A DNA stretch of 47,114 nucleotides from Methanobacteriota archaeon (lineage in GTDB: Archaea > Thermoplasmatota > Poseidoniia > Poseidoniales > Thalassarchaeaceae). The DNA lies in assembly GCA_011523055.1 (NCBI GenBank), contig WTHQ01000032.1, positions 1 through 47,114 of the forward strand. Reading direction: 5' to 3'. A program made the position numbers and the translations under genes. Positions 1 to 47,114 of this stretch are shown here, piece by piece; the first letter of the stretch is position 1, and each line of letters opens with the position of its first letter. The notes under the pieces are model-generated. The model was not told where the DNA came from. It was given only the letters and a program-made list of their open reading frames with translations, and ran no database searches.

Positions 1-146
1 CCGCCCTTTCCGCTCATTCCGGTCTTCATGTCGAGGCCAATTGACTGCGATACCATGGCACCGGGCTCGACTTTGATGGAGTCACCGGGTTTCAGGTGAG
101 CTGTTGCCATCGTGAAGGCAGGTCCGAATTCCAGAGTTATGTCCAT
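1..146 (-). CDS. AIM24/TIGR00266 family protein, N-terminal fragment (truncated by window edge)
   Basis: Reverse strand translates from ATG at 146 as MDITLEFGPAFTMATAHLKPGDSIKVEPGAMVSQSIGLDMKTGMSGKG, resembling the start of TIGR00266 proteins (PGD..xxEPGAMV.M....M.T). Not in the ORF track because it runs off the edge. Confidence 0.65.
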   Translation of the reverse strand, partial: MDITLEFGPAFTMATAHLKPGDSIKVEPGAMVSQSIGLDMKTGMSGKG

Positions 147-185
147 ACCCCGGCCCGATCCAGGGATGTTTATGATATTGTGGTC

Positions 186-788
186 TCAAAGAACACATTC
201 AGCCTTCATCGTACTCACAATCTGGCCATCATCGTTCTCCATCGTGCATATGATCGAGTCCCCTGGCCTCATCTTCCCAACCCCCTTGGGAGTTCCCGTC
301 CAAATGTAGTCACCAGGAGATATCCCGTACCAATCCACCAGTGTCGAAATGAGGTCATCCACCTTGTGGACCATTAGATCTGTCGTCGAGTCCTGCCTCA
401 ATTCGCCGTTGACGGACAATTTGATTCTCTTGGGCCTCGGATCCCAAGGGGCCCAAGTCCCCAAAACGGCAGAGCCTAAGAAAGACTTCCCTTCGAGCCA
501 TGGCCAGGATTTCTCCTTTGCCAAGCCCTGACGGGTTCTGTTGGTAGTGTCACACCCGATGCACATCAAGTCTGGCTTGAGCCCCTCTCCAAGCCTAATG
601 ACCAATTCTACCTCATGGTCAATATGGTCTGTGGGATGGCCCAATCTAACGACATTCATACCATCTGAGTCGGACTCTACGTGGCACGACTCAGGCATTA
701 GGAAGAATCTGGGGTAGTCAGCAACATCCCCGCCGATTTCCTCTGCATGCTCAACATAGTTTCTGAATACCGCCCATCCCAAAGGCAT
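186..788 (-). CDS. Fumarylacetoacetate hydrolase (FAH) family protein
   Basis: ORF 200 aa with DHEVELVIRLGEGL..., GDYIWTGTPKGVGKMRPGD, typical of FAH/MhpD fold proteins. Confidence 0.9.
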   Translation of the reverse strand: MPLGWAVFRNYVEHAEEIGGDVADYPRFFLMPESCHVESDSDGMNVVRLGHPTDHIDHEVELVIRLGEGLKPDLMCIGCDTTNRTRQGLAKEKSWPWLEGKSFLGSAVLGTWAPWDPRPKRIKLSVNGELRQDSTTDLMVHKVDDLISTLVDWYGISPGDYIWTGTPKGVGKMRPGDSIICTMENDDGQIVSTMKAECVL

Positions 789-867
789 GGACTTTCGAGG
801 ATGCCCGAGGTTTTCACGCCTTTGCCATAGAGAGAATTCAAGAGACCAAGTATAGCGAGGCGTCTAC

Positions 868-1800
868 ATGAGCGACGACCCCTACAAAGTTCTAGGGGTC
901 GGTCGGGACGCCACAGACGCCGAAATAAAGCGAGTCTATCGTAAGCTCGCACGACAGTATCATCCAGATAGGAATCCGGGCGACAAGGCTGCTGAGGAGA
1001 GATTCAAATCCATCCAATCATCATATGACAAAATCGGCACTGACGAAGCAAGGAGAAAATACGATGAATCTAGGAGAATGGATGACTTCTTCAGAAGCAG
1101 CCCGAGGTCTTCAAACTCAAGGTTTTCCGGTTTCGATATTCCAGACATATTCTCACAGATGTTCGGGGGTCAGCAGAACAACAGACAGGCCAGGGATAGG
1201 CAGGAACAGAGGGAAACATATCGGGGTTCGGACATAACTTCGGGCATCGACATGGATTTCTCCGACGCAGAACTAGGGTGCAAGTTGGAGTTTGATCATA
1301 GAAGACTCAGGACGTGCGCGAAATGCGATGGCACCTCCTTCGGCTCAACCCGTTCCTGTGTTGGCTGCGATGGCAGGGGCGTGACCTCTAGGACCTCAAC
1401 GATAATCGTCAAGATCCCCCCGAATTCTAAGCACGGACAGAAAATTCGCATGAGGGGGTTAGGGCACGACCATCCGTTGGGGAAATCTGGAGATCTGATC
1501 CTCACCATAAGAGTGGATGCCAAGGAAGGGAGGAGATGGGAAGATGGTAGAATCATCCAATCCGTGGAGATACCCTACAGCACACTAATGCTGGGTGGGA
1601 AATGTAGCCTACGCACACCTTCGGGCGATTCGATTAGGATCGATGTGAAGCCCGGAACGCAAATCGGCGATCGTAGAAGAATTCCGAAGATGAGTTTCGG
1701 CGACGAAGATCTCGATGTTGAGTTCGTTCTGGAGGACAACACGAAACTCACAGATGCCCAGATAGTCGCGCTGGAACGACTGAGAGACACGGGCCTTTGA
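868..1800 (+). CDS. dnaJ: DnaJ-family chaperone with reduced zinc finger
   Basis: J-domain (YKVLGVGRDATDAEIKRVYRKLARQYHPDRNPGDKAAEERFKSI, HPD present), G/F-like linker, only two CxxCxG motifs (CAKCDGTS, CVGCDGRG), DnaJ C-terminal domain. Confidence 0.88.
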   Translation: MSDDPYKVLGVGRDATDAEIKRVYRKLARQYHPDRNPGDKAAEERFKSIQSSYDKIGTDEARRKYDESRRMDDFFRSSPRSSNSRFSGFDIPDIFSQMFGGQQNNRQARDRQEQRETYRGSDITSGIDMDFSDAELGCKLEFDHRRLRTCAKCDGTSFGSTRSCVGCDGRGVTSRTSTIIVKIPPNSKHGQKIRMRGLGHDHPLGKSGDLILTIRVDAKEGRRWEDGRIIQSVEIPYSTLMLGGKCSLRTPSGDSIRIDVKPGTQIGDRRRIPKMSFGDEDLDVEFVLEDNTKLTDAQIVALERLRDTGL

Positions 1801-4800
1801 GAACATTACAACTACTCATAAGAGTCGTTCTTCGAGGTTCTGTTGTGCGCGACTTCACAAAGATCGCAGACACCATGATATTGCACAACAAGCGTGTGCA
1901 CTTTGCAGTAATCGCAATCACAGCGTTCATGATACCGGGGTTCTTGTCCTCGCTCACGCCGATAGACATTGAAGCCTACAACATGGACTCACCGGAGCTC
2001 GAGGCCAATGACGTCATGAGGGAGGAGTTCTCTGGCGCTGGGAATATATGGGGATTCGGCATATTCGTACGAAACACTGAGCACATGGGGGACAACCCAT
2101 CGGAAATATCGATGATTCAACCATTCCCAGGCGTTTCAGTCGGCTTGGAAAATCCAACAGGCGGGGTGCTCAACCTCTCGATACTCAGAGAGGTCGACTC
2201 GAAAGCCGAGATACTGAAGAGCCATGACGTGTCGATGTACTACCTAAATTTCTCATCTGACATCTCAGGAATCCCGTTGAAGGGCGTACTGGATCTTCCC
2301 AACGAGTTTCGGGTTTTCATGGACAATCGCTCACTGGTAACCCGCGATCGAATCAACCCATTCACCCTACAGTGGGAGGCAGCACCAACGAACTGGAGCG
2401 ATTGCGGGATTCTGGAGTGCCTTCCCTTCGATGACCCCCTCCTTACCCAAGCCCACATAGACCTCGCTGCCCACAGGATGGCGAACCACACAAGAGGTTC
2501 ATTCCTGAGATACCTATCAGTCGACCGGGCATTCCTGCCTGACCCTACCAGCCCAGTGATCGGGCCATATGGGGGCGATCTGCAAGAAGATGGAACAATC
2601 ACATCAAGCGAATGGGGGCCTGGAAGATGGACAGCCAGTTCCGTTTGGATGATACTGAACCTTGACAGGCAGGCCATGATTGACAATGGATGGACATTCG
2701 CTTGGATCGATGCCAGGCCCGAATTTGGGTTCGATCGAGATGGGTTGGCCTTCTCAACCGATCCGATCAGGTACACGATGGAGCAATGTCGGCGGGAATC
2801 GGAACTGGGGTTAACACCATGCTCTGTTGAGTGGCTGTACCTCGCGATAGAGGAGGAGCTCAGAGCAACTGACGAACAAGTCGTCACAGTTTTACTCGGC
2901 GAGGGCCCCAATGTCGAGATAAACCGAGAGCTACTCTCAAGCTCATTCCTCGTTGGGATTATGGGTGTAGTTGTAGTCTTCCTGCTTTGGTTGAGCCTAA
3001 GACGGGTCTCAGATGTCCTGATCGTGGGTACCGGATTGTCTCTTGCTTTGCTATGGATGCAGGGCTCGATCGGGTGGATCTGGATAATCGGAGAAAGGAC
3101 GGGATACCAGATTATTGCCCGCTCGCAATTCTCGAACCTCCTCCCGATACTTGTCTTGGCACTGGGCATCGACGATTCCCTGCACGCGCTGCATCGCTAC
3201 AAGGAAGAGAGGAGGAAAGGTGCGAATCTTGAGTCCTCAGCCCACACATCCATATCTAAAGTTGGAAGGGCGATAATGCTGACAAGCCTTACGACCATCA
3301 TTGCATTCCTGGCAAACCTATCATCGAACATCGCCGCTCTGAGATCCTTCGGTATCGAGGCGGGTCTCGGGGTCTTCTCTGCGTTTGTACTGACGGGCCT
3401 CTGGGTTCCCCTCCTCAGGCTCGACTATGACAAGTATCTGGAGAAGAGGGGGAACTTGATCGAGGAAAAGAGGGATATTGTACGCTTGGTACCTAGCAGC
3501 TGGCTGTCGAATACTACTTCCTTTTCTTTCGAGAAGGCCCCAATAGTAGCCCTACTGACGCTAATCCTGACGGTCATGGCCCTAGGTCCAATGGCGGCCT
3601 TGGAGGGCGACTTCCAGATCGATGATTTCCTAGATCCAGACTCTGACTTCGCCCAGGGGGTGAACCTCGCCAGCCAGAGGTTCGCAGATGGCGAGCCAGG
3701 TTACATCCTCGTCGAGGGGGACATCGCCAACCCGTTGATCCTCGATGCAATCGAGGAGCTCCGACGGAACATGAACTCCCATGGAGATCTCGATCCCGAC
3801 CAGATCTCAAGGACCCCCACAGGACAAGTTGAGCTTCTGGCTCTCGACCAGATAGTTCTAGGTACAAAGGCGGCGATGGCATGGAACATCACACCCTACC
3901 AACAAAAGGGATGGAACCCAGATCTCGAGGACGGAGGAGTGGGCTGCAACACCTCTTTCGTCTACAATCCATTCGAGGGTAAGTCAGTTCGGCTACCGGA
4001 GCTGGATGACCGCGAGTGCCTGATCTTCATTTATGGGTACGTGCTGAACTACGGGGTTCCAGCAAGTGGGGGGTATCCTGAGATACCAGCCCCACTAGTG
4101 ACCGAGTTCATCCAGACAGAGGACGAATTGGATCCAAATGCCCACTGGCTGACCAAGGATGGTACTGTACCAACCTACGTTCGGATGTCCATGAGATTCG
4201 GACTCTCAGATCCAGAGCAGTTTCCCCTCATCGAGCCAGCATTGGAACAGCTAGTTCGAGACATGGAGCCACTCCAGAACCTCTCCAAAAACCCACTCCA
4301 CGTCAGGTCACCCGTCTCTGAGGCCCTCGGTGATGAGTTGCATCCGATATCCTGGGCGATACCAACTGGCGACCCAGTAGTAAGATTCGTCGCTGCGGAT
4401 GGAATGCAGGATCAAATGCAAGGAACATTGGCACTAGGCCTCATATCCTGCATGGCAACACTATGGTGGGGCTATCGCCCGGACGGAGGGGTAAAGGAGA
4501 GGATCAAGATAAGGCCAAAATTCGATGACTTCGCGTATTCAGCGACAATATCGTGTATCTTCACGATTGCGTCCTCTTCGGTCATAGGATGGAGCTACGC
4601 CCCCGTCATTCTACCCATGTCCATTGTCGCCAGCATGCTCTGGGGCCGTGTTGCGTTCGCACTCGCCTGCATAACAACCATCCCAATTGCTGTGGTCATC
4701 ACCTGGCTGTACGCTCTGATTGAGGTGGCTGGCTATGGGCTGAATATGATCACTGTCTCCATAGCAGCCATCTCCCTCGGGGTTGGCATAGACTATGTCA

Positions 4801-5102
4801 TCCACGTCATCGAGAGGTTCCGGGAAGAGATGGAAGCGTCCTCAAACCCTTCTGCTTCGATAAAAGCCGTTGGAGGTGCTTCTGGCCTCGCACTCGTGGG
4901 CTCCGCCCTCTCGGACATGGCCGGCTTCTTGGTAATCATGCAATCCTCCATGGGCTTCTTCTCAACCTTCGGGCTATTCTGCGCTGTGATGATCGGCCTG
5001 GCACTGGTTGCAAGCATGGTACTGGCGCCTGCGGCATTGAGGGCGATGCCGATGGTGAACCCACCACCCAAAGATACTGACTCAGCCAATCTCGCTCTCT
5101 AG
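1797..5102 (+). CDS. RND superfamily (MMPL/patched-like) membrane transporter; true start may lie downstream of the TTG at 1797
   Basis: 1101 aa, two repeats each with large exterior loop and TM bundle; LALGIDDSLHALHRYKEERRKG and ISLGVGIDYVIHVIERFREEME motifs typical of MMPL/RND. Confidence 0.85.
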   Translation: MRTLQLLIRVVLRGSVVRDFTKIADTMILHNKRVHFAVIAITAFMIPGFLSSLTPIDIEAYNMDSPELEANDVMREEFSGAGNIWGFGIFVRNTEHMGDNPSEISMIQPFPGVSVGLENPTGGVLNLSILREVDSKAEILKSHDVSMYYLNFSSDISGIPLKGVLDLPNEFRVFMDNRSLVTRDRINPFTLQWEAAPTNWSDCGILECLPFDDPLLTQAHIDLAAHRMANHTRGSFLRYLSVDRAFLPDPTSPVIGPYGGDLQEDGTITSSEWGPGRWTASSVWMILNLDRQAMIDNGWTFAWIDARPEFGFDRDGLAFSTDPIRYTMEQCRRESELGLTPCSVEWLYLAIEEELRATDEQVVTVLLGEGPNVEINRELLSSSFLVGIMGVVVVFLLWLSLRRVSDVLIVGTGLSLALLWMQGSIGWIWIIGERTGYQIIARSQFSNLLPILVLALGIDDSLHALHRYKEERRKGANLESSAHTSISKVGRAIMLTSLTTIIAFLANLSSNIAALRSFGIEAGLGVFSAFVLTGLWVPLLRLDYDKYLEKRGNLIEEKRDIVRLVPSSWLSNTTSFSFEKAPIVALLTLILTVMALGPMAALEGDFQIDDFLDPDSDFAQGVNLASQRFADGEPGYILVEGDIANPLILDAIEELRRNMNSHGDLDPDQISRTPTGQVELLALDQIVLGTKAAMAWNITPYQQKGWNPDLEDGGVGCNTSFVYNPFEGKSVRLPELDDRECLIFIYGYVLNYGVPASGGYPEIPAPLVTEFIQTEDELDPNAHWLTKDGTVPTYVRMSMRFGLSDPEQFPLIEPALEQLVRDMEPLQNLSKNPLHVRSPVSEALGDELHPISWAIPTGDPVVRFVAADGMQDQMQGTLALGLISCMATLWWGYRPDGGVKERIKIRPKFDDFAYSATISCIFTIASSSVIGWSYAPVILPMSIVASMLWGRVAFALACITTIPIAVVITWLYALIEVAGYGLNMITVSIAAISLGVGIDYVIHVIERFREEMEASSNPSASIKAVGGASGLALVGSALSDMAGFLVIMQSSMGFFSTFGLFCAVMIGLALVASMVLAPAALRAMPMVNPPPKDTDSANLAL

Positions 5103-7823
5103 GAGCTTCGCATAAAGCGGCGTCAGAAGTAGTAAACTGGACAGCAGTGCGAGAGTTATGGCCACGACAAAGGCCTGGCCAAAGAGCTGGAGGGGCACCA
5201 GTGAGGATAGGTTCAGGACAGAGAAACCACCTGCGGTCGTTACGGCTGCAGCCCCCATGGCTCGACCCGTCGTGGAGACGGCTCGTGATGCCCAGACTTC
5301 CGGGCCTGCGTGAGGGTCATGCTCGGCCTCCTCCTCGAGCCTCGTTGCGATGTGTATGGCGTAATCCACCCCAAGACCTAGCGTCAAGGCCCCAATTGTG
5401 ACGGTTTGTGAGTTAAGTTGGAATCCCGTGTAGCCCATTATCCCGAAAACCCAGGCAACCACGGCCATCAGTGGGAGCCATGCGACGAAGCCTCGCTTTA
5501 TGCCCTTGACAGGGTCTCTGGTTCTACCAGTCTGTATTGCCAGCAACATCAAGAGGATGACTCCTGCAACTACCGAGGTGGAGACCACCGCAGCCTCTGC
5601 CACGTCGGCGGTGATTTGAGCTAGAATCAATGATCTACCACTCAGACTTGCTGAGAAAGAGGATCCATCGGTCACATCGTTGAGGCTCTCCGTCACCTCT
5701 TCTTGGAACACAGTTGTCGCTGACCAGTCCAATGTGGAAGCTTGGAAGGAGATCACCGTCTGATCCCCTGAGCTTGCGAGCAACCCAGAGCTCAGCTCCC
5801 TTCCCCTGTCTGTGTCCAACAGCCAATCCGACAACCCGTTCCAGGCATCGGAGTCCCCTGATTCAATCTGGGTCAGGCGAAGGTCCAAATCCAGGTCGTA
5901 CGACCTCTCGGACTCAAGGCTGGACCAGAGGTCTGAGGTCACGAGGGCTACTCGACTATCCTGCTTTAGCCTCAGAATCAGTTCTTCGACCATCTGTCGA
6001 CCACTTGGCGAAATGACGTCGCCATCAAGAACGACGTATAGGGGGGAAGGGCTGCTCTGGAAGTCCTCTGATATCAAGATGAAGTCAGCGACTACGGGAA
6101 CACTTTCATCGAAATTGTCGCGTGTGTCGAACCCCACCTCGAGCCTCTGAATGCCCATTGCGGCGGGTAGGGAAACTAGGATGGCGAGTGAGACAACCGC
6201 AAAAGGCACTCGCGTCAAACCTCCAATAGCCTTTGATAGTCGACCTTCGGTGATTTTCACAGCCCTCTTGATCTCAATGTCCTTGGGGGGAAACAGCTCC
6301 ATCAGCGCAGGTAGCGCAGTGATACTCAGCAGATAGATGTAGAACAAACCGATTGCGATCACCGTTCCAAAAACCACCAGGAACTCTTGGCTTGACAGTC
6401 TGAATGAGAGGAAGCCGACCATGTCAGTGAAAATTGCGATCAGCAGTGCGATGGAGGTGAATTTCGTACCCCTGAGTATCGCAGCCCTCCTGCTTGCCCG
6501 ATCCATTGCTCCCACGGTTTGCACAGACTTTTCATGAGACGATGAAGAAACTACGTATTCTTCCCTGACCCTCTTGACAACATGGAGGCCATAGTCGACA
6601 CCTATCGCCAGAAGGAGGACGGGGATGGAGTTCATTGCCGCATTGAACGTCATGGGTACTCCAAGTTTCGTTAGTACACCTGACGTACCGTAGGTCGCGC
6701 CGATCCCTAGGACGGTAAGACCCAGGACATACCCAGTGTCTCTCTTGCTCCTGAAAGAGAACCAGAGGATAGTCCCAAGAATCAGCAAGGAGACGGAGTT
6801 GAGAATTCCGAGCTCTCGACCGAGATTTTCATTCTGGCCTAGCAGAAGTTGGGAATATGAAAACACACTCGAGGATGTATCGCCGATCCCCGCGATCTTG
6901 GCCTCAAGTGAGCCTGCCCAAGCCTCTATTTTGGCCTGAATGTCGTCCAAGGACATATTCCCATGGGATTCAGATTCTGTGGTGACCACGAACGAGATTA
7001 GCATAGGCCCTTTTGCATTGGCCAAGTCACCGTGGTCAGAGACAGGGAGAGTGCTACGAAGTGCAGAGGCGTAGTCAACCTGCTGCATTCCAGCCAATGC
7101 ACCTAGTCTGGCAATAGAAGAGTCACGTGTCGCGTTGAAATCAGCATCAGCGTGGTGAATGGATGATAGCGAGATTATCGTCCTTTGAATTATTTCGTTG
7201 GAGTTTTCACCGACCAGTAGCCTATCTAGCCAGGTTTCAGGATCTCTGGGCTCCCACGTTTTTAGCGCGTCTGAGTCGATAACCATCGGGCCCGGGATTC
7301 GTCCCATCGCTGATTCCAGTGAATCTAGGGCATCGATGGTCTCGCTGTCGTTGCTAGATGAATTCAACCTCTCTATGGCACTATCAACGGGGCCGTACCA
7401 CGCCTGGGACGTGATCGGGTCATTGTGCATCTCCCAAGAGAGTGCGATGCTGGCTGGGCCGTTATTCGCCGCTGAGCCAAAGAGTGGGTAGGCATACTCG
7501 CTTAGATTCTGGTCATCGAGCAGTATGGCCTCCAAAACTGCGAGGTGGGCCCAGTTGTCTGGGCTCTCCAGCCCCCCGTCCTGCATTCGAGCTAAGATCC
7601 GAATAAAGTCTAGGCTGGCCTGATACTCCCCCTCAACCTCATCTAACAGCCTCACTGTTTCGTTGTCAGGGAAGAAGGCATCCTCTGAATTATCGAATTC
7701 GATGAACATCGCCATCGAACTTAGGGCGAGAATCCCCACCAGCCCTATGGAAAGGCAAGCTCTTGGTTTGAGTATGGATAGTTCAGTTAGTGCGTCAAAT
7801 GGGTTATTCATTCTGCCTTCCAC
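5082..7823 (-). CDS. RND superfamily (MMPL/patched-like) membrane transporter
   Basis: 913 aa; LLAIGVDYGLHVVKRVREEY and LTLGLGVDYAIHIATRLEEEAEHDP repeat motifs, multiple TM segments. Confidence 0.87.
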   Translation of the reverse strand: MEGRMNNPFDALTELSILKPRACLSIGLVGILALSSMAMFIEFDNSEDAFFPDNETVRLLDEVEGEYQASLDFIRILARMQDGGLESPDNWAHLAVLEAILLDDQNLSEYAYPLFGSAANNGPASIALSWEMHNDPITSQAWYGPVDSAIERLNSSSNDSETIDALDSLESAMGRIPGPMVIDSDALKTWEPRDPETWLDRLLVGENSNEIIQRTIISLSSIHHADADFNATRDSSIARLGALAGMQQVDYASALRSTLPVSDHGDLANAKGPMLISFVVTTESESHGNMSLDDIQAKIEAWAGSLEAKIAGIGDTSSSVFSYSQLLLGQNENLGRELGILNSVSLLILGTILWFSFRSKRDTGYVLGLTVLGIGATYGTSGVLTKLGVPMTFNAAMNSIPVLLLAIGVDYGLHVVKRVREEYVVSSSSHEKSVQTVGAMDRASRRAAILRGTKFTSIALLIAIFTDMVGFLSFRLSSQEFLVVFGTVIAIGLFYIYLLSITALPALMELFPPKDIEIKRAVKITEGRLSKAIGGLTRVPFAVVSLAILVSLPAAMGIQRLEVGFDTRDNFDESVPVVADFILISEDFQSSPSPLYVVLDGDVISPSGRQMVEELILRLKQDSRVALVTSDLWSSLESERSYDLDLDLRLTQIESGDSDAWNGLSDWLLDTDRGRELSSGLLASSGDQTVISFQASTLDWSATTVFQEEVTESLNDVTDGSSFSASLSGRSLILAQITADVAEAAVVSTSVVAGVILLMLLAIQTGRTRDPVKGIKRGFVAWLPLMAVVAWVFGIMGYTGFQLNSQTVTIGALTLGLGVDYAIHIATRLEEEAEHDPHAGPEVWASRAVSTTGRAMGAAAVTTAGGFSVLNLSSLVPLQLFGQAFVVAITLALLSSLLLLTPLYAKLLESEIG

Positions 7824-9202
7824 ATCCCAAGAGTATCGCGAAGCGCGCTCTCTAGATCGGGATGAGTAAATTCGTATCCCATCTTTTGGAGCCTGGAGGG
7901 GACGACGTGCTGACCTTCAGTGAGGAGTGTTACCCCCATTTTACCGAAGAGCAATCGCACAGCGAAAGTGGGGAGAGGAGCAATTGCGAACCTCTTGAGG
8001 ACCCGCCCGAGGGTCTTGGCGAACTCCCTTTGGCTCACTGGATTTGGGGCTGTTAGGTTGTAGGGCCCAGACGCATCTTCGCTCATCAGGAGTTCATGCA
8101 TGGAGTAGATCTGATCATCCATGGAGATCCATGGCATCCATTGTTTCCCTGAGGCCACAGGACCCCCCATGTTCATCTTGAAGGGGAGAAGCATCTTTCC
8201 GAGGGCTCCGCCGATTCCTGATAGCACTATCCCCGTCCTCAACCAAATTGTCCTGATGCCAGCATCGACTGCAGGTTGTGCTGACTTCTCCCAAGCAGAA
8301 CAAACGTCGGAGAGGTAGCCCTCACCAAGCTCAGATTCCTCTGTTAGTCCCCTCTCCTCGCCGTGGCCATAGTAGCCAACTGCGCTCGCAACCATGAACA
8401 CCTCTGGGGGCTCCTCAAGCTGTGCGAGGGCCTTTGCAAGGAGGGACGTACTGCCTGTTCTGGAGGTGAGGATTTTCTCTCTTCTCTTCTTTGACCAGCG
8501 CTTGTCGCCAATTCCCTCTCCCCCTAGGTGGATCACTGCGTCGAATCCATCGATATCGCCAGGGTTGATCACCCCTTTGTCGGGGTACCACTCTATCTCG
8601 TTCTCATTCTCTGCCTTCCTTCTGACTAGGCGGTAGACATCGTGACCCCCTGTATCCAAGAACGCTACCAACTGAGTTCCAATCAGCCCGCTAGATCCCG
8701 CAACCAACACCTTCTTCCTCGGCTTCGACCTGTGTTTGTCATGTTCCAACAGATCCCTTTGGAGTCTGATTTCTCTGGCCTTGAACATCCTGTCTATCCT
8801 TTGTTTTACCAGGCGCCCACCCAAGACTGTGTCTACGACTTCACCTAGAAATCCAAAGGGGACTTTGTAGTCAATTTGGTCCGTCACAGTCGTAATTCCA
8901 TCCTTTTCTTCGAAGATATGCTCGTGGTCCCACTTCCAGAATGGGCCCTTGAGCATGGTCTCCCCAAATGAATGAGGGGGATCGTAGATTGTGTGTTTGG
9001 CGTGCCAGGTCATTCTGGCTGGGCCCATTACGAATTTCATGACCCTCTCGGACCCTACAGCTGGTATGTCGGGGTCGGCCCTCTTTTCTAGAACCATTTC
9101 CCAAGGCGGAGTCAAGCGATGGAACGCACCCCTTCTCTCGTGCCAGTCGAAGACAGTCTCTATCGGGGTCCTGGTCTCTGTTTTGTGCGTGTATGTGCTC
9201 AT
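7808..9202 (-). CDS. SRPBCC (START-like) domain fused to TIGR01777 family epimerase-like SDR
   Basis: N-term ~150 aa SRPBCC-like (TPIETVFDWHERRGAFHRLTPPWE...), then KVLVAGSSGLIGTQLVAFLDTGGHDVYRLVRR... and WLRTGIVLSGIGGALGKMLLPFKMNMGGPVASGKQWMPWISMDD typical of TIGR01777. Confidence 0.88.
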   Translation of the reverse strand: MSTYTHKTETRTPIETVFDWHERRGAFHRLTPPWEMVLEKRADPDIPAVGSERVMKFVMGPARMTWHAKHTIYDPPHSFGETMLKGPFWKWDHEHIFEEKDGITTVTDQIDYKVPFGFLGEVVDTVLGGRLVKQRIDRMFKAREIRLQRDLLEHDKHRSKPRKKVLVAGSSGLIGTQLVAFLDTGGHDVYRLVRRKAENENEIEWYPDKGVINPGDIDGFDAVIHLGGEGIGDKRWSKKRREKILTSRTGSTSLLAKALAQLEEPPEVFMVASAVGYYGHGEERGLTEESELGEGYLSDVCSAWEKSAQPAVDAGIRTIWLRTGIVLSGIGGALGKMLLPFKMNMGGPVASGKQWMPWISMDDQIYSMHELLMSEDASGPYNLTAPNPVSQREFAKTLGRVLKRFAIAPLPTFAVRLLFGKMGVTLLTEGQHVVPSRLQKMGYEFTHPDLESALRDTLGMWKAE

Positions 9203-10815
9203 CTGCTTCCTCTCCTTGGATTGGGGCTAACGGACCATTGTTCTAGGTAGCCATCAAGCTTCAGTTTTCGCTTGGTGTTCGCTGAGGACATGTATCGAAC
9301 GCTCCCAAACACAGGCCTCTTGGGGCCCCATGGCCTGTCGTGCCTGCCCATAACCCAGAAAATCCCAGTGTAGCTGTTGGGGTCTCGGCCGTCAAGGGCC
9401 CATCGATCATTGAGTTTGATCATCCATTCAGCGGCTTCATGGGGCGACGGAGCCCATTCGAGGATACGCTTACCCCATAGCATCCTGAGGTAATTGTGGA
9501 TGAGCCCTTCTTCCATCAACTGCCTTTGAGCAGCATTCCAGACCTCGTCATCGGTCTCTGCAGCTTCAATCTGGTCAAACGTGTAGGTTACGCTTCTGTC
9601 ATCCGAGTGATCGGACAGCGTAGCATTCGCCCACTCTGGGATGGAGTCAACCGAGTAGTGATCATCCCGGTGGAAAGCAAAATTATAGCCCAATTCTCTC
9701 CATGTGATCAGTTGGTCGACAAAAGCTTCGGCCCCAGGGGAGAGCCCCCACCATCCCGCCCTGGAGCCACGCCCGGTCGATTCTTCATCCAAATCTCCGG
9801 GAGTCCAACCCTCCTTCTCGAGAATCGAGTGGAGTATCTCATAGGATGAGATGTGACCGAAGTGAATCCATGGTGAGAGCCCACTCGCTGCACCATCATC
9901 GGTGTCATTCCTACCGACGTCATATCGCTCGAGCTTTGCGTGCAAGAATGAATCTAACCGGATTCTAGCCTCCCTTGAGCCTCCAATCTTTGACCGTACT
10001 GCCTTGACATCGTGATCAATGTCCAGGGGTGCCAAGGCGCTTCTGCCTATGGTACCGCCCTGGGCTACCCTCCACATCCACTCGAGTGGCGTGCTATCGA
10101 ATTTTGTCGCATCCAAGATTTCTTCGAGCAAGCCCCCGTCAACCTCTAGGTCGGTCTCAACTCCATCGAACGGCCTCTCCTTTGGTGACGATTCGAAGGC
10201 GCGCAAGAGGTTCTTCTGAACGAATCTCCTAAATGAGTGGGCAGTCGAAAACTCCTTCTCAGACAATTGCATTGGGATGATTCCAGTTGAATCCACCCCC
10301 TCCAATCGCACATTTGTTGTTTTCGCGGCTCTTTTTTGGACCCACAATGGCAGATAGGTGGGGTAGTCATCAATCACCATAGCAGATGCCCTCTCCGAAA
10401 TCCTTCGGAGTAGACCATCTCCCGAGTCCTTGTGATTCTCGACCCAAGGAAGGTAGGAGACTGGAAGCTCACGGAAGATCTCTATGTTCTCAACCAATCC
10501 CTGGACCATGAAAGTTATGACCCGCTCAGATGTCCACCTATGTCGGATGGAAACTCCCTCGACAACCAGCAGCGGTTTGTTGATTGCAAGCGCGATCTCT
10601 ATCGCCCTCTCAAGCGCAGCGTTGTACTTGTAGCGCCTTGTAGCCGTCATCCAGTACACAACGAAGTCGCCTTTTTCGTTAACATGGAGGTCCTTGAGAA
10701 CTCTGATCCTAGGCGCTAGACGAGAATTGGCTACATCTAGGGTCGATGGCACGCGTGTATTTGATCCCACATCAGATATGAACGGCTGTTCTGGAAATAT
10801 GAAATTTCCAAACAC
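9199..10815 (-). CDS. phr: Class II deoxyribodipyrimidine (CPD) photolyase
   Basis: C-terminal ITWRELGYNFAFHRDDHYSVDSIPEWA...LRMLWGKRILEWAPSPHEAAEWMIKLNDRWALDGRDPNSYTGIFWVMGRHDRPWGPKRPVFGSVRYM, class II photolyase signature. Start codon uncertain. Confidence 0.93.
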   Translation of the reverse strand: MFGNFIFPEQPFISDVGSNTRVPSTLDVANSRLAPRIRVLKDLHVNEKGDFVVYWMTATRRYKYNAALERAIEIALAINKPLLVVEGVSIRHRWTSERVITFMVQGLVENIEIFRELPVSYLPWVENHKDSGDGLLRRISERASAMVIDDYPTYLPLWVQKRAAKTTNVRLEGVDSTGIIPMQLSEKEFSTAHSFRRFVQKNLLRAFESSPKERPFDGVETDLEVDGGLLEEILDATKFDSTPLEWMWRVAQGGTIGRSALAPLDIDHDVKAVRSKIGGSREARIRLDSFLHAKLERYDVGRNDTDDGAASGLSPWIHFGHISSYEILHSILEKEGWTPGDLDEESTGRGSRAGWWGLSPGAEAFVDQLITWRELGYNFAFHRDDHYSVDSIPEWANATLSDHSDDRSVTYTFDQIEAAETDDEVWNAAQRQLMEEGLIHNYLRMLWGKRILEWAPSPHEAAEWMIKLNDRWALDGRDPNSYTGIFWVMGRHDRPWGPKRPVFGSVRYMSSANTKRKLKLDGYLEQWSVSPNPRRGSR

Positions 10816-10850
10816 CGTTTCATAACCTAATGGACTTGAGATAGGATTGA

Positions 10851-11465
10851 ATGACGATACAAATAGACTCCAATCGGTCTGAAGTTAAGTCGGACGCCGA
10901 ACTACCTACTGAATACGGGAACTTTCGAATTCGTGCGTTTGTCGGACCTGACGGCAAAGAACACGCCACACTGTATACAGGAAAGCTGGCTGACGCCGAC
11001 AAGCCCCCATTGGTAAGGATCCACTCAGAGTGCCTAACAGGGGACGCCTTCGGGTCATTGAAATGTGACTGTGGCCCTCAGTTAGAGGCCTCCTTGAAGA
11101 GGATACAGGAAGAGGGCAATGGGGCACTCGTCTACCTGAAGCAAGAAGGACGGGGCATTGGCTTGTTCTCCAAAATCCAAGCCTACGCACTACAAGATCA
11201 AGGCCATGACACACTTGATGCTAATTTGTTGCTCGGACTCCCAGCCGATGGGCGCAAGTACGACGTTGCCGCGGAGATGTTGAAAGAACTGGGCCTTACT
11301 GAGATCAGGCTGATGACCAACAACCCTCTCAAAATCAGGGGCTTGATGGAAAATGGGATAGTTGTCAGACAAAGGGTGCAGCATCAAAGTGGCGTAGGAC
11401 CTAGAAATATGGGCTACCTTTCCACCAAGAGACATCGAATGGGCCACCTGCTCAATGTCGAATGA
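10851..11465 (+). CDS. ribA: GTP cyclohydrolase II
   Basis: VRIHSECLTGDAFGSLKCDCGPQLEASLKRI...LVYLKQEGRGIGL...MTNNPLKI: zinc-binding cysteines and GCHII signature. Confidence 0.94.
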   Translation: MTIQIDSNRSEVKSDAELPTEYGNFRIRAFVGPDGKEHATLYTGKLADADKPPLVRIHSECLTGDAFGSLKCDCGPQLEASLKRIQEEGNGALVYLKQEGRGIGLFSKIQAYALQDQGHDTLDANLLLGLPADGRKYDVAAEMLKELGLTEIRLMTNNPLKIRGLMENGIVVRQRVQHQSGVGPRNMGYLSTKRHRMGHLLNVE

Positions 11466-11495
11466 TCCATATGCAGATACCCCCTAGGTGTAATA

Positions 11496-11963
11496 ATGGC
11501 GACCTCCACGATGATTGGCACCAAGGCTCCAGAGTTCTCACTTGAGTCGAGCGAAGGCACATCATTCTCATCGTCAGAAATGTCAGGGAAGTGGTACGTA
11601 CTTTTCTTCTACGCCAAGGACGGTAGCCCAACATGCAAGCGAGGGTGCCTGAGTTTCAAAGAGCAATATGACCTGTTCAAATCACTAGAGCCACCTGTGG
11701 AAATCGTCGGGATAAGCCAGGACACCGCCGAGGACCACAAGAAGTTCAAAGACGAGCTAAAACTACCTTTCGCTCTACTCTCTGATGAGGACAGAAAGGT
11801 TGCCGACTCATTTGGCGTGCCGGTACACCTGGGCAGGTTCCCTGCAAAGTCTTCTTTTGTCATCGACCCAGAGGGCATAATCAGGCATGTCTATGACTGG
11901 CAATTCAGACCAAGGCACCACGTGGCCAAGATCCTTGGCGCCTTGTCATCGATCACGGAGTAG
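11496..11963 (+). CDS. Peroxiredoxin (AhpC/TSA, BCP-like)
   Basis: IGTKAPEFSLESSEGTSFSSSEMSGKWYVLFFYAKDGSPTCKRGCLSFKEQYDLF...VGISQDTAEDHKKFKDELKLPFALLSDEDRKVADSFGV. Confidence 0.9.
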   Translation: MATSTMIGTKAPEFSLESSEGTSFSSSEMSGKWYVLFFYAKDGSPTCKRGCLSFKEQYDLFKSLEPPVEIVGISQDTAEDHKKFKDELKLPFALLSDEDRKVADSFGVPVHLGRFPAKSSFVIDPEGIIRHVYDWQFRPRHHVAKILGALSSITE

Positions 11964-11968
11964 ATCAC

Positions 11969-13333
11969 ATGCAATGGAGACAAGTCCTGTCGGATGCTGG
12001 TCTGTCAGACCGAGAAGTCAATGCTGTCATGGTCTTGTCGACAAAGCCTAGCCTGAAAGCAAGTGAACTAGCGAAAGAGCTTGGCACCACAAGACTGGAC
12101 GCCTACAATTCACTTGAGAGGCTACAATCGATCGGGCTTGTAAAAACGATCGCTGACAGACCCATGAGGTTCTCCTGCCCCCCCGTTCACGAAGCAGTGT
12201 CCCACCTGATCAACATTCGAAGAGACCAATTGAAAAAAATAGAGACAGGCTACGAGGACCTAAAGAAGTCAGTTAACACCAGCGAGAGTCCACCGGTTGA
12301 GGAGGCTTCGGATTTCTCGAATCCAAAGTTCGCCGTCCTGAAAGAGAGAACCCACATAATGAACAGAATTGACAAAATGGCCAATGAGGCCGAAGCAGAA
12401 TTGACCTTGGTCCTTGGAAGATTCGGTATACTTCATCTGTGTAGAAGCTCGGCCCTAGGTAGTGTGAATGATGCGTCAGAAAGAGGGGTTAGTGTTCGAG
12501 TCCTTGCACAATTGGACCGTAGGACCATCCGGTTCTTCTCACAACTGCATGAAACCGTCCAAGTCAGGCACACGAAAGACCTCGAGGCCCAAGGAGCGAT
12601 CATGGACTCTAGTGAGTCCATCCAATACCTGCACATGGAGGAAAACCCCGTCGGAAGGGGGAAGAATGACGCTGCTCTCATAGTGGAATCTGAGCCCTTC
12701 GGAGTTTCTCAGAGAAATCTGGTGGATTCTATTTGGGACGAGGCAATTTCTTTCGAAGCAGCATCAAAACGATTCACAGAAGATCGAATCGTCGACCCAC
12801 TGAGAGTCACCTTGGAGGGAGGCTCGTTCCTAGATAGATTTAGAGAGGTGCTGGATATAGACGACACCTTGCCAGAAGATGACACCCCATTCAACCCAGA
12901 GGCCTTTATGGCATCTAGCGGCGAGATCAGCAAGGCCAGAAAAAGACTGATCGCAGGGGGCATATCCGAGATTTCCTCTTTCGGAATTAATCTCCCAGAC
13001 ATCCTTGCCCAAGTCGGCATGAGGATCGGAGAAGAACTATCATTTTCACTTAGGTCCATCGAGGGCGACATTGAGTTCCTCAATGAGATGATGGATTGGT
13101 GGGAGCATGCTGGACTAGGTGAATTGTCATACGGAATCGATCCCGGTTTCCACATCAAGGCGATACTCCTTGAGGACTCGAGCTCGGACGGCCCAATCCC
13201 GCTCAAGGAGTTGGACGGTGGAATTATCGAAGGGGCTCTCAGATCAAGATTTGAGGGTGTAAACGGGGCCTCTATACACAGGGAGGCTGACTCAGACGGA
13301 AATCTGGTTTACAACCTTGAATTAGGGAACTAG
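11969..13333 (+). CDS. TrmB-like winged-helix transcriptional regulator
   Basis: N-terminal wHTH: LSDREVNAVMVLSTKPSLKASELAKELGTTRLDAYNSLERLQSIGLVKTIADRPMRFSCPPVHEAV; long C-terminal effector region. Confidence 0.8.
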   Translation: MQWRQVLSDAGLSDREVNAVMVLSTKPSLKASELAKELGTTRLDAYNSLERLQSIGLVKTIADRPMRFSCPPVHEAVSHLINIRRDQLKKIETGYEDLKKSVNTSESPPVEEASDFSNPKFAVLKERTHIMNRIDKMANEAEAELTLVLGRFGILHLCRSSALGSVNDASERGVSVRVLAQLDRRTIRFFSQLHETVQVRHTKDLEAQGAIMDSSESIQYLHMEENPVGRGKNDAALIVESEPFGVSQRNLVDSIWDEAISFEAASKRFTEDRIVDPLRVTLEGGSFLDRFREVLDIDDTLPEDDTPFNPEAFMASSGEISKARKRLIAGGISEISSFGINLPDILAQVGMRIGEELSFSLRSIEGDIEFLNEMMDWWEHAGLGELSYGIDPGFHIKAILLEDSSSDGPIPLKELDGGIIEGALRSRFEGVNGASIHREADSDGNLVYNLELGN

Positions 13334-13362
13334 AAGACAACTTTTCCTTGCGCATGAACGGT

Positions 13363-13374
13363 GGATTATATCAT
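13363..13374 (+). promoter_or_regulatory. Candidate archaeal TATA box for the ABC1 kinase gene
   Basis: ggattatatcat centred about 26 nt upstream of ATG 13395 after the upstream gene ends at 13333. Confidence 0.45.
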
Positions 13375-13394
13375 CCGACCCAGACAGGTTGACA

Positions 13395-14633
13395 ATGAGA
13401 GTCATCACATTCATCAGGTTCATGAGGCAGATACTCAAATCCAGCCCAGCTGACCTCGACTGGATCCAGTCTCAAGGGCTGCTTGCAGTCAAACTAGCAC
13501 AGATATTCGCACTCAGAAGCGACTTAATACCCGTAGAGAAATGCAGACAGCTACAACAGCTTTACCAACATGCAGCAAGCATCCCCTCCGAGGACGTTTT
13601 CCGGAACATAGAACAAAGGGCCCCTGAGGGATTTATGGACGCATTCAGAGAAATCGACGAGATTCCATTGGCAGCTGCGTCGGTCGGCCAAGTACACAGA
13701 GCGACGCTCAAGACCGGTCAAGAGGTCGTGATCAAGGTTATCAAATCACAGAATGAAAAGACATTCAGACGTGATGTCAACAGGATGAGAAGGTGGCTGA
13801 GGGTCTTCCTTTTGTTCATGCCCAAGCTAAGGAAAGTCGGTAATCCGGTCGCTTTGCTGAACCACGTGGCGGACTACACAACTAGGGAGCTCGATTTACG
13901 CAACGAGATCAAAGGTGCGGATGAACTGCTGAGAATCAAGGAAGAGGTTAGTGATGAATTCCCCATGGAACTACTTCGATTCCCGAGATACTACCACGAA
14001 TTGTCCAACAAGGACGTGCTTGTCTCGGAATTCGTGAGGGGGGACTCGTTGGAGGATGGGATTGAGGCCGGCTCGCTTTCATGGGCGACTCTGTTGGAGC
14101 TATTCCGGATCCACGGGGCATACTTGTTCGGAATAGGCACCTTCCACGGCGACTTGCACCCCGGCAACTGTATCATCGATGAAGAGGGAAAATTCGTCTT
14201 CATCGACAACGGAGCCATATGCCACGCCCCCAAACATGTCAACAAGTCACTATTCACCTTCTTCCGATACCTCTCAGACCACGATTTCGAAAAGGCCTTC
14301 AGAGCACTCCTCGACATATCGGAGAAGCAACTTCCTCACAAGGACGCTGTCGAATACATGAGTCAAATGGCGATAATCTACCACGACTTCGAAATGAAGA
14401 CCGTCGGGGAACAGAGCCTGACCCAGATAATGATGAAGACCGTGAGATGCGCGGTCGAAAAAGCCGGAGCAGAGTTTGGGGAGGAGGCCTTCCCGATCAT
14501 TAGGGCCCTGATGTACCTAGATGGATTGGTTATCAGAACCCACCCCCAAGTACGTCTTATCTCGTCCATGGGGCCATACCTCGACGAGTTCGAGAGGGCG
14601 CTGCCTATGGACAATGGAGCCGTGGTCGCATGA
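13395..14633 (+). CDS. ABC1/UbiB-family atypical kinase
   Basis: IPLAAASVGQVHRATLKTGQEVVIKVIKSQ (KxGQ/A-rich ABC1 motif), ELDLRNEIKGADEL, FGIGTFHGDLHPGNCIIDEEGKFVFIDNGAI. ORF track begins at TTG 13389; ATG at 13395 preferred. Confidence 0.9.
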   Translation: MRVITFIRFMRQILKSSPADLDWIQSQGLLAVKLAQIFALRSDLIPVEKCRQLQQLYQHAASIPSEDVFRNIEQRAPEGFMDAFREIDEIPLAAASVGQVHRATLKTGQEVVIKVIKSQNEKTFRRDVNRMRRWLRVFLLFMPKLRKVGNPVALLNHVADYTTRELDLRNEIKGADELLRIKEEVSDEFPMELLRFPRYYHELSNKDVLVSEFVRGDSLEDGIEAGSLSWATLLELFRIHGAYLFGIGTFHGDLHPGNCIIDEEGKFVFIDNGAICHAPKHVNKSLFTFFRYLSDHDFEKAFRALLDISEKQLPHKDAVEYMSQMAIIYHDFEMKTVGEQSLTQIMMKTVRCAVEKAGAEFGEEAFPIIRALMYLDGLVIRTHPQVRLISSMGPYLDEFERALPMDNGAVVA

Positions 14634-15232
14634 GAATCCCGAAGTTCGCGGAGAAGCCAAAACACGAACCATGGAAATGGCTCAACCTCTGGTTGAACGA
14701 TGCTGAGCTGGAAGGGGAGACAGAACCAACAGCCATGGCCCTCTCAACCATAGACAAACAGGGAGTTCCTAGGACAAGATTCGTCCTGTGCAAGGGCGTG
14801 AACGAGGATGGAATCAGGTTTTTCACGAATCTAAACTCGGCCAAGGGGAATGAGATTTCCGATATCCCAGTTTCTTCAATAGCCTTCCACTGGCCCAAAA
14901 TGAACCGACAAGTAAGAGTCCAGGGAAATCTCGTTAGAGTATCAGACCTAGAAGCCGACGAGTATTTCCACTCCAGAAACAAACTTTCCAAGATCGGTGC
15001 CTGGGCATCAAAACAGAGCCAGCCCCTTGACTCGAGAGAAACTCTGTTGAAGGCAGTGAGCGAGTTCTCCGACAAGTATCAAACAGAGGTACCTAGACCA
15101 CCTCATTGGACCGGATTCCGCCTTATCCCGGACTACTGGGAGTTCTGGCAAGGCCACGATGGCCGACTGCATGATCGCTGGGTAGTACGTCCTGCTGACG
15201 ACGCATGGCTCTCCTGGAGGCTGTACCCATGA
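14630..15232 (+). CDS. pdxH: Pyridoxamine 5'-phosphate oxidase
   Basis: 200 aa; MALSTIDKQGVPRTRFVLCKGVNEDGIRFFTNLNSAKGNEI, C-terminal WTGFRLIPDYWEFWQGHDGRLHDRWVV...WLSWRLYP. Confidence 0.93.
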   Translation: MRIPKFAEKPKHEPWKWLNLWLNDAELEGETEPTAMALSTIDKQGVPRTRFVLCKGVNEDGIRFFTNLNSAKGNEISDIPVSSIAFHWPKMNRQVRVQGNLVRVSDLEADEYFHSRNKLSKIGAWASKQSQPLDSRETLLKAVSEFSDKYQTEVPRPPHWTGFRLIPDYWEFWQGHDGRLHDRWVVRPADDAWLSWRLYP

Positions 15233-15981
15233 CCCGTGTGGCTTGGGTCACCGGCGCATCAGGCGGCATCGGCCTCCGAGTCGTCAGGCGTCTCGCTGAA
15301 CACGATTGGACGATAATCGCCTCCTCGAGGGAAAGACAGAGACTAGAGCAGGCAACCTCGGACATCGAGAACGTCTGCATTTTGCCCGTGGACGTCACAG
15401 ACGAGACGGCCATCAAGGATGCCGCTGGTAAAATCAAATCGGACTACGGCCGACTTGATGGGCTGGTGCACGCCGTCGGGTCAATCCAGCTCAGACCACT
15501 CCATGCGACGAGCCTGGACCAATTCCAAGACACGATCAAACTCAATCTGACCTCGGCGTTCATCACCATGAAATACAGCCTCCCGATAATGATGAGATCC
15601 GGAGGAGGGAGAATCGTACTTTTTTCATCAGTGGCAGCAAACGTCGGTATGTCGAACCACTCGTCCATTGCCTCAGCAAAGGCCGGCCTAGAGGGCCTTG
15701 CCAAGGCTGCGGCTGCTGATTATGCAAAAAGGGGCATCAGGGTAAACGTCATCTCGCCCGGTCTAACAGAGACACCTCTAGCAGCCCACCTGCTGGCAAA
15801 TGAAAATTCCAGGAGCATATCCGAGAACATGCATCCAGTGGGAAGGATCGGAATGCCAGAGGAGGTGGCATCCACGGCATCTTGGATGATATCCGAAGCA
15901 CCTGATTGGTTGACGGGTGCGGTGATTCCTGTGGATGGTGGACTTGGCAACATCCGGCCACAGGAGACAAGAAAGACATGA
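15229..15981 (+). CDS. SDR family oxidoreductase
   Basis: MTRVAWVTGASGGIGLRVVRRLAE (Rossmann), S...Y-type region SSVAANVGMSNHSSIASAKAGLEGLAKAAAADYAKRGIRVNVISPGL. ATGA start overlaps pdxH stop, so 15229 preferred over 15205. Confidence 0.9.
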   Translation: MTRVAWVTGASGGIGLRVVRRLAEHDWTIIASSRERQRLEQATSDIENVCILPVDVTDETAIKDAAGKIKSDYGRLDGLVHAVGSIQLRPLHATSLDQFQDTIKLNLTSAFITMKYSLPIMMRSGGGRIVLFSSVAANVGMSNHSSIASAKAGLEGLAKAAAADYAKRGIRVNVISPGLTETPLAAHLLANENSRSISENMHPVGRIGMPEEVASTASWMISEAPDWLTGAVIPVDGGLGNIRPQETRKT

Positions 15982-17231
15982 CAAAGCCCACTGTCCATGT
16001 CATTGGAGCTGGAATATCTGGTCTCAGGTGCGCTGAGACCCTGCTTGAGAATGACATTGACGTTAGGATCATCGAGGCCACCGATTCAATCGGAGGAAGG
16101 ATGAAAACAACGAGGAAGGATGGGTTTCTTCTAGATCATGGCTTCCATGTAATGCAGACAGGCTATCCCCATAGCAAGTCTGAGATCGACTTCAAAGCAC
16201 TTGGCGCCAAGAGGTTCACCCCTGGAGCGATCATCATTAGATCGAACGGGGGTAGAATCCAACAACACGTCCTATCCGACCCATTTCGCAAACCTATCTC
16301 GTCATTATCTGCGCTATTCTCACAAAAATGGTCAGATCTGATAAGGATTGCAAAATTGAGAATTTCCCTCGGCCGCAAGGATGTCGACCAGATCTTCGAG
16401 GGAGATGATGGGACCACGGAAGCATTCCTGAGGCGAGAGGGCTTCTCAGAATCCTTCATCGACGGGTTCCTGAGGCCCCTATTTTCAGGAATCTTCCTCG
16501 AATCAAAACTCGAGACTAGTGAGAGGATGTTCAAGTTTGTTTTCGCCTCGATGGCAAGGGGGGATATGGTTCTACCACGAGATGGAATTCAAGCCTATCC
16601 GAACATGATCGCTGATAGGATCGGGAGGCACAGGATCGAGCTTTCGACCACTGCCTCAGCAATCGATCCGAATAGGCTGACCCTCAACGGGGAGGAGGTC
16701 CGGACCGACCAAGTGGTCGTAGCCCATGCCGGAAAACAGCATATGAATCAGATGAAGTCAGTCTGGACCCTGTACTTGAGCGCCCCGGATTCCTCTATCA
16801 AGGGGAGCTACATCCTGCTGAATGGAGATTACGAGCTGGGCAGGAACACTATAGCACACATCGCGGTACCATCGAATGTACAAACGACATACTCCCCAGA
16901 AGGAAGGTCCCTCGTGGCGCTTACCATCGTAGGCGATGCTTCGAGTGCACTAGGCCTTGACTCGGTCGAGGCAATAGAGAAGCAAGCCAGATCGGAACTG
17001 ACGGCCCTGTTCGATGGAACTGAAGGCTGGGAAACCCTGGAGATTTTCCACACCAAGAATGCCCTCCCTCCAAATGATCACAGATCTGACACATCAAACA
17101 AGACGAGCTTCGAGGAGAAAGAAGTCATCACATGTGGTGACCACATGACGCATGGAAGTTTGGAAGGGGCGATAAGGTCCGCCGATCATGCGGTGAATGA
17201 AGTTATTCGAAGATTGGAGCTCAACAAGTAA
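15978..17231 (+). CDS. FAD-dependent amine oxidase/phytoene-desaturase-like oxidoreductase
   Basis: VHVIGAGISGLRCAETLLENDIDVRIIEATDSIGGRMKTTRKDGFLLDHGFHVMQTGYP; C-terminal CGDHMTHGSLEGAIRSADHAVNEV. ATGA start overlaps the upstream stop. Confidence 0.88.
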   Translation: MTKPTVHVIGAGISGLRCAETLLENDIDVRIIEATDSIGGRMKTTRKDGFLLDHGFHVMQTGYPHSKSEIDFKALGAKRFTPGAIIIRSNGGRIQQHVLSDPFRKPISSLSALFSQKWSDLIRIAKLRISLGRKDVDQIFEGDDGTTEAFLRREGFSESFIDGFLRPLFSGIFLESKLETSERMFKFVFASMARGDMVLPRDGIQAYPNMIADRIGRHRIELSTTASAIDPNRLTLNGEEVRTDQVVVAHAGKQHMNQMKSVWTLYLSAPDSSIKGSYILLNGDYELGRNTIAHIAVPSNVQTTYSPEGRSLVALTIVGDASSALGLDSVEAIEKQARSELTALFDGTEGWETLEIFHTKNALPPNDHRSDTSNKTSFEEKEVITCGDHMTHGSLEGAIRSADHAVNEVIRRLELNK

Positions 17232-17263
17232 AGACTAATTGAGAACCAAACGAGACTGGGAAC

Positions 17264-18049
17264 ATGGCAAACAGGGCGGTTCTGATCACGGGGGCCGTGG
17301 TATGCCTCGGATCAATGTTGCTGCTGGTGCCCACGACCCTGATGGCCAGCGACGGGGTGAAGGAGATTGGTGACGCCGATTTTGACATTTCCAGCTTCTA
17401 CTATGGCTCAGAGACGACGAACGAGGACGTTTACCAGTTCACATTCGAGTACGTTGACGATGACAACCTGGGTAGTCTGCCATGGGTGCTGATGGTACAG
17501 GGGAACTACTCCGATGACGATGAGGATGGCGATTTAGACGCCTGCCAAAACTTGGTTTTGGTAGTACATGACGAGCTTGGGGCGAATCTATCTGATGACG
17601 ACATCGGCGCCATTTACTGCACTCGTGAAAAGAACCTATCATCGCAAGACATAGATCCAGGCGACCGCCTAGCGGATATCGGTTTGATATGCGACACACT
17701 CGAAGAGGAACCTGACGAATGTCAGACTGGCATGAAATACACAGTCTCACTGTATGACGAAAACGGGACAAGTGTCCCATTCACCCTGTATGACAGCGAT
17801 GCATCGGCCATAGCATTCATGGACTCGATAGCCGGAGGGCTGTTCTCGGTGTCAATTGCTGGGTTGACCGGGTTCATGTCTTGCTGTGGCTTGTTACTGG
17901 GCGCGATAATCTTCATGTTCGGACTATTTATTGGCACACCATTGCCAACGGAGAATGTGTTCGTATACGAGTCTCCGAATGACGATTCCACTTCGGTTGA
18001 CTCAAATGAAACGGGAGAATGGTGGGATGAGGTCGAGAAAAAAGATTGA
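17264..18049 (+). CDS. Hypothetical secreted/membrane protein with acidic exterior domain and C-terminal TM
   Basis: N-terminal hydrophobic segment (VLITGAVVCLGSMLLLVPTTLM), acidic Cys-containing middle, C-terminal TM (LFSVSIAGLTGFMSCCGLLLGAIIFMFGLFIG). Confidence 0.7.
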   Translation: MANRAVLITGAVVCLGSMLLLVPTTLMASDGVKEIGDADFDISSFYYGSETTNEDVYQFTFEYVDDDNLGSLPWVLMVQGNYSDDDEDGDLDACQNLVLVVHDELGANLSDDDIGAIYCTREKNLSSQDIDPGDRLADIGLICDTLEEEPDECQTGMKYTVSLYDENGTSVPFTLYDSDASAIAFMDSIAGGLFSVSIAGLTGFMSCCGLLLGAIIFMFGLFIGTPLPTENVFVYESPNDDSTSVDSNETGEWWDEVEKKD

Positions 18050-18995
18050 GGATGATCTCAGTCACTCACTTTTACAATGGTATGACAGGGAAAAGAGAGA
18101 CCTCCCATGGAGACGAACAAAGGACCCCTGGCTAATTCTTCTCTCTGAGATCATCCTTCAACAGACACAGGTGTCCAGAGGAAGATTGTACTGGGAACGG
18201 ATCTCCAAGAGATTTCCAACAGTAGGCTCCATGGCGACGACAGATATCGAGGAACTGCTTCTCCTTTGGCAGGGGGCTGGGTACTACTCGCGCGCTAGGA
18301 GGCTCCATGAACTCGCAATCATAGTGTCGAGAAAGAAGGCTGACGGGGGATTCGATGGGGAGATACCCTCCGATTATGAGGAGCTGGTCAAACTCCCGGG
18401 GATTGGCCCCTACACCGCTGCTGCGGTAGCGTCAATCGCATTTCAGAAACCAATCCCAGTCGTGGACGGAAACGTAAACAGGGTGGCATCAAGATTCATG
18501 GCAGACCCCAGCCCTCCTCCGAAGGCCACACGCTCATGGGCAGGATCACTACTTGATCCTAGCAGGCCCGGCGACTCTAACCAAGCCCTCATGGAGTTGG
18601 GGGCGTTGGTCTGCAGGCCCAGAAACCCCCAATGCGTCCATTGCCCCCTCGTTGCAGGATGCCTTGGCAGAGAAGACGCGGAATCCTTCCCCCTAAGGAA
18701 GAAGAACAAGAAGAAAGTCGAAAAATTCGACGCATTAGTCCTAATTGACGAAAATGGGCTGCCATTCCTCTCAAAGCGGCAGAAAAACGTCAGATTTGGA
18801 GGGCTATGGGGGCCCCCCATGGGAGATATCGACACGAGCTCGATGGACAAAGTCGGTGAGATATCCCATCACCTGTCGCACAGAGAACTTCAGGTCACCG
18901 TTTGGAGGGGGGCCTGCTCGAAGGGAATAGACCCTGAGTCGGTGCCGATCTCTAACCTCGATAGAAGGATCCTTGAGATGGCAATGACCTCCTGA
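18027..18995 (+). CDS. mutY: A/G-specific adenine glycosylase
   Basis: DLPWRRTKDPWLILLSEIILQQTQVSRG, LPGIGPYTAAAVASIAFQKPIPVVDGNVNRV, FeS loop CRPRNPQCVHCPLVAGC, C-terminal NUDIX-like FDALVLIDENGLPFLSKRQ. Start placed at ATG 18027. Confidence 0.93.
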   Translation: MRSRKKIEDDLSHSLLQWYDREKRDLPWRRTKDPWLILLSEIILQQTQVSRGRLYWERISKRFPTVGSMATTDIEELLLLWQGAGYYSRARRLHELAIIVSRKKADGGFDGEIPSDYEELVKLPGIGPYTAAAVASIAFQKPIPVVDGNVNRVASRFMADPSPPPKATRSWAGSLLDPSRPGDSNQALMELGALVCRPRNPQCVHCPLVAGCLGREDAESFPLRKKNKKKVEKFDALVLIDENGLPFLSKRQKNVRFGGLWGPPMGDIDTSSMDKVGEISHHLSHRELQVTVWRGACSKGIDPESVPISNLDRRILEMAMTS

Positions 18996-19441
18996 TGGTC
19001 CGACACCGGTTAATATCCCAACAAAGACTCGTCCAAACCGTGTCCGAGGAAGAAAATAGGCCGTGGTCCAAGGTGATCAAGAGTGAGAGATTGAAGATAG
19101 GACAGAAGAAAATGCGGTCTGTCAAGGAGAGAACAGGCGGAAAAAGACGGAGAAATGTCCTACTCGCAAGGACTGAGACCGGATTGCATGCCACAGGAGC
19201 GTTGTGCAAGCACATGGCATGGCCACTCGCTTGGGGCGGAAAGATAGAGGGTGACTGCATTACTTGCCCTCTACATCAGTCGAAGTATGACATCTGCTCT
19301 GGCGACGTCAAAGAATGGTCACCATTTCCACGGCTGCCAATGTACGGCAAGATTCTAGCATCCATGCGAAAGGAGAGGCCACTAGAGGTTCACGAGGCCA
19401 GGGACGTCGATGGATGGGTAGAGGTCAGGCTATCATTGTGA
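18995..19441 (+). CDS. Rieske-type [2Fe-2S] protein with basic N-terminal extension
   Basis: CKHMAWPLAWGGKIEGDCITCPLHQSKYDICSGD matches CxH...CxxH Rieske pattern. Confidence 0.85.
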   Translation: MVRHRLISQQRLVQTVSEEENRPWSKVIKSERLKIGQKKMRSVKERTGGKRRRNVLLARTETGLHATGALCKHMAWPLAWGGKIEGDCITCPLHQSKYDICSGDVKEWSPFPRLPMYGKILASMRKERPLEVHEARDVDGWVEVRLSL

Positions 19442-19882
19442 CTTGTCCTTGTGTGGGCCCCTCACCAGCAATAGGTGAAGAACCACCCCAACCGGCATCA
19501 GCATGACACCGAAGAATATCGATGCGAAGCGTGCGGGACCACTGGCATCCATATCCAGGCACCTCTTCCAGATCCACCTCGTGACAACAATGTCACCCGC
19601 AACGAAATGGGCCCACGCAGCTGAAGCGCCCGCACGGGTGGAGAGGAGATCAGCTAGGCCAGAGAGAACATTTTCAGGGTCCATTGAGTCTAGTCCGAAT
19701 TCAACCAATGAAAGAGGGTTTGAGACCATTATAGCCCACCATATCAAGATCGGCCCTAGGAAGAACCACGGCGTGTCCATCCACTTTTGAGTCAACTCAT
19801 GATTGGGGTAGAACAACATCGCGACCCAGAATGGGCCAACCCAGAATGTGGATAGGAAGAAACTGATATCGAATAGGTCCAT
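19433..19882 (-). CDS. ABA4-like (DUF4281) integral membrane protein
   Basis: ~149 aa, 4 TM; VGPFWVAMLFYPNHELTQKWMDTPWFFLGPIL, GASAAWAHFVAGDIVVTRWIWKRCLD as in ABA4/DUF4281 family. Confidence 0.75.
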   Translation of the reverse strand: MDLFDISFFLSTFWVGPFWVAMLFYPNHELTQKWMDTPWFFLGPILIWWAIMVSNPLSLVEFGLDSMDPENVLSGLADLLSTRAGASAAWAHFVAGDIVVTRWIWKRCLDMDASGPARFASIFFGVMLMPVGVVLHLLLVRGPHKDKSQ

Positions 19883-20491
19883 CTATCGGTCACCACTGCT
19901 CATGCTCTCCATACTGTCGAAGATCCCACTCAACTCCCCCCAGTCCGCCCAGTAAGAGTGATCTAAGGGATTCAATGAGCCGTCAGGAAGATAGATCTGT
20001 AGAGTCGGAGTCGTCGGATTCTGAAACGCCTCATAGAGGCCCATGTCAACAATCAACCCAGAGGCCAGATCCACCACAGCTGCATCCTCATCAGGCAGCA
20101 TAATGTCCCATTTGATCGGATTCTCCGAGTCATTACCAACGTATCTGACCAGGACCTCCTCGTCCTGCTCGAAGGCAGAGTACCTGTGGATGCTTATGAC
20201 AGAGATGCCCGCAAGCGATCCATTATCGATCCCTTCTCGCAGCATATCTGTCCAGTCATGGCACCCCCTGCATGACGCTCCCACCCACAGCAGTAGTGTG
20301 GGCTCATCTGCAGCCATGGAGTCCAGGTTAGAGGTCCTGCTACTCCCGTCCTCGGAGTATGTCAGGCTCTCGAAGGTGAACCTCCCCCCTGCCTCCTCAC
20401 CAGTGGTTGGCTCTATCATGGATCTCTCGGGGGACACGCACCCGGGGAACAGACAGATGACCATGATTGTGATAATTGCAATCCTGTTCAT
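19883..20491 (-). CDS. Lipoprotein with thioredoxin-like fold (CxxC)
   Basis: Start at MNRIAIITIMVICLFPGCVSPERS (lipobox LFPGC); LLLWVGASCRGCHDWTDMLREGIDNG is thioredoxin-like CxxC context. Confidence 0.7.
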   Translation of the reverse strand: MNRIAIITIMVICLFPGCVSPERSMIEPTTGEEAGGRFTFESLTYSEDGSSRTSNLDSMAADEPTLLLWVGASCRGCHDWTDMLREGIDNGSLAGISVISIHRYSAFEQDEEVLVRYVGNDSENPIKWDIMLPDEDAAVVDLASGLIVDMGLYEAFQNPTTPTLQIYLPDGSLNPLDHSYWADWGELSGIFDSMESMSSGDR

Positions 20492-22092
20492 GATACCGAC
20501 CCAGTGGGTGATGTTGTGACTCGCTTGGAGGTCTTTTTTACTGGGTGTTTGGAATATGGGAACCAATTGTCCACCCCATTCCATTCGGGATGAATTCCCA
20601 TGTCGGCAAGTAGCAACTTGCTGGTGATCCTACCTGACTCAAAAATCGTGGGCAGACCACTGCCGGGATGGGTTCCCCCTCCGACTAGGTATAGACCGGG
20701 GAACTCCTCAAACCTGTTCCTCGGCCTCAAGAAGAGCATTTGATCGAGGCCGTGAGCGAGGTTGAACACTGCTCCCCTGTATATGTCTGAGGAATCCCAG
20801 TCGTCTGGGGTCACAATGGACTCACTCACGATGTGATTCCTTACGTCGGTGTAGCCCATCTTTTCCACTTGGTCGAGGACAACTTCCCTGAAATCTTCCT
20901 TGATGTCACTCCATTTTATGGAGTCATGGACATTCGGGACGGGAACCAGGACGTAGAGGGTGGAACATCCGTCAGGTGCCAGTGATGGGTCGGTCACGCA
21001 TGCATTCTGTACATACACTGATGGGTCTTCCCATGTCACCCTGTGCTCAGTGATATCTTTCAGGTTCGACTCGTATTCAGACGAGGCGTAGATCTGGTGG
21101 TGAGGCTGGTCCCATGTTCGATCTGTACCAAGGTAAAGCATGTATGTCGAGCAGGAGTATGATTTCTTTGCGAGCTTCTTGTCACTCCACTTCCTTCTTT
21201 TTTGGTTCGGGATGAGGGTGGTCATTGCCTTGGCGAAGTCAGCATTCATGACTACCCTGTCGCAGGAGATGTCCCCCTTGTCGGTTCTAACCCCAATGAC
21301 TCGCTTCCCATCAAGCAATAGCTCCTCGACGGATGTATCAAGCCGGATATCAACCCCAAGCTCCACTGCTATTTCCGCCATTCGCTTGGTTATGCTACCC
21401 AGTCCACCTTTGGCATGGAATATCCCGTGTTCGTATTCTAGGAACGCTAGTATCGTGAACAGGGACGGGGCATGGAATGGGCTCATACCTAGGTATTTGG
21501 TTTGGAACGACATCGCTAGTCTGACACGCTCATCAGGGAAAAGTCGCTCGAGGTCTCCGGCCACTGACGACCATGGCCTAAGTACGCTTGCAGCCTCTAT
21601 TGCCTTCCGGCTGACAAGATCTAGCGGGCCTCTCCACGGGGACTGAAGGCTCGATTTGCTTCGAGATAGCTTTCTCCTATTCTCTTTCACGTACTTTCGG
21701 AAGCCATCAGCGTTCTCATCTCCAGAAAGCTCTCTGACTCTCTCAGTCATCTCATCGAGGTTGGAGGTCGCTTCGATTGACCCCCCCTGGCCGAACATAA
21801 GCTTGTACGAGGGGTCTAGAGGCATCAGTCCGAGTTCTTTGTGGGCGTCCATTCCAATGGCCTGGAAAATCTCCTCGATGACCTCAGGGTAGTGGAAGAA
21901 CGTGGGACCCCTATCAAACTTGAATCCATCTTGCTCGATAATCTTGGTTCTCCCTCCGACCTCGGTTGATTTCTCAATGATCACAACATCCAGTCCGGAG
22001 TATGCCAACAACAGGGCACTTGCCAGCCCGCCAGGTCCGGCGCCGACGATGGTCACATCCGGATCCGAGTTTTCGGGCTTTTCTAGGGCCAT
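20488..22092 (-). CDS. crtI: Phytoene desaturase (CrtI family)
   Basis: VTIVGAGPGGLASALLLAYSGLDVVIIEKSTEVGGRTKIIEQDGFKFDRGPTFFHYPEVIEEIF; C-terminal GLYLVGGGTHPGSGLPTIFESGRITSKLL. Confidence 0.93.
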   Translation of the reverse strand: MALEKPENSDPDVTIVGAGPGGLASALLLAYSGLDVVIIEKSTEVGGRTKIIEQDGFKFDRGPTFFHYPEVIEEIFQAIGMDAHKELGLMPLDPSYKLMFGQGGSIEATSNLDEMTERVRELSGDENADGFRKYVKENRRKLSRSKSSLQSPWRGPLDLVSRKAIEAASVLRPWSSVAGDLERLFPDERVRLAMSFQTKYLGMSPFHAPSLFTILAFLEYEHGIFHAKGGLGSITKRMAEIAVELGVDIRLDTSVEELLLDGKRVIGVRTDKGDISCDRVVMNADFAKAMTTLIPNQKRRKWSDKKLAKKSYSCSTYMLYLGTDRTWDQPHHQIYASSEYESNLKDITEHRVTWEDPSVYVQNACVTDPSLAPDGCSTLYVLVPVPNVHDSIKWSDIKEDFREVVLDQVEKMGYTDVRNHIVSESIVTPDDWDSSDIYRGAVFNLAHGLDQMLFLRPRNRFEEFPGLYLVGGGTHPGSGLPTIFESGRITSKLLLADMGIHPEWNGVDNWFPYSKHPVKKTSKRVTTSPTGSVS

Positions 22093-23136
22093 TCAGTCAT
22101 CCCTCCTGATGGACCACACACTAAGCGTCGAGAGAGCGAAGCCGACCTTCCTGAAGAAGCCGAGGCTCAGGCGCCGAGACAGAACGTCTCCATTCCTCCT
22201 CTCGGCTTCTGTGAGGATCTCGCTGTAAACCGACGCCATGACAGTCGGGCTTGACCTGGAGTCAGCACTGATCAGTGGCAATAGCCTCATGGCATTCTTT
22301 TGATGAGTACTAACCCTGGAGATGTAGTGTCTCATGAAATCCTTCCAGTTGGACGTGGAGGGTAGAATGGGATCTGAGAGGTCTTCTTGGGATATTCCAA
22401 AGAGTTCCAATTCGTCCTTGGGGAGGTAGACCCTGCCCCTTTCAAGATCTTCCTGTATGTCCCTGAGGATGTTCACCATCTGTAGGAAAATGCCCATCTC
22501 CTCTGCGTGTTCCCTTGCATCTGGATTCTCGTACCCATAGATCTCAATGAGGGCCAACCCAACGGTAGAGGCTACCTTGTAGCAGTACCCCCTCATGTCT
22601 TCAAAGGACGAGTAGTTGGTGGGATACAAGTCATCCTCCATCCCATCAATAAGCTGGTTCAGATCATTGAGGCGGATGGGAAATTTGTCGAGTACGTCTC
22701 CAAGAGCGATGAAAATCGGGTCATTGCTCTCCAGTCCCTTGGATGCCCTACTCAGCATGTCCCTGTAGTAAATCAGTCCTCGGAGCTTGTGGCTGTGGTC
22801 GGGTTCAGGGTTGGATGCCTCGGTTTGCTTATCCAATGAGAGTACAATTGATCGGTCCTCTGTCCTTCTGTCAAGTTCTGCGACGTGGCCGGGACTCAAG
22901 TCGGAGAGGTCAGGTAGCCAATCTCCATCGGCGATGTCATCCACCCTACGACAAAAGGCATACAGGGCATAGACCGCATTTCTCTTTTCTACCGGGAGGT
23001 GCCTGAAAGATCTCATGAAGGATGTCGATGCTGATCTTGTGATTTCCCGACAGGCAGCATAGGATTCCTCCAAAGTCAAACCAATTTTCTGTTTGCCTCC
23101 CATCAAGACCATAGTAGTGTTTGAGGTCAATTGCAA
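22093..23136 (-). CDS. crtB: Phytoene/squalene synthase; true start may be slightly downstream
   Basis: SASTSFMRSFRHLPVEKRNAVYALYAFCRRVDDIADG, MGIFLQMVNILRDIQEDLERGRVYLPKDEL (aspartate-rich motifs). Confidence 0.93.
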   Translation of the reverse strand: MQLTSNTTMVLMGGKQKIGLTLEESYAACREITRSASTSFMRSFRHLPVEKRNAVYALYAFCRRVDDIADGDWLPDLSDLSPGHVAELDRRTEDRSIVLSLDKQTEASNPEPDHSHKLRGLIYYRDMLSRASKGLESNDPIFIALGDVLDKFPIRLNDLNQLIDGMEDDLYPTNYSSFEDMRGYCYKVASTVGLALIEIYGYENPDAREHAEEMGIFLQMVNILRDIQEDLERGRVYLPKDELELFGISQEDLSDPILPSTSNWKDFMRHYISRVSTHQKNAMRLLPLISADSRSSPTVMASVYSEILTEAERRNGDVLSRRLSLGFFRKVGFALSTLSVWSIRRDD

Positions 23137-23523
23137 TATGAAGGGATGTTTCCCCCACCGACAAAATTAGGCATCTTCAAGAGTGTCCACAAAGCCATGT
23201 GGTTTGGGCAGAACATGGCATTGGTAGATTTAATGCGAGAGGACGAGAGCTGTATGATGACCTTCAGCGATGAGGCAACCTTCGAGGTTGGGTACTTGGA
23301 CTTGAGGTTAAGCTGCCCCTGTGCAAATTGCAAACCCCGGAGGGAAAACTCCCAACGCATGATCGAGTTCAAGGCGGAGGTTGAAAGACTGAGGATGGAA
23401 AAGCCGAGTGTCGAGGTAGTGGGTCACTATGGATTGAAGTTCCTATGGCCCTCGGGTTGTTCCAGCGGCATATTCAGCTTTGACCTCCTACGAGAAATTG
23501 CAGAGAAGGCATCACTTGACTGA
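23131..23523 (+). CDS. DUF971 (gamma-butyrobetaine hydroxylase-like N-terminal) domain protein
   Basis: MMTFSDEATFEVGYLDLRLSCPCANCKPRRENSQ...VVGHYGLKFLWPSGCSSGIFSFDLLREIAE. Start codon uncertain. Confidence 0.8.
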   Translation: MQYEGMFPPPTKLGIFKSVHKAMWFGQNMALVDLMREDESCMMTFSDEATFEVGYLDLRLSCPCANCKPRRENSQRMIEFKAEVERLRMEKPSVEVVGHYGLKFLWPSGCSSGIFSFDLLREIAEKASLD

Positions 23524-23601
23524 GTGCCAACAATGATATTTCATGTGCACACCGATCGAGTCACGTGTCAAGGGTCTAACCGACCCTAGTCAGGTGATCA
23601 A

Positions 23602-25017
23602 ATGAGTCCCGATCCCAGCGAAGACGAAGAAGACGTGACATGGGTATCCTTCTCGTCGGCGGGATATGGGTCTGCAGAAGACGATCCATGGGAGGATGTG
23701 GTGCCAGTACCGAGTCCAGACCCCGAAGTCGATTGGTACGATGACGACTCAATTGATGGGGAGGCAGCAATCCAGTGGGATGCACCGCCCTGCCCTGCGC
23801 CACTTGGCATCGCACACCTCATCCGCATAGGGTGTTGCGATCACTGTTTGCACCGCCTCTCCGGAAGGAGGACCGAGAAGAGGGGGTCGGAGGGAGGTAG
23901 TGAGCTGAGAGAGCAGTCGATTTTGACAAACCCAGATCTATCTGACGTTGGGTCCGGGAGTGACTGCCCAACCTGCGAGAACCTCATGGACGATGCGAGG
24001 AACATATCAGAGATTATCTCTAGCGCATGCGAGGGCATCGAGTATGCAACGATGCAGGTCGGAGTTCACATTCCCAAGGACCTCATGGAGGAGGAGGACG
24101 CAATCCGAACAAGATACGGTGCTCCTGCGAGCACTCCTCTGAAGGCAACCTTCGTAGAAGAAATACAATCCATCCTAACGGGGGAAATCGGCGACATCGA
24201 GTTCGTGAAAGAGAGGCCCGATCTGATGATACTAATCGACACACTGACGCTAAGGGTCGAGGTTGATGTCAGGCCTGTCTTCATCTACGGTAGGTACATC
24301 AAGAACTCAAGGGAAATCCCACAGACTAGGTGGCCCTGCAGATCCTGCAGGGGGCGCCAAGGGGGTTGTGAGGCCTGTGGCTCAAGCGGCCTCCAATACG
24401 AGGACTCTGTCCAAGACCTGATTGGGATTCCTTTCGCCGGTACAATGGGGGCCGAAGACACGGCCTTCCATGGGATGGGCAGGGAAGACATCGACGTCAG
24501 ATGCCTCGGGAATGGGAGACCGTTCGTCCTTGAGGTGAAATCACCTCGATCGAGGTCCCCAGACCTGGCAGAGTTTGAGTCCAAGATCTCCTCGACTTCT
24601 GGTGGAAGAGTTGTCGTGAACTCTTTGAGATTCTCCGACCGGAAGGAAGTCGCCAGAATCAAACAGACAAGGTCGGAAAAGACCTACACGATAAGATTCA
24701 GCACAGAAGAGGCCATTGACCAAGAGAATGCCGTTTCTCTCATACACTCCCTCTCTGGGAAGACCGTCGAACAACAAACCCCCAGAAGAGTCAGCCATAG
24801 AAGGGCCGACAAGATCCGAAAGAGGAAAATAGTCTCAATTGATAATGTGGAGGTTCATGGCGAGGAGATAGAAATGACCCTGAGGTGCGAGGCTGGGACA
24901 TACATCAAAGAGCTCGTACACTCAGACGAAGGGCGAACAGTTCCTTCGGTGTCCGGGACCCTAAATTCAAAGTGCGAGGTCATATGGCTGGACGTTGAAA
25001 ATGTCCATGCGGACTGA
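23602..25017 (+). CDS. pus10: tRNA pseudouridine synthase Pus10 with acidic N-terminal extension
   Basis: CxxC pairs (CCDHC..CPTC), CRSCRGRQGGCEACGSSGLQYEDSVQDLIGIPF, HGMGREDIDVRCLGNGRPFVLEVKSPRSR, C-terminal EMTLRCEAGTYIKELVHSDEGRTVPSV. Confidence 0.93.
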   Translation: MSPDPSEDEEDVTWVSFSSAGYGSAEDDPWEDVVPVPSPDPEVDWYDDDSIDGEAAIQWDAPPCPAPLGIAHLIRIGCCDHCLHRLSGRRTEKRGSEGGSELREQSILTNPDLSDVGSGSDCPTCENLMDDARNISEIISSACEGIEYATMQVGVHIPKDLMEEEDAIRTRYGAPASTPLKATFVEEIQSILTGEIGDIEFVKERPDLMILIDTLTLRVEVDVRPVFIYGRYIKNSREIPQTRWPCRSCRGRQGGCEACGSSGLQYEDSVQDLIGIPFAGTMGAEDTAFHGMGREDIDVRCLGNGRPFVLEVKSPRSRSPDLAEFESKISSTSGGRVVVNSLRFSDRKEVARIKQTRSEKTYTIRFSTEEAIDQENAVSLIHSLSGKTVEQQTPRRVSHRRADKIRKRKIVSIDNVEVHGEEIEMTLRCEAGTYIKELVHSDEGRTVPSVSGTLNSKCEVIWLDVENVHAD

Positions 25018-25096
25018 TTATCTCGATGGGAGATGCACTTAAACGCAACAGGCAGGTCGGCGGGTCGCCGATTAGGCTACCAAAGGGGCGATATGA

Positions 25097-25774
25097 ATGA
25101 AGAGAAGCCACGGAACCCGACAAGGAACCCGCTCGATCCTCTCAAAGAGCAAGTCCCAGAGAAGTCGATTGAACATCTCCAAAATCATGCACTCATACTC
25201 CAAGGGAGATAAGGTCTCCATCGTCATCGACGGCGCACAGCAAAAGGGGATGCCGCACCGAAGGTTCCAAGGCGTCACTGGGACAGTGGCAGCCCGTCAA
25301 GGACGGGCCTACGTAGTCGATGTGAAGGACAAGAATATGGCCAAGACCCTCATAATCCGACCGGAGCACATGAAGCCCGCAGATGGCACCCCCAAACCCA
25401 AGGCACCACGTCGACAAGGTCAGAAGGCCAAGAAGGAAGCCACTGCCCCAGTAACGGATTCTAAACCAGAATCGAAGAAAGATAAGAAAGAAGCGGAGCT
25501 TCAGCGCGTCAGAGAGCGGGCCAAGTCCATCGACTTCAAGGTGCTAGGCACTGCAAATGCCAGTGACAAAGACGACCTCCAAGCCATCAAGGGCGTTGGC
25601 CCCTTCATCGAAGAGAAACTGAATGCTCTAGGTATCTACACCTACCTTCAGATCAGCAAAATGAAAGGCGACCTTGAAGACCAAGTCAACGAAGCCATAG
25701 AGTTCTTCCCAGGCCGTGTTAAGCGCGATGAATGGGTGAACCAGGCAAAGGATATGCTTAACGAAGAGGAGTGA
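25097..25774 (+). CDS. rpl21e: 50S ribosomal protein L21e with C-terminal helix-hairpin-helix extension
   Basis: N-term MKRSHGTRQGTRSILSKS...SYSKGDKVSIVIDGAQQKGMPHRRFQGVTGTVAARQGRAYVVDV (L21e); C-term DDLQAIKGVGPFIEEKLNALGIYTYLQISKM...FPGRVKRDEWVNQAKDML (HhH). Confidence 0.92.
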   Translation: MKRSHGTRQGTRSILSKSKSQRSRLNISKIMHSYSKGDKVSIVIDGAQQKGMPHRRFQGVTGTVAARQGRAYVVDVKDKNMAKTLIIRPEHMKPADGTPKPKAPRRQGQKAKKEATAPVTDSKPESKKDKKEAELQRVRERAKSIDFKVLGTANASDKDDLQAIKGVGPFIEEKLNALGIYTYLQISKMKGDLEDQVNEAIEFFPGRVKRDEWVNQAKDMLNEEE

Positions 25775-25779
25775 ATTAA

Positions 25780-26136
25780 ATGTCCGAATCAAATGAATAT
25801 GTCGATTATGCGAAGGTGAGAGACCTCCTTTTGTCCGCTCAAGAACGCCGTCATGAACTCTCATACGAGCAACAGATGGCCCTACAGCATTCTGAGTGGG
25901 CTGCAAGCGCCCAAAGAGGGGGCATCAAGACAAAATCAGACGTATTTCAAGCCCTATCTGAGGCACTTCAGTCGAACGACAAGCTCGCGGACCACCCTGA
26001 CATTTGCGCAAAGATCGCAGAACTCATGCCACTGAGCGTCCAGTCAATGAGGGTCATCATCGCTTCCAAGAGAATAGCGATGGACACGTCCGAGGTTGAG
26101 GCCATCATCGACATCGTCCGCCAACACGTTCTCTGA
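25780..26136 (+). CDS. rpoF: DNA-directed RNA polymerase subunit F (Rpb4 homologue)
   Basis: ~118 aa between L21e and DUF655 as in many archaea; ICAKIAELMPLSVQSMRVIIASKRIAMDTSEVEAIIDIVRQHV. Confidence 0.88.
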   Translation: MSESNEYVDYAKVRDLLLSAQERRHELSYEQQMALQHSEWAASAQRGGIKTKSDVFQALSEALQSNDKLADHPDICAKIAELMPLSVQSMRVIIASKRIAMDTSEVEAIIDIVRQHVL

Positions 26137-26191
26137 TGACCACAGAGCAATTAATCAACAGAGCACCCATTCGACAACTGGAGGAGCCCTT

Positions 26192-26752
26192 ATGCCGGAA
26201 GACAGGGGGGAGCATGATCAATACGACCTGACTCAGGAGCGCACCGTCCGAGTCATCTCAATCATGGACAGGAGACCGAGCGGGAAGGAGATCCATGGCA
26301 TAACTCACCCAAGCCTGTTTCTCGTCAGATCAAAGTTGCTGGACGACAATCTAAGCGGCAAGGAGGGTTGGATAGAAGCCAACGACCCCCGAATGGGCCC
26401 CCTCTCCGAGATCAGGAAGAAGGACCTATCCTCAGAGGCTCAAGAATCACTCGGTGACATCGTCTTGGAATCAATCCTGATGGACGAAGCCGTCCACCTC
26501 TCGTTCTTCAATCGAGCGCAACCCATTACCCTGAAGATGCATTCTTTCCAGCTGCTTCCAGGGATTGGGAAGTCCACGGCACAGCAATGGGTGCAGAAGA
26601 GAGGCTCAATGGGCTGGCACGACCTACAAGGTGTAACCAACGCCATCGGCCAAGATGCCGCTGGTCTCCTAGCCGAGAGATACGTCCAGGAGATGGACGA
26701 TCCAATGCAATCTCCAAGACTGATCGACTTGGTTGTAAGGGCTGGGGTCTGA
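26192..26752 (+). CDS. DUF655 HhH-containing protein
   Basis: RTVRVISIMDRRPSGKEIHGITHPSLFLVRSKLLDD..., MHSFQLLPGIGKSTAQQWVQKRGSMGWHDL; conserved archaeal neighbourhood. Start placed at MPEDRG. Confidence 0.88.
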   Translation: MPEDRGEHDQYDLTQERTVRVISIMDRRPSGKEIHGITHPSLFLVRSKLLDDNLSGKEGWIEANDPRMGPLSEIRKKDLSSEAQESLGDIVLESILMDEAVHLSFFNRAQPITLKMHSFQLLPGIGKSTAQQWVQKRGSMGWHDLQGVTNAIGQDAAGLLAERYVQEMDDPMQSPRLIDLVVRAGV

Positions 26753-26754
26753 AC

Positions 26755-27666
26755 TTGAGCAAGCCCCCAAGAGGACATGAGCCACCATCCAGGACCGTCC
26801 AAAGGTACCTGTCAACCAATGATGCTGACAGATCATTGGGCCAAAACTTCCTCATAGACAGCCTCCCAATTTCCAAGTCACTGGAATTCTCAGAGTCCAT
26901 GGGGCTCTGCAATCAATCCACCGTCTTGGAGATCGGTCCCGGCCCAGGTACTCTAACCAGTGCGGTCCTGGCGATTGGGGCAAAGGTCATCGCTATCGAA
27001 ATCTCACCGGACGCGCTTGATTTCCTAGAATCAGAAATCAGCGACCCCCATCTTAGCCTTGTCAATGGGGATGCCCTGGACGTTAGATGGCCAGATGGAT
27101 TGACCCACGTCATCGCGAACATCCCGTATGGGATATCGAGCCCACTCTTGGCGAAAATACAGGACTACCACCAAAACTCACCACTTCGTGGAGTTTGCGT
27201 CCTGGTCCAACGGGAGTTCGGGAACAGGATGGTGATGAAGACACCTCCCAAGGACCGTGGTCCGCTCGGGATCTCCCTCTGGTTGGATTTCGACTGCACT
27301 GTGGTCCTAGACGTTCCACGGTCCTCTTTCCGTCCACAACCTGAGGTGGATTCCTCGGTCATCGGAATGAAGCCAGTCTCAAGGGGACACATCTCAGAGG
27401 AAGAGCGAGTGCGGATCAGGGCTCTCAGCTCATGGTGCTTCGGCCGGAGGAGGAAGAAGATCAGGACCTCACTGAAGTCCACCCCGAATCCAGTGCAGCG
27501 GGTTTTGGGAATTTCGAGATTGGAGTGGGACCATAGAGTGGAATCGCTGGAGCGCCTATCCGGGGCCTTCTCCGACCTGATCCAGAGGAGGCCAGAGGAA
27601 CTAGAACCCGAGAGCTGGGTCAAGCTCTCAAGGATGGTCGTCGAGGAGCTCGACCTTCCAGAGTGA
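26755..27666 (+). CDS. ksgA: 16S rRNA dimethyladenosine transferase KsgA/Dim1
   Basis: SLGQNFLIDSLPISKSLEF...VLEIGPGPGTLTSAVLAIGAKVIAIEISPDALDFL, VIANIPYGISSPLLAKI, FRPQPEVDSSVI. TTG start at 26755 fits the upstream stop. Confidence 0.93.
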   Translation: MSKPPRGHEPPSRTVQRYLSTNDADRSLGQNFLIDSLPISKSLEFSESMGLCNQSTVLEIGPGPGTLTSAVLAIGAKVIAIEISPDALDFLESEISDPHLSLVNGDALDVRWPDGLTHVIANIPYGISSPLLAKIQDYHQNSPLRGVCVLVQREFGNRMVMKTPPKDRGPLGISLWLDFDCTVVLDVPRSSFRPQPEVDSSVIGMKPVSRGHISEEERVRIRALSSWCFGRRRKKIRTSLKSTPNPVQRVLGISRLEWDHRVESLERLSGAFSDLIQRRPEELEPESWVKLSRMVVEELDLPE

Positions 27667-27742
27667 CCGTGACTTGAAATCTGAACCCCACTTCGGTTGG
27701 CTCGCCGAGGACGCGGACGAGCCTACTCGGAGGAGAGATTCC

Positions 27743-28846
27743 ATGGCAAAGAAGGACACCTATCTGGCTCTTCTGAGACGGGGCATAGATGAAACCACGT
27801 CTCAGCTACTGTCTGAATCCGGACTCAAGATCGGTGATCTCAAAAAACTGGACGAAGACAAGTTAGTTAGCAACTACGGAATAAAAAAGGAAATCGCGAA
27901 ATCGGTGATCGAGTCAGTAAAATCCGGACCTAGAGCCTCAAGTAGGCAGAGATTCCTCGCAGACGTCATTACCAAAGGGGGTGCTCCAAAAAAGGTCGAC
28001 AGGATCCAGGAGCAGCGCTTCAAGAGGGAGCAGAAGGACCTTCTTCAACAGCTCAATGAAAAGAGGGAGGAACAGAGAGTCGCGAGGGTCGAGTCCTTCA
28101 GGAACAAAAAACTCGTGATGAACCGACTCGGCAAGACGGTCGAATTAATCGTGAAGCTAGAAACGATTTTCGACGAAGAGGCGAAGGACGAGCAGCGGTC
28201 CAAGCTCAAGGACCAACTGGAGACCAGGGGCCTAGAGGCCGCTCGTGACCACGAGATGCTCGAGCTGGATGGCACCCCTCAAGACATAGTGGACTTCAGG
28301 AGGAAAATAGCGCCAATCCTCTGCCTCCATGCCTGCCCACACTGTGGAGACGAAATGGACCCTCGGGGCTCGTCCATAATCGAGGACCCACGGGACTTCA
28401 AGTTCGTTTGCTGGGAGTGCGAAGAGGAATTCCACGCAGGGCTCGCCACCGTCGTGGGAGAGAGGATTTCTGACCCAGACTCCGCATCATGGATCACCAT
28501 CGACCCGAACAGGGGGCCAAGGGACCCGATCGTCGCCCCTCCGTCCAAGTCAAGCGCTGACGCAGTGGCGGACTCAGTCACCAGGGAAATAGAAGCCACA
28601 GGGGCCGCTGCGAGCCAGATCTCAGCCTCCATGGAGTCGAGCAAGCTATCTGGAACCCTAATGGAAATTGACGATTGGATCGAGAAGACACTCAAGGAGA
28701 AGGGGTACATTCAGGCGCAAGAGCATCGGGAGAATTTCATCATCGCGACAGGAGCAGGGGCGACTAAATTCAACAAGTGGATGAAAAAGGCCGGACTGTA
28801 CTTCAACAAACAGTCTGGGAAGTGGACTAGATGGGAGGACCGTTGA
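27743..28846 (+). CDS. Uncharacterised protein with basic coiled-coil region and CxxC zinc ribbon
   Basis: 368 aa; N-term MAKKDTYLALLRRGIDETTSQLLSESGLKIGDLKKL (HhH-like), KRI/EK-rich helix, CPHCGDEM...CWECEEEF ribbon, C-term LMEIDDWIEKTLKEKGYIQAQEHRENFIIATG. Confidence 0.72.
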   Translation: MAKKDTYLALLRRGIDETTSQLLSESGLKIGDLKKLDEDKLVSNYGIKKEIAKSVIESVKSGPRASSRQRFLADVITKGGAPKKVDRIQEQRFKREQKDLLQQLNEKREEQRVARVESFRNKKLVMNRLGKTVELIVKLETIFDEEAKDEQRSKLKDQLETRGLEAARDHEMLELDGTPQDIVDFRRKIAPILCLHACPHCGDEMDPRGSSIIEDPRDFKFVCWECEEEFHAGLATVVGERISDPDSASWITIDPNRGPRDPIVAPPSKSSADAVADSVTREIEATGAAASQISASMESSKLSGTLMEIDDWIEKTLKEKGYIQAQEHRENFIIATGAGATKFNKWMKKAGLYFNKQSGKWTRWEDR

Positions 28847-29163
28847 AATCGAGAAAAACCGTTGGTCGCGAGGAATCAACAACGGTTCGCTTCTTCCGAG
28901 GCTCCCTGCCAATTGGCACCTCATCGAGCAAAGACTCAATGGCCGTCATTGACCATGCGGAGGCCGCTGATGTTTCCATCCCGACGAACTGTACCTCTGG
29001 CACCTGCGGCACATGCCTTGTTCGCTTGATGTCCGGACACGTTGAAATTCCGGAACCCATTCCACCAGGTATCGACGATTTCCTGATTGGCCAAGGAGGG
29101 GTTCTAGCATGTTGTATGTCCCCCACCGGGGACATAGAAGTAGACACTATCCCACCAATTTGA
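28831..29163 (+). CDS. Plant-type [2Fe-2S] ferredoxin
   Basis: NCTSGTCGTCLVRLMSGHVEIPEPIPPGIDDFLIGQGGVLACCMSPTGDIEV: Cx4Cx2C...C pattern. Confidence 0.9.
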   Translation: MGGPLKSRKTVGREESTTVRFFRGSLPIGTSSSKDSMAVIDHAEAADVSIPTNCTSGTCGTCLVRLMSGHVEIPEPIPPGIDDFLIGQGGVLACCMSPTGDIEVDTIPPI

Positions 29164-29172
29164 GGCGATGGC

Positions 29173-29358
29173 ATGGATACAGACCTAATCGCGATAATCA
29201 TCATCGACATCCTGGGAATATCGGTCTTCATCTGGTTTCTGTCCAGCCGCCTTTCGATGAAGCTCAAGGTGATCGAGGAAAGAAAGTCAAGGAGATCGAG
29301 TAACGGATCAAATGCCCTGGATGGCGAGGGCGCACGAGATGGCTCCGAAGGCGATTGA
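29173..29358 (+). CDS. Small single-TM hypothetical protein
   Basis: 61 aa with one hydrophobic helix (LIAIIIIDILGISVFIWFLSSRL) then basic tail; same strand, 9 nt after ferredoxin stop. Confidence 0.5.
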   Translation: MDTDLIAIIIIDILGISVFIWFLSSRLSMKLKVIEERKSRRSSNGSNALDGEGARDGSEGD

Positions 29359-29381
29359 GGGTGGAATCACTGACTCTCGCC

Positions 29382-29651
29382 TCATGACCTCAGGGCAGCA
29401 CTCCACTCCTCGGCACCCGGTATCTCAACCACTACTATCTCGATGGACTTGACATCGCTGTGGGTTCCAAACTCACCCAACAACAAAGACAGGTCATAGA
29501 GACAGCATGGGCAGTGGGGCATTTTCGGCCTAATCCACAACTTCACTTCACCAATTTCGCTAACCACCATGCTCTTGAGAACGTCCTGGGACTTCATTGG
29601 AAATCCATGGGGGTCCGTCCTGTCTTTCAGTAGGCGGAGGGCCGCTCTCAT
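29382..29651 (-). CDS. Small protein with possible MIP18/DUF59-like fold
   Basis: MRAALRLLKDRTDPHGFPMKSQDVLKSMVVSEIGEVKLWIRPKMPHCPCCLYDLSLLLGEF...VKSIEIVVVEIPGAEEW: pattern beta-CP-helix-(V.I.V)-P.W as in DUF59. Start at M22 of the track ORF avoids overlap. Confidence 0.55.
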   Translation of the reverse strand: MRAALRLLKDRTDPHGFPMKSQDVLKSMVVSEIGEVKLWIRPKMPHCPCCLYDLSLLLGEFGTHSDVKSIEIVVVEIPGAEEWSAALRS

Positions 29652-29679
29652 GGCGCCCTTCCTAGCCCTCGAACTCAAA

Positions 29680-30924
29680 TCACCACTCCATGTGGTACGG
29701 CAGCCTACTCCCACCTGTCAAGCAACTCAGCCCGTTCTTCGTAGCCACCCAAGTGTCCTCGATCCCAATGGCACCGTCATCGAAAACAGCCTTCGGTTCG
29801 ATGGCCATGGTGCATCCAGCGTGCATGGGCTGATCGAAACCACTTGCCAAAACGGGTGACTCATCCAACTCTAATCCGACAGAATGCCCGAGAAACCTTG
29901 CTTGATTCGGAGGCATCCCCATCAGGTTGTCCTTGTACCCCAACTCGTTTGACAGTGCCTTGCCCTCTGCCCATGCTTCTGCGCATGTGCCGCCTCTCCC
30001 TAGGATGGAAACCAACCCATCACTCACTTGGACCATGTCGTCAAGTCGTTGGTCCCACTCGTCACCCATGCTACCAGAACTGAACATCCGAGTGCAGTCT
30101 GATACGTAGCCTCGATGGACATGGACGACGTCAACCAAGACAGGCTCACCATCCACGATCTTCTTGTGACCTGCCCCCAATGGTGCGTTTGGACTGGATC
30201 CAGATCCGCCAACTGCTGAATCGAAGAAAGACGGGATTCCGCCCGATCGTCCGGACACTACCACGGCCCTATCGCAGTCCATTGGCCATCTCCTCATCAT
30301 TATCCTCCCACCAAACCCATCTTCTCGACTCACTGACTCGGCGATAGAGGCGATCTCCAACTCCGACATGCCTCTTCCCCCCTCCTCCAGCACTCTGTTG
30401 AACATCCTCTCGTTGATCGCCCCAGACTCCTGGATCATGGAGACCTCCCATTCGGACTTCGTCTCCCGTAGGCCATGGATAATCCGTGAGATGTTCGCTA
30501 TCGGATTGCAAAATCCAGAGAGGCGGGCCGAGAGGAAGTCCCTTCGGGCTGAAGGCAGGGTATCGCATGCCATTCCAGGCATCTCACTCACCCCAATCTT
30601 CCTCAATTCAAGCTCGATCTCGGATGACCTTGGTTGACTTGAGATAACGTTTGGCGCGTCGGAACCACCGGATTCCCACCTCGCCCTCGACAGTGACTTC
30701 CTCACCCAATGGGTCGTCTCGACACCCGAGTCGGTCGCACCGACAATCAGCATCCCATTCTGACGGCCCCCCGTAAGCCAATACAACCCAACTGGGTCCT
30801 CGATCACCACAGACTCAATGTTCTGATCCAACAAGGCGTCCGCTAACCTTTCTCTGCGAATCAGCAACTCCGGGACTGGCACGCGCCAGTCTTGGTCCCC
30901 CGGGCCGGAGACTTCGAAACTCAT
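29680..30924 (-). CDS. M24 family Xaa-Pro peptidase
   Basis: VLVDVVHVHRGYVSDCTRMF, GHSVGLELDESPVLASGFDQPMHAGCTMAIEPKAVF...GIEDTWVAT metallopeptidase M24 ligands. Confidence 0.92.
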   Translation of the reverse strand: MSFEVSGPGDQDWRVPVPELLIRRERLADALLDQNIESVVIEDPVGLYWLTGGRQNGMLIVGATDSGVETTHWVRKSLSRARWESGGSDAPNVISSQPRSSEIELELRKIGVSEMPGMACDTLPSARRDFLSARLSGFCNPIANISRIIHGLRETKSEWEVSMIQESGAINERMFNRVLEEGGRGMSELEIASIAESVSREDGFGGRIMMRRWPMDCDRAVVVSGRSGGIPSFFDSAVGGSGSSPNAPLGAGHKKIVDGEPVLVDVVHVHRGYVSDCTRMFSSGSMGDEWDQRLDDMVQVSDGLVSILGRGGTCAEAWAEGKALSNELGYKDNLMGMPPNQARFLGHSVGLELDESPVLASGFDQPMHAGCTMAIEPKAVFDDGAIGIEDTWVATKNGLSCLTGGSRLPYHMEW

Positions 30925-31010
30925 GCCCACTCGCCAAGGTGGTCGCGAATAGATGGTTCGTTGCCATTTTCACACCACACGATCAAAACCAAGTTGCTCT
31001 ACGGGGATAC

Positions 31011-32273
31011 GTGACCAAGGTCCTTGGGCTTGACCAGGTTCGACTAGATGGCCTCAGGGTCCTGTTCCGCGGGGACCTGAACCTGCCAATCGACCCCGTA
31101 AGCGGGAGTTTCCTGGACGACTCGAGATTGCAGAAGGTGGTCCCCTCCCTACGGAAGCTGGAGGGATCCTCTGTCGTGATCATGGCCCACCAGTCCAGGC
31201 CGGGAAGATCCGATTTCACAGATCTAAGCCAACACTCGAAGAGGCTCTCCGAGATTCTGGACAGGCCAGTTGATTTCGTTGATGACATCTGCGGCCCAAG
31301 GGCCGTGAAAGCAATACACTCAATTCGGCCAGGCGGCATACTCGTCTTGAACAACATCCGCATGCATCCCGACGAGATCAACCTGAAGGGGGAAATAGCC
31401 AGCCAGGAGGAGTCTGACATAGTTAGGCTACTGTGGCCACACTTCGACCTCTATGTGAACGACGCCTTCGGCGCTGCCCACAGGTCATCCCCGAGTCTCA
31501 CTGGCTTCACTCGAAAGCTGCCATCGGTTGCCGGCTCCTTGATGAGTACCGAGATCGAGGCGCTTTCGATCGCCCTCGAGGACCCACCGAGGCCCTACGT
31601 CGCCCTGTTGGGCGGCGCCAAGGCAGACGACTCTCTGAGGGTCGCGTCGAACTTGCTGGAGAGGAGCCTCGTGGATCGCGTGGCCTTCCTTGGCGTCGTT
31701 GGCAATTTCATGCTGCTTGCTGACGGTCACGACATCGGGAGGGGCAACTCCGATTTCGCTATCAACCAATCTCAGCCGAACGCGGAGGCTGCTCTTGACA
31801 TGGCAAGGTCGATCCTGAGCAAATTCAGGGATCGGGTGGTGTTGCCCAAGGACCTGGCCATCGAGGTCAATGGCTCTCGGGAGCACATCTCTTTGGGGGA
31901 CTTGCCAACGGACTTCCCGATATACGACGTCGGATTGGGCACACTGGAGAACCTACGGCCGATCATAATGGGGGCAGCATGCGTGTTGTGGAACGGACCG
32001 GCATCGTACTTCGAGAAGGAGGATTTCGCACATGGGACCATGGAGGTGTTGAACCTCTGCCTAGAGACACCTGCCATGACGATAATCGGTGGCGGTCATA
32101 CGAGCGCCCTGGTGGAGGCACGCGGGGTCGCCGATCAAGTAACGCACAACAGCTCGGGGGGTGGAGCCACACTCACGATGCTCTCTGGAGGGGACATGCC
32201 CGTGATCAGGTCTTTGCTGGAATCAAATGGCGCCAGCCGAGCTGCCCTCTCGGAGAGGGGGCTGTTGCGCTGA
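31011..32273 (+). CDS. pgk: Phosphoglycerate kinase
   Basis: LRVLFRGDLNLPID, VVIMAHQSRPGRSDF, LLGGAKADDSLRVASNLLERSLVDRVAFLGVV, NGPASYFEKEDFAHGT, TIIGGGHTSALVE...HNSSGGGATLTMLSGGDMP. GTG start at 31011 proposed. Confidence 0.92.
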   Translation: MTKVLGLDQVRLDGLRVLFRGDLNLPIDPVSGSFLDDSRLQKVVPSLRKLEGSSVVIMAHQSRPGRSDFTDLSQHSKRLSEILDRPVDFVDDICGPRAVKAIHSIRPGGILVLNNIRMHPDEINLKGEIASQEESDIVRLLWPHFDLYVNDAFGAAHRSSPSLTGFTRKLPSVAGSLMSTEIEALSIALEDPPRPYVALLGGAKADDSLRVASNLLERSLVDRVAFLGVVGNFMLLADGHDIGRGNSDFAINQSQPNAEAALDMARSILSKFRDRVVLPKDLAIEVNGSREHISLGDLPTDFPIYDVGLGTLENLRPIIMGAACVLWNGPASYFEKEDFAHGTMEVLNLCLETPAMTIIGGGHTSALVEARGVADQVTHNSSGGGATLTMLSGGDMPVIRSLLESNGASRAALSERGLLR

Positions 32274-32350
32274 TGGAGCCACTGGGGAGATTCGAACTCC
32301 CGACCTTCTGATTACGAATCAGACGCTATACCAGGCTAAGCTACAGTGGC
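32274..32350 (-). tRNA. tRNA-Thr (anticodon CGT), encoded 3' CCA
   Basis: Reverse strand GCCACTG TA GCTTAGCCTGGTATAGC G TCTGA TTCGTAA TCAGA AGGTC GGGAG TTCGAAT CTCCC CAGTGGC T CCA folds as a full cloverleaf; U73 discriminator. Confidence 0.95.
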
Positions 32351-32450
32351 AGCAGGTCGGCCAAACCAATAGCCGGAATAAGCAAATCGGTGGCCAATAT
32401 TCGACAAAATACCGGAATCGATGACAAGACATGAAAAATCTGCCAACAGA

Positions 32451-32461
32451 CTTAATTTTAG
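32451..32461 (+). promoter_or_regulatory. Candidate archaeal TATA box for the 172-aa membrane protein
   Basis: cttaattttag centred about 24 nt upstream of ATG 32480 in an AT-richer intergenic stretch. Confidence 0.4.
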
Positions 32462-32479
32462 AACGATTGACCCTGAAAC

Positions 32480-32998
32480 ATGACAATAGAAGGCGCACCG
32501 TCTCTTCCACCTGCCAGCACAACGATCGTATATGCAGATCAAAAGAGTGGAGGGCCGAGGGTTTTCGGAGCACTCGCAATGCTGTTTGGAGGCATGGGGG
32601 TCATAGGTTCACTGCTTGAAATAGGGAGAGCTGGAGATACAATCGACCTCTTCAGTGCCGATGAGACCTCATACTCGTTTTGGTTTTATGTGGACCCAAT
32701 TCTTGGTATTGCATCAGCCGCATTGTTCGCTTACGCAGGTTTCCTACTCTGGAATTACAAGAAGAAGGGAGTATGGATGGGATTGGGCGCTGTGGGTATC
32801 AACACAGTAAACGGCGTACTTGGTTCAATAATTATCGGAATGATCACGGAGGAGGTCGGAGAGGAGGCGGGCCTCGATGGGTTCGGGGCCCTAATCACCT
32901 CCGGTGGATTATTCCTAACCGCTATCGGGGCCGTGTGTTGTGGCCTCATCGTCTTGCTACCACTCTTCATGAATGGGAACGATCTAGACGATGAGTGA
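32480..32998 (+). CDS. Multi-pass membrane protein, unknown function
   Basis: 172 aa with ~4 hydrophobic segments (VFGALAMLFGGMGVIGSLLEI, LGIASAALFAYAGFLLW, GAVGINTVNGVLGSIIIGMI, GLFLTAIGAVCCGLIVLLPLFM). Confidence 0.75.
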   Translation: MTIEGAPSLPPASTTIVYADQKSGGPRVFGALAMLFGGMGVIGSLLEIGRAGDTIDLFSADETSYSFWFYVDPILGIASAALFAYAGFLLWNYKKKGVWMGLGAVGINTVNGVLGSIIIGMITEEVGEEAGLDGFGALITSGGLFLTAIGAVCCGLIVLLPLFMNGNDLDDE

Positions 32999-34390
32999 TC
33001 AAACCAACTCACCAACTTCGACTATTCCAGCGAGTCGGCAAGATACGTCAGATAGCAATGATGTCAGCGAATCTCTTGTGAGAGCCTCAGCGCGCATTAC
33101 TAGGACAGGCTCCGTGTTCGATGGCCTGCAAAGGAACCAACCCTCGGGATATACCACCCTGACTCCATCGATCTTGAGACAGGGCAGTTCCGAGAACGCA
33201 TTCTCTACAAGTCCCATGATCTGGCCCCTTTCGCCCTCATAGCGGATCTTGTTCTCTCCTGTGGAGGGGAAGGAGGGGATGGTGGCCAGCAAGTCGCTGA
33301 ACCTGGAGAATTCACCATTGGCCCCAACCCTCCTGGCGACCAGCTCGATCAACCTGGCGCTGTTGTACAGGGAGCAGTCGTGCCCGTTCCAGCGATCGTT
33401 GAAAAACAGGTGACCGGACATCTCCCCGGCGAACATAATGCCTGGTCGTTCTGACAACTCCCTCTTCATGAAAGAGTGACCTGTCCTGACCATCACTGGA
33501 GAGCCTCCTGATTGCTCTATTGATTGCTCTACCCCCATGCTGCATTTCACATCGAACAGTATGGTCCGTGACTCCTCGGAGGCATCTTCCCCCAGGCTCC
33601 CTAGGAGGTCCCTCGCGAAAATCCCAATCAGCCTGTCAGGGTGAACGAAGACACCATCCTCATCAACGACGCCTATTCGATCGCCGTCCCCATCGATCCC
33701 AATGCCGAACTCACAACCTGACTCGGTGACCAAATCAGAAAGTTGGACCATGTTCTCCTGCCTCGTGGGATCAGCTGGGTGAGCCGGACTTTCCGAGTCC
33801 CATGAACAGTTCAGTTCCACCAGATCCACACCCAATTTAGCGCAAAGTTCCGTGACGAACGGGCCGGCGACGGCGTTTGCCGAGTCGATGGCGACCCTCA
33901 CCCTTCTGGGGAGTGGGCCGACATCCCCTACGATCGTGTCGATCACAGAGTGGTGGTATTCTGTCATGTCGACAACGCTACCGGTAGTACCCGCCACGGG
34001 CTTTCCAGGGGAGTCGAAGACTGCCTTCAGGCCCTGGAGGCCCTTGCCAGCCAGTGGTAGCCCCTCGGTCACGATCTTGAATCCGTTGTATTCCGGCGGG
34101 TTGTGGCTGGCGGTTATCGCGATCGCGGAGTCGACATCGAGGTCGATAGCTGACCGGTACACCACCCCTGTGGGGGCCACTCCGAGATCGATGACATTGC
34201 AGCCTGACTCAATTATCCCCTGGATCAATTCCACCTTGAGAGACTCGCCCGATGTTCTGATGTCCCTCCCCACAGCAATGGAGCTTGACTTTGTGAACTC
34301 GACGATCGCACGACCCAGTCTTCGGCTGAATTCGGGAGATATCTCCTCGCCCACAATGCCCCTAATGTCATAGGCCTTGAACGCGCTCAC
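32999..34390 (-). CDS. Phosphomannomutase/phosphoglucomutase
   Basis: FKAYDIRGIVGEEIS, AIAITASHNPPEYNGFKIV (active-site Ser), GIDGDGDRIGVVDEDG, FAGEMSGHLFF, RPSNTEPVL. Confidence 0.94.
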   Translation of the reverse strand: MSAFKAYDIRGIVGEEISPEFSRRLGRAIVEFTKSSSIAVGRDIRTSGESLKVELIQGIIESGCNVIDLGVAPTGVVYRSAIDLDVDSAIAITASHNPPEYNGFKIVTEGLPLAGKGLQGLKAVFDSPGKPVAGTTGSVVDMTEYHHSVIDTIVGDVGPLPRRVRVAIDSANAVAGPFVTELCAKLGVDLVELNCSWDSESPAHPADPTRQENMVQLSDLVTESGCEFGIGIDGDGDRIGVVDEDGVFVHPDRLIGIFARDLLGSLGEDASEESRTILFDVKCSMGVEQSIEQSGGSPVMVRTGHSFMKRELSERPGIMFAGEMSGHLFFNDRWNGHDCSLYNSARLIELVARRVGANGEFSRFSDLLATIPSFPSTGENKIRYEGERGQIMGLVENAFSELPCLKIDGVRVVYPEGWFLCRPSNTEPVLVMRAEALTRDSLTSLLSDVSCRLAGIVEVGELV

Positions 34391-34426
34391 AACTTTGCCA
34401 ATAGGAGTGAGGTCCTAACAATTCCG

Positions 34427-35686
34427 CTAACCGCCCCGTCCCACCGATAGCCGCGACTCCTCTCGAATAGGCAGGTGGATCAACGAGGAGAAGATCCCGA
34501 CCGCTATTCCGATCCACCACACAGTGGTGTAACTTCCATACATGTCGTACAGGACGCCGCCGAGGTACACGCCCACGAAGCTCCCAACTTGGTGGGAGAA
34601 GAACACGATCCCATACAGCGTCGCCATGTATCGAATCCCATAGATGTGCGCAACAAGGCCACTCGTAAGCGGTACCGTCGCCAGCCACAGGAACCCCATT
34701 GCGAAAGAGAATACCAAAACCGTGTTCGCGGTTATCGGAGTGAGGATGAACCAGGCTGCAGCGACCGAGCGCCCCGCGTAGATCCCGGACAAAAGCCACT
34801 TCTTTCCGAATCTCTTACCCGCCCATCCAGCCACGAGCGTGCCGATGATGTTGGCCCCGCCGATGACCGAGATCGCGAACCCCCCCAGTGCTGCTGTGGT
34901 CTCTATCCCAAGGTCGCCACACCACCCAAGTGGGTCGACCGGCGCACTCATCTCGGTCACGAGGGCGGGGAAATGAGCAGTGATGAACGCGAGTTGGTAG
35001 CCACAGGAGAAGAACCCAGCGAAGATCATCATGTAGGAGGGGTCCCTCGCAGCGAGCCTCAGAATCTCTCCGAGGCTCTCCTCCAACTCTTCCTTCGGGA
35101 CTCGGTCAGGGGCCCTCATCATCGGGAGCAGACCCAAAACGAGGATGATAGAAACGGCGAAGATCATGAAGACGGATTGCCAGCTCATGCTCCTCAGAAG
35201 GAAAACCGCGACGGTCGGCCCGACTATCTGGCCTGCTGAGCCGGAAGCGGTGGCGATCGCCAGGCTCATTGCCCTGTGCTCTGGCTTGCTGGCCCTCCCG
35301 ACGACTGCGAGAACGACCCCGAACCCCGTTCCCGCAATTCCGAATCCCACCAGAACCTCGTACAGCTGTATGGCCAGCGGAGAGGTGGCACTGGTCGTAA
35401 GGACAAGGCCAGCCGCGTAGAGCACGGCCCCCAGAACAATGGCCCTGCGATCCCCCAGCTTCTCGGCGAAAGCACCGAAGAAGGGTGCCCCGAAGCCCCA
35501 TGCGAGGTTCTGAATCGCAATCGCCAGACTGAATTCCGACCTTGGCCAGCCGAACTCCTCCTCGATGGGTATCTGGAACACACCGAACGATGCCCTAATC
35601 GCGAATCCCACGAGTACGATTATGCATCCGACGATCAGGACGGGCGTGAAGAGGGAACCACTGTCTCTGGAGGCTCTTGCGTTCAA
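34427..35686 (-). CDS. Major facilitator superfamily transporter
   Basis: 12-TM pattern; FGVFQIPIEEEFGWPRSEFSLAIAIQNLAWGFGAPFFGAFAEKLGDRRAIVLGAVLYAAG. TTG at 35686 overlaps RidA stop and is preferred over 35797. Confidence 0.88.
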   Translation of the reverse strand: MNARASRDSGSLFTPVLIVGCIIVLVGFAIRASFGVFQIPIEEEFGWPRSEFSLAIAIQNLAWGFGAPFFGAFAEKLGDRRAIVLGAVLYAAGLVLTTSATSPLAIQLYEVLVGFGIAGTGFGVVLAVVGRASKPEHRAMSLAIATASGSAGQIVGPTVAVFLLRSMSWQSVFMIFAVSIILVLGLLPMMRAPDRVPKEELEESLGEILRLAARDPSYMMIFAGFFSCGYQLAFITAHFPALVTEMSAPVDPLGWCGDLGIETTAALGGFAISVIGGANIIGTLVAGWAGKRFGKKWLLSGIYAGRSVAAAWFILTPITANTVLVFSFAMGFLWLATVPLTSGLVAHIYGIRYMATLYGIVFFSHQVGSFVGVYLGGVLYDMYGSYTTVWWIGIAVGIFSSLIHLPIREESRLSVGRGG

Positions 35687-36060
35687 GCCCCGCCACTTCC
35701 GAGAAAGGCCTCTGCAACGACCTCGACCTTGGCCTGACCGGGCAGTTCCTTGACGGCGAAGGCGGCTCTTGCTGGCAATATCGTACCCTCCAGCCAACCT
35801 CCGTAGATCTCATTGAAATCAGAAAAGTCACCCATGTCGGTTAGCAGAACGGTGACCTTGACCAAGTCGTGTTTCGAGGATCCAGCCTGGACCAGTAGCG
35901 CCTCAATCTTCTCTAGTGCCCTCTTTGCTTGTTCACTCAGTGAATCCCCGCCGTCTGTCCCAATCTGTCCAGCCACCCAGATGTGATTGCCCACGACGAT
36001 GCATGGGCTGTAGGGGGCTAGTCGCATGCCTCCGAGGTCGATTGATCGCTTCACATTCAT
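35683..36060 (-). CDS. RidA family (YjgF/YER057c/UK114) protein
   Basis: LAPYSPCIVVGNHIWVAGQIGTDGG...KRALEKIEALLVQAGSSKHDLVKVTVLLTDMGDFSDFNEIYGGWL...PARAAFAVKELPGQAKVEVVAEAFL. Confidence 0.95.
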   Translation of the reverse strand: MNVKRSIDLGGMRLAPYSPCIVVGNHIWVAGQIGTDGGDSLSEQAKRALEKIEALLVQAGSSKHDLVKVTVLLTDMGDFSDFNEIYGGWLEGTILPARAAFAVKELPGQAKVEVVAEAFLGSGGA

Positions 36061-36080
36061 TGTAACACCGTGCCTACTTG

Positions 36081-36539
36081 TCAGGCTACATCCCTAATCA
36101 TTTCTATGATCTCGATGTGGTCCCCCGCCACGTTCTCCCTGTTCAACTCGTTAATTCCAACCCACTTGGCTTGGATAGCGTCATCCCCTGCAAGCGGCTC
36201 AGCCCCTTGATCCACATCAACCGTGTAGAACAAACCCACGCAGTGCTTGCGAGGGTCCCTGCCGGGCGAGCCTAAGACACTGAACAGAACTGGACTCCGA
36301 CCAACAAGACCAGTCTCCTCCCGCAGCTCTCGGATGACTGCGTCCAATGGGTCCTCCCCGTAGTCAACGAAGCCCCCGGGGAAGGCCCAGAGGCCCTCCC
36401 ACTCCGGTGGGCTCCTCCCCCTTTTGATCATCAGCAACTCCCTTTCTTCCCCTGTCCCACGAGTTGCTACCGCATCCACAGTCAGAGAGGGTGACCTGTA
36501 GCCATCTTGGCCACATGTCGGGCAGGCCTCAGGAGCCAA
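36081..36539 (-). CDS. NUDIX hydrolase with N-terminal CxxC
   Basis: GGFVDYGEDPLDAVIRELREETGL matches the NUDIX box; N-terminal CPTCGQDGYRSPSL. Confidence 0.93.
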   Translation of the reverse strand: MAPEACPTCGQDGYRSPSLTVDAVATRGTGEERELLMIKRGRSPPEWEGLWAFPGGFVDYGEDPLDAVIRELREETGLVGRSPVLFSVLGSPGRDPRKHCVGLFYTVDVDQGAEPLAGDDAIQAKWVGINELNRENVAGDHIEIIEMIRDVA

Positions 36540-37428
36540 ATCTCCGCCCCCTTGAAACGTAGTCCTCTATCGCCCAGTACAGGTCCTGTCTGGAGAAAGA
36601 GGGCCAGTGAACGTCTGTGAAGTAGAACTCAGAGTATGCGATCTGCCAAAGTAGGAAATTCGACAGCCTCTCCTCCCCGCTGGTCCGAATCACGAGGTCG
36701 GGGTCTGGTAGTTCCGATGTGTAGAGCCTGGACGATATCGCGCCTGCGTCAATCGATCCGAGGTCCAGCTCCCCGTCGGCATGTTCCCTCGCCAGCCTCT
36801 TGACAGCGTCGACAATCTCCTCCCTCCCCCCATAGGCGAGACAGATCGTGAAGGTGAATCGGTCATAGCCCTCAGTGGACTCCTCGGCTGTGTCTATCGC
36901 CCGTCTGACCCTCTCGGGAAGGAGGTCTAGCCTCCCGACGACCTTGACCCGAACTTCATTCTCGTGAATAAGCGGATCCACAGAGATCTCGTTCAATCCC
37001 TCTACATACAGATCATAGAGGACCTCGATTTCACCCTCGGCCCTGCTTGCCATGTTCTCACTGGACAAAGCATAGACCGTGAGATAGGGCACATCTAGGT
37101 CCAACACCCATCTCATGACCTGTTTGAGCTTCTCCTTCCCAGCAGAGTGGCCATGGACGGAATCCATCGAATTCGCCCATGCAAATCTCCGGTTCCCATC
37201 CATGATTATGGATATGTGATTCGGAAGCCTCGATTGGTCGATGGAGAGCAGCCGGGATTTTGCCCTGAGTCCCCTGACTCTGTCTATTCGACTGACAATG
37301 CTCCACGCAATACGAGAATTCGCCAGTGCCCTTGCTGGGGCCCTGACTATCCTAAAACCGAGAAGGGTCTTGGCTGTTCGATCCAAAGCCCGGCCCAGCC
37401 ACCCCCTCTTTACGACCAAGTCAGGCAC
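36529..37428 (-). CDS. uppS: Isoprenyl (cis-prenyl) diphosphate synthase
   Basis: LPNHISIIMDGNRRFAWANSMDSVHGHSAGKEKL..., RTSGEERLSNFLLWQIAYSEFYFTDVHWPSF. Confidence 0.94.
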   Translation of the reverse strand: MPDLVVKRGWLGRALDRTAKTLLGFRIVRAPARALANSRIAWSIVSRIDRVRGLRAKSRLLSIDQSRLPNHISIIMDGNRRFAWANSMDSVHGHSAGKEKLKQVMRWVLDLDVPYLTVYALSSENMASRAEGEIEVLYDLYVEGLNEISVDPLIHENEVRVKVVGRLDLLPERVRRAIDTAEESTEGYDRFTFTICLAYGGREEIVDAVKRLAREHADGELDLGSIDAGAISSRLYTSELPDPDLVIRTSGEERLSNFLLWQIAYSEFYFTDVHWPSFSRQDLYWAIEDYVSRGRRFGS

Positions 37429-37429
37429 C

Positions 37430-37975
37430 TCAGCTGAAGATAATGTCCGCAGAGTCTCCGACCCTGTCCTCGAGGCCCCTCTCGGGATTCACCACGATCA
37501 CCTGCCCGGCGGATTCCCACACTGGAATGTCCACGTGGCTATTGCCAGCATAGCCGAACTTGCCCCTGCCGAATCTAGCAGTGAGAGCCTCGGCCTTGTT
37601 CTTCCCCCTTAGGTTGACATCTCCGTCGGATGCCATGACGTCGTTGAAAATTCCAACATGGGCCGCAATTGACTCTGCGATGAGGCGGTCCGATGCCGTA
37701 ACCAAGTAGAGCTCCCTCCCTCGCGCGTACTCCCCAGTCAGCCATTCTAGGAAGGACGGGTGGTACTCGAGTGATGCTGGGTCGAATTTCAACAGCTTGC
37801 CTAGGTTCTGTTTCCAGACTGCCCTGCGACCGGTTAGCTCCAGCCAGAGAAAGCCCAGAACCCTCCAAGGTCTGGGCAGTATGACCCTCCTTATCGAGAC
37901 CCAGCTCATGTCGGTAAGTATCAGAGTGCCATCTAGATCGACAGCCAAAGGATGGGATTGACTCTCCTCCTCCAT
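37430..37975 (-). CDS. HAD-superfamily phosphatase resembling the HAD domain fused to UbiA prenyltransferases
   Basis: LAVDLDGTLILTDMSWVS...; GRELYLVTASDRLIAESIAAHVGIFNDVMASDGDVNLRGKNKAEALTARFGRGKFGYAGNSHVDIPVWESAGQVIVVNPERGL. Confidence 0.85.
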   Translation of the reverse strand: MEEESQSHPLAVDLDGTLILTDMSWVSIRRVILPRPWRVLGFLWLELTGRRAVWKQNLGKLLKFDPASLEYHPSFLEWLTGEYARGRELYLVTASDRLIAESIAAHVGIFNDVMASDGDVNLRGKNKAEALTARFGRGKFGYAGNSHVDIPVWESAGQVIVVNPERGLEDRVGDSADIIFS

Positions 37976-38049
37976 AATCCGCGCAGTGGATCAACAGGGT
38001 TGAATGTTCTGACCGTTCGTATGATACGAGTGGACCTGATCAGAATATC

Positions 38050-39270
38050 ATGGAAGTCGGCACTGGCGGGGAAATTGCCAACGCGGCATGGCCATCTGTG
38101 GGCGCAGAGGCCCTTGGGGCGGAGGTAAGGGAACTCATCCTATCGGAGGAAAATCTCGGAAGGGAGGAATGGCCTGAGCTGGTGAATCGCCTAGAGCCGT
38201 GGGGCGCACTCCCAGCAGAGATCGAGGCCCTGCGCTGGGAGGGGAGCAACCTCATATTGGAGACAGAGACATTGAGTTACACCTGTGAGGTCGTGAGATT
38301 TCCGTCCTCGGGCATGAGGGCGAGGGCAAGGTCGGGGGACGAACACGTCGATTGGCCGGTGGGGGGGCTGTCCATGGACGGCCACGACGTTCTGATGGTC
38401 TGGCCCCACGAAAAAAACCTCGTCCATGCCGATGAGGTATTGAGGAAGCACATATCCTCCGGGGACCTGGAATCCGCGGAAGAGGTCCTCAGAAGGTGCG
38501 GGTTCGCACTTGGCTCTGCCCATGAGGCCCTAGCAGGTGTGTGGCAAGGCCCTCCGAACTCAAAATCATGGAACTCGCTGATAGCCAAGATGGAGGAAGG
38601 GATCGATAGCAGGACCCTTTGGCGGGCCCCGTTCAAGCCCGGGATGGGCACGATCCTGTCATTTGGGCGCGTGCCTATCAGATCCTTCTCCGAGTCTCCA
38701 AATGGTAGGATCCGGATTCGACCCACATCCCCCGGACTTGTCGACGCTGTTGCGAAGTCAAAGCGAATTGAGTGGCCCGCTGCTAGGGACCTGGCCTCTC
38801 TACTCCATGACTTGGGCGTGGTCCTCCATGGAAAAGTCGACGAAAACACATCTAGTCGGCTCAGGGCGTCGGTCATAGACGGCTGGATCAGCGTCCAAGG
38901 AAGATCCAGGACCTCAGGGGCTGAGCCAGGTAGGGCCCTTCAGATAGTCGGCGGCGGTTTGGCGATTTGGGAATATGAGCAGGCCCTTTCCAACAACCTG
39001 CCCTCGGAGGCAACAAGGCCTGATAGAAAACGATATTCCGCTGGGGTCCTGGGAAGGGTCCCCTCTATCCAGAGGAGGCTCTTCACCATCAGGATATTCT
39101 CCTTGCTGTCAATCCTCGGACTAATGGGGGGAATGGCATGTTTGGCAATGGGGACCTTCAACCAGGCTCAGTTGACCCAATTGGTGGGTGCTGGGGGACT
39201 TCTCTTCTCGTTGGGCATGAGAGTGCTATACCTGACAACGGCCCCGCGGCCCGAGAGTGTGTTCAATTGA
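38050..39270 (+). CDS. Uncharacterised protein with C-terminal pair of TM helices
   Basis: 406 aa ORF on + strand; C-terminal IFSLLSILGLMGGMACLAMGTF and LTQLVGAGGLLFSLGMRVLYLTT. Confidence 0.7.
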   Translation: MEVGTGGEIANAAWPSVGAEALGAEVRELILSEENLGREEWPELVNRLEPWGALPAEIEALRWEGSNLILETETLSYTCEVVRFPSSGMRARARSGDEHVDWPVGGLSMDGHDVLMVWPHEKNLVHADEVLRKHISSGDLESAEEVLRRCGFALGSAHEALAGVWQGPPNSKSWNSLIAKMEEGIDSRTLWRAPFKPGMGTILSFGRVPIRSFSESPNGRIRIRPTSPGLVDAVAKSKRIEWPAARDLASLLHDLGVVLHGKVDENTSSRLRASVIDGWISVQGRSRTSGAEPGRALQIVGGGLAIWEYEQALSNNLPSEATRPDRKRYSAGVLGRVPSIQRRLFTIRIFSLLSILGLMGGMACLAMGTFNQAQLTQLVGAGGLLFSLGMRVLYLTTAPRPESVFN

Positions 39271-39868
39271 TCTCTGTCCCTTCCCAAGCCCCCTCGCTGT
39301 AGGTGTAGGCCATGGGGGTCCCGGTTGGAATCTCCCGCTCGACGATGGCCTCCGGGGACAGCCCCTCGATCTCCATCACGAGCGCTCTCAGGGAGTTGCC
39401 GTGGGCTGCAACCAGGACCGTCTCACCTGCATCCAAACGGGGTATGATATCCTCGAACAGGCATGGAAGGGCCCTGTCCGCCGTCATCTCGAGGCTCTCG
39501 CCGCCGGGGGGCTGTCCCTTGAAACTCCTGCGCCAGATCCTCACTTGGTCGTCGCCAAACTGGTCTCTGCACTCCTGCTTGTTCCTGCCCTGGAGGTCCC
39601 CGTAGTTCCTCTCGTTGAGCCTGGCGTCATGGCGGACCTCCCTCCCATCCCAGGAGTTGTTCAATCCAAGAATTATGGATGCAGTCCTCTTCGCCCTAGT
39701 TAGGTCGCTCGTGAAAACGGCGTCGAAGTCGAGGTCCTGCAGCAGTCTACCGGCCTCACTCGCCTCGCTAACTCCCTTGTCAGAGAGGTCGACATCAACC
39801 CATCCGGTGAATTTGTTCTCAGCATTCCATATCGATTGGCCGTGCCGAATCATCACCAGGGTTCCCAT
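39263..39868 (-). CDS. gpmA: 2,3-bisphosphoglycerate-dependent phosphoglycerate mutase
   Basis: LVMIRHGQSIWNAENKFTGWVDVDLSDKGVSEASEAG, LNERNYGDLQGRNK, VLVAAHGNSLRALVMEIEGLSPEAI. Confidence 0.94.
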   Translation of the reverse strand: MGTLVMIRHGQSIWNAENKFTGWVDVDLSDKGVSEASEAGRLLQDLDFDAVFTSDLTRAKRTASIILGLNNSWDGREVRHDARLNERNYGDLQGRNKQECRDQFGDDQVRIWRRSFKGQPPGGESLEMTADRALPCLFEDIIPRLDAGETVLVAAHGNSLRALVMEIEGLSPEAIVEREIPTGTPMAYTYSEGAWEGTEIN

Positions 39869-39878
39869 GGACACCACC

Positions 39879-40994
39879 TCAGGACCGTCTCAATCTGGGC
39901 TCGTGGAATCTCAGTCCCAGCTCGACGGACAAGTTTCTGGCAATCACAAGGGCAGACTCGCTCATGGCCCTCTGAACATCGGATGACTGCTGGGTGTAGA
40001 AGTTGGCTTGGACCATTATGCTCGAGGCACCCATGGATTGGATCTTAACCCACGAGGCCTCCTCGTTCACTGTCCTGTCATCTGACTTGATCGCCTCGAG
40101 CATCTTCTCACAGAACCTTTGCAGTGAATCTGTGTCGCTCTCCCCCTCGAATTCGAACGGCATGACAACCCTCCTGAACCTCCTCTGTGAGAAGTTCTCG
40201 ATCGGTGAATTCACGAGATTCGCGTTCGGGACGGTGATTATCGTATCCTGCCCGGTTCTGAGGACCGTCATCCTCAGTCCGATGTCCACGACCTCCCCCT
40301 CGATTCCATCCACCTTTATCCAGTCGCCCAGATTGAACGGCCTATCGACGATGATCGAAACGGCACCAAACATGTTAGACACCGTGTCCTTGGCGGCCAA
40401 TGCCAGCGCGAGACCTGTTATTCCCAGACCAGCGATGATGCCGTTCAGGTCGAAACCCACCACGCCAGCCACAACGAAGGCACCCACCACGAAGACTGCC
40501 ATCCTCCCAAGGGACTCGGCCATGCTGGCGAGGGATCTCTGCGACGCTGGGCTCTCACCATCGTCAGAGAGCACCTTGCCGATAGAACCCACCAACCTGT
40601 AGGAGGCGAACAGGAAGATCAGGATGTACAGCGTGGAGAGAAGTGAGAGCGTGGCATGAACCAACTCCTCATCCCAAACCATTTGGTCAATCGCCGAGTC
40701 AAGGGTATCGATCATCTCCACGAACAGCAATAGGGAGATGCCGAGAGAGAGAGCCCTGGAGCCCTTGACCCCGACCGACTCCTCTATGTCTCCGATGAAA
40801 TGGGAGGCGAACCTCGGGAGGAGATAGGTCCTGACGAACCTCCCCATGATCAGTGATAGCAAGCCCGCGCCGATGACCAGAACGAGGGTTCCCAGCGAGA
40901 ATCCGGCGATGTCCACTTCAACGCCAAAATCTGAGAAAGGACCCTCGCCCATCGCCACCACCGCCACATTCCCACCCCAATTGAAGTTCTTCAT
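39879..40994 (-). CDS. MscS-family mechanosensitive ion channel
   Basis: AALAAKDTVSNMFGAVSIIVDRPFNLGDWIKVDGIEGEVVDIGLRMTVLRTGQDTIITVPNANLVNSPIENFSQR. Start placed at MKNFNWGG. Confidence 0.93.
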   Translation of the reverse strand: MKNFNWGGNVAVVAMGEGPFSDFGVEVDIAGFSLGTLVLVIGAGLLSLIMGRFVRTYLLPRFASHFIGDIEESVGVKGSRALSLGISLLLFVEMIDTLDSAIDQMVWDEELVHATLSLLSTLYILIFLFASYRLVGSIGKVLSDDGESPASQRSLASMAESLGRMAVFVVGAFVVAGVVGFDLNGIIAGLGITGLALALAAKDTVSNMFGAVSIIVDRPFNLGDWIKVDGIEGEVVDIGLRMTVLRTGQDTIITVPNANLVNSPIENFSQRRFRRVVMPFEFEGESDTDSLQRFCEKMLEAIKSDDRTVNEEASWVKIQSMGASSIMVQANFYTQQSSDVQRAMSESALVIARNLSVELGLRFHEPRLRRS

Positions 40995-41069
40995 AAACGC
41001 GCCCCATTCCAAAAGTCGTAGTTGCCGCATATGCGAGGGATTGAAGGACACTGGCCCATTCGTAGCACT

Positions 41070-43235
41070 ATGAACAGGGCTGCAGGACCAACGCTCCGCA
41101 GGGCAAATCTGGGCCTTAGGACCCGCCTGGTGGCCGTCCTGATGCCCTTCCTCCTGTCGGTCCTGGCCCCGGTATCGGTCATCGCGCCGGTCTCAGCACA
41201 GGATCAAGGAGGGGAGAACTCACCTGAGGACATATGGTCCGAGGAGTACATCTCCCAGACATTCCCATGGGCCCCTGAGTCCAACGATAGGCTGCAATTC
41301 CGCGAGTACCACGACTACTTCTCGATGAAAGCCAGGATGCAGGCGCTTGCCGACCAGAACCCCGGCTTCCTCGAGTACCACGAGGGCCTCTTGGGCGGGG
41401 TCAACGCAAGGGGCGTGGAAATGAGCGCGACCGAGTACGAAGGGTGGTACTACAACCACCCTAGCCCTTGGATGAAGATAACCGCTGATGTGGGGGGCGG
41501 GCAGTACAACGAGTTCAACGGGGACAACGGGAACTACGCCGACCGGCCCGACATCATGCTCGTCGGGAACCACCATGCCAGGGAGTGGATGTCGTTCGAG
41601 GTGCCGATGTTCTTCCTTGAGCAACTCGCCTTCTACTACGGGACCGCTGGCATCGACAACGACGGCGACGGCAGGATAGACGAGGATGGATGGGACGGCA
41701 TCGACAACGACGGCGACTGCCTCAGCCTGAACTCCTCGAACCAGGACTACAACGGGGATGGCATAAACTGCGGGCCAGGCGACCTCGGAGTCGACGAGGA
41801 CTTCTCCGAGCAGTTCATCACGGACATGGTCAACACCAGGGAGATCTACCTGATCCCGATGCTGAACGTGGACGGGGTCAGGTTCGATCGAGAGGTCTAC
41901 TGCGGTGAGTTCGCATGGGAGAACTGCTACCAGAGCGGCTGGAGGAAGAACCTCCGCGACAACACCGTCACAGGGGTCACCCCACTTCCGGACCCCGACG
42001 AGCAGGTCGACCCATCCTGCGATGGGGTCGACCTGAACAGGAACTACCAGTTCGAGTGGGGGGCCCCGTTGGGCGCCACAGGACCCCTCTTCCCCGGTGC
42101 CTGCTACTCATCCGGGCCCAACAACGACGTCTACAACGGCCCCGTGAACTACGAGGACAACGACGGTGACGGACTGGTCAACGAGGACCACGTCGATGGC
42201 AACGATGACGACGCCGACGGCCAAATCGACGAGGACTGGCTCGGAGGAAACTCGGAGCCGGAGACGAAGTTCATCCAGGACCTCACGGAGATGAACGACG
42301 ACAACGGGGATGGCGCCTCCGAGTTCAAGGCCACACTGAGCTGGCACTCATTCTCCGAGCTCGTGCTGTGGCCGTGGGGCCACTGCACGGACTGCGACAA
42401 CCCGGACCAGGAGTTCCTCGAGTACCACGGCTACAAGATGGGGGACATGACGGCCTACGCCCCCATGCAATCCTCTGACCTCTACCCAACCACGGGCGAC
42501 TTCTGCGATTGGCACTACGGCGTCCACAACTCGTACTGCTACACGATGGAGATAGGCAACGCCTTCCACGAGTACCCCGAGGACATCGCCCACATCTCCG
42601 TCAGGAACGTGGGGGTCCCCTGGTACATGATCGAGATCGCGGACGACCCGCGCTTCAGGGCCGTCCACGGGATCGAGAACATGAGCGCGAGGCACTGGCT
42701 CCAAACCCCCTCCGAGGTGGAGATCCCCTCGAAGGGCGACATCAACTTCGACCTCTGCCTCGACCAGTACTTCCCCTTCTCGATAAACAAGAACAGCTCG
42801 TTCCTGTCGTGGAGGTTCGTGGAGCCCACCAGGCAGCAGGACGACTTCGGCCCCACCGAGTGGAGGTTCGTCGACTGGAACAAGGCTGCGTTCGCCATCA
42901 AGGGAGAGTCATGCCAGCTGAGGGACGGGTCGAACGGGACCATACTCACCAGCAGCGTCCCGATACCCGACACATCGGTCGGGAAGCTCCAGTACCGCGC
43001 CCAGCTGGGCACGACCAATGGGGCGTTCCCCTTCACGTACCCGACGACAGAGGACGGGGGGAACTACTACGAGCTCACGATGCCCTACCGCGCTGGCTTC
43101 GGGTCAGCGGTCCTGTCCGTCCTGATGTTCGCCTTCATTGCGAGCATCGTGTGGGGTGGCCTGGCCTTCCTACTCAGGGTCATGCTGGACGAGGACGCCC
43201 CAGTCCTCTCCCTACCTCCGGAGGACGCTGAATGA
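41070..43235 (+). CDS. Secreted, membrane-anchored M14 zinc carboxypeptidase with DxDxDG calcium-binding-like inserts
   Basis: Signal (LVAVLMPFLLSVLAPVSVIAPVSAQ), GNHHAREWMSFEVP (HxxE), QSGWRKN, DLNRNYQFEWG (NR), LSWHSFSELVLWPWG (H), YTMEIGNAFHEYPED (E), C-terminal TM; DNDGDGRIDEDG..., DNDGDGLVNEDHVDGNDDDADGQIDEDW. Confidence 0.92.
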   Translation: MNRAAGPTLRRANLGLRTRLVAVLMPFLLSVLAPVSVIAPVSAQDQGGENSPEDIWSEEYISQTFPWAPESNDRLQFREYHDYFSMKARMQALADQNPGFLEYHEGLLGGVNARGVEMSATEYEGWYYNHPSPWMKITADVGGGQYNEFNGDNGNYADRPDIMLVGNHHAREWMSFEVPMFFLEQLAFYYGTAGIDNDGDGRIDEDGWDGIDNDGDCLSLNSSNQDYNGDGINCGPGDLGVDEDFSEQFITDMVNTREIYLIPMLNVDGVRFDREVYCGEFAWENCYQSGWRKNLRDNTVTGVTPLPDPDEQVDPSCDGVDLNRNYQFEWGAPLGATGPLFPGACYSSGPNNDVYNGPVNYEDNDGDGLVNEDHVDGNDDDADGQIDEDWLGGNSEPETKFIQDLTEMNDDNGDGASEFKATLSWHSFSELVLWPWGHCTDCDNPDQEFLEYHGYKMGDMTAYAPMQSSDLYPTTGDFCDWHYGVHNSYCYTMEIGNAFHEYPEDIAHISVRNVGVPWYMIEIADDPRFRAVHGIENMSARHWLQTPSEVEIPSKGDINFDLCLDQYFPFSINKNSSFLSWRFVEPTRQQDDFGPTEWRFVDWNKAAFAIKGESCQLRDGSNGTILTSSVPIPDTSVGKLQYRAQLGTTNGAFPFTYPTTEDGGNYYELTMPYRAGFGSAVLSVLMFAFIASIVWGGLAFLLRVMLDEDAPVLSLPPEDAE

Positions 43236-45025
43236 GCGGGTCCTCCGACGAGTTCAGCGGCCGGTTGGGGCTAATCTTCGCAACCATCGGGGCAGCGATA
43301 GGCACGGGCAACATCTGGCGATTCCCGAGGATGGTCGGGGCGAACGGAGGGGGCTCATTCCTGGTCCCCTGGCTGATCTTCCTGTTCCTATGGTCCATCC
43401 CCCTGGTCATCGCCGAGTTCGCCATGGGCAAGAGGTCCAGGACCGGCACGGTGGGGACCTTCCGCATCTTCAACGGCCCTAAGTTCGCGTGGATGGGCCT
43501 CTGGACCGCATGGATCTCGACAGCGATCGGGTTCTACTACGCCGTGGTCACAGGGTGGTGCATCAACTACTTCCAGACTGCACTCAGGGGCGGGCTCGGA
43601 TCAGACGTGGACACCACGGAGGTGTGGAACAGCTTCCTACAGGCCCCCGGCGAGGTGGTCATGTTCCAGGCACTCGCCGTGGTCATCACGATGGCCGCGA
43701 TATGGAAGGGGGCGAAGGCGATCGAGAAGGTCAATGTGATCCTCATGGTGTCCCTGTTCATCCTCCTGTTCTCAGCCCTCTTCCTGGCCTTCATCATGGA
43801 CCTGAACGACGGCTCGCTGGACGGCTTCGTCTACATGTTCAGCATACAACCCGAGTACCTGGTGCAGCCGGAGACGTGGATCAACGGGCTGTCCCAGTCG
43901 GCGTGGTCCTGCTCAGCCGGCATGGGAATGGCCATCACCTACTCAGTCTACATGAGGAAGGACGAGGACACCACCCTGAACGCCGCAACCATGTGCCTGG
44001 CGAACAACAGCATATCCATCATCGCCGGTCTAACGGTGATGATGGCGGTCTTCTCCGTCGTCGACGACCCCCTCTCAGCGGTCAGCGGGGGAAGCAGCGC
44101 CATCACCTTCCTGGTGCTGCCAGAGGTTTTCGCCCAAGCCCCGGGGGGCCCGGTCGTTCAGCTCGCCATGGTGGCCATGTTCTTCCTGGCCCTCTCTTTC
44201 GCCGCCCTGACCTCGATGATATCCACGGTCGAGCTCTGTGTCAGGAACTTCGTCGACCATGGGGTCGATCGCGAGAAGGCGGTGGGGTTCACGAGCATCG
44301 CGATCTTCCTGTTCGGGATCCCAAGCGCCGCCACGTGGATCCTGGTCGATGACTCCACAGGTGTGGCCTTCCCCCAGTTCCTAGAGGTGCAGGACCACAT
44401 ATGGGGGTACGGCCTCATGTTCAGCGGCCTGTTCATCGCCTTCGCCATCTGGAAGTACGGCTGGCTCAGGTACAAGGCTTGGCAGACCCAGAGCGGGGTC
44501 GAGGGGTTCTCGTTCAGGGACTACCTCGATCACGGGGTCTCCTCCTTCCGAGACGACTTCATCAACACCGGGGACAACGACTGGTGGATTGGGAAGTGGT
44601 GGGACTACATCCTCTACCTGGGCTTCCCGCTCATGTTCGTGACGCTCATGGGCAGCTTCTTCATCGACTTGCTGGCGACGGTCGAGGACCCCTGGAGCCC
44701 CACGAACCCCAAGGGCATCACGATCATCCTCATCTTCTGGGGGATAACCGCGGGCCTCTTCATCAGCATGAACAAGCTCATGCTCGTCAACAGAGTCGTT
44801 CCCACCGGCAACTCCGGCTTCCCGATGTGCCTCCTCACGGGGGAGTACGTACTCGAGCCAAGGCCACTCTACAGGAACGTGCCAGAGGGGGCCGAGGTCC
44901 CGATCGACACCCTGCCGGGGGGCATGGACCCGTACATCGTGAAAGTCGGTGAGGACCCCCCAGAGCCAACCCCCCAGGCCCTCGGTGTCAGCCATGCCAA
45001 AGTGATGGACGCTGAGATCGCATGA
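43232..45025 (+). CDS. Sodium:neurotransmitter symporter (SNF/NSS) family transporter
   Basis: FSGRLGLIFATIGAAIGTGNIWRFPRMVGANGGGSFLVPWLIFLFLWSIPLVIAEFAMGKRSRTGTVGTFR, SAGMGMAITYSVYMRKDED; ATGA overlap with upstream stop. Confidence 0.94.
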   Translation: MSGSSDEFSGRLGLIFATIGAAIGTGNIWRFPRMVGANGGGSFLVPWLIFLFLWSIPLVIAEFAMGKRSRTGTVGTFRIFNGPKFAWMGLWTAWISTAIGFYYAVVTGWCINYFQTALRGGLGSDVDTTEVWNSFLQAPGEVVMFQALAVVITMAAIWKGAKAIEKVNVILMVSLFILLFSALFLAFIMDLNDGSLDGFVYMFSIQPEYLVQPETWINGLSQSAWSCSAGMGMAITYSVYMRKDEDTTLNAATMCLANNSISIIAGLTVMMAVFSVVDDPLSAVSGGSSAITFLVLPEVFAQAPGGPVVQLAMVAMFFLALSFAALTSMISTVELCVRNFVDHGVDREKAVGFTSIAIFLFGIPSAATWILVDDSTGVAFPQFLEVQDHIWGYGLMFSGLFIAFAIWKYGWLRYKAWQTQSGVEGFSFRDYLDHGVSSFRDDFINTGDNDWWIGKWWDYILYLGFPLMFVTLMGSFFIDLLATVEDPWSPTNPKGITIILIFWGITAGLFISMNKLMLVNRVVPTGNSGFPMCLLTGEYVLEPRPLYRNVPEGAEVPIDTLPGGMDPYIVKVGEDPPEPTPQALGVSHAKVMDAEIA

Positions 45026-45498
45026 CTGACGACGGTCGCCGGCATGGACTCAGCACGCTCGCCCGTGAGTACGTCCTGTTCTGCCTCGTCGGGACCTTCA
45101 ACCTCGCCGTTTTCTTCCTGATGTACCTCGCATCGTACTCCCTCCTCGACGGCGTCCACTACCGTGCCGCTACCTCCTGGTCGATATCCTACCTGTTGAG
45201 CTCCATCCTGTCCCACAGCATGCACAGGTGGTTCACGTTCAAGTCCCTGTCCCCCTACGGAAAGAGCCTGGTAACGACGATGGCCGTCTACTCAATCATG
45301 CTGGTCGTCTCTACGGCCTCCCAAGCGCTCCTCGCAGACAACATGGGGTACAACCACGTCCTCGTCTGGGCCCTGAACACGCTCGCCTTCGGGCTAGCCT
45401 CGTTCATCGCGTTGAGGTTCATCGCCTTCCCTGCCTCTGACGGCTCCATATCAGTCAGGGAACGCATGCAGAACTCTAGGATCGGGCGTAGGTCTTGA
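45022..45498 (+). CDS. GtrA-like membrane protein
   Basis: 158 aa, 4 TM; YVLFCLVGTFNLAVFFLMYLASYSLLDGVHYRAATSWSISYLLSSILSHSMHRWFTFKS. Confidence 0.85.
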   Translation: MTDDGRRHGLSTLAREYVLFCLVGTFNLAVFFLMYLASYSLLDGVHYRAATSWSISYLLSSILSHSMHRWFTFKSLSPYGKSLVTTMAVYSIMLVVSTASQALLADNMGYNHVLVWALNTLAFGLASFIALRFIAFPASDGSISVRERMQNSRIGRRS

Positions 45499-45499
45499 A

Positions 45500-46780
45500 G
45501 TGCATAGGGGTGTACCGGCGAGCGTGTCAAGCGGGGTGCGTGGTACCAGGGACTTCTACCCCGAGGACATGCGGGTCAGGAGCTGGCTCTTCGGAAAGTT
45601 CCACGACGCGGCGAAGTCGCACGGCTTCGAGGAGTATGACGCCCCTGTCCTGGAGACCGAGGAGATCTACACCCGAAAGGCCGGGGACGAGATCGTCTCC
45701 CAGCTGTACAGCTTCGAGGACAAGGGTGGCAGACGGGTCTCACTGAGGCCTGAGATGACCCCCTCCCTCGCTCGCATGGTGATGGCCAGGTCGGGAACGC
45801 TGCCCACGCCGATAAAGTGGTACTCAATACCACAGTGCTGGCGGTACGAGAGGACCCAGAGGGGGCGCGGGAGGGAGCACTACCAGTGGAACGTGGACAT
45901 CTGGGGCATGAGCGACATCAGGGCCGACGCCGAGCTACTCTCCGTCATGGTCCACCTGCTGAGGTCCCTCGGCCTGAGCGAGGAGGACATCGTGGTCAGG
46001 GTCAGCAACAGGAAGGTGCTCGAGCAGGTCCTCGGTGACCTCGGGATTGAGGGGGACGAATTCACGGAGACCTGCGTGATCATCGACAAGATGGACAAGG
46101 TCCCAGAGGAGAAGATCAAGGAGATGCTCAAGGAGACGGGCATCGATGAGGAAGCGATAAGGAGGATACTGTCGATAATGGGCGTCAAGGAGCTCGGGGC
46201 ACTCGCCTCGGAGCTCGGCGAGGGTAGCCCAGCAGTCCAAGAGCTGACCTCGCTCCTGACCCTCTGCGACTCGTATGGGATCAGGGGCTGGATTGAGCTG
46301 GACACCTCCGTCGTCCGGGGACTGTCGTACTACACGGGAACCGTGTTCGAGGCCCACGACCGAGCAGGGGAGCTCAGGGCCATCTGCGGAGGTGGCCGAT
46401 ACGACAGGCTCATCGGGACGCTCGGCGGCAAGGACATGCCTGCGACAGGGTTCGGTTTCGGTGACATGGTCATCATGGAGCTTCTGAGGGAGAAGGGCAT
46501 CGTACCGGACCTTGGGCATGACGTCCAGGACGTCGTCTTCTGCCTCGATGAGGCCAACAGGGGGGATGCCATGGCGATCGCCGGCAGACTCAGACAGACC
46601 GGTAGGTTGGTCGACCTCGTGCTCGAGGAGAAGAGGATGAAGTGGGCATTGAGGCACGCGGACAGGGTCGCCGCTGAGAGGCTCGTGATGATCCTCCCGG
46701 AGGAGTGGTCCCGTGGCAAGGTCAAGGTCAGGGACATCTCATCGGGCACCGAGACAGAGCACGAGCCGGGCAGCCTGTGA
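45500..46780 (+). CDS. hisS: Histidyl-tRNA synthetase
   Basis: GVRGTRDFYPEDMRVRSWLF, SLRPEMTPSLARMV, WRYERTQRGRGREHYQWNVDIWG, LDTSVVRGLSYYTGTVFEAHD, GGRYDRLIGTLGGKDMPATGFGFG. GTG start. Confidence 0.94.
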   Translation: MHRGVPASVSSGVRGTRDFYPEDMRVRSWLFGKFHDAAKSHGFEEYDAPVLETEEIYTRKAGDEIVSQLYSFEDKGGRRVSLRPEMTPSLARMVMARSGTLPTPIKWYSIPQCWRYERTQRGRGREHYQWNVDIWGMSDIRADAELLSVMVHLLRSLGLSEEDIVVRVSNRKVLEQVLGDLGIEGDEFTETCVIIDKMDKVPEEKIKEMLKETGIDEEAIRRILSIMGVKELGALASELGEGSPAVQELTSLLTLCDSYGIRGWIELDTSVVRGLSYYTGTVFEAHDRAGELRAICGGGRYDRLIGTLGGKDMPATGFGFGDMVIMELLREKGIVPDLGHDVQDVVFCLDEANRGDAMAIAGRLRQTGRLVDLVLEEKRMKWALRHADRVAAERLVMILPEEWSRGKVKVRDISSGTETEHEPGSL

Positions 46781-46802
46781 CGCACTCTCCCTTGAATCGA
46801 CT

Positions 46803-47114
46803 TCATTCAGAGGATCTTCGGGACGCGATCGCACCTGCTGCCATGGCACCCAGTCCAGCCAGAAGCCCGAAGCCGGGTAGCCCAGAATCAGTCGACGACG
46901 GTGGAGGGTTGTCCCCTCCGACGGCATTTGGGTCTGTGGCGTTGATCACAGGGAATAGGATCTCGGTTTCCATCCCATCTTGGTTGTCCGAGTAGTAGAT
47001 GCCGAAGTATCCTGAGCAATCAAAAACTACACACTCTATCCCGCCTGGGTTTGGCTTGGAGTACTCGAACTGGATCTGGGGCTCCTCGAAGCTCTTGTTC
47101 CATCGAGTCATGTT
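46803..47114 (-). CDS. C-terminal fragment of a surface protein with PGF-CTERM-like sorting tail (truncated by window edge)
   Basis: ends NATDPNAVGGDNPPPSSTDSGLPGFGLLAGLGAMAAGAIASRRSSE: low-complexity linker, LPGFG, hydrophobic helix, RR terminus. Confidence 0.7.
   Translation of the reverse strand, partial: NMTRWNKSFEEPQIQFEYSKPNPGGIECVVFDCSGYFGIYYSDNQDGMETEILFPVINATDPNAVGGDNPPPSSTDSGLPGFGLLAGLGAMAAGAIASRRSSE

Follow-up and report, generated by a model that had tools for sequence, protein, structure and literature searches.

Several bacterial proteins carry a homologous C-terminal module behind a low-complexity linker. In Alphaproteobacteria, these are NuoE, uS2, and bL21 (NCBIfam PRK12373, PRK12311, and PRK12278) and the phasin PhaH (NF045508). 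The same module is found in protein-O of Dinoroseobacter shibae, which is embedded in the photosynthetic RC-LH1 complex (PDB 8yy9) and carries the module at its C terminus behind a long flexible loop. The authors of that study noted that the domain is common to NuoE and other proteins and called its function obscure (PMC12079452). The Pfam families HHH_5, Cdd1, and DUF4332 belong to the same general helix-hairpin-helix (HhH) fold class. HhH folds often bind nucleic acids. The attachment of ribosomes to prokaryotic membranes, for its part, is usually ascribed to SRP, SecYEG, and YidC. The locus described here is an archaeal gene in which such a module is fused to ribosomal protein eL21. The resulting protein resembles the tailed alphaproteobacterial proteins in the arrangement of its parts and in that ribosomal and complex I proteins serve as hosts; however, the alphaproteobacterial hosts are not homologous to eL21, and their modules are about 40% identical to that of eL21. 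Protein-O also differs, being a membrane subunit of a photosynthetic complex rather than a ribosomal protein. The fusion family is partly catalogued already, but the literature searched did not mention its occurrence on archaeal eL21 and NuoI or the ribosome/membrane pattern set out below, nor did any paper found there describe this module on ribosomal proteins.

The gene lies on a 47,114-nucleotide stretch of DNA from a Poseidoniales archaeon, called the window here. Its open reading frame (25097-25774, plus strand) is a single uninterrupted frame of 225 amino acids, in which a complete eL21 is joined through a basic linker to an autonomous (HhH)2-like module (Table 1). As a preliminary description of this DNA had stated, the first ~95 amino acids are a canonical eL21. 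Residues 1 to 95 match Pfam PF01157 (E value, 4.3e-31; 107.2 bits versus a cut-off of 27) and NCBIfam PRK04306 (4e-33; 113.1 bits versus a cut-off of 97), and archaeal eL21 chains in solved structures (95 to 99 amino acids) are covered by the core almost from end to end. The gene neighborhood, with Pus10 upstream and Rpb4/RpoF, DUF655, and KsgA downstream, follows the conserved archaeal order. Because the genome yielded a single eL21 match, one such arm is expected on each 50S subunit of this archaeon. An assembly join or frameshift behind the fusion was ruled out, since six separate assemblies contain the same intact, in-frame fusion of eL21 and tail.

Table 1. Features of the tailed eL21 gene and its surroundings, in window coordinates.
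Feature	Position	Strand	Basis
eL21 core, residues 1-96	25097..25384	+	Pfam PF01157, NCBIfam PRK04306, length of solved archaeal eL21
Basic low-complexity linker, residues 97-143, net charge +9	25385..25525	+	
(HhH)2-like C-terminal module, residues 144-225 (~80 aa), net charge -7	25526..25771	+	
First hairpin GVGP (residues 166-169; hardly varies across the family)	25592..25603	+	Module alignment A3 and model
Second hairpin FPGRV (residues 204-208; hardly varies within this subtype)	25706..25720	+	Module alignment A3 and model
Recombination tract, tail and rpoF start from another clade of the genus	25400..25930 (limits approximate)		Sliding identity, trees, dS

The tail had been described as an HhH-type module similar to the tail of alphaproteobacterial bL21 (RplU), and the analysis supported both points. 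The eL21 tail matches the NCBIfam models of tailed NuoE (1.4e-19), uS2 (3.6e-15), bL21 (7e-13), and PhaH (9.2e-8), in all of which the module likewise sits C-terminally behind a low-complexity linker. Judged by these sequence matches, the homology of the tail to the NuoE, uS2, bL21, and PhaH tails is solid. It also matches two PDB chains, 9wqv_a (1.1e-12), deposited as "41 kd complex I subunit," and 8yy9_O (1e-11), the RC-LH1 chain introduced above. Similarity to the generic HhH models of Pfam is weak (Cdd1, 0.021; HHH_5, 0.15), with members of the module family reaching about 1e-4; the eL21 tail stayed below the gathering scores of HHH_5 (13.0 bits versus 27), Cdd1 (15.4 versus 25.5), and DUF4332. 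AlphaFold predicted a confident, all-helical domain (pLDDT, 88; pTM, 0.80) in which GVGP and FPGR mark two helix-hairpin-helix-like units. A Foldseek search of the PDB with this model gave no match at an E value of ≤0.001, and the likeness to NusA and to the RadA N-terminal domain was weak and nonsignificant. The convergent recruitment suggested earlier holds in one respect: unrelated ribosomal proteins acquired the module separately. The modules themselves, however, are homologous, so that only the recruitment recurs. The alignments used were restricted to the modules, with bare eL21 left out. The NCBIfam "sunset domain" variant of uS2 is not the same tail, as it matches only the uS2 core here; a literature search that included the term listed no paper using it. 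A viral or phage origin was rejected, with no relative of the tail in IMG/VR or the phage collection.

The closest relatives of the eL21 tail, partly including the linker, are found on NuoI and on transmembrane (TM)-anchored giant surface proteins of Poseidoniales, which differ from eL21 in being membrane or complex I proteins rather than ribosomal ones. The tail is 84% identical to one surface-protein copy and about 78 to 82% identical to NuoI copies, and the last part of the eL21 linker is common to linkers of modules on membrane proteins. A module tree built on 68 columns places the eL21 tails in one group among the archaeal copies borne by NuoI and by membrane proteins; the rest of the tree is weakly supported. 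The most likely source of the eL21 copy is thus the modules borne by NuoI or by membrane proteins of Poseidoniales. The archaeal module loci comprised 35 with a TM segment, 10 NuoI, 3 HEAT proteins, and 1 eL21, together with 2 that were unresolved and 12 that were cut off. Hosts in Poseidoniales are the giant surface proteins, with the module after a TM segment, NuoI within a nuo operon, and a few others; the few soluble hosts include a HEAT protein, coiled-coil proteins, and an esterase-like protein. Alphaproteobacterial hosts were sampled from plasmid replicons, on which the module was found on NuoE (Shinella), on uS2 (Methylobacterium bullatum), and, in Sinorhizobium meliloti pSymB, on an open reading frame between nuoF and nuoG.

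Some loci had unusual architectures. In four of them (L031:5836-6741, L032:5742-6389, L049, and L107), the IDF..LG and DDLQ parts of the module are separated by an insert of ~70 residues (e.g., KKGATSLEVADASEFADAGSAALTDKDGTTVISWTGKDGNALTGVSGITRVF), which may form a small beta domain. A membrane protein at L068:3850-6369 combines EF-hand-like stretches with the module, after which a SAP domain forms the C terminus, and an esterase-like protein (UPF0227) at L042:5641-7374 ends in two module copies. In a distant Thermoplasmatota genome (L335, G146:C145), two adjacent open reading frames carry HhH modules, one of them with several HhH-like repeats.

Members of the same domain family were also found in Bacteroidota, again at the C termini of ribosomal and membrane proteins. 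The search used query A1, which consisted of archaeal rows and two alphaproteobacterial rows; the window's tail was its sole ribosomal row, and it held no bacterial ribosomal row. This query recovered TM-anchored proteins, ActC of alternative complex III, bL21, bL17, and bS1, and query A5, which contained ribosomal, ActC, and TM rows and was used for the census below, added uS2. The Bacteroidota cases differ from eL21 in phylum and in host proteins, and their ribosomal copies are mostly of the WP/WQ subtype. A census of 61 Flavobacteriaceae genomes yielded 100 hosts: 31 ActC (L245, a truncated ActC, was moved to this class from the TM class), 30 TM-anchored proteins, 29 bL21, 9 uS2, and 1 other. 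Membrane or ribosomal proteins therefore made up 99 of the 100 hosts, and the median distance of the module to the protein end was 16 residues. Of the 32 genomes with a ribosomal copy, 28 also had a membrane copy (P = 0.0024), and uS2 copies occurred with WQ-subtype anchors in 9 of 9 cases (P = 1e-5), both values being uncorrected for phylogeny, completeness, and multiple tests. WQ-subtype ribosomal copies coincided with WQ-subtype anchors 16 times versus 9.5 expected (P = 4e-4; among module-bearing genomes, P = 0.026; likewise uncorrected) and had no link with FPGR-subtype anchors. Within module-bearing genomes, ribosomal copies were not enriched with membrane copies of any kind (P = 1).

The module family is thus C-terminal mainly on two classes of host: ribosomal proteins (eL21, bL21, uS2, bL17, and bS1) and membrane proteins or complexes (NuoI, NuoE, ActC, RC-LH1 protein-O, TM-anchored coiled-coil proteins, and giant surface proteins). 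This distribution would fit a flexibly tethered domain for protein-protein docking, because the hosts are mostly ribosomal or membrane-associated, the module is acidic to neutral, and it sits on linkers near the C terminus. The ribosome-borne module would bind a copy of the module on a membrane protein or else a partner common to both, and some of the ribosomes would thereby be kept at the membrane or at respiratory complexes. The homology to tails of complex I and RC-LH1 proteins, the co-occurrence figures, the independent fold, and the low dN/dS of the tail (see below) also speak for this reading. The uncorrected statistics, the lack of enrichment among module-bearing genomes, the soluble hosts, the four tailed archaeal genomes without a second module, and the poor packing of modeled tandem modules (see below) speak against it. 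We regard a recurrently recruited docking module that would connect ribosomes with membrane complexes as the best, though unproven, reading, at a probability of roughly 0.4. Somewhat more tentative is the wider proposal of a previously unrecognized, modular ribosome-membrane docking system shared by archaea and bacteria. In it, one small HhH module would tether ribosomes to membrane complexes, having been fused repeatedly to proteins of the large and small ribosomal subunits on one side and to membrane proteins with respiratory, photosynthetic, or anchoring roles on the other. If this is true, a dedicated and repeatedly evolved tether on eL21, bL21, uS2, bL17, and bS1, matched on complex I and alternative complex III by the same tag, would represent a new principle of cell organization. 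It would also provide a function for the C-terminal domains called obscure in the RC-LH1 paper (PMC12079452), and ribosome/membrane partner pairs suitable for testing are already available in the genomes.

Alternatively, a general self-associating or scaffold domain could cluster abundant complexes (ribosomes, respiratory complexes, and storage granules) or help to assemble them, without specifically joining ribosomes to membranes. The presence of the module on PhaH (by family model) and on coiled-coil, HEAT, and esterase-like proteins is consistent with such a role, as is the existence of tandem copies. Furthermore, no membrane copy was detected in some of the tailed genomes: in four tailed archaeal genomes (G001, G003, G005, and G008; 78 to 85% complete), no second module was found at an E value of ≤0.01, which could mean that the partner there is a different protein or that parts of the genomes are missing. 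A scaffold of this general kind is nevertheless less probable than docking, as the Flavobacteriaceae hosts are restricted to the ribosome and the membrane and co-occurrence follows subtype. Tandem modules were also modeled without confident packing (pLDDT, 74; pTM, 0.46), although this model is too weak to serve as a test of homotypic packing.

The charge of the module bears on another alternative, in which the tail is an extra rRNA- or nucleic-acid-binding domain that stabilizes the ribosome or couples it to transcription. Residues 144 to 225 of eL21 have a net charge of -7, and the average charge of the module is negative to neutral in nearly all host classes. The rRNA binding proposed in the preliminary description is disfavored for this reason, and most hosts are membrane proteins that have no need to bind rRNA. 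Nucleic acid binding is common among HhH folds, the eL21 linker is basic, the tail has the weak fold likeness to NusA and RadA noted above, and a SAP domain accompanies the module in one membrane host; even so, we consider a nucleic-acid-binding role distinctly improbable compared with docking. The further proposal of a coupling to the neighboring rpoF, DUF655, and ksgA genes gained no support, since tail-less relatives in the genus share the same flanking genes, which can be aligned on both sides.

Within this Poseidoniales genus, eL21 carries the tail in 6 of 11 genomes. The eL21 genes examined in other genera of the order encode bare proteins of about 96 amino acids. The tail is thus not general to archaeal eL21, a possibility ruled out for the Poseidoniales genera sampled. 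Separate trees were built for the flanks, core, and tail. In the flank trees, the window groups with the tail-less genomes G006, G009, and G004, apart from the clade of the other tailed genomes. In the sliding comparison with genome G002, however, a sharply bounded tract of ~530 bp, which takes in the tail, is ~76 to 96% identical (81 to 96% over most of its length), whereas the flanks are about 47 to 77% identical. The tail dS to G002 is 0.40, compared with a core pS of 0.77, which is near saturation. The high identity of this tract within divergent flanks, together with the lower synonymous divergence of the tail, indicates that the tail reached the window's lineage through homologous recombination between species of the genus. 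One genome within the tailed clade, G007, has a bare eL21 with the apparent in-frame deletion remnant KDMANEEE and looks to have lost its tail in this way. Where the tail is present, its dN/dS is 0.005 to 0.05, as low as that of the core, so that it is kept by strong purifying selection. That a promiscuous module merely hitchhikes on eL21 without a role in the ribosome might agree with its patchy distribution in the genus (6 of 11) and the deletion in G007, but is about as improbable as a nucleic-acid-binding role, given the core-like dN/dS, the transfer of the tail into a second clade by recombination, and the fact that several other ribosomal proteins acquired the module in parallel in two bacterial phyla.

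Two other regions of the window were noted in passing. An open reading frame at 27674-28846 has an HhH-like N-terminal stretch and weak likeness to BAF and to a TRASH zinc site, all below cut-offs. Two minus-strand open reading frames at 20488-23136 resemble, by eye only, phytoene desaturase and phytoene synthase.
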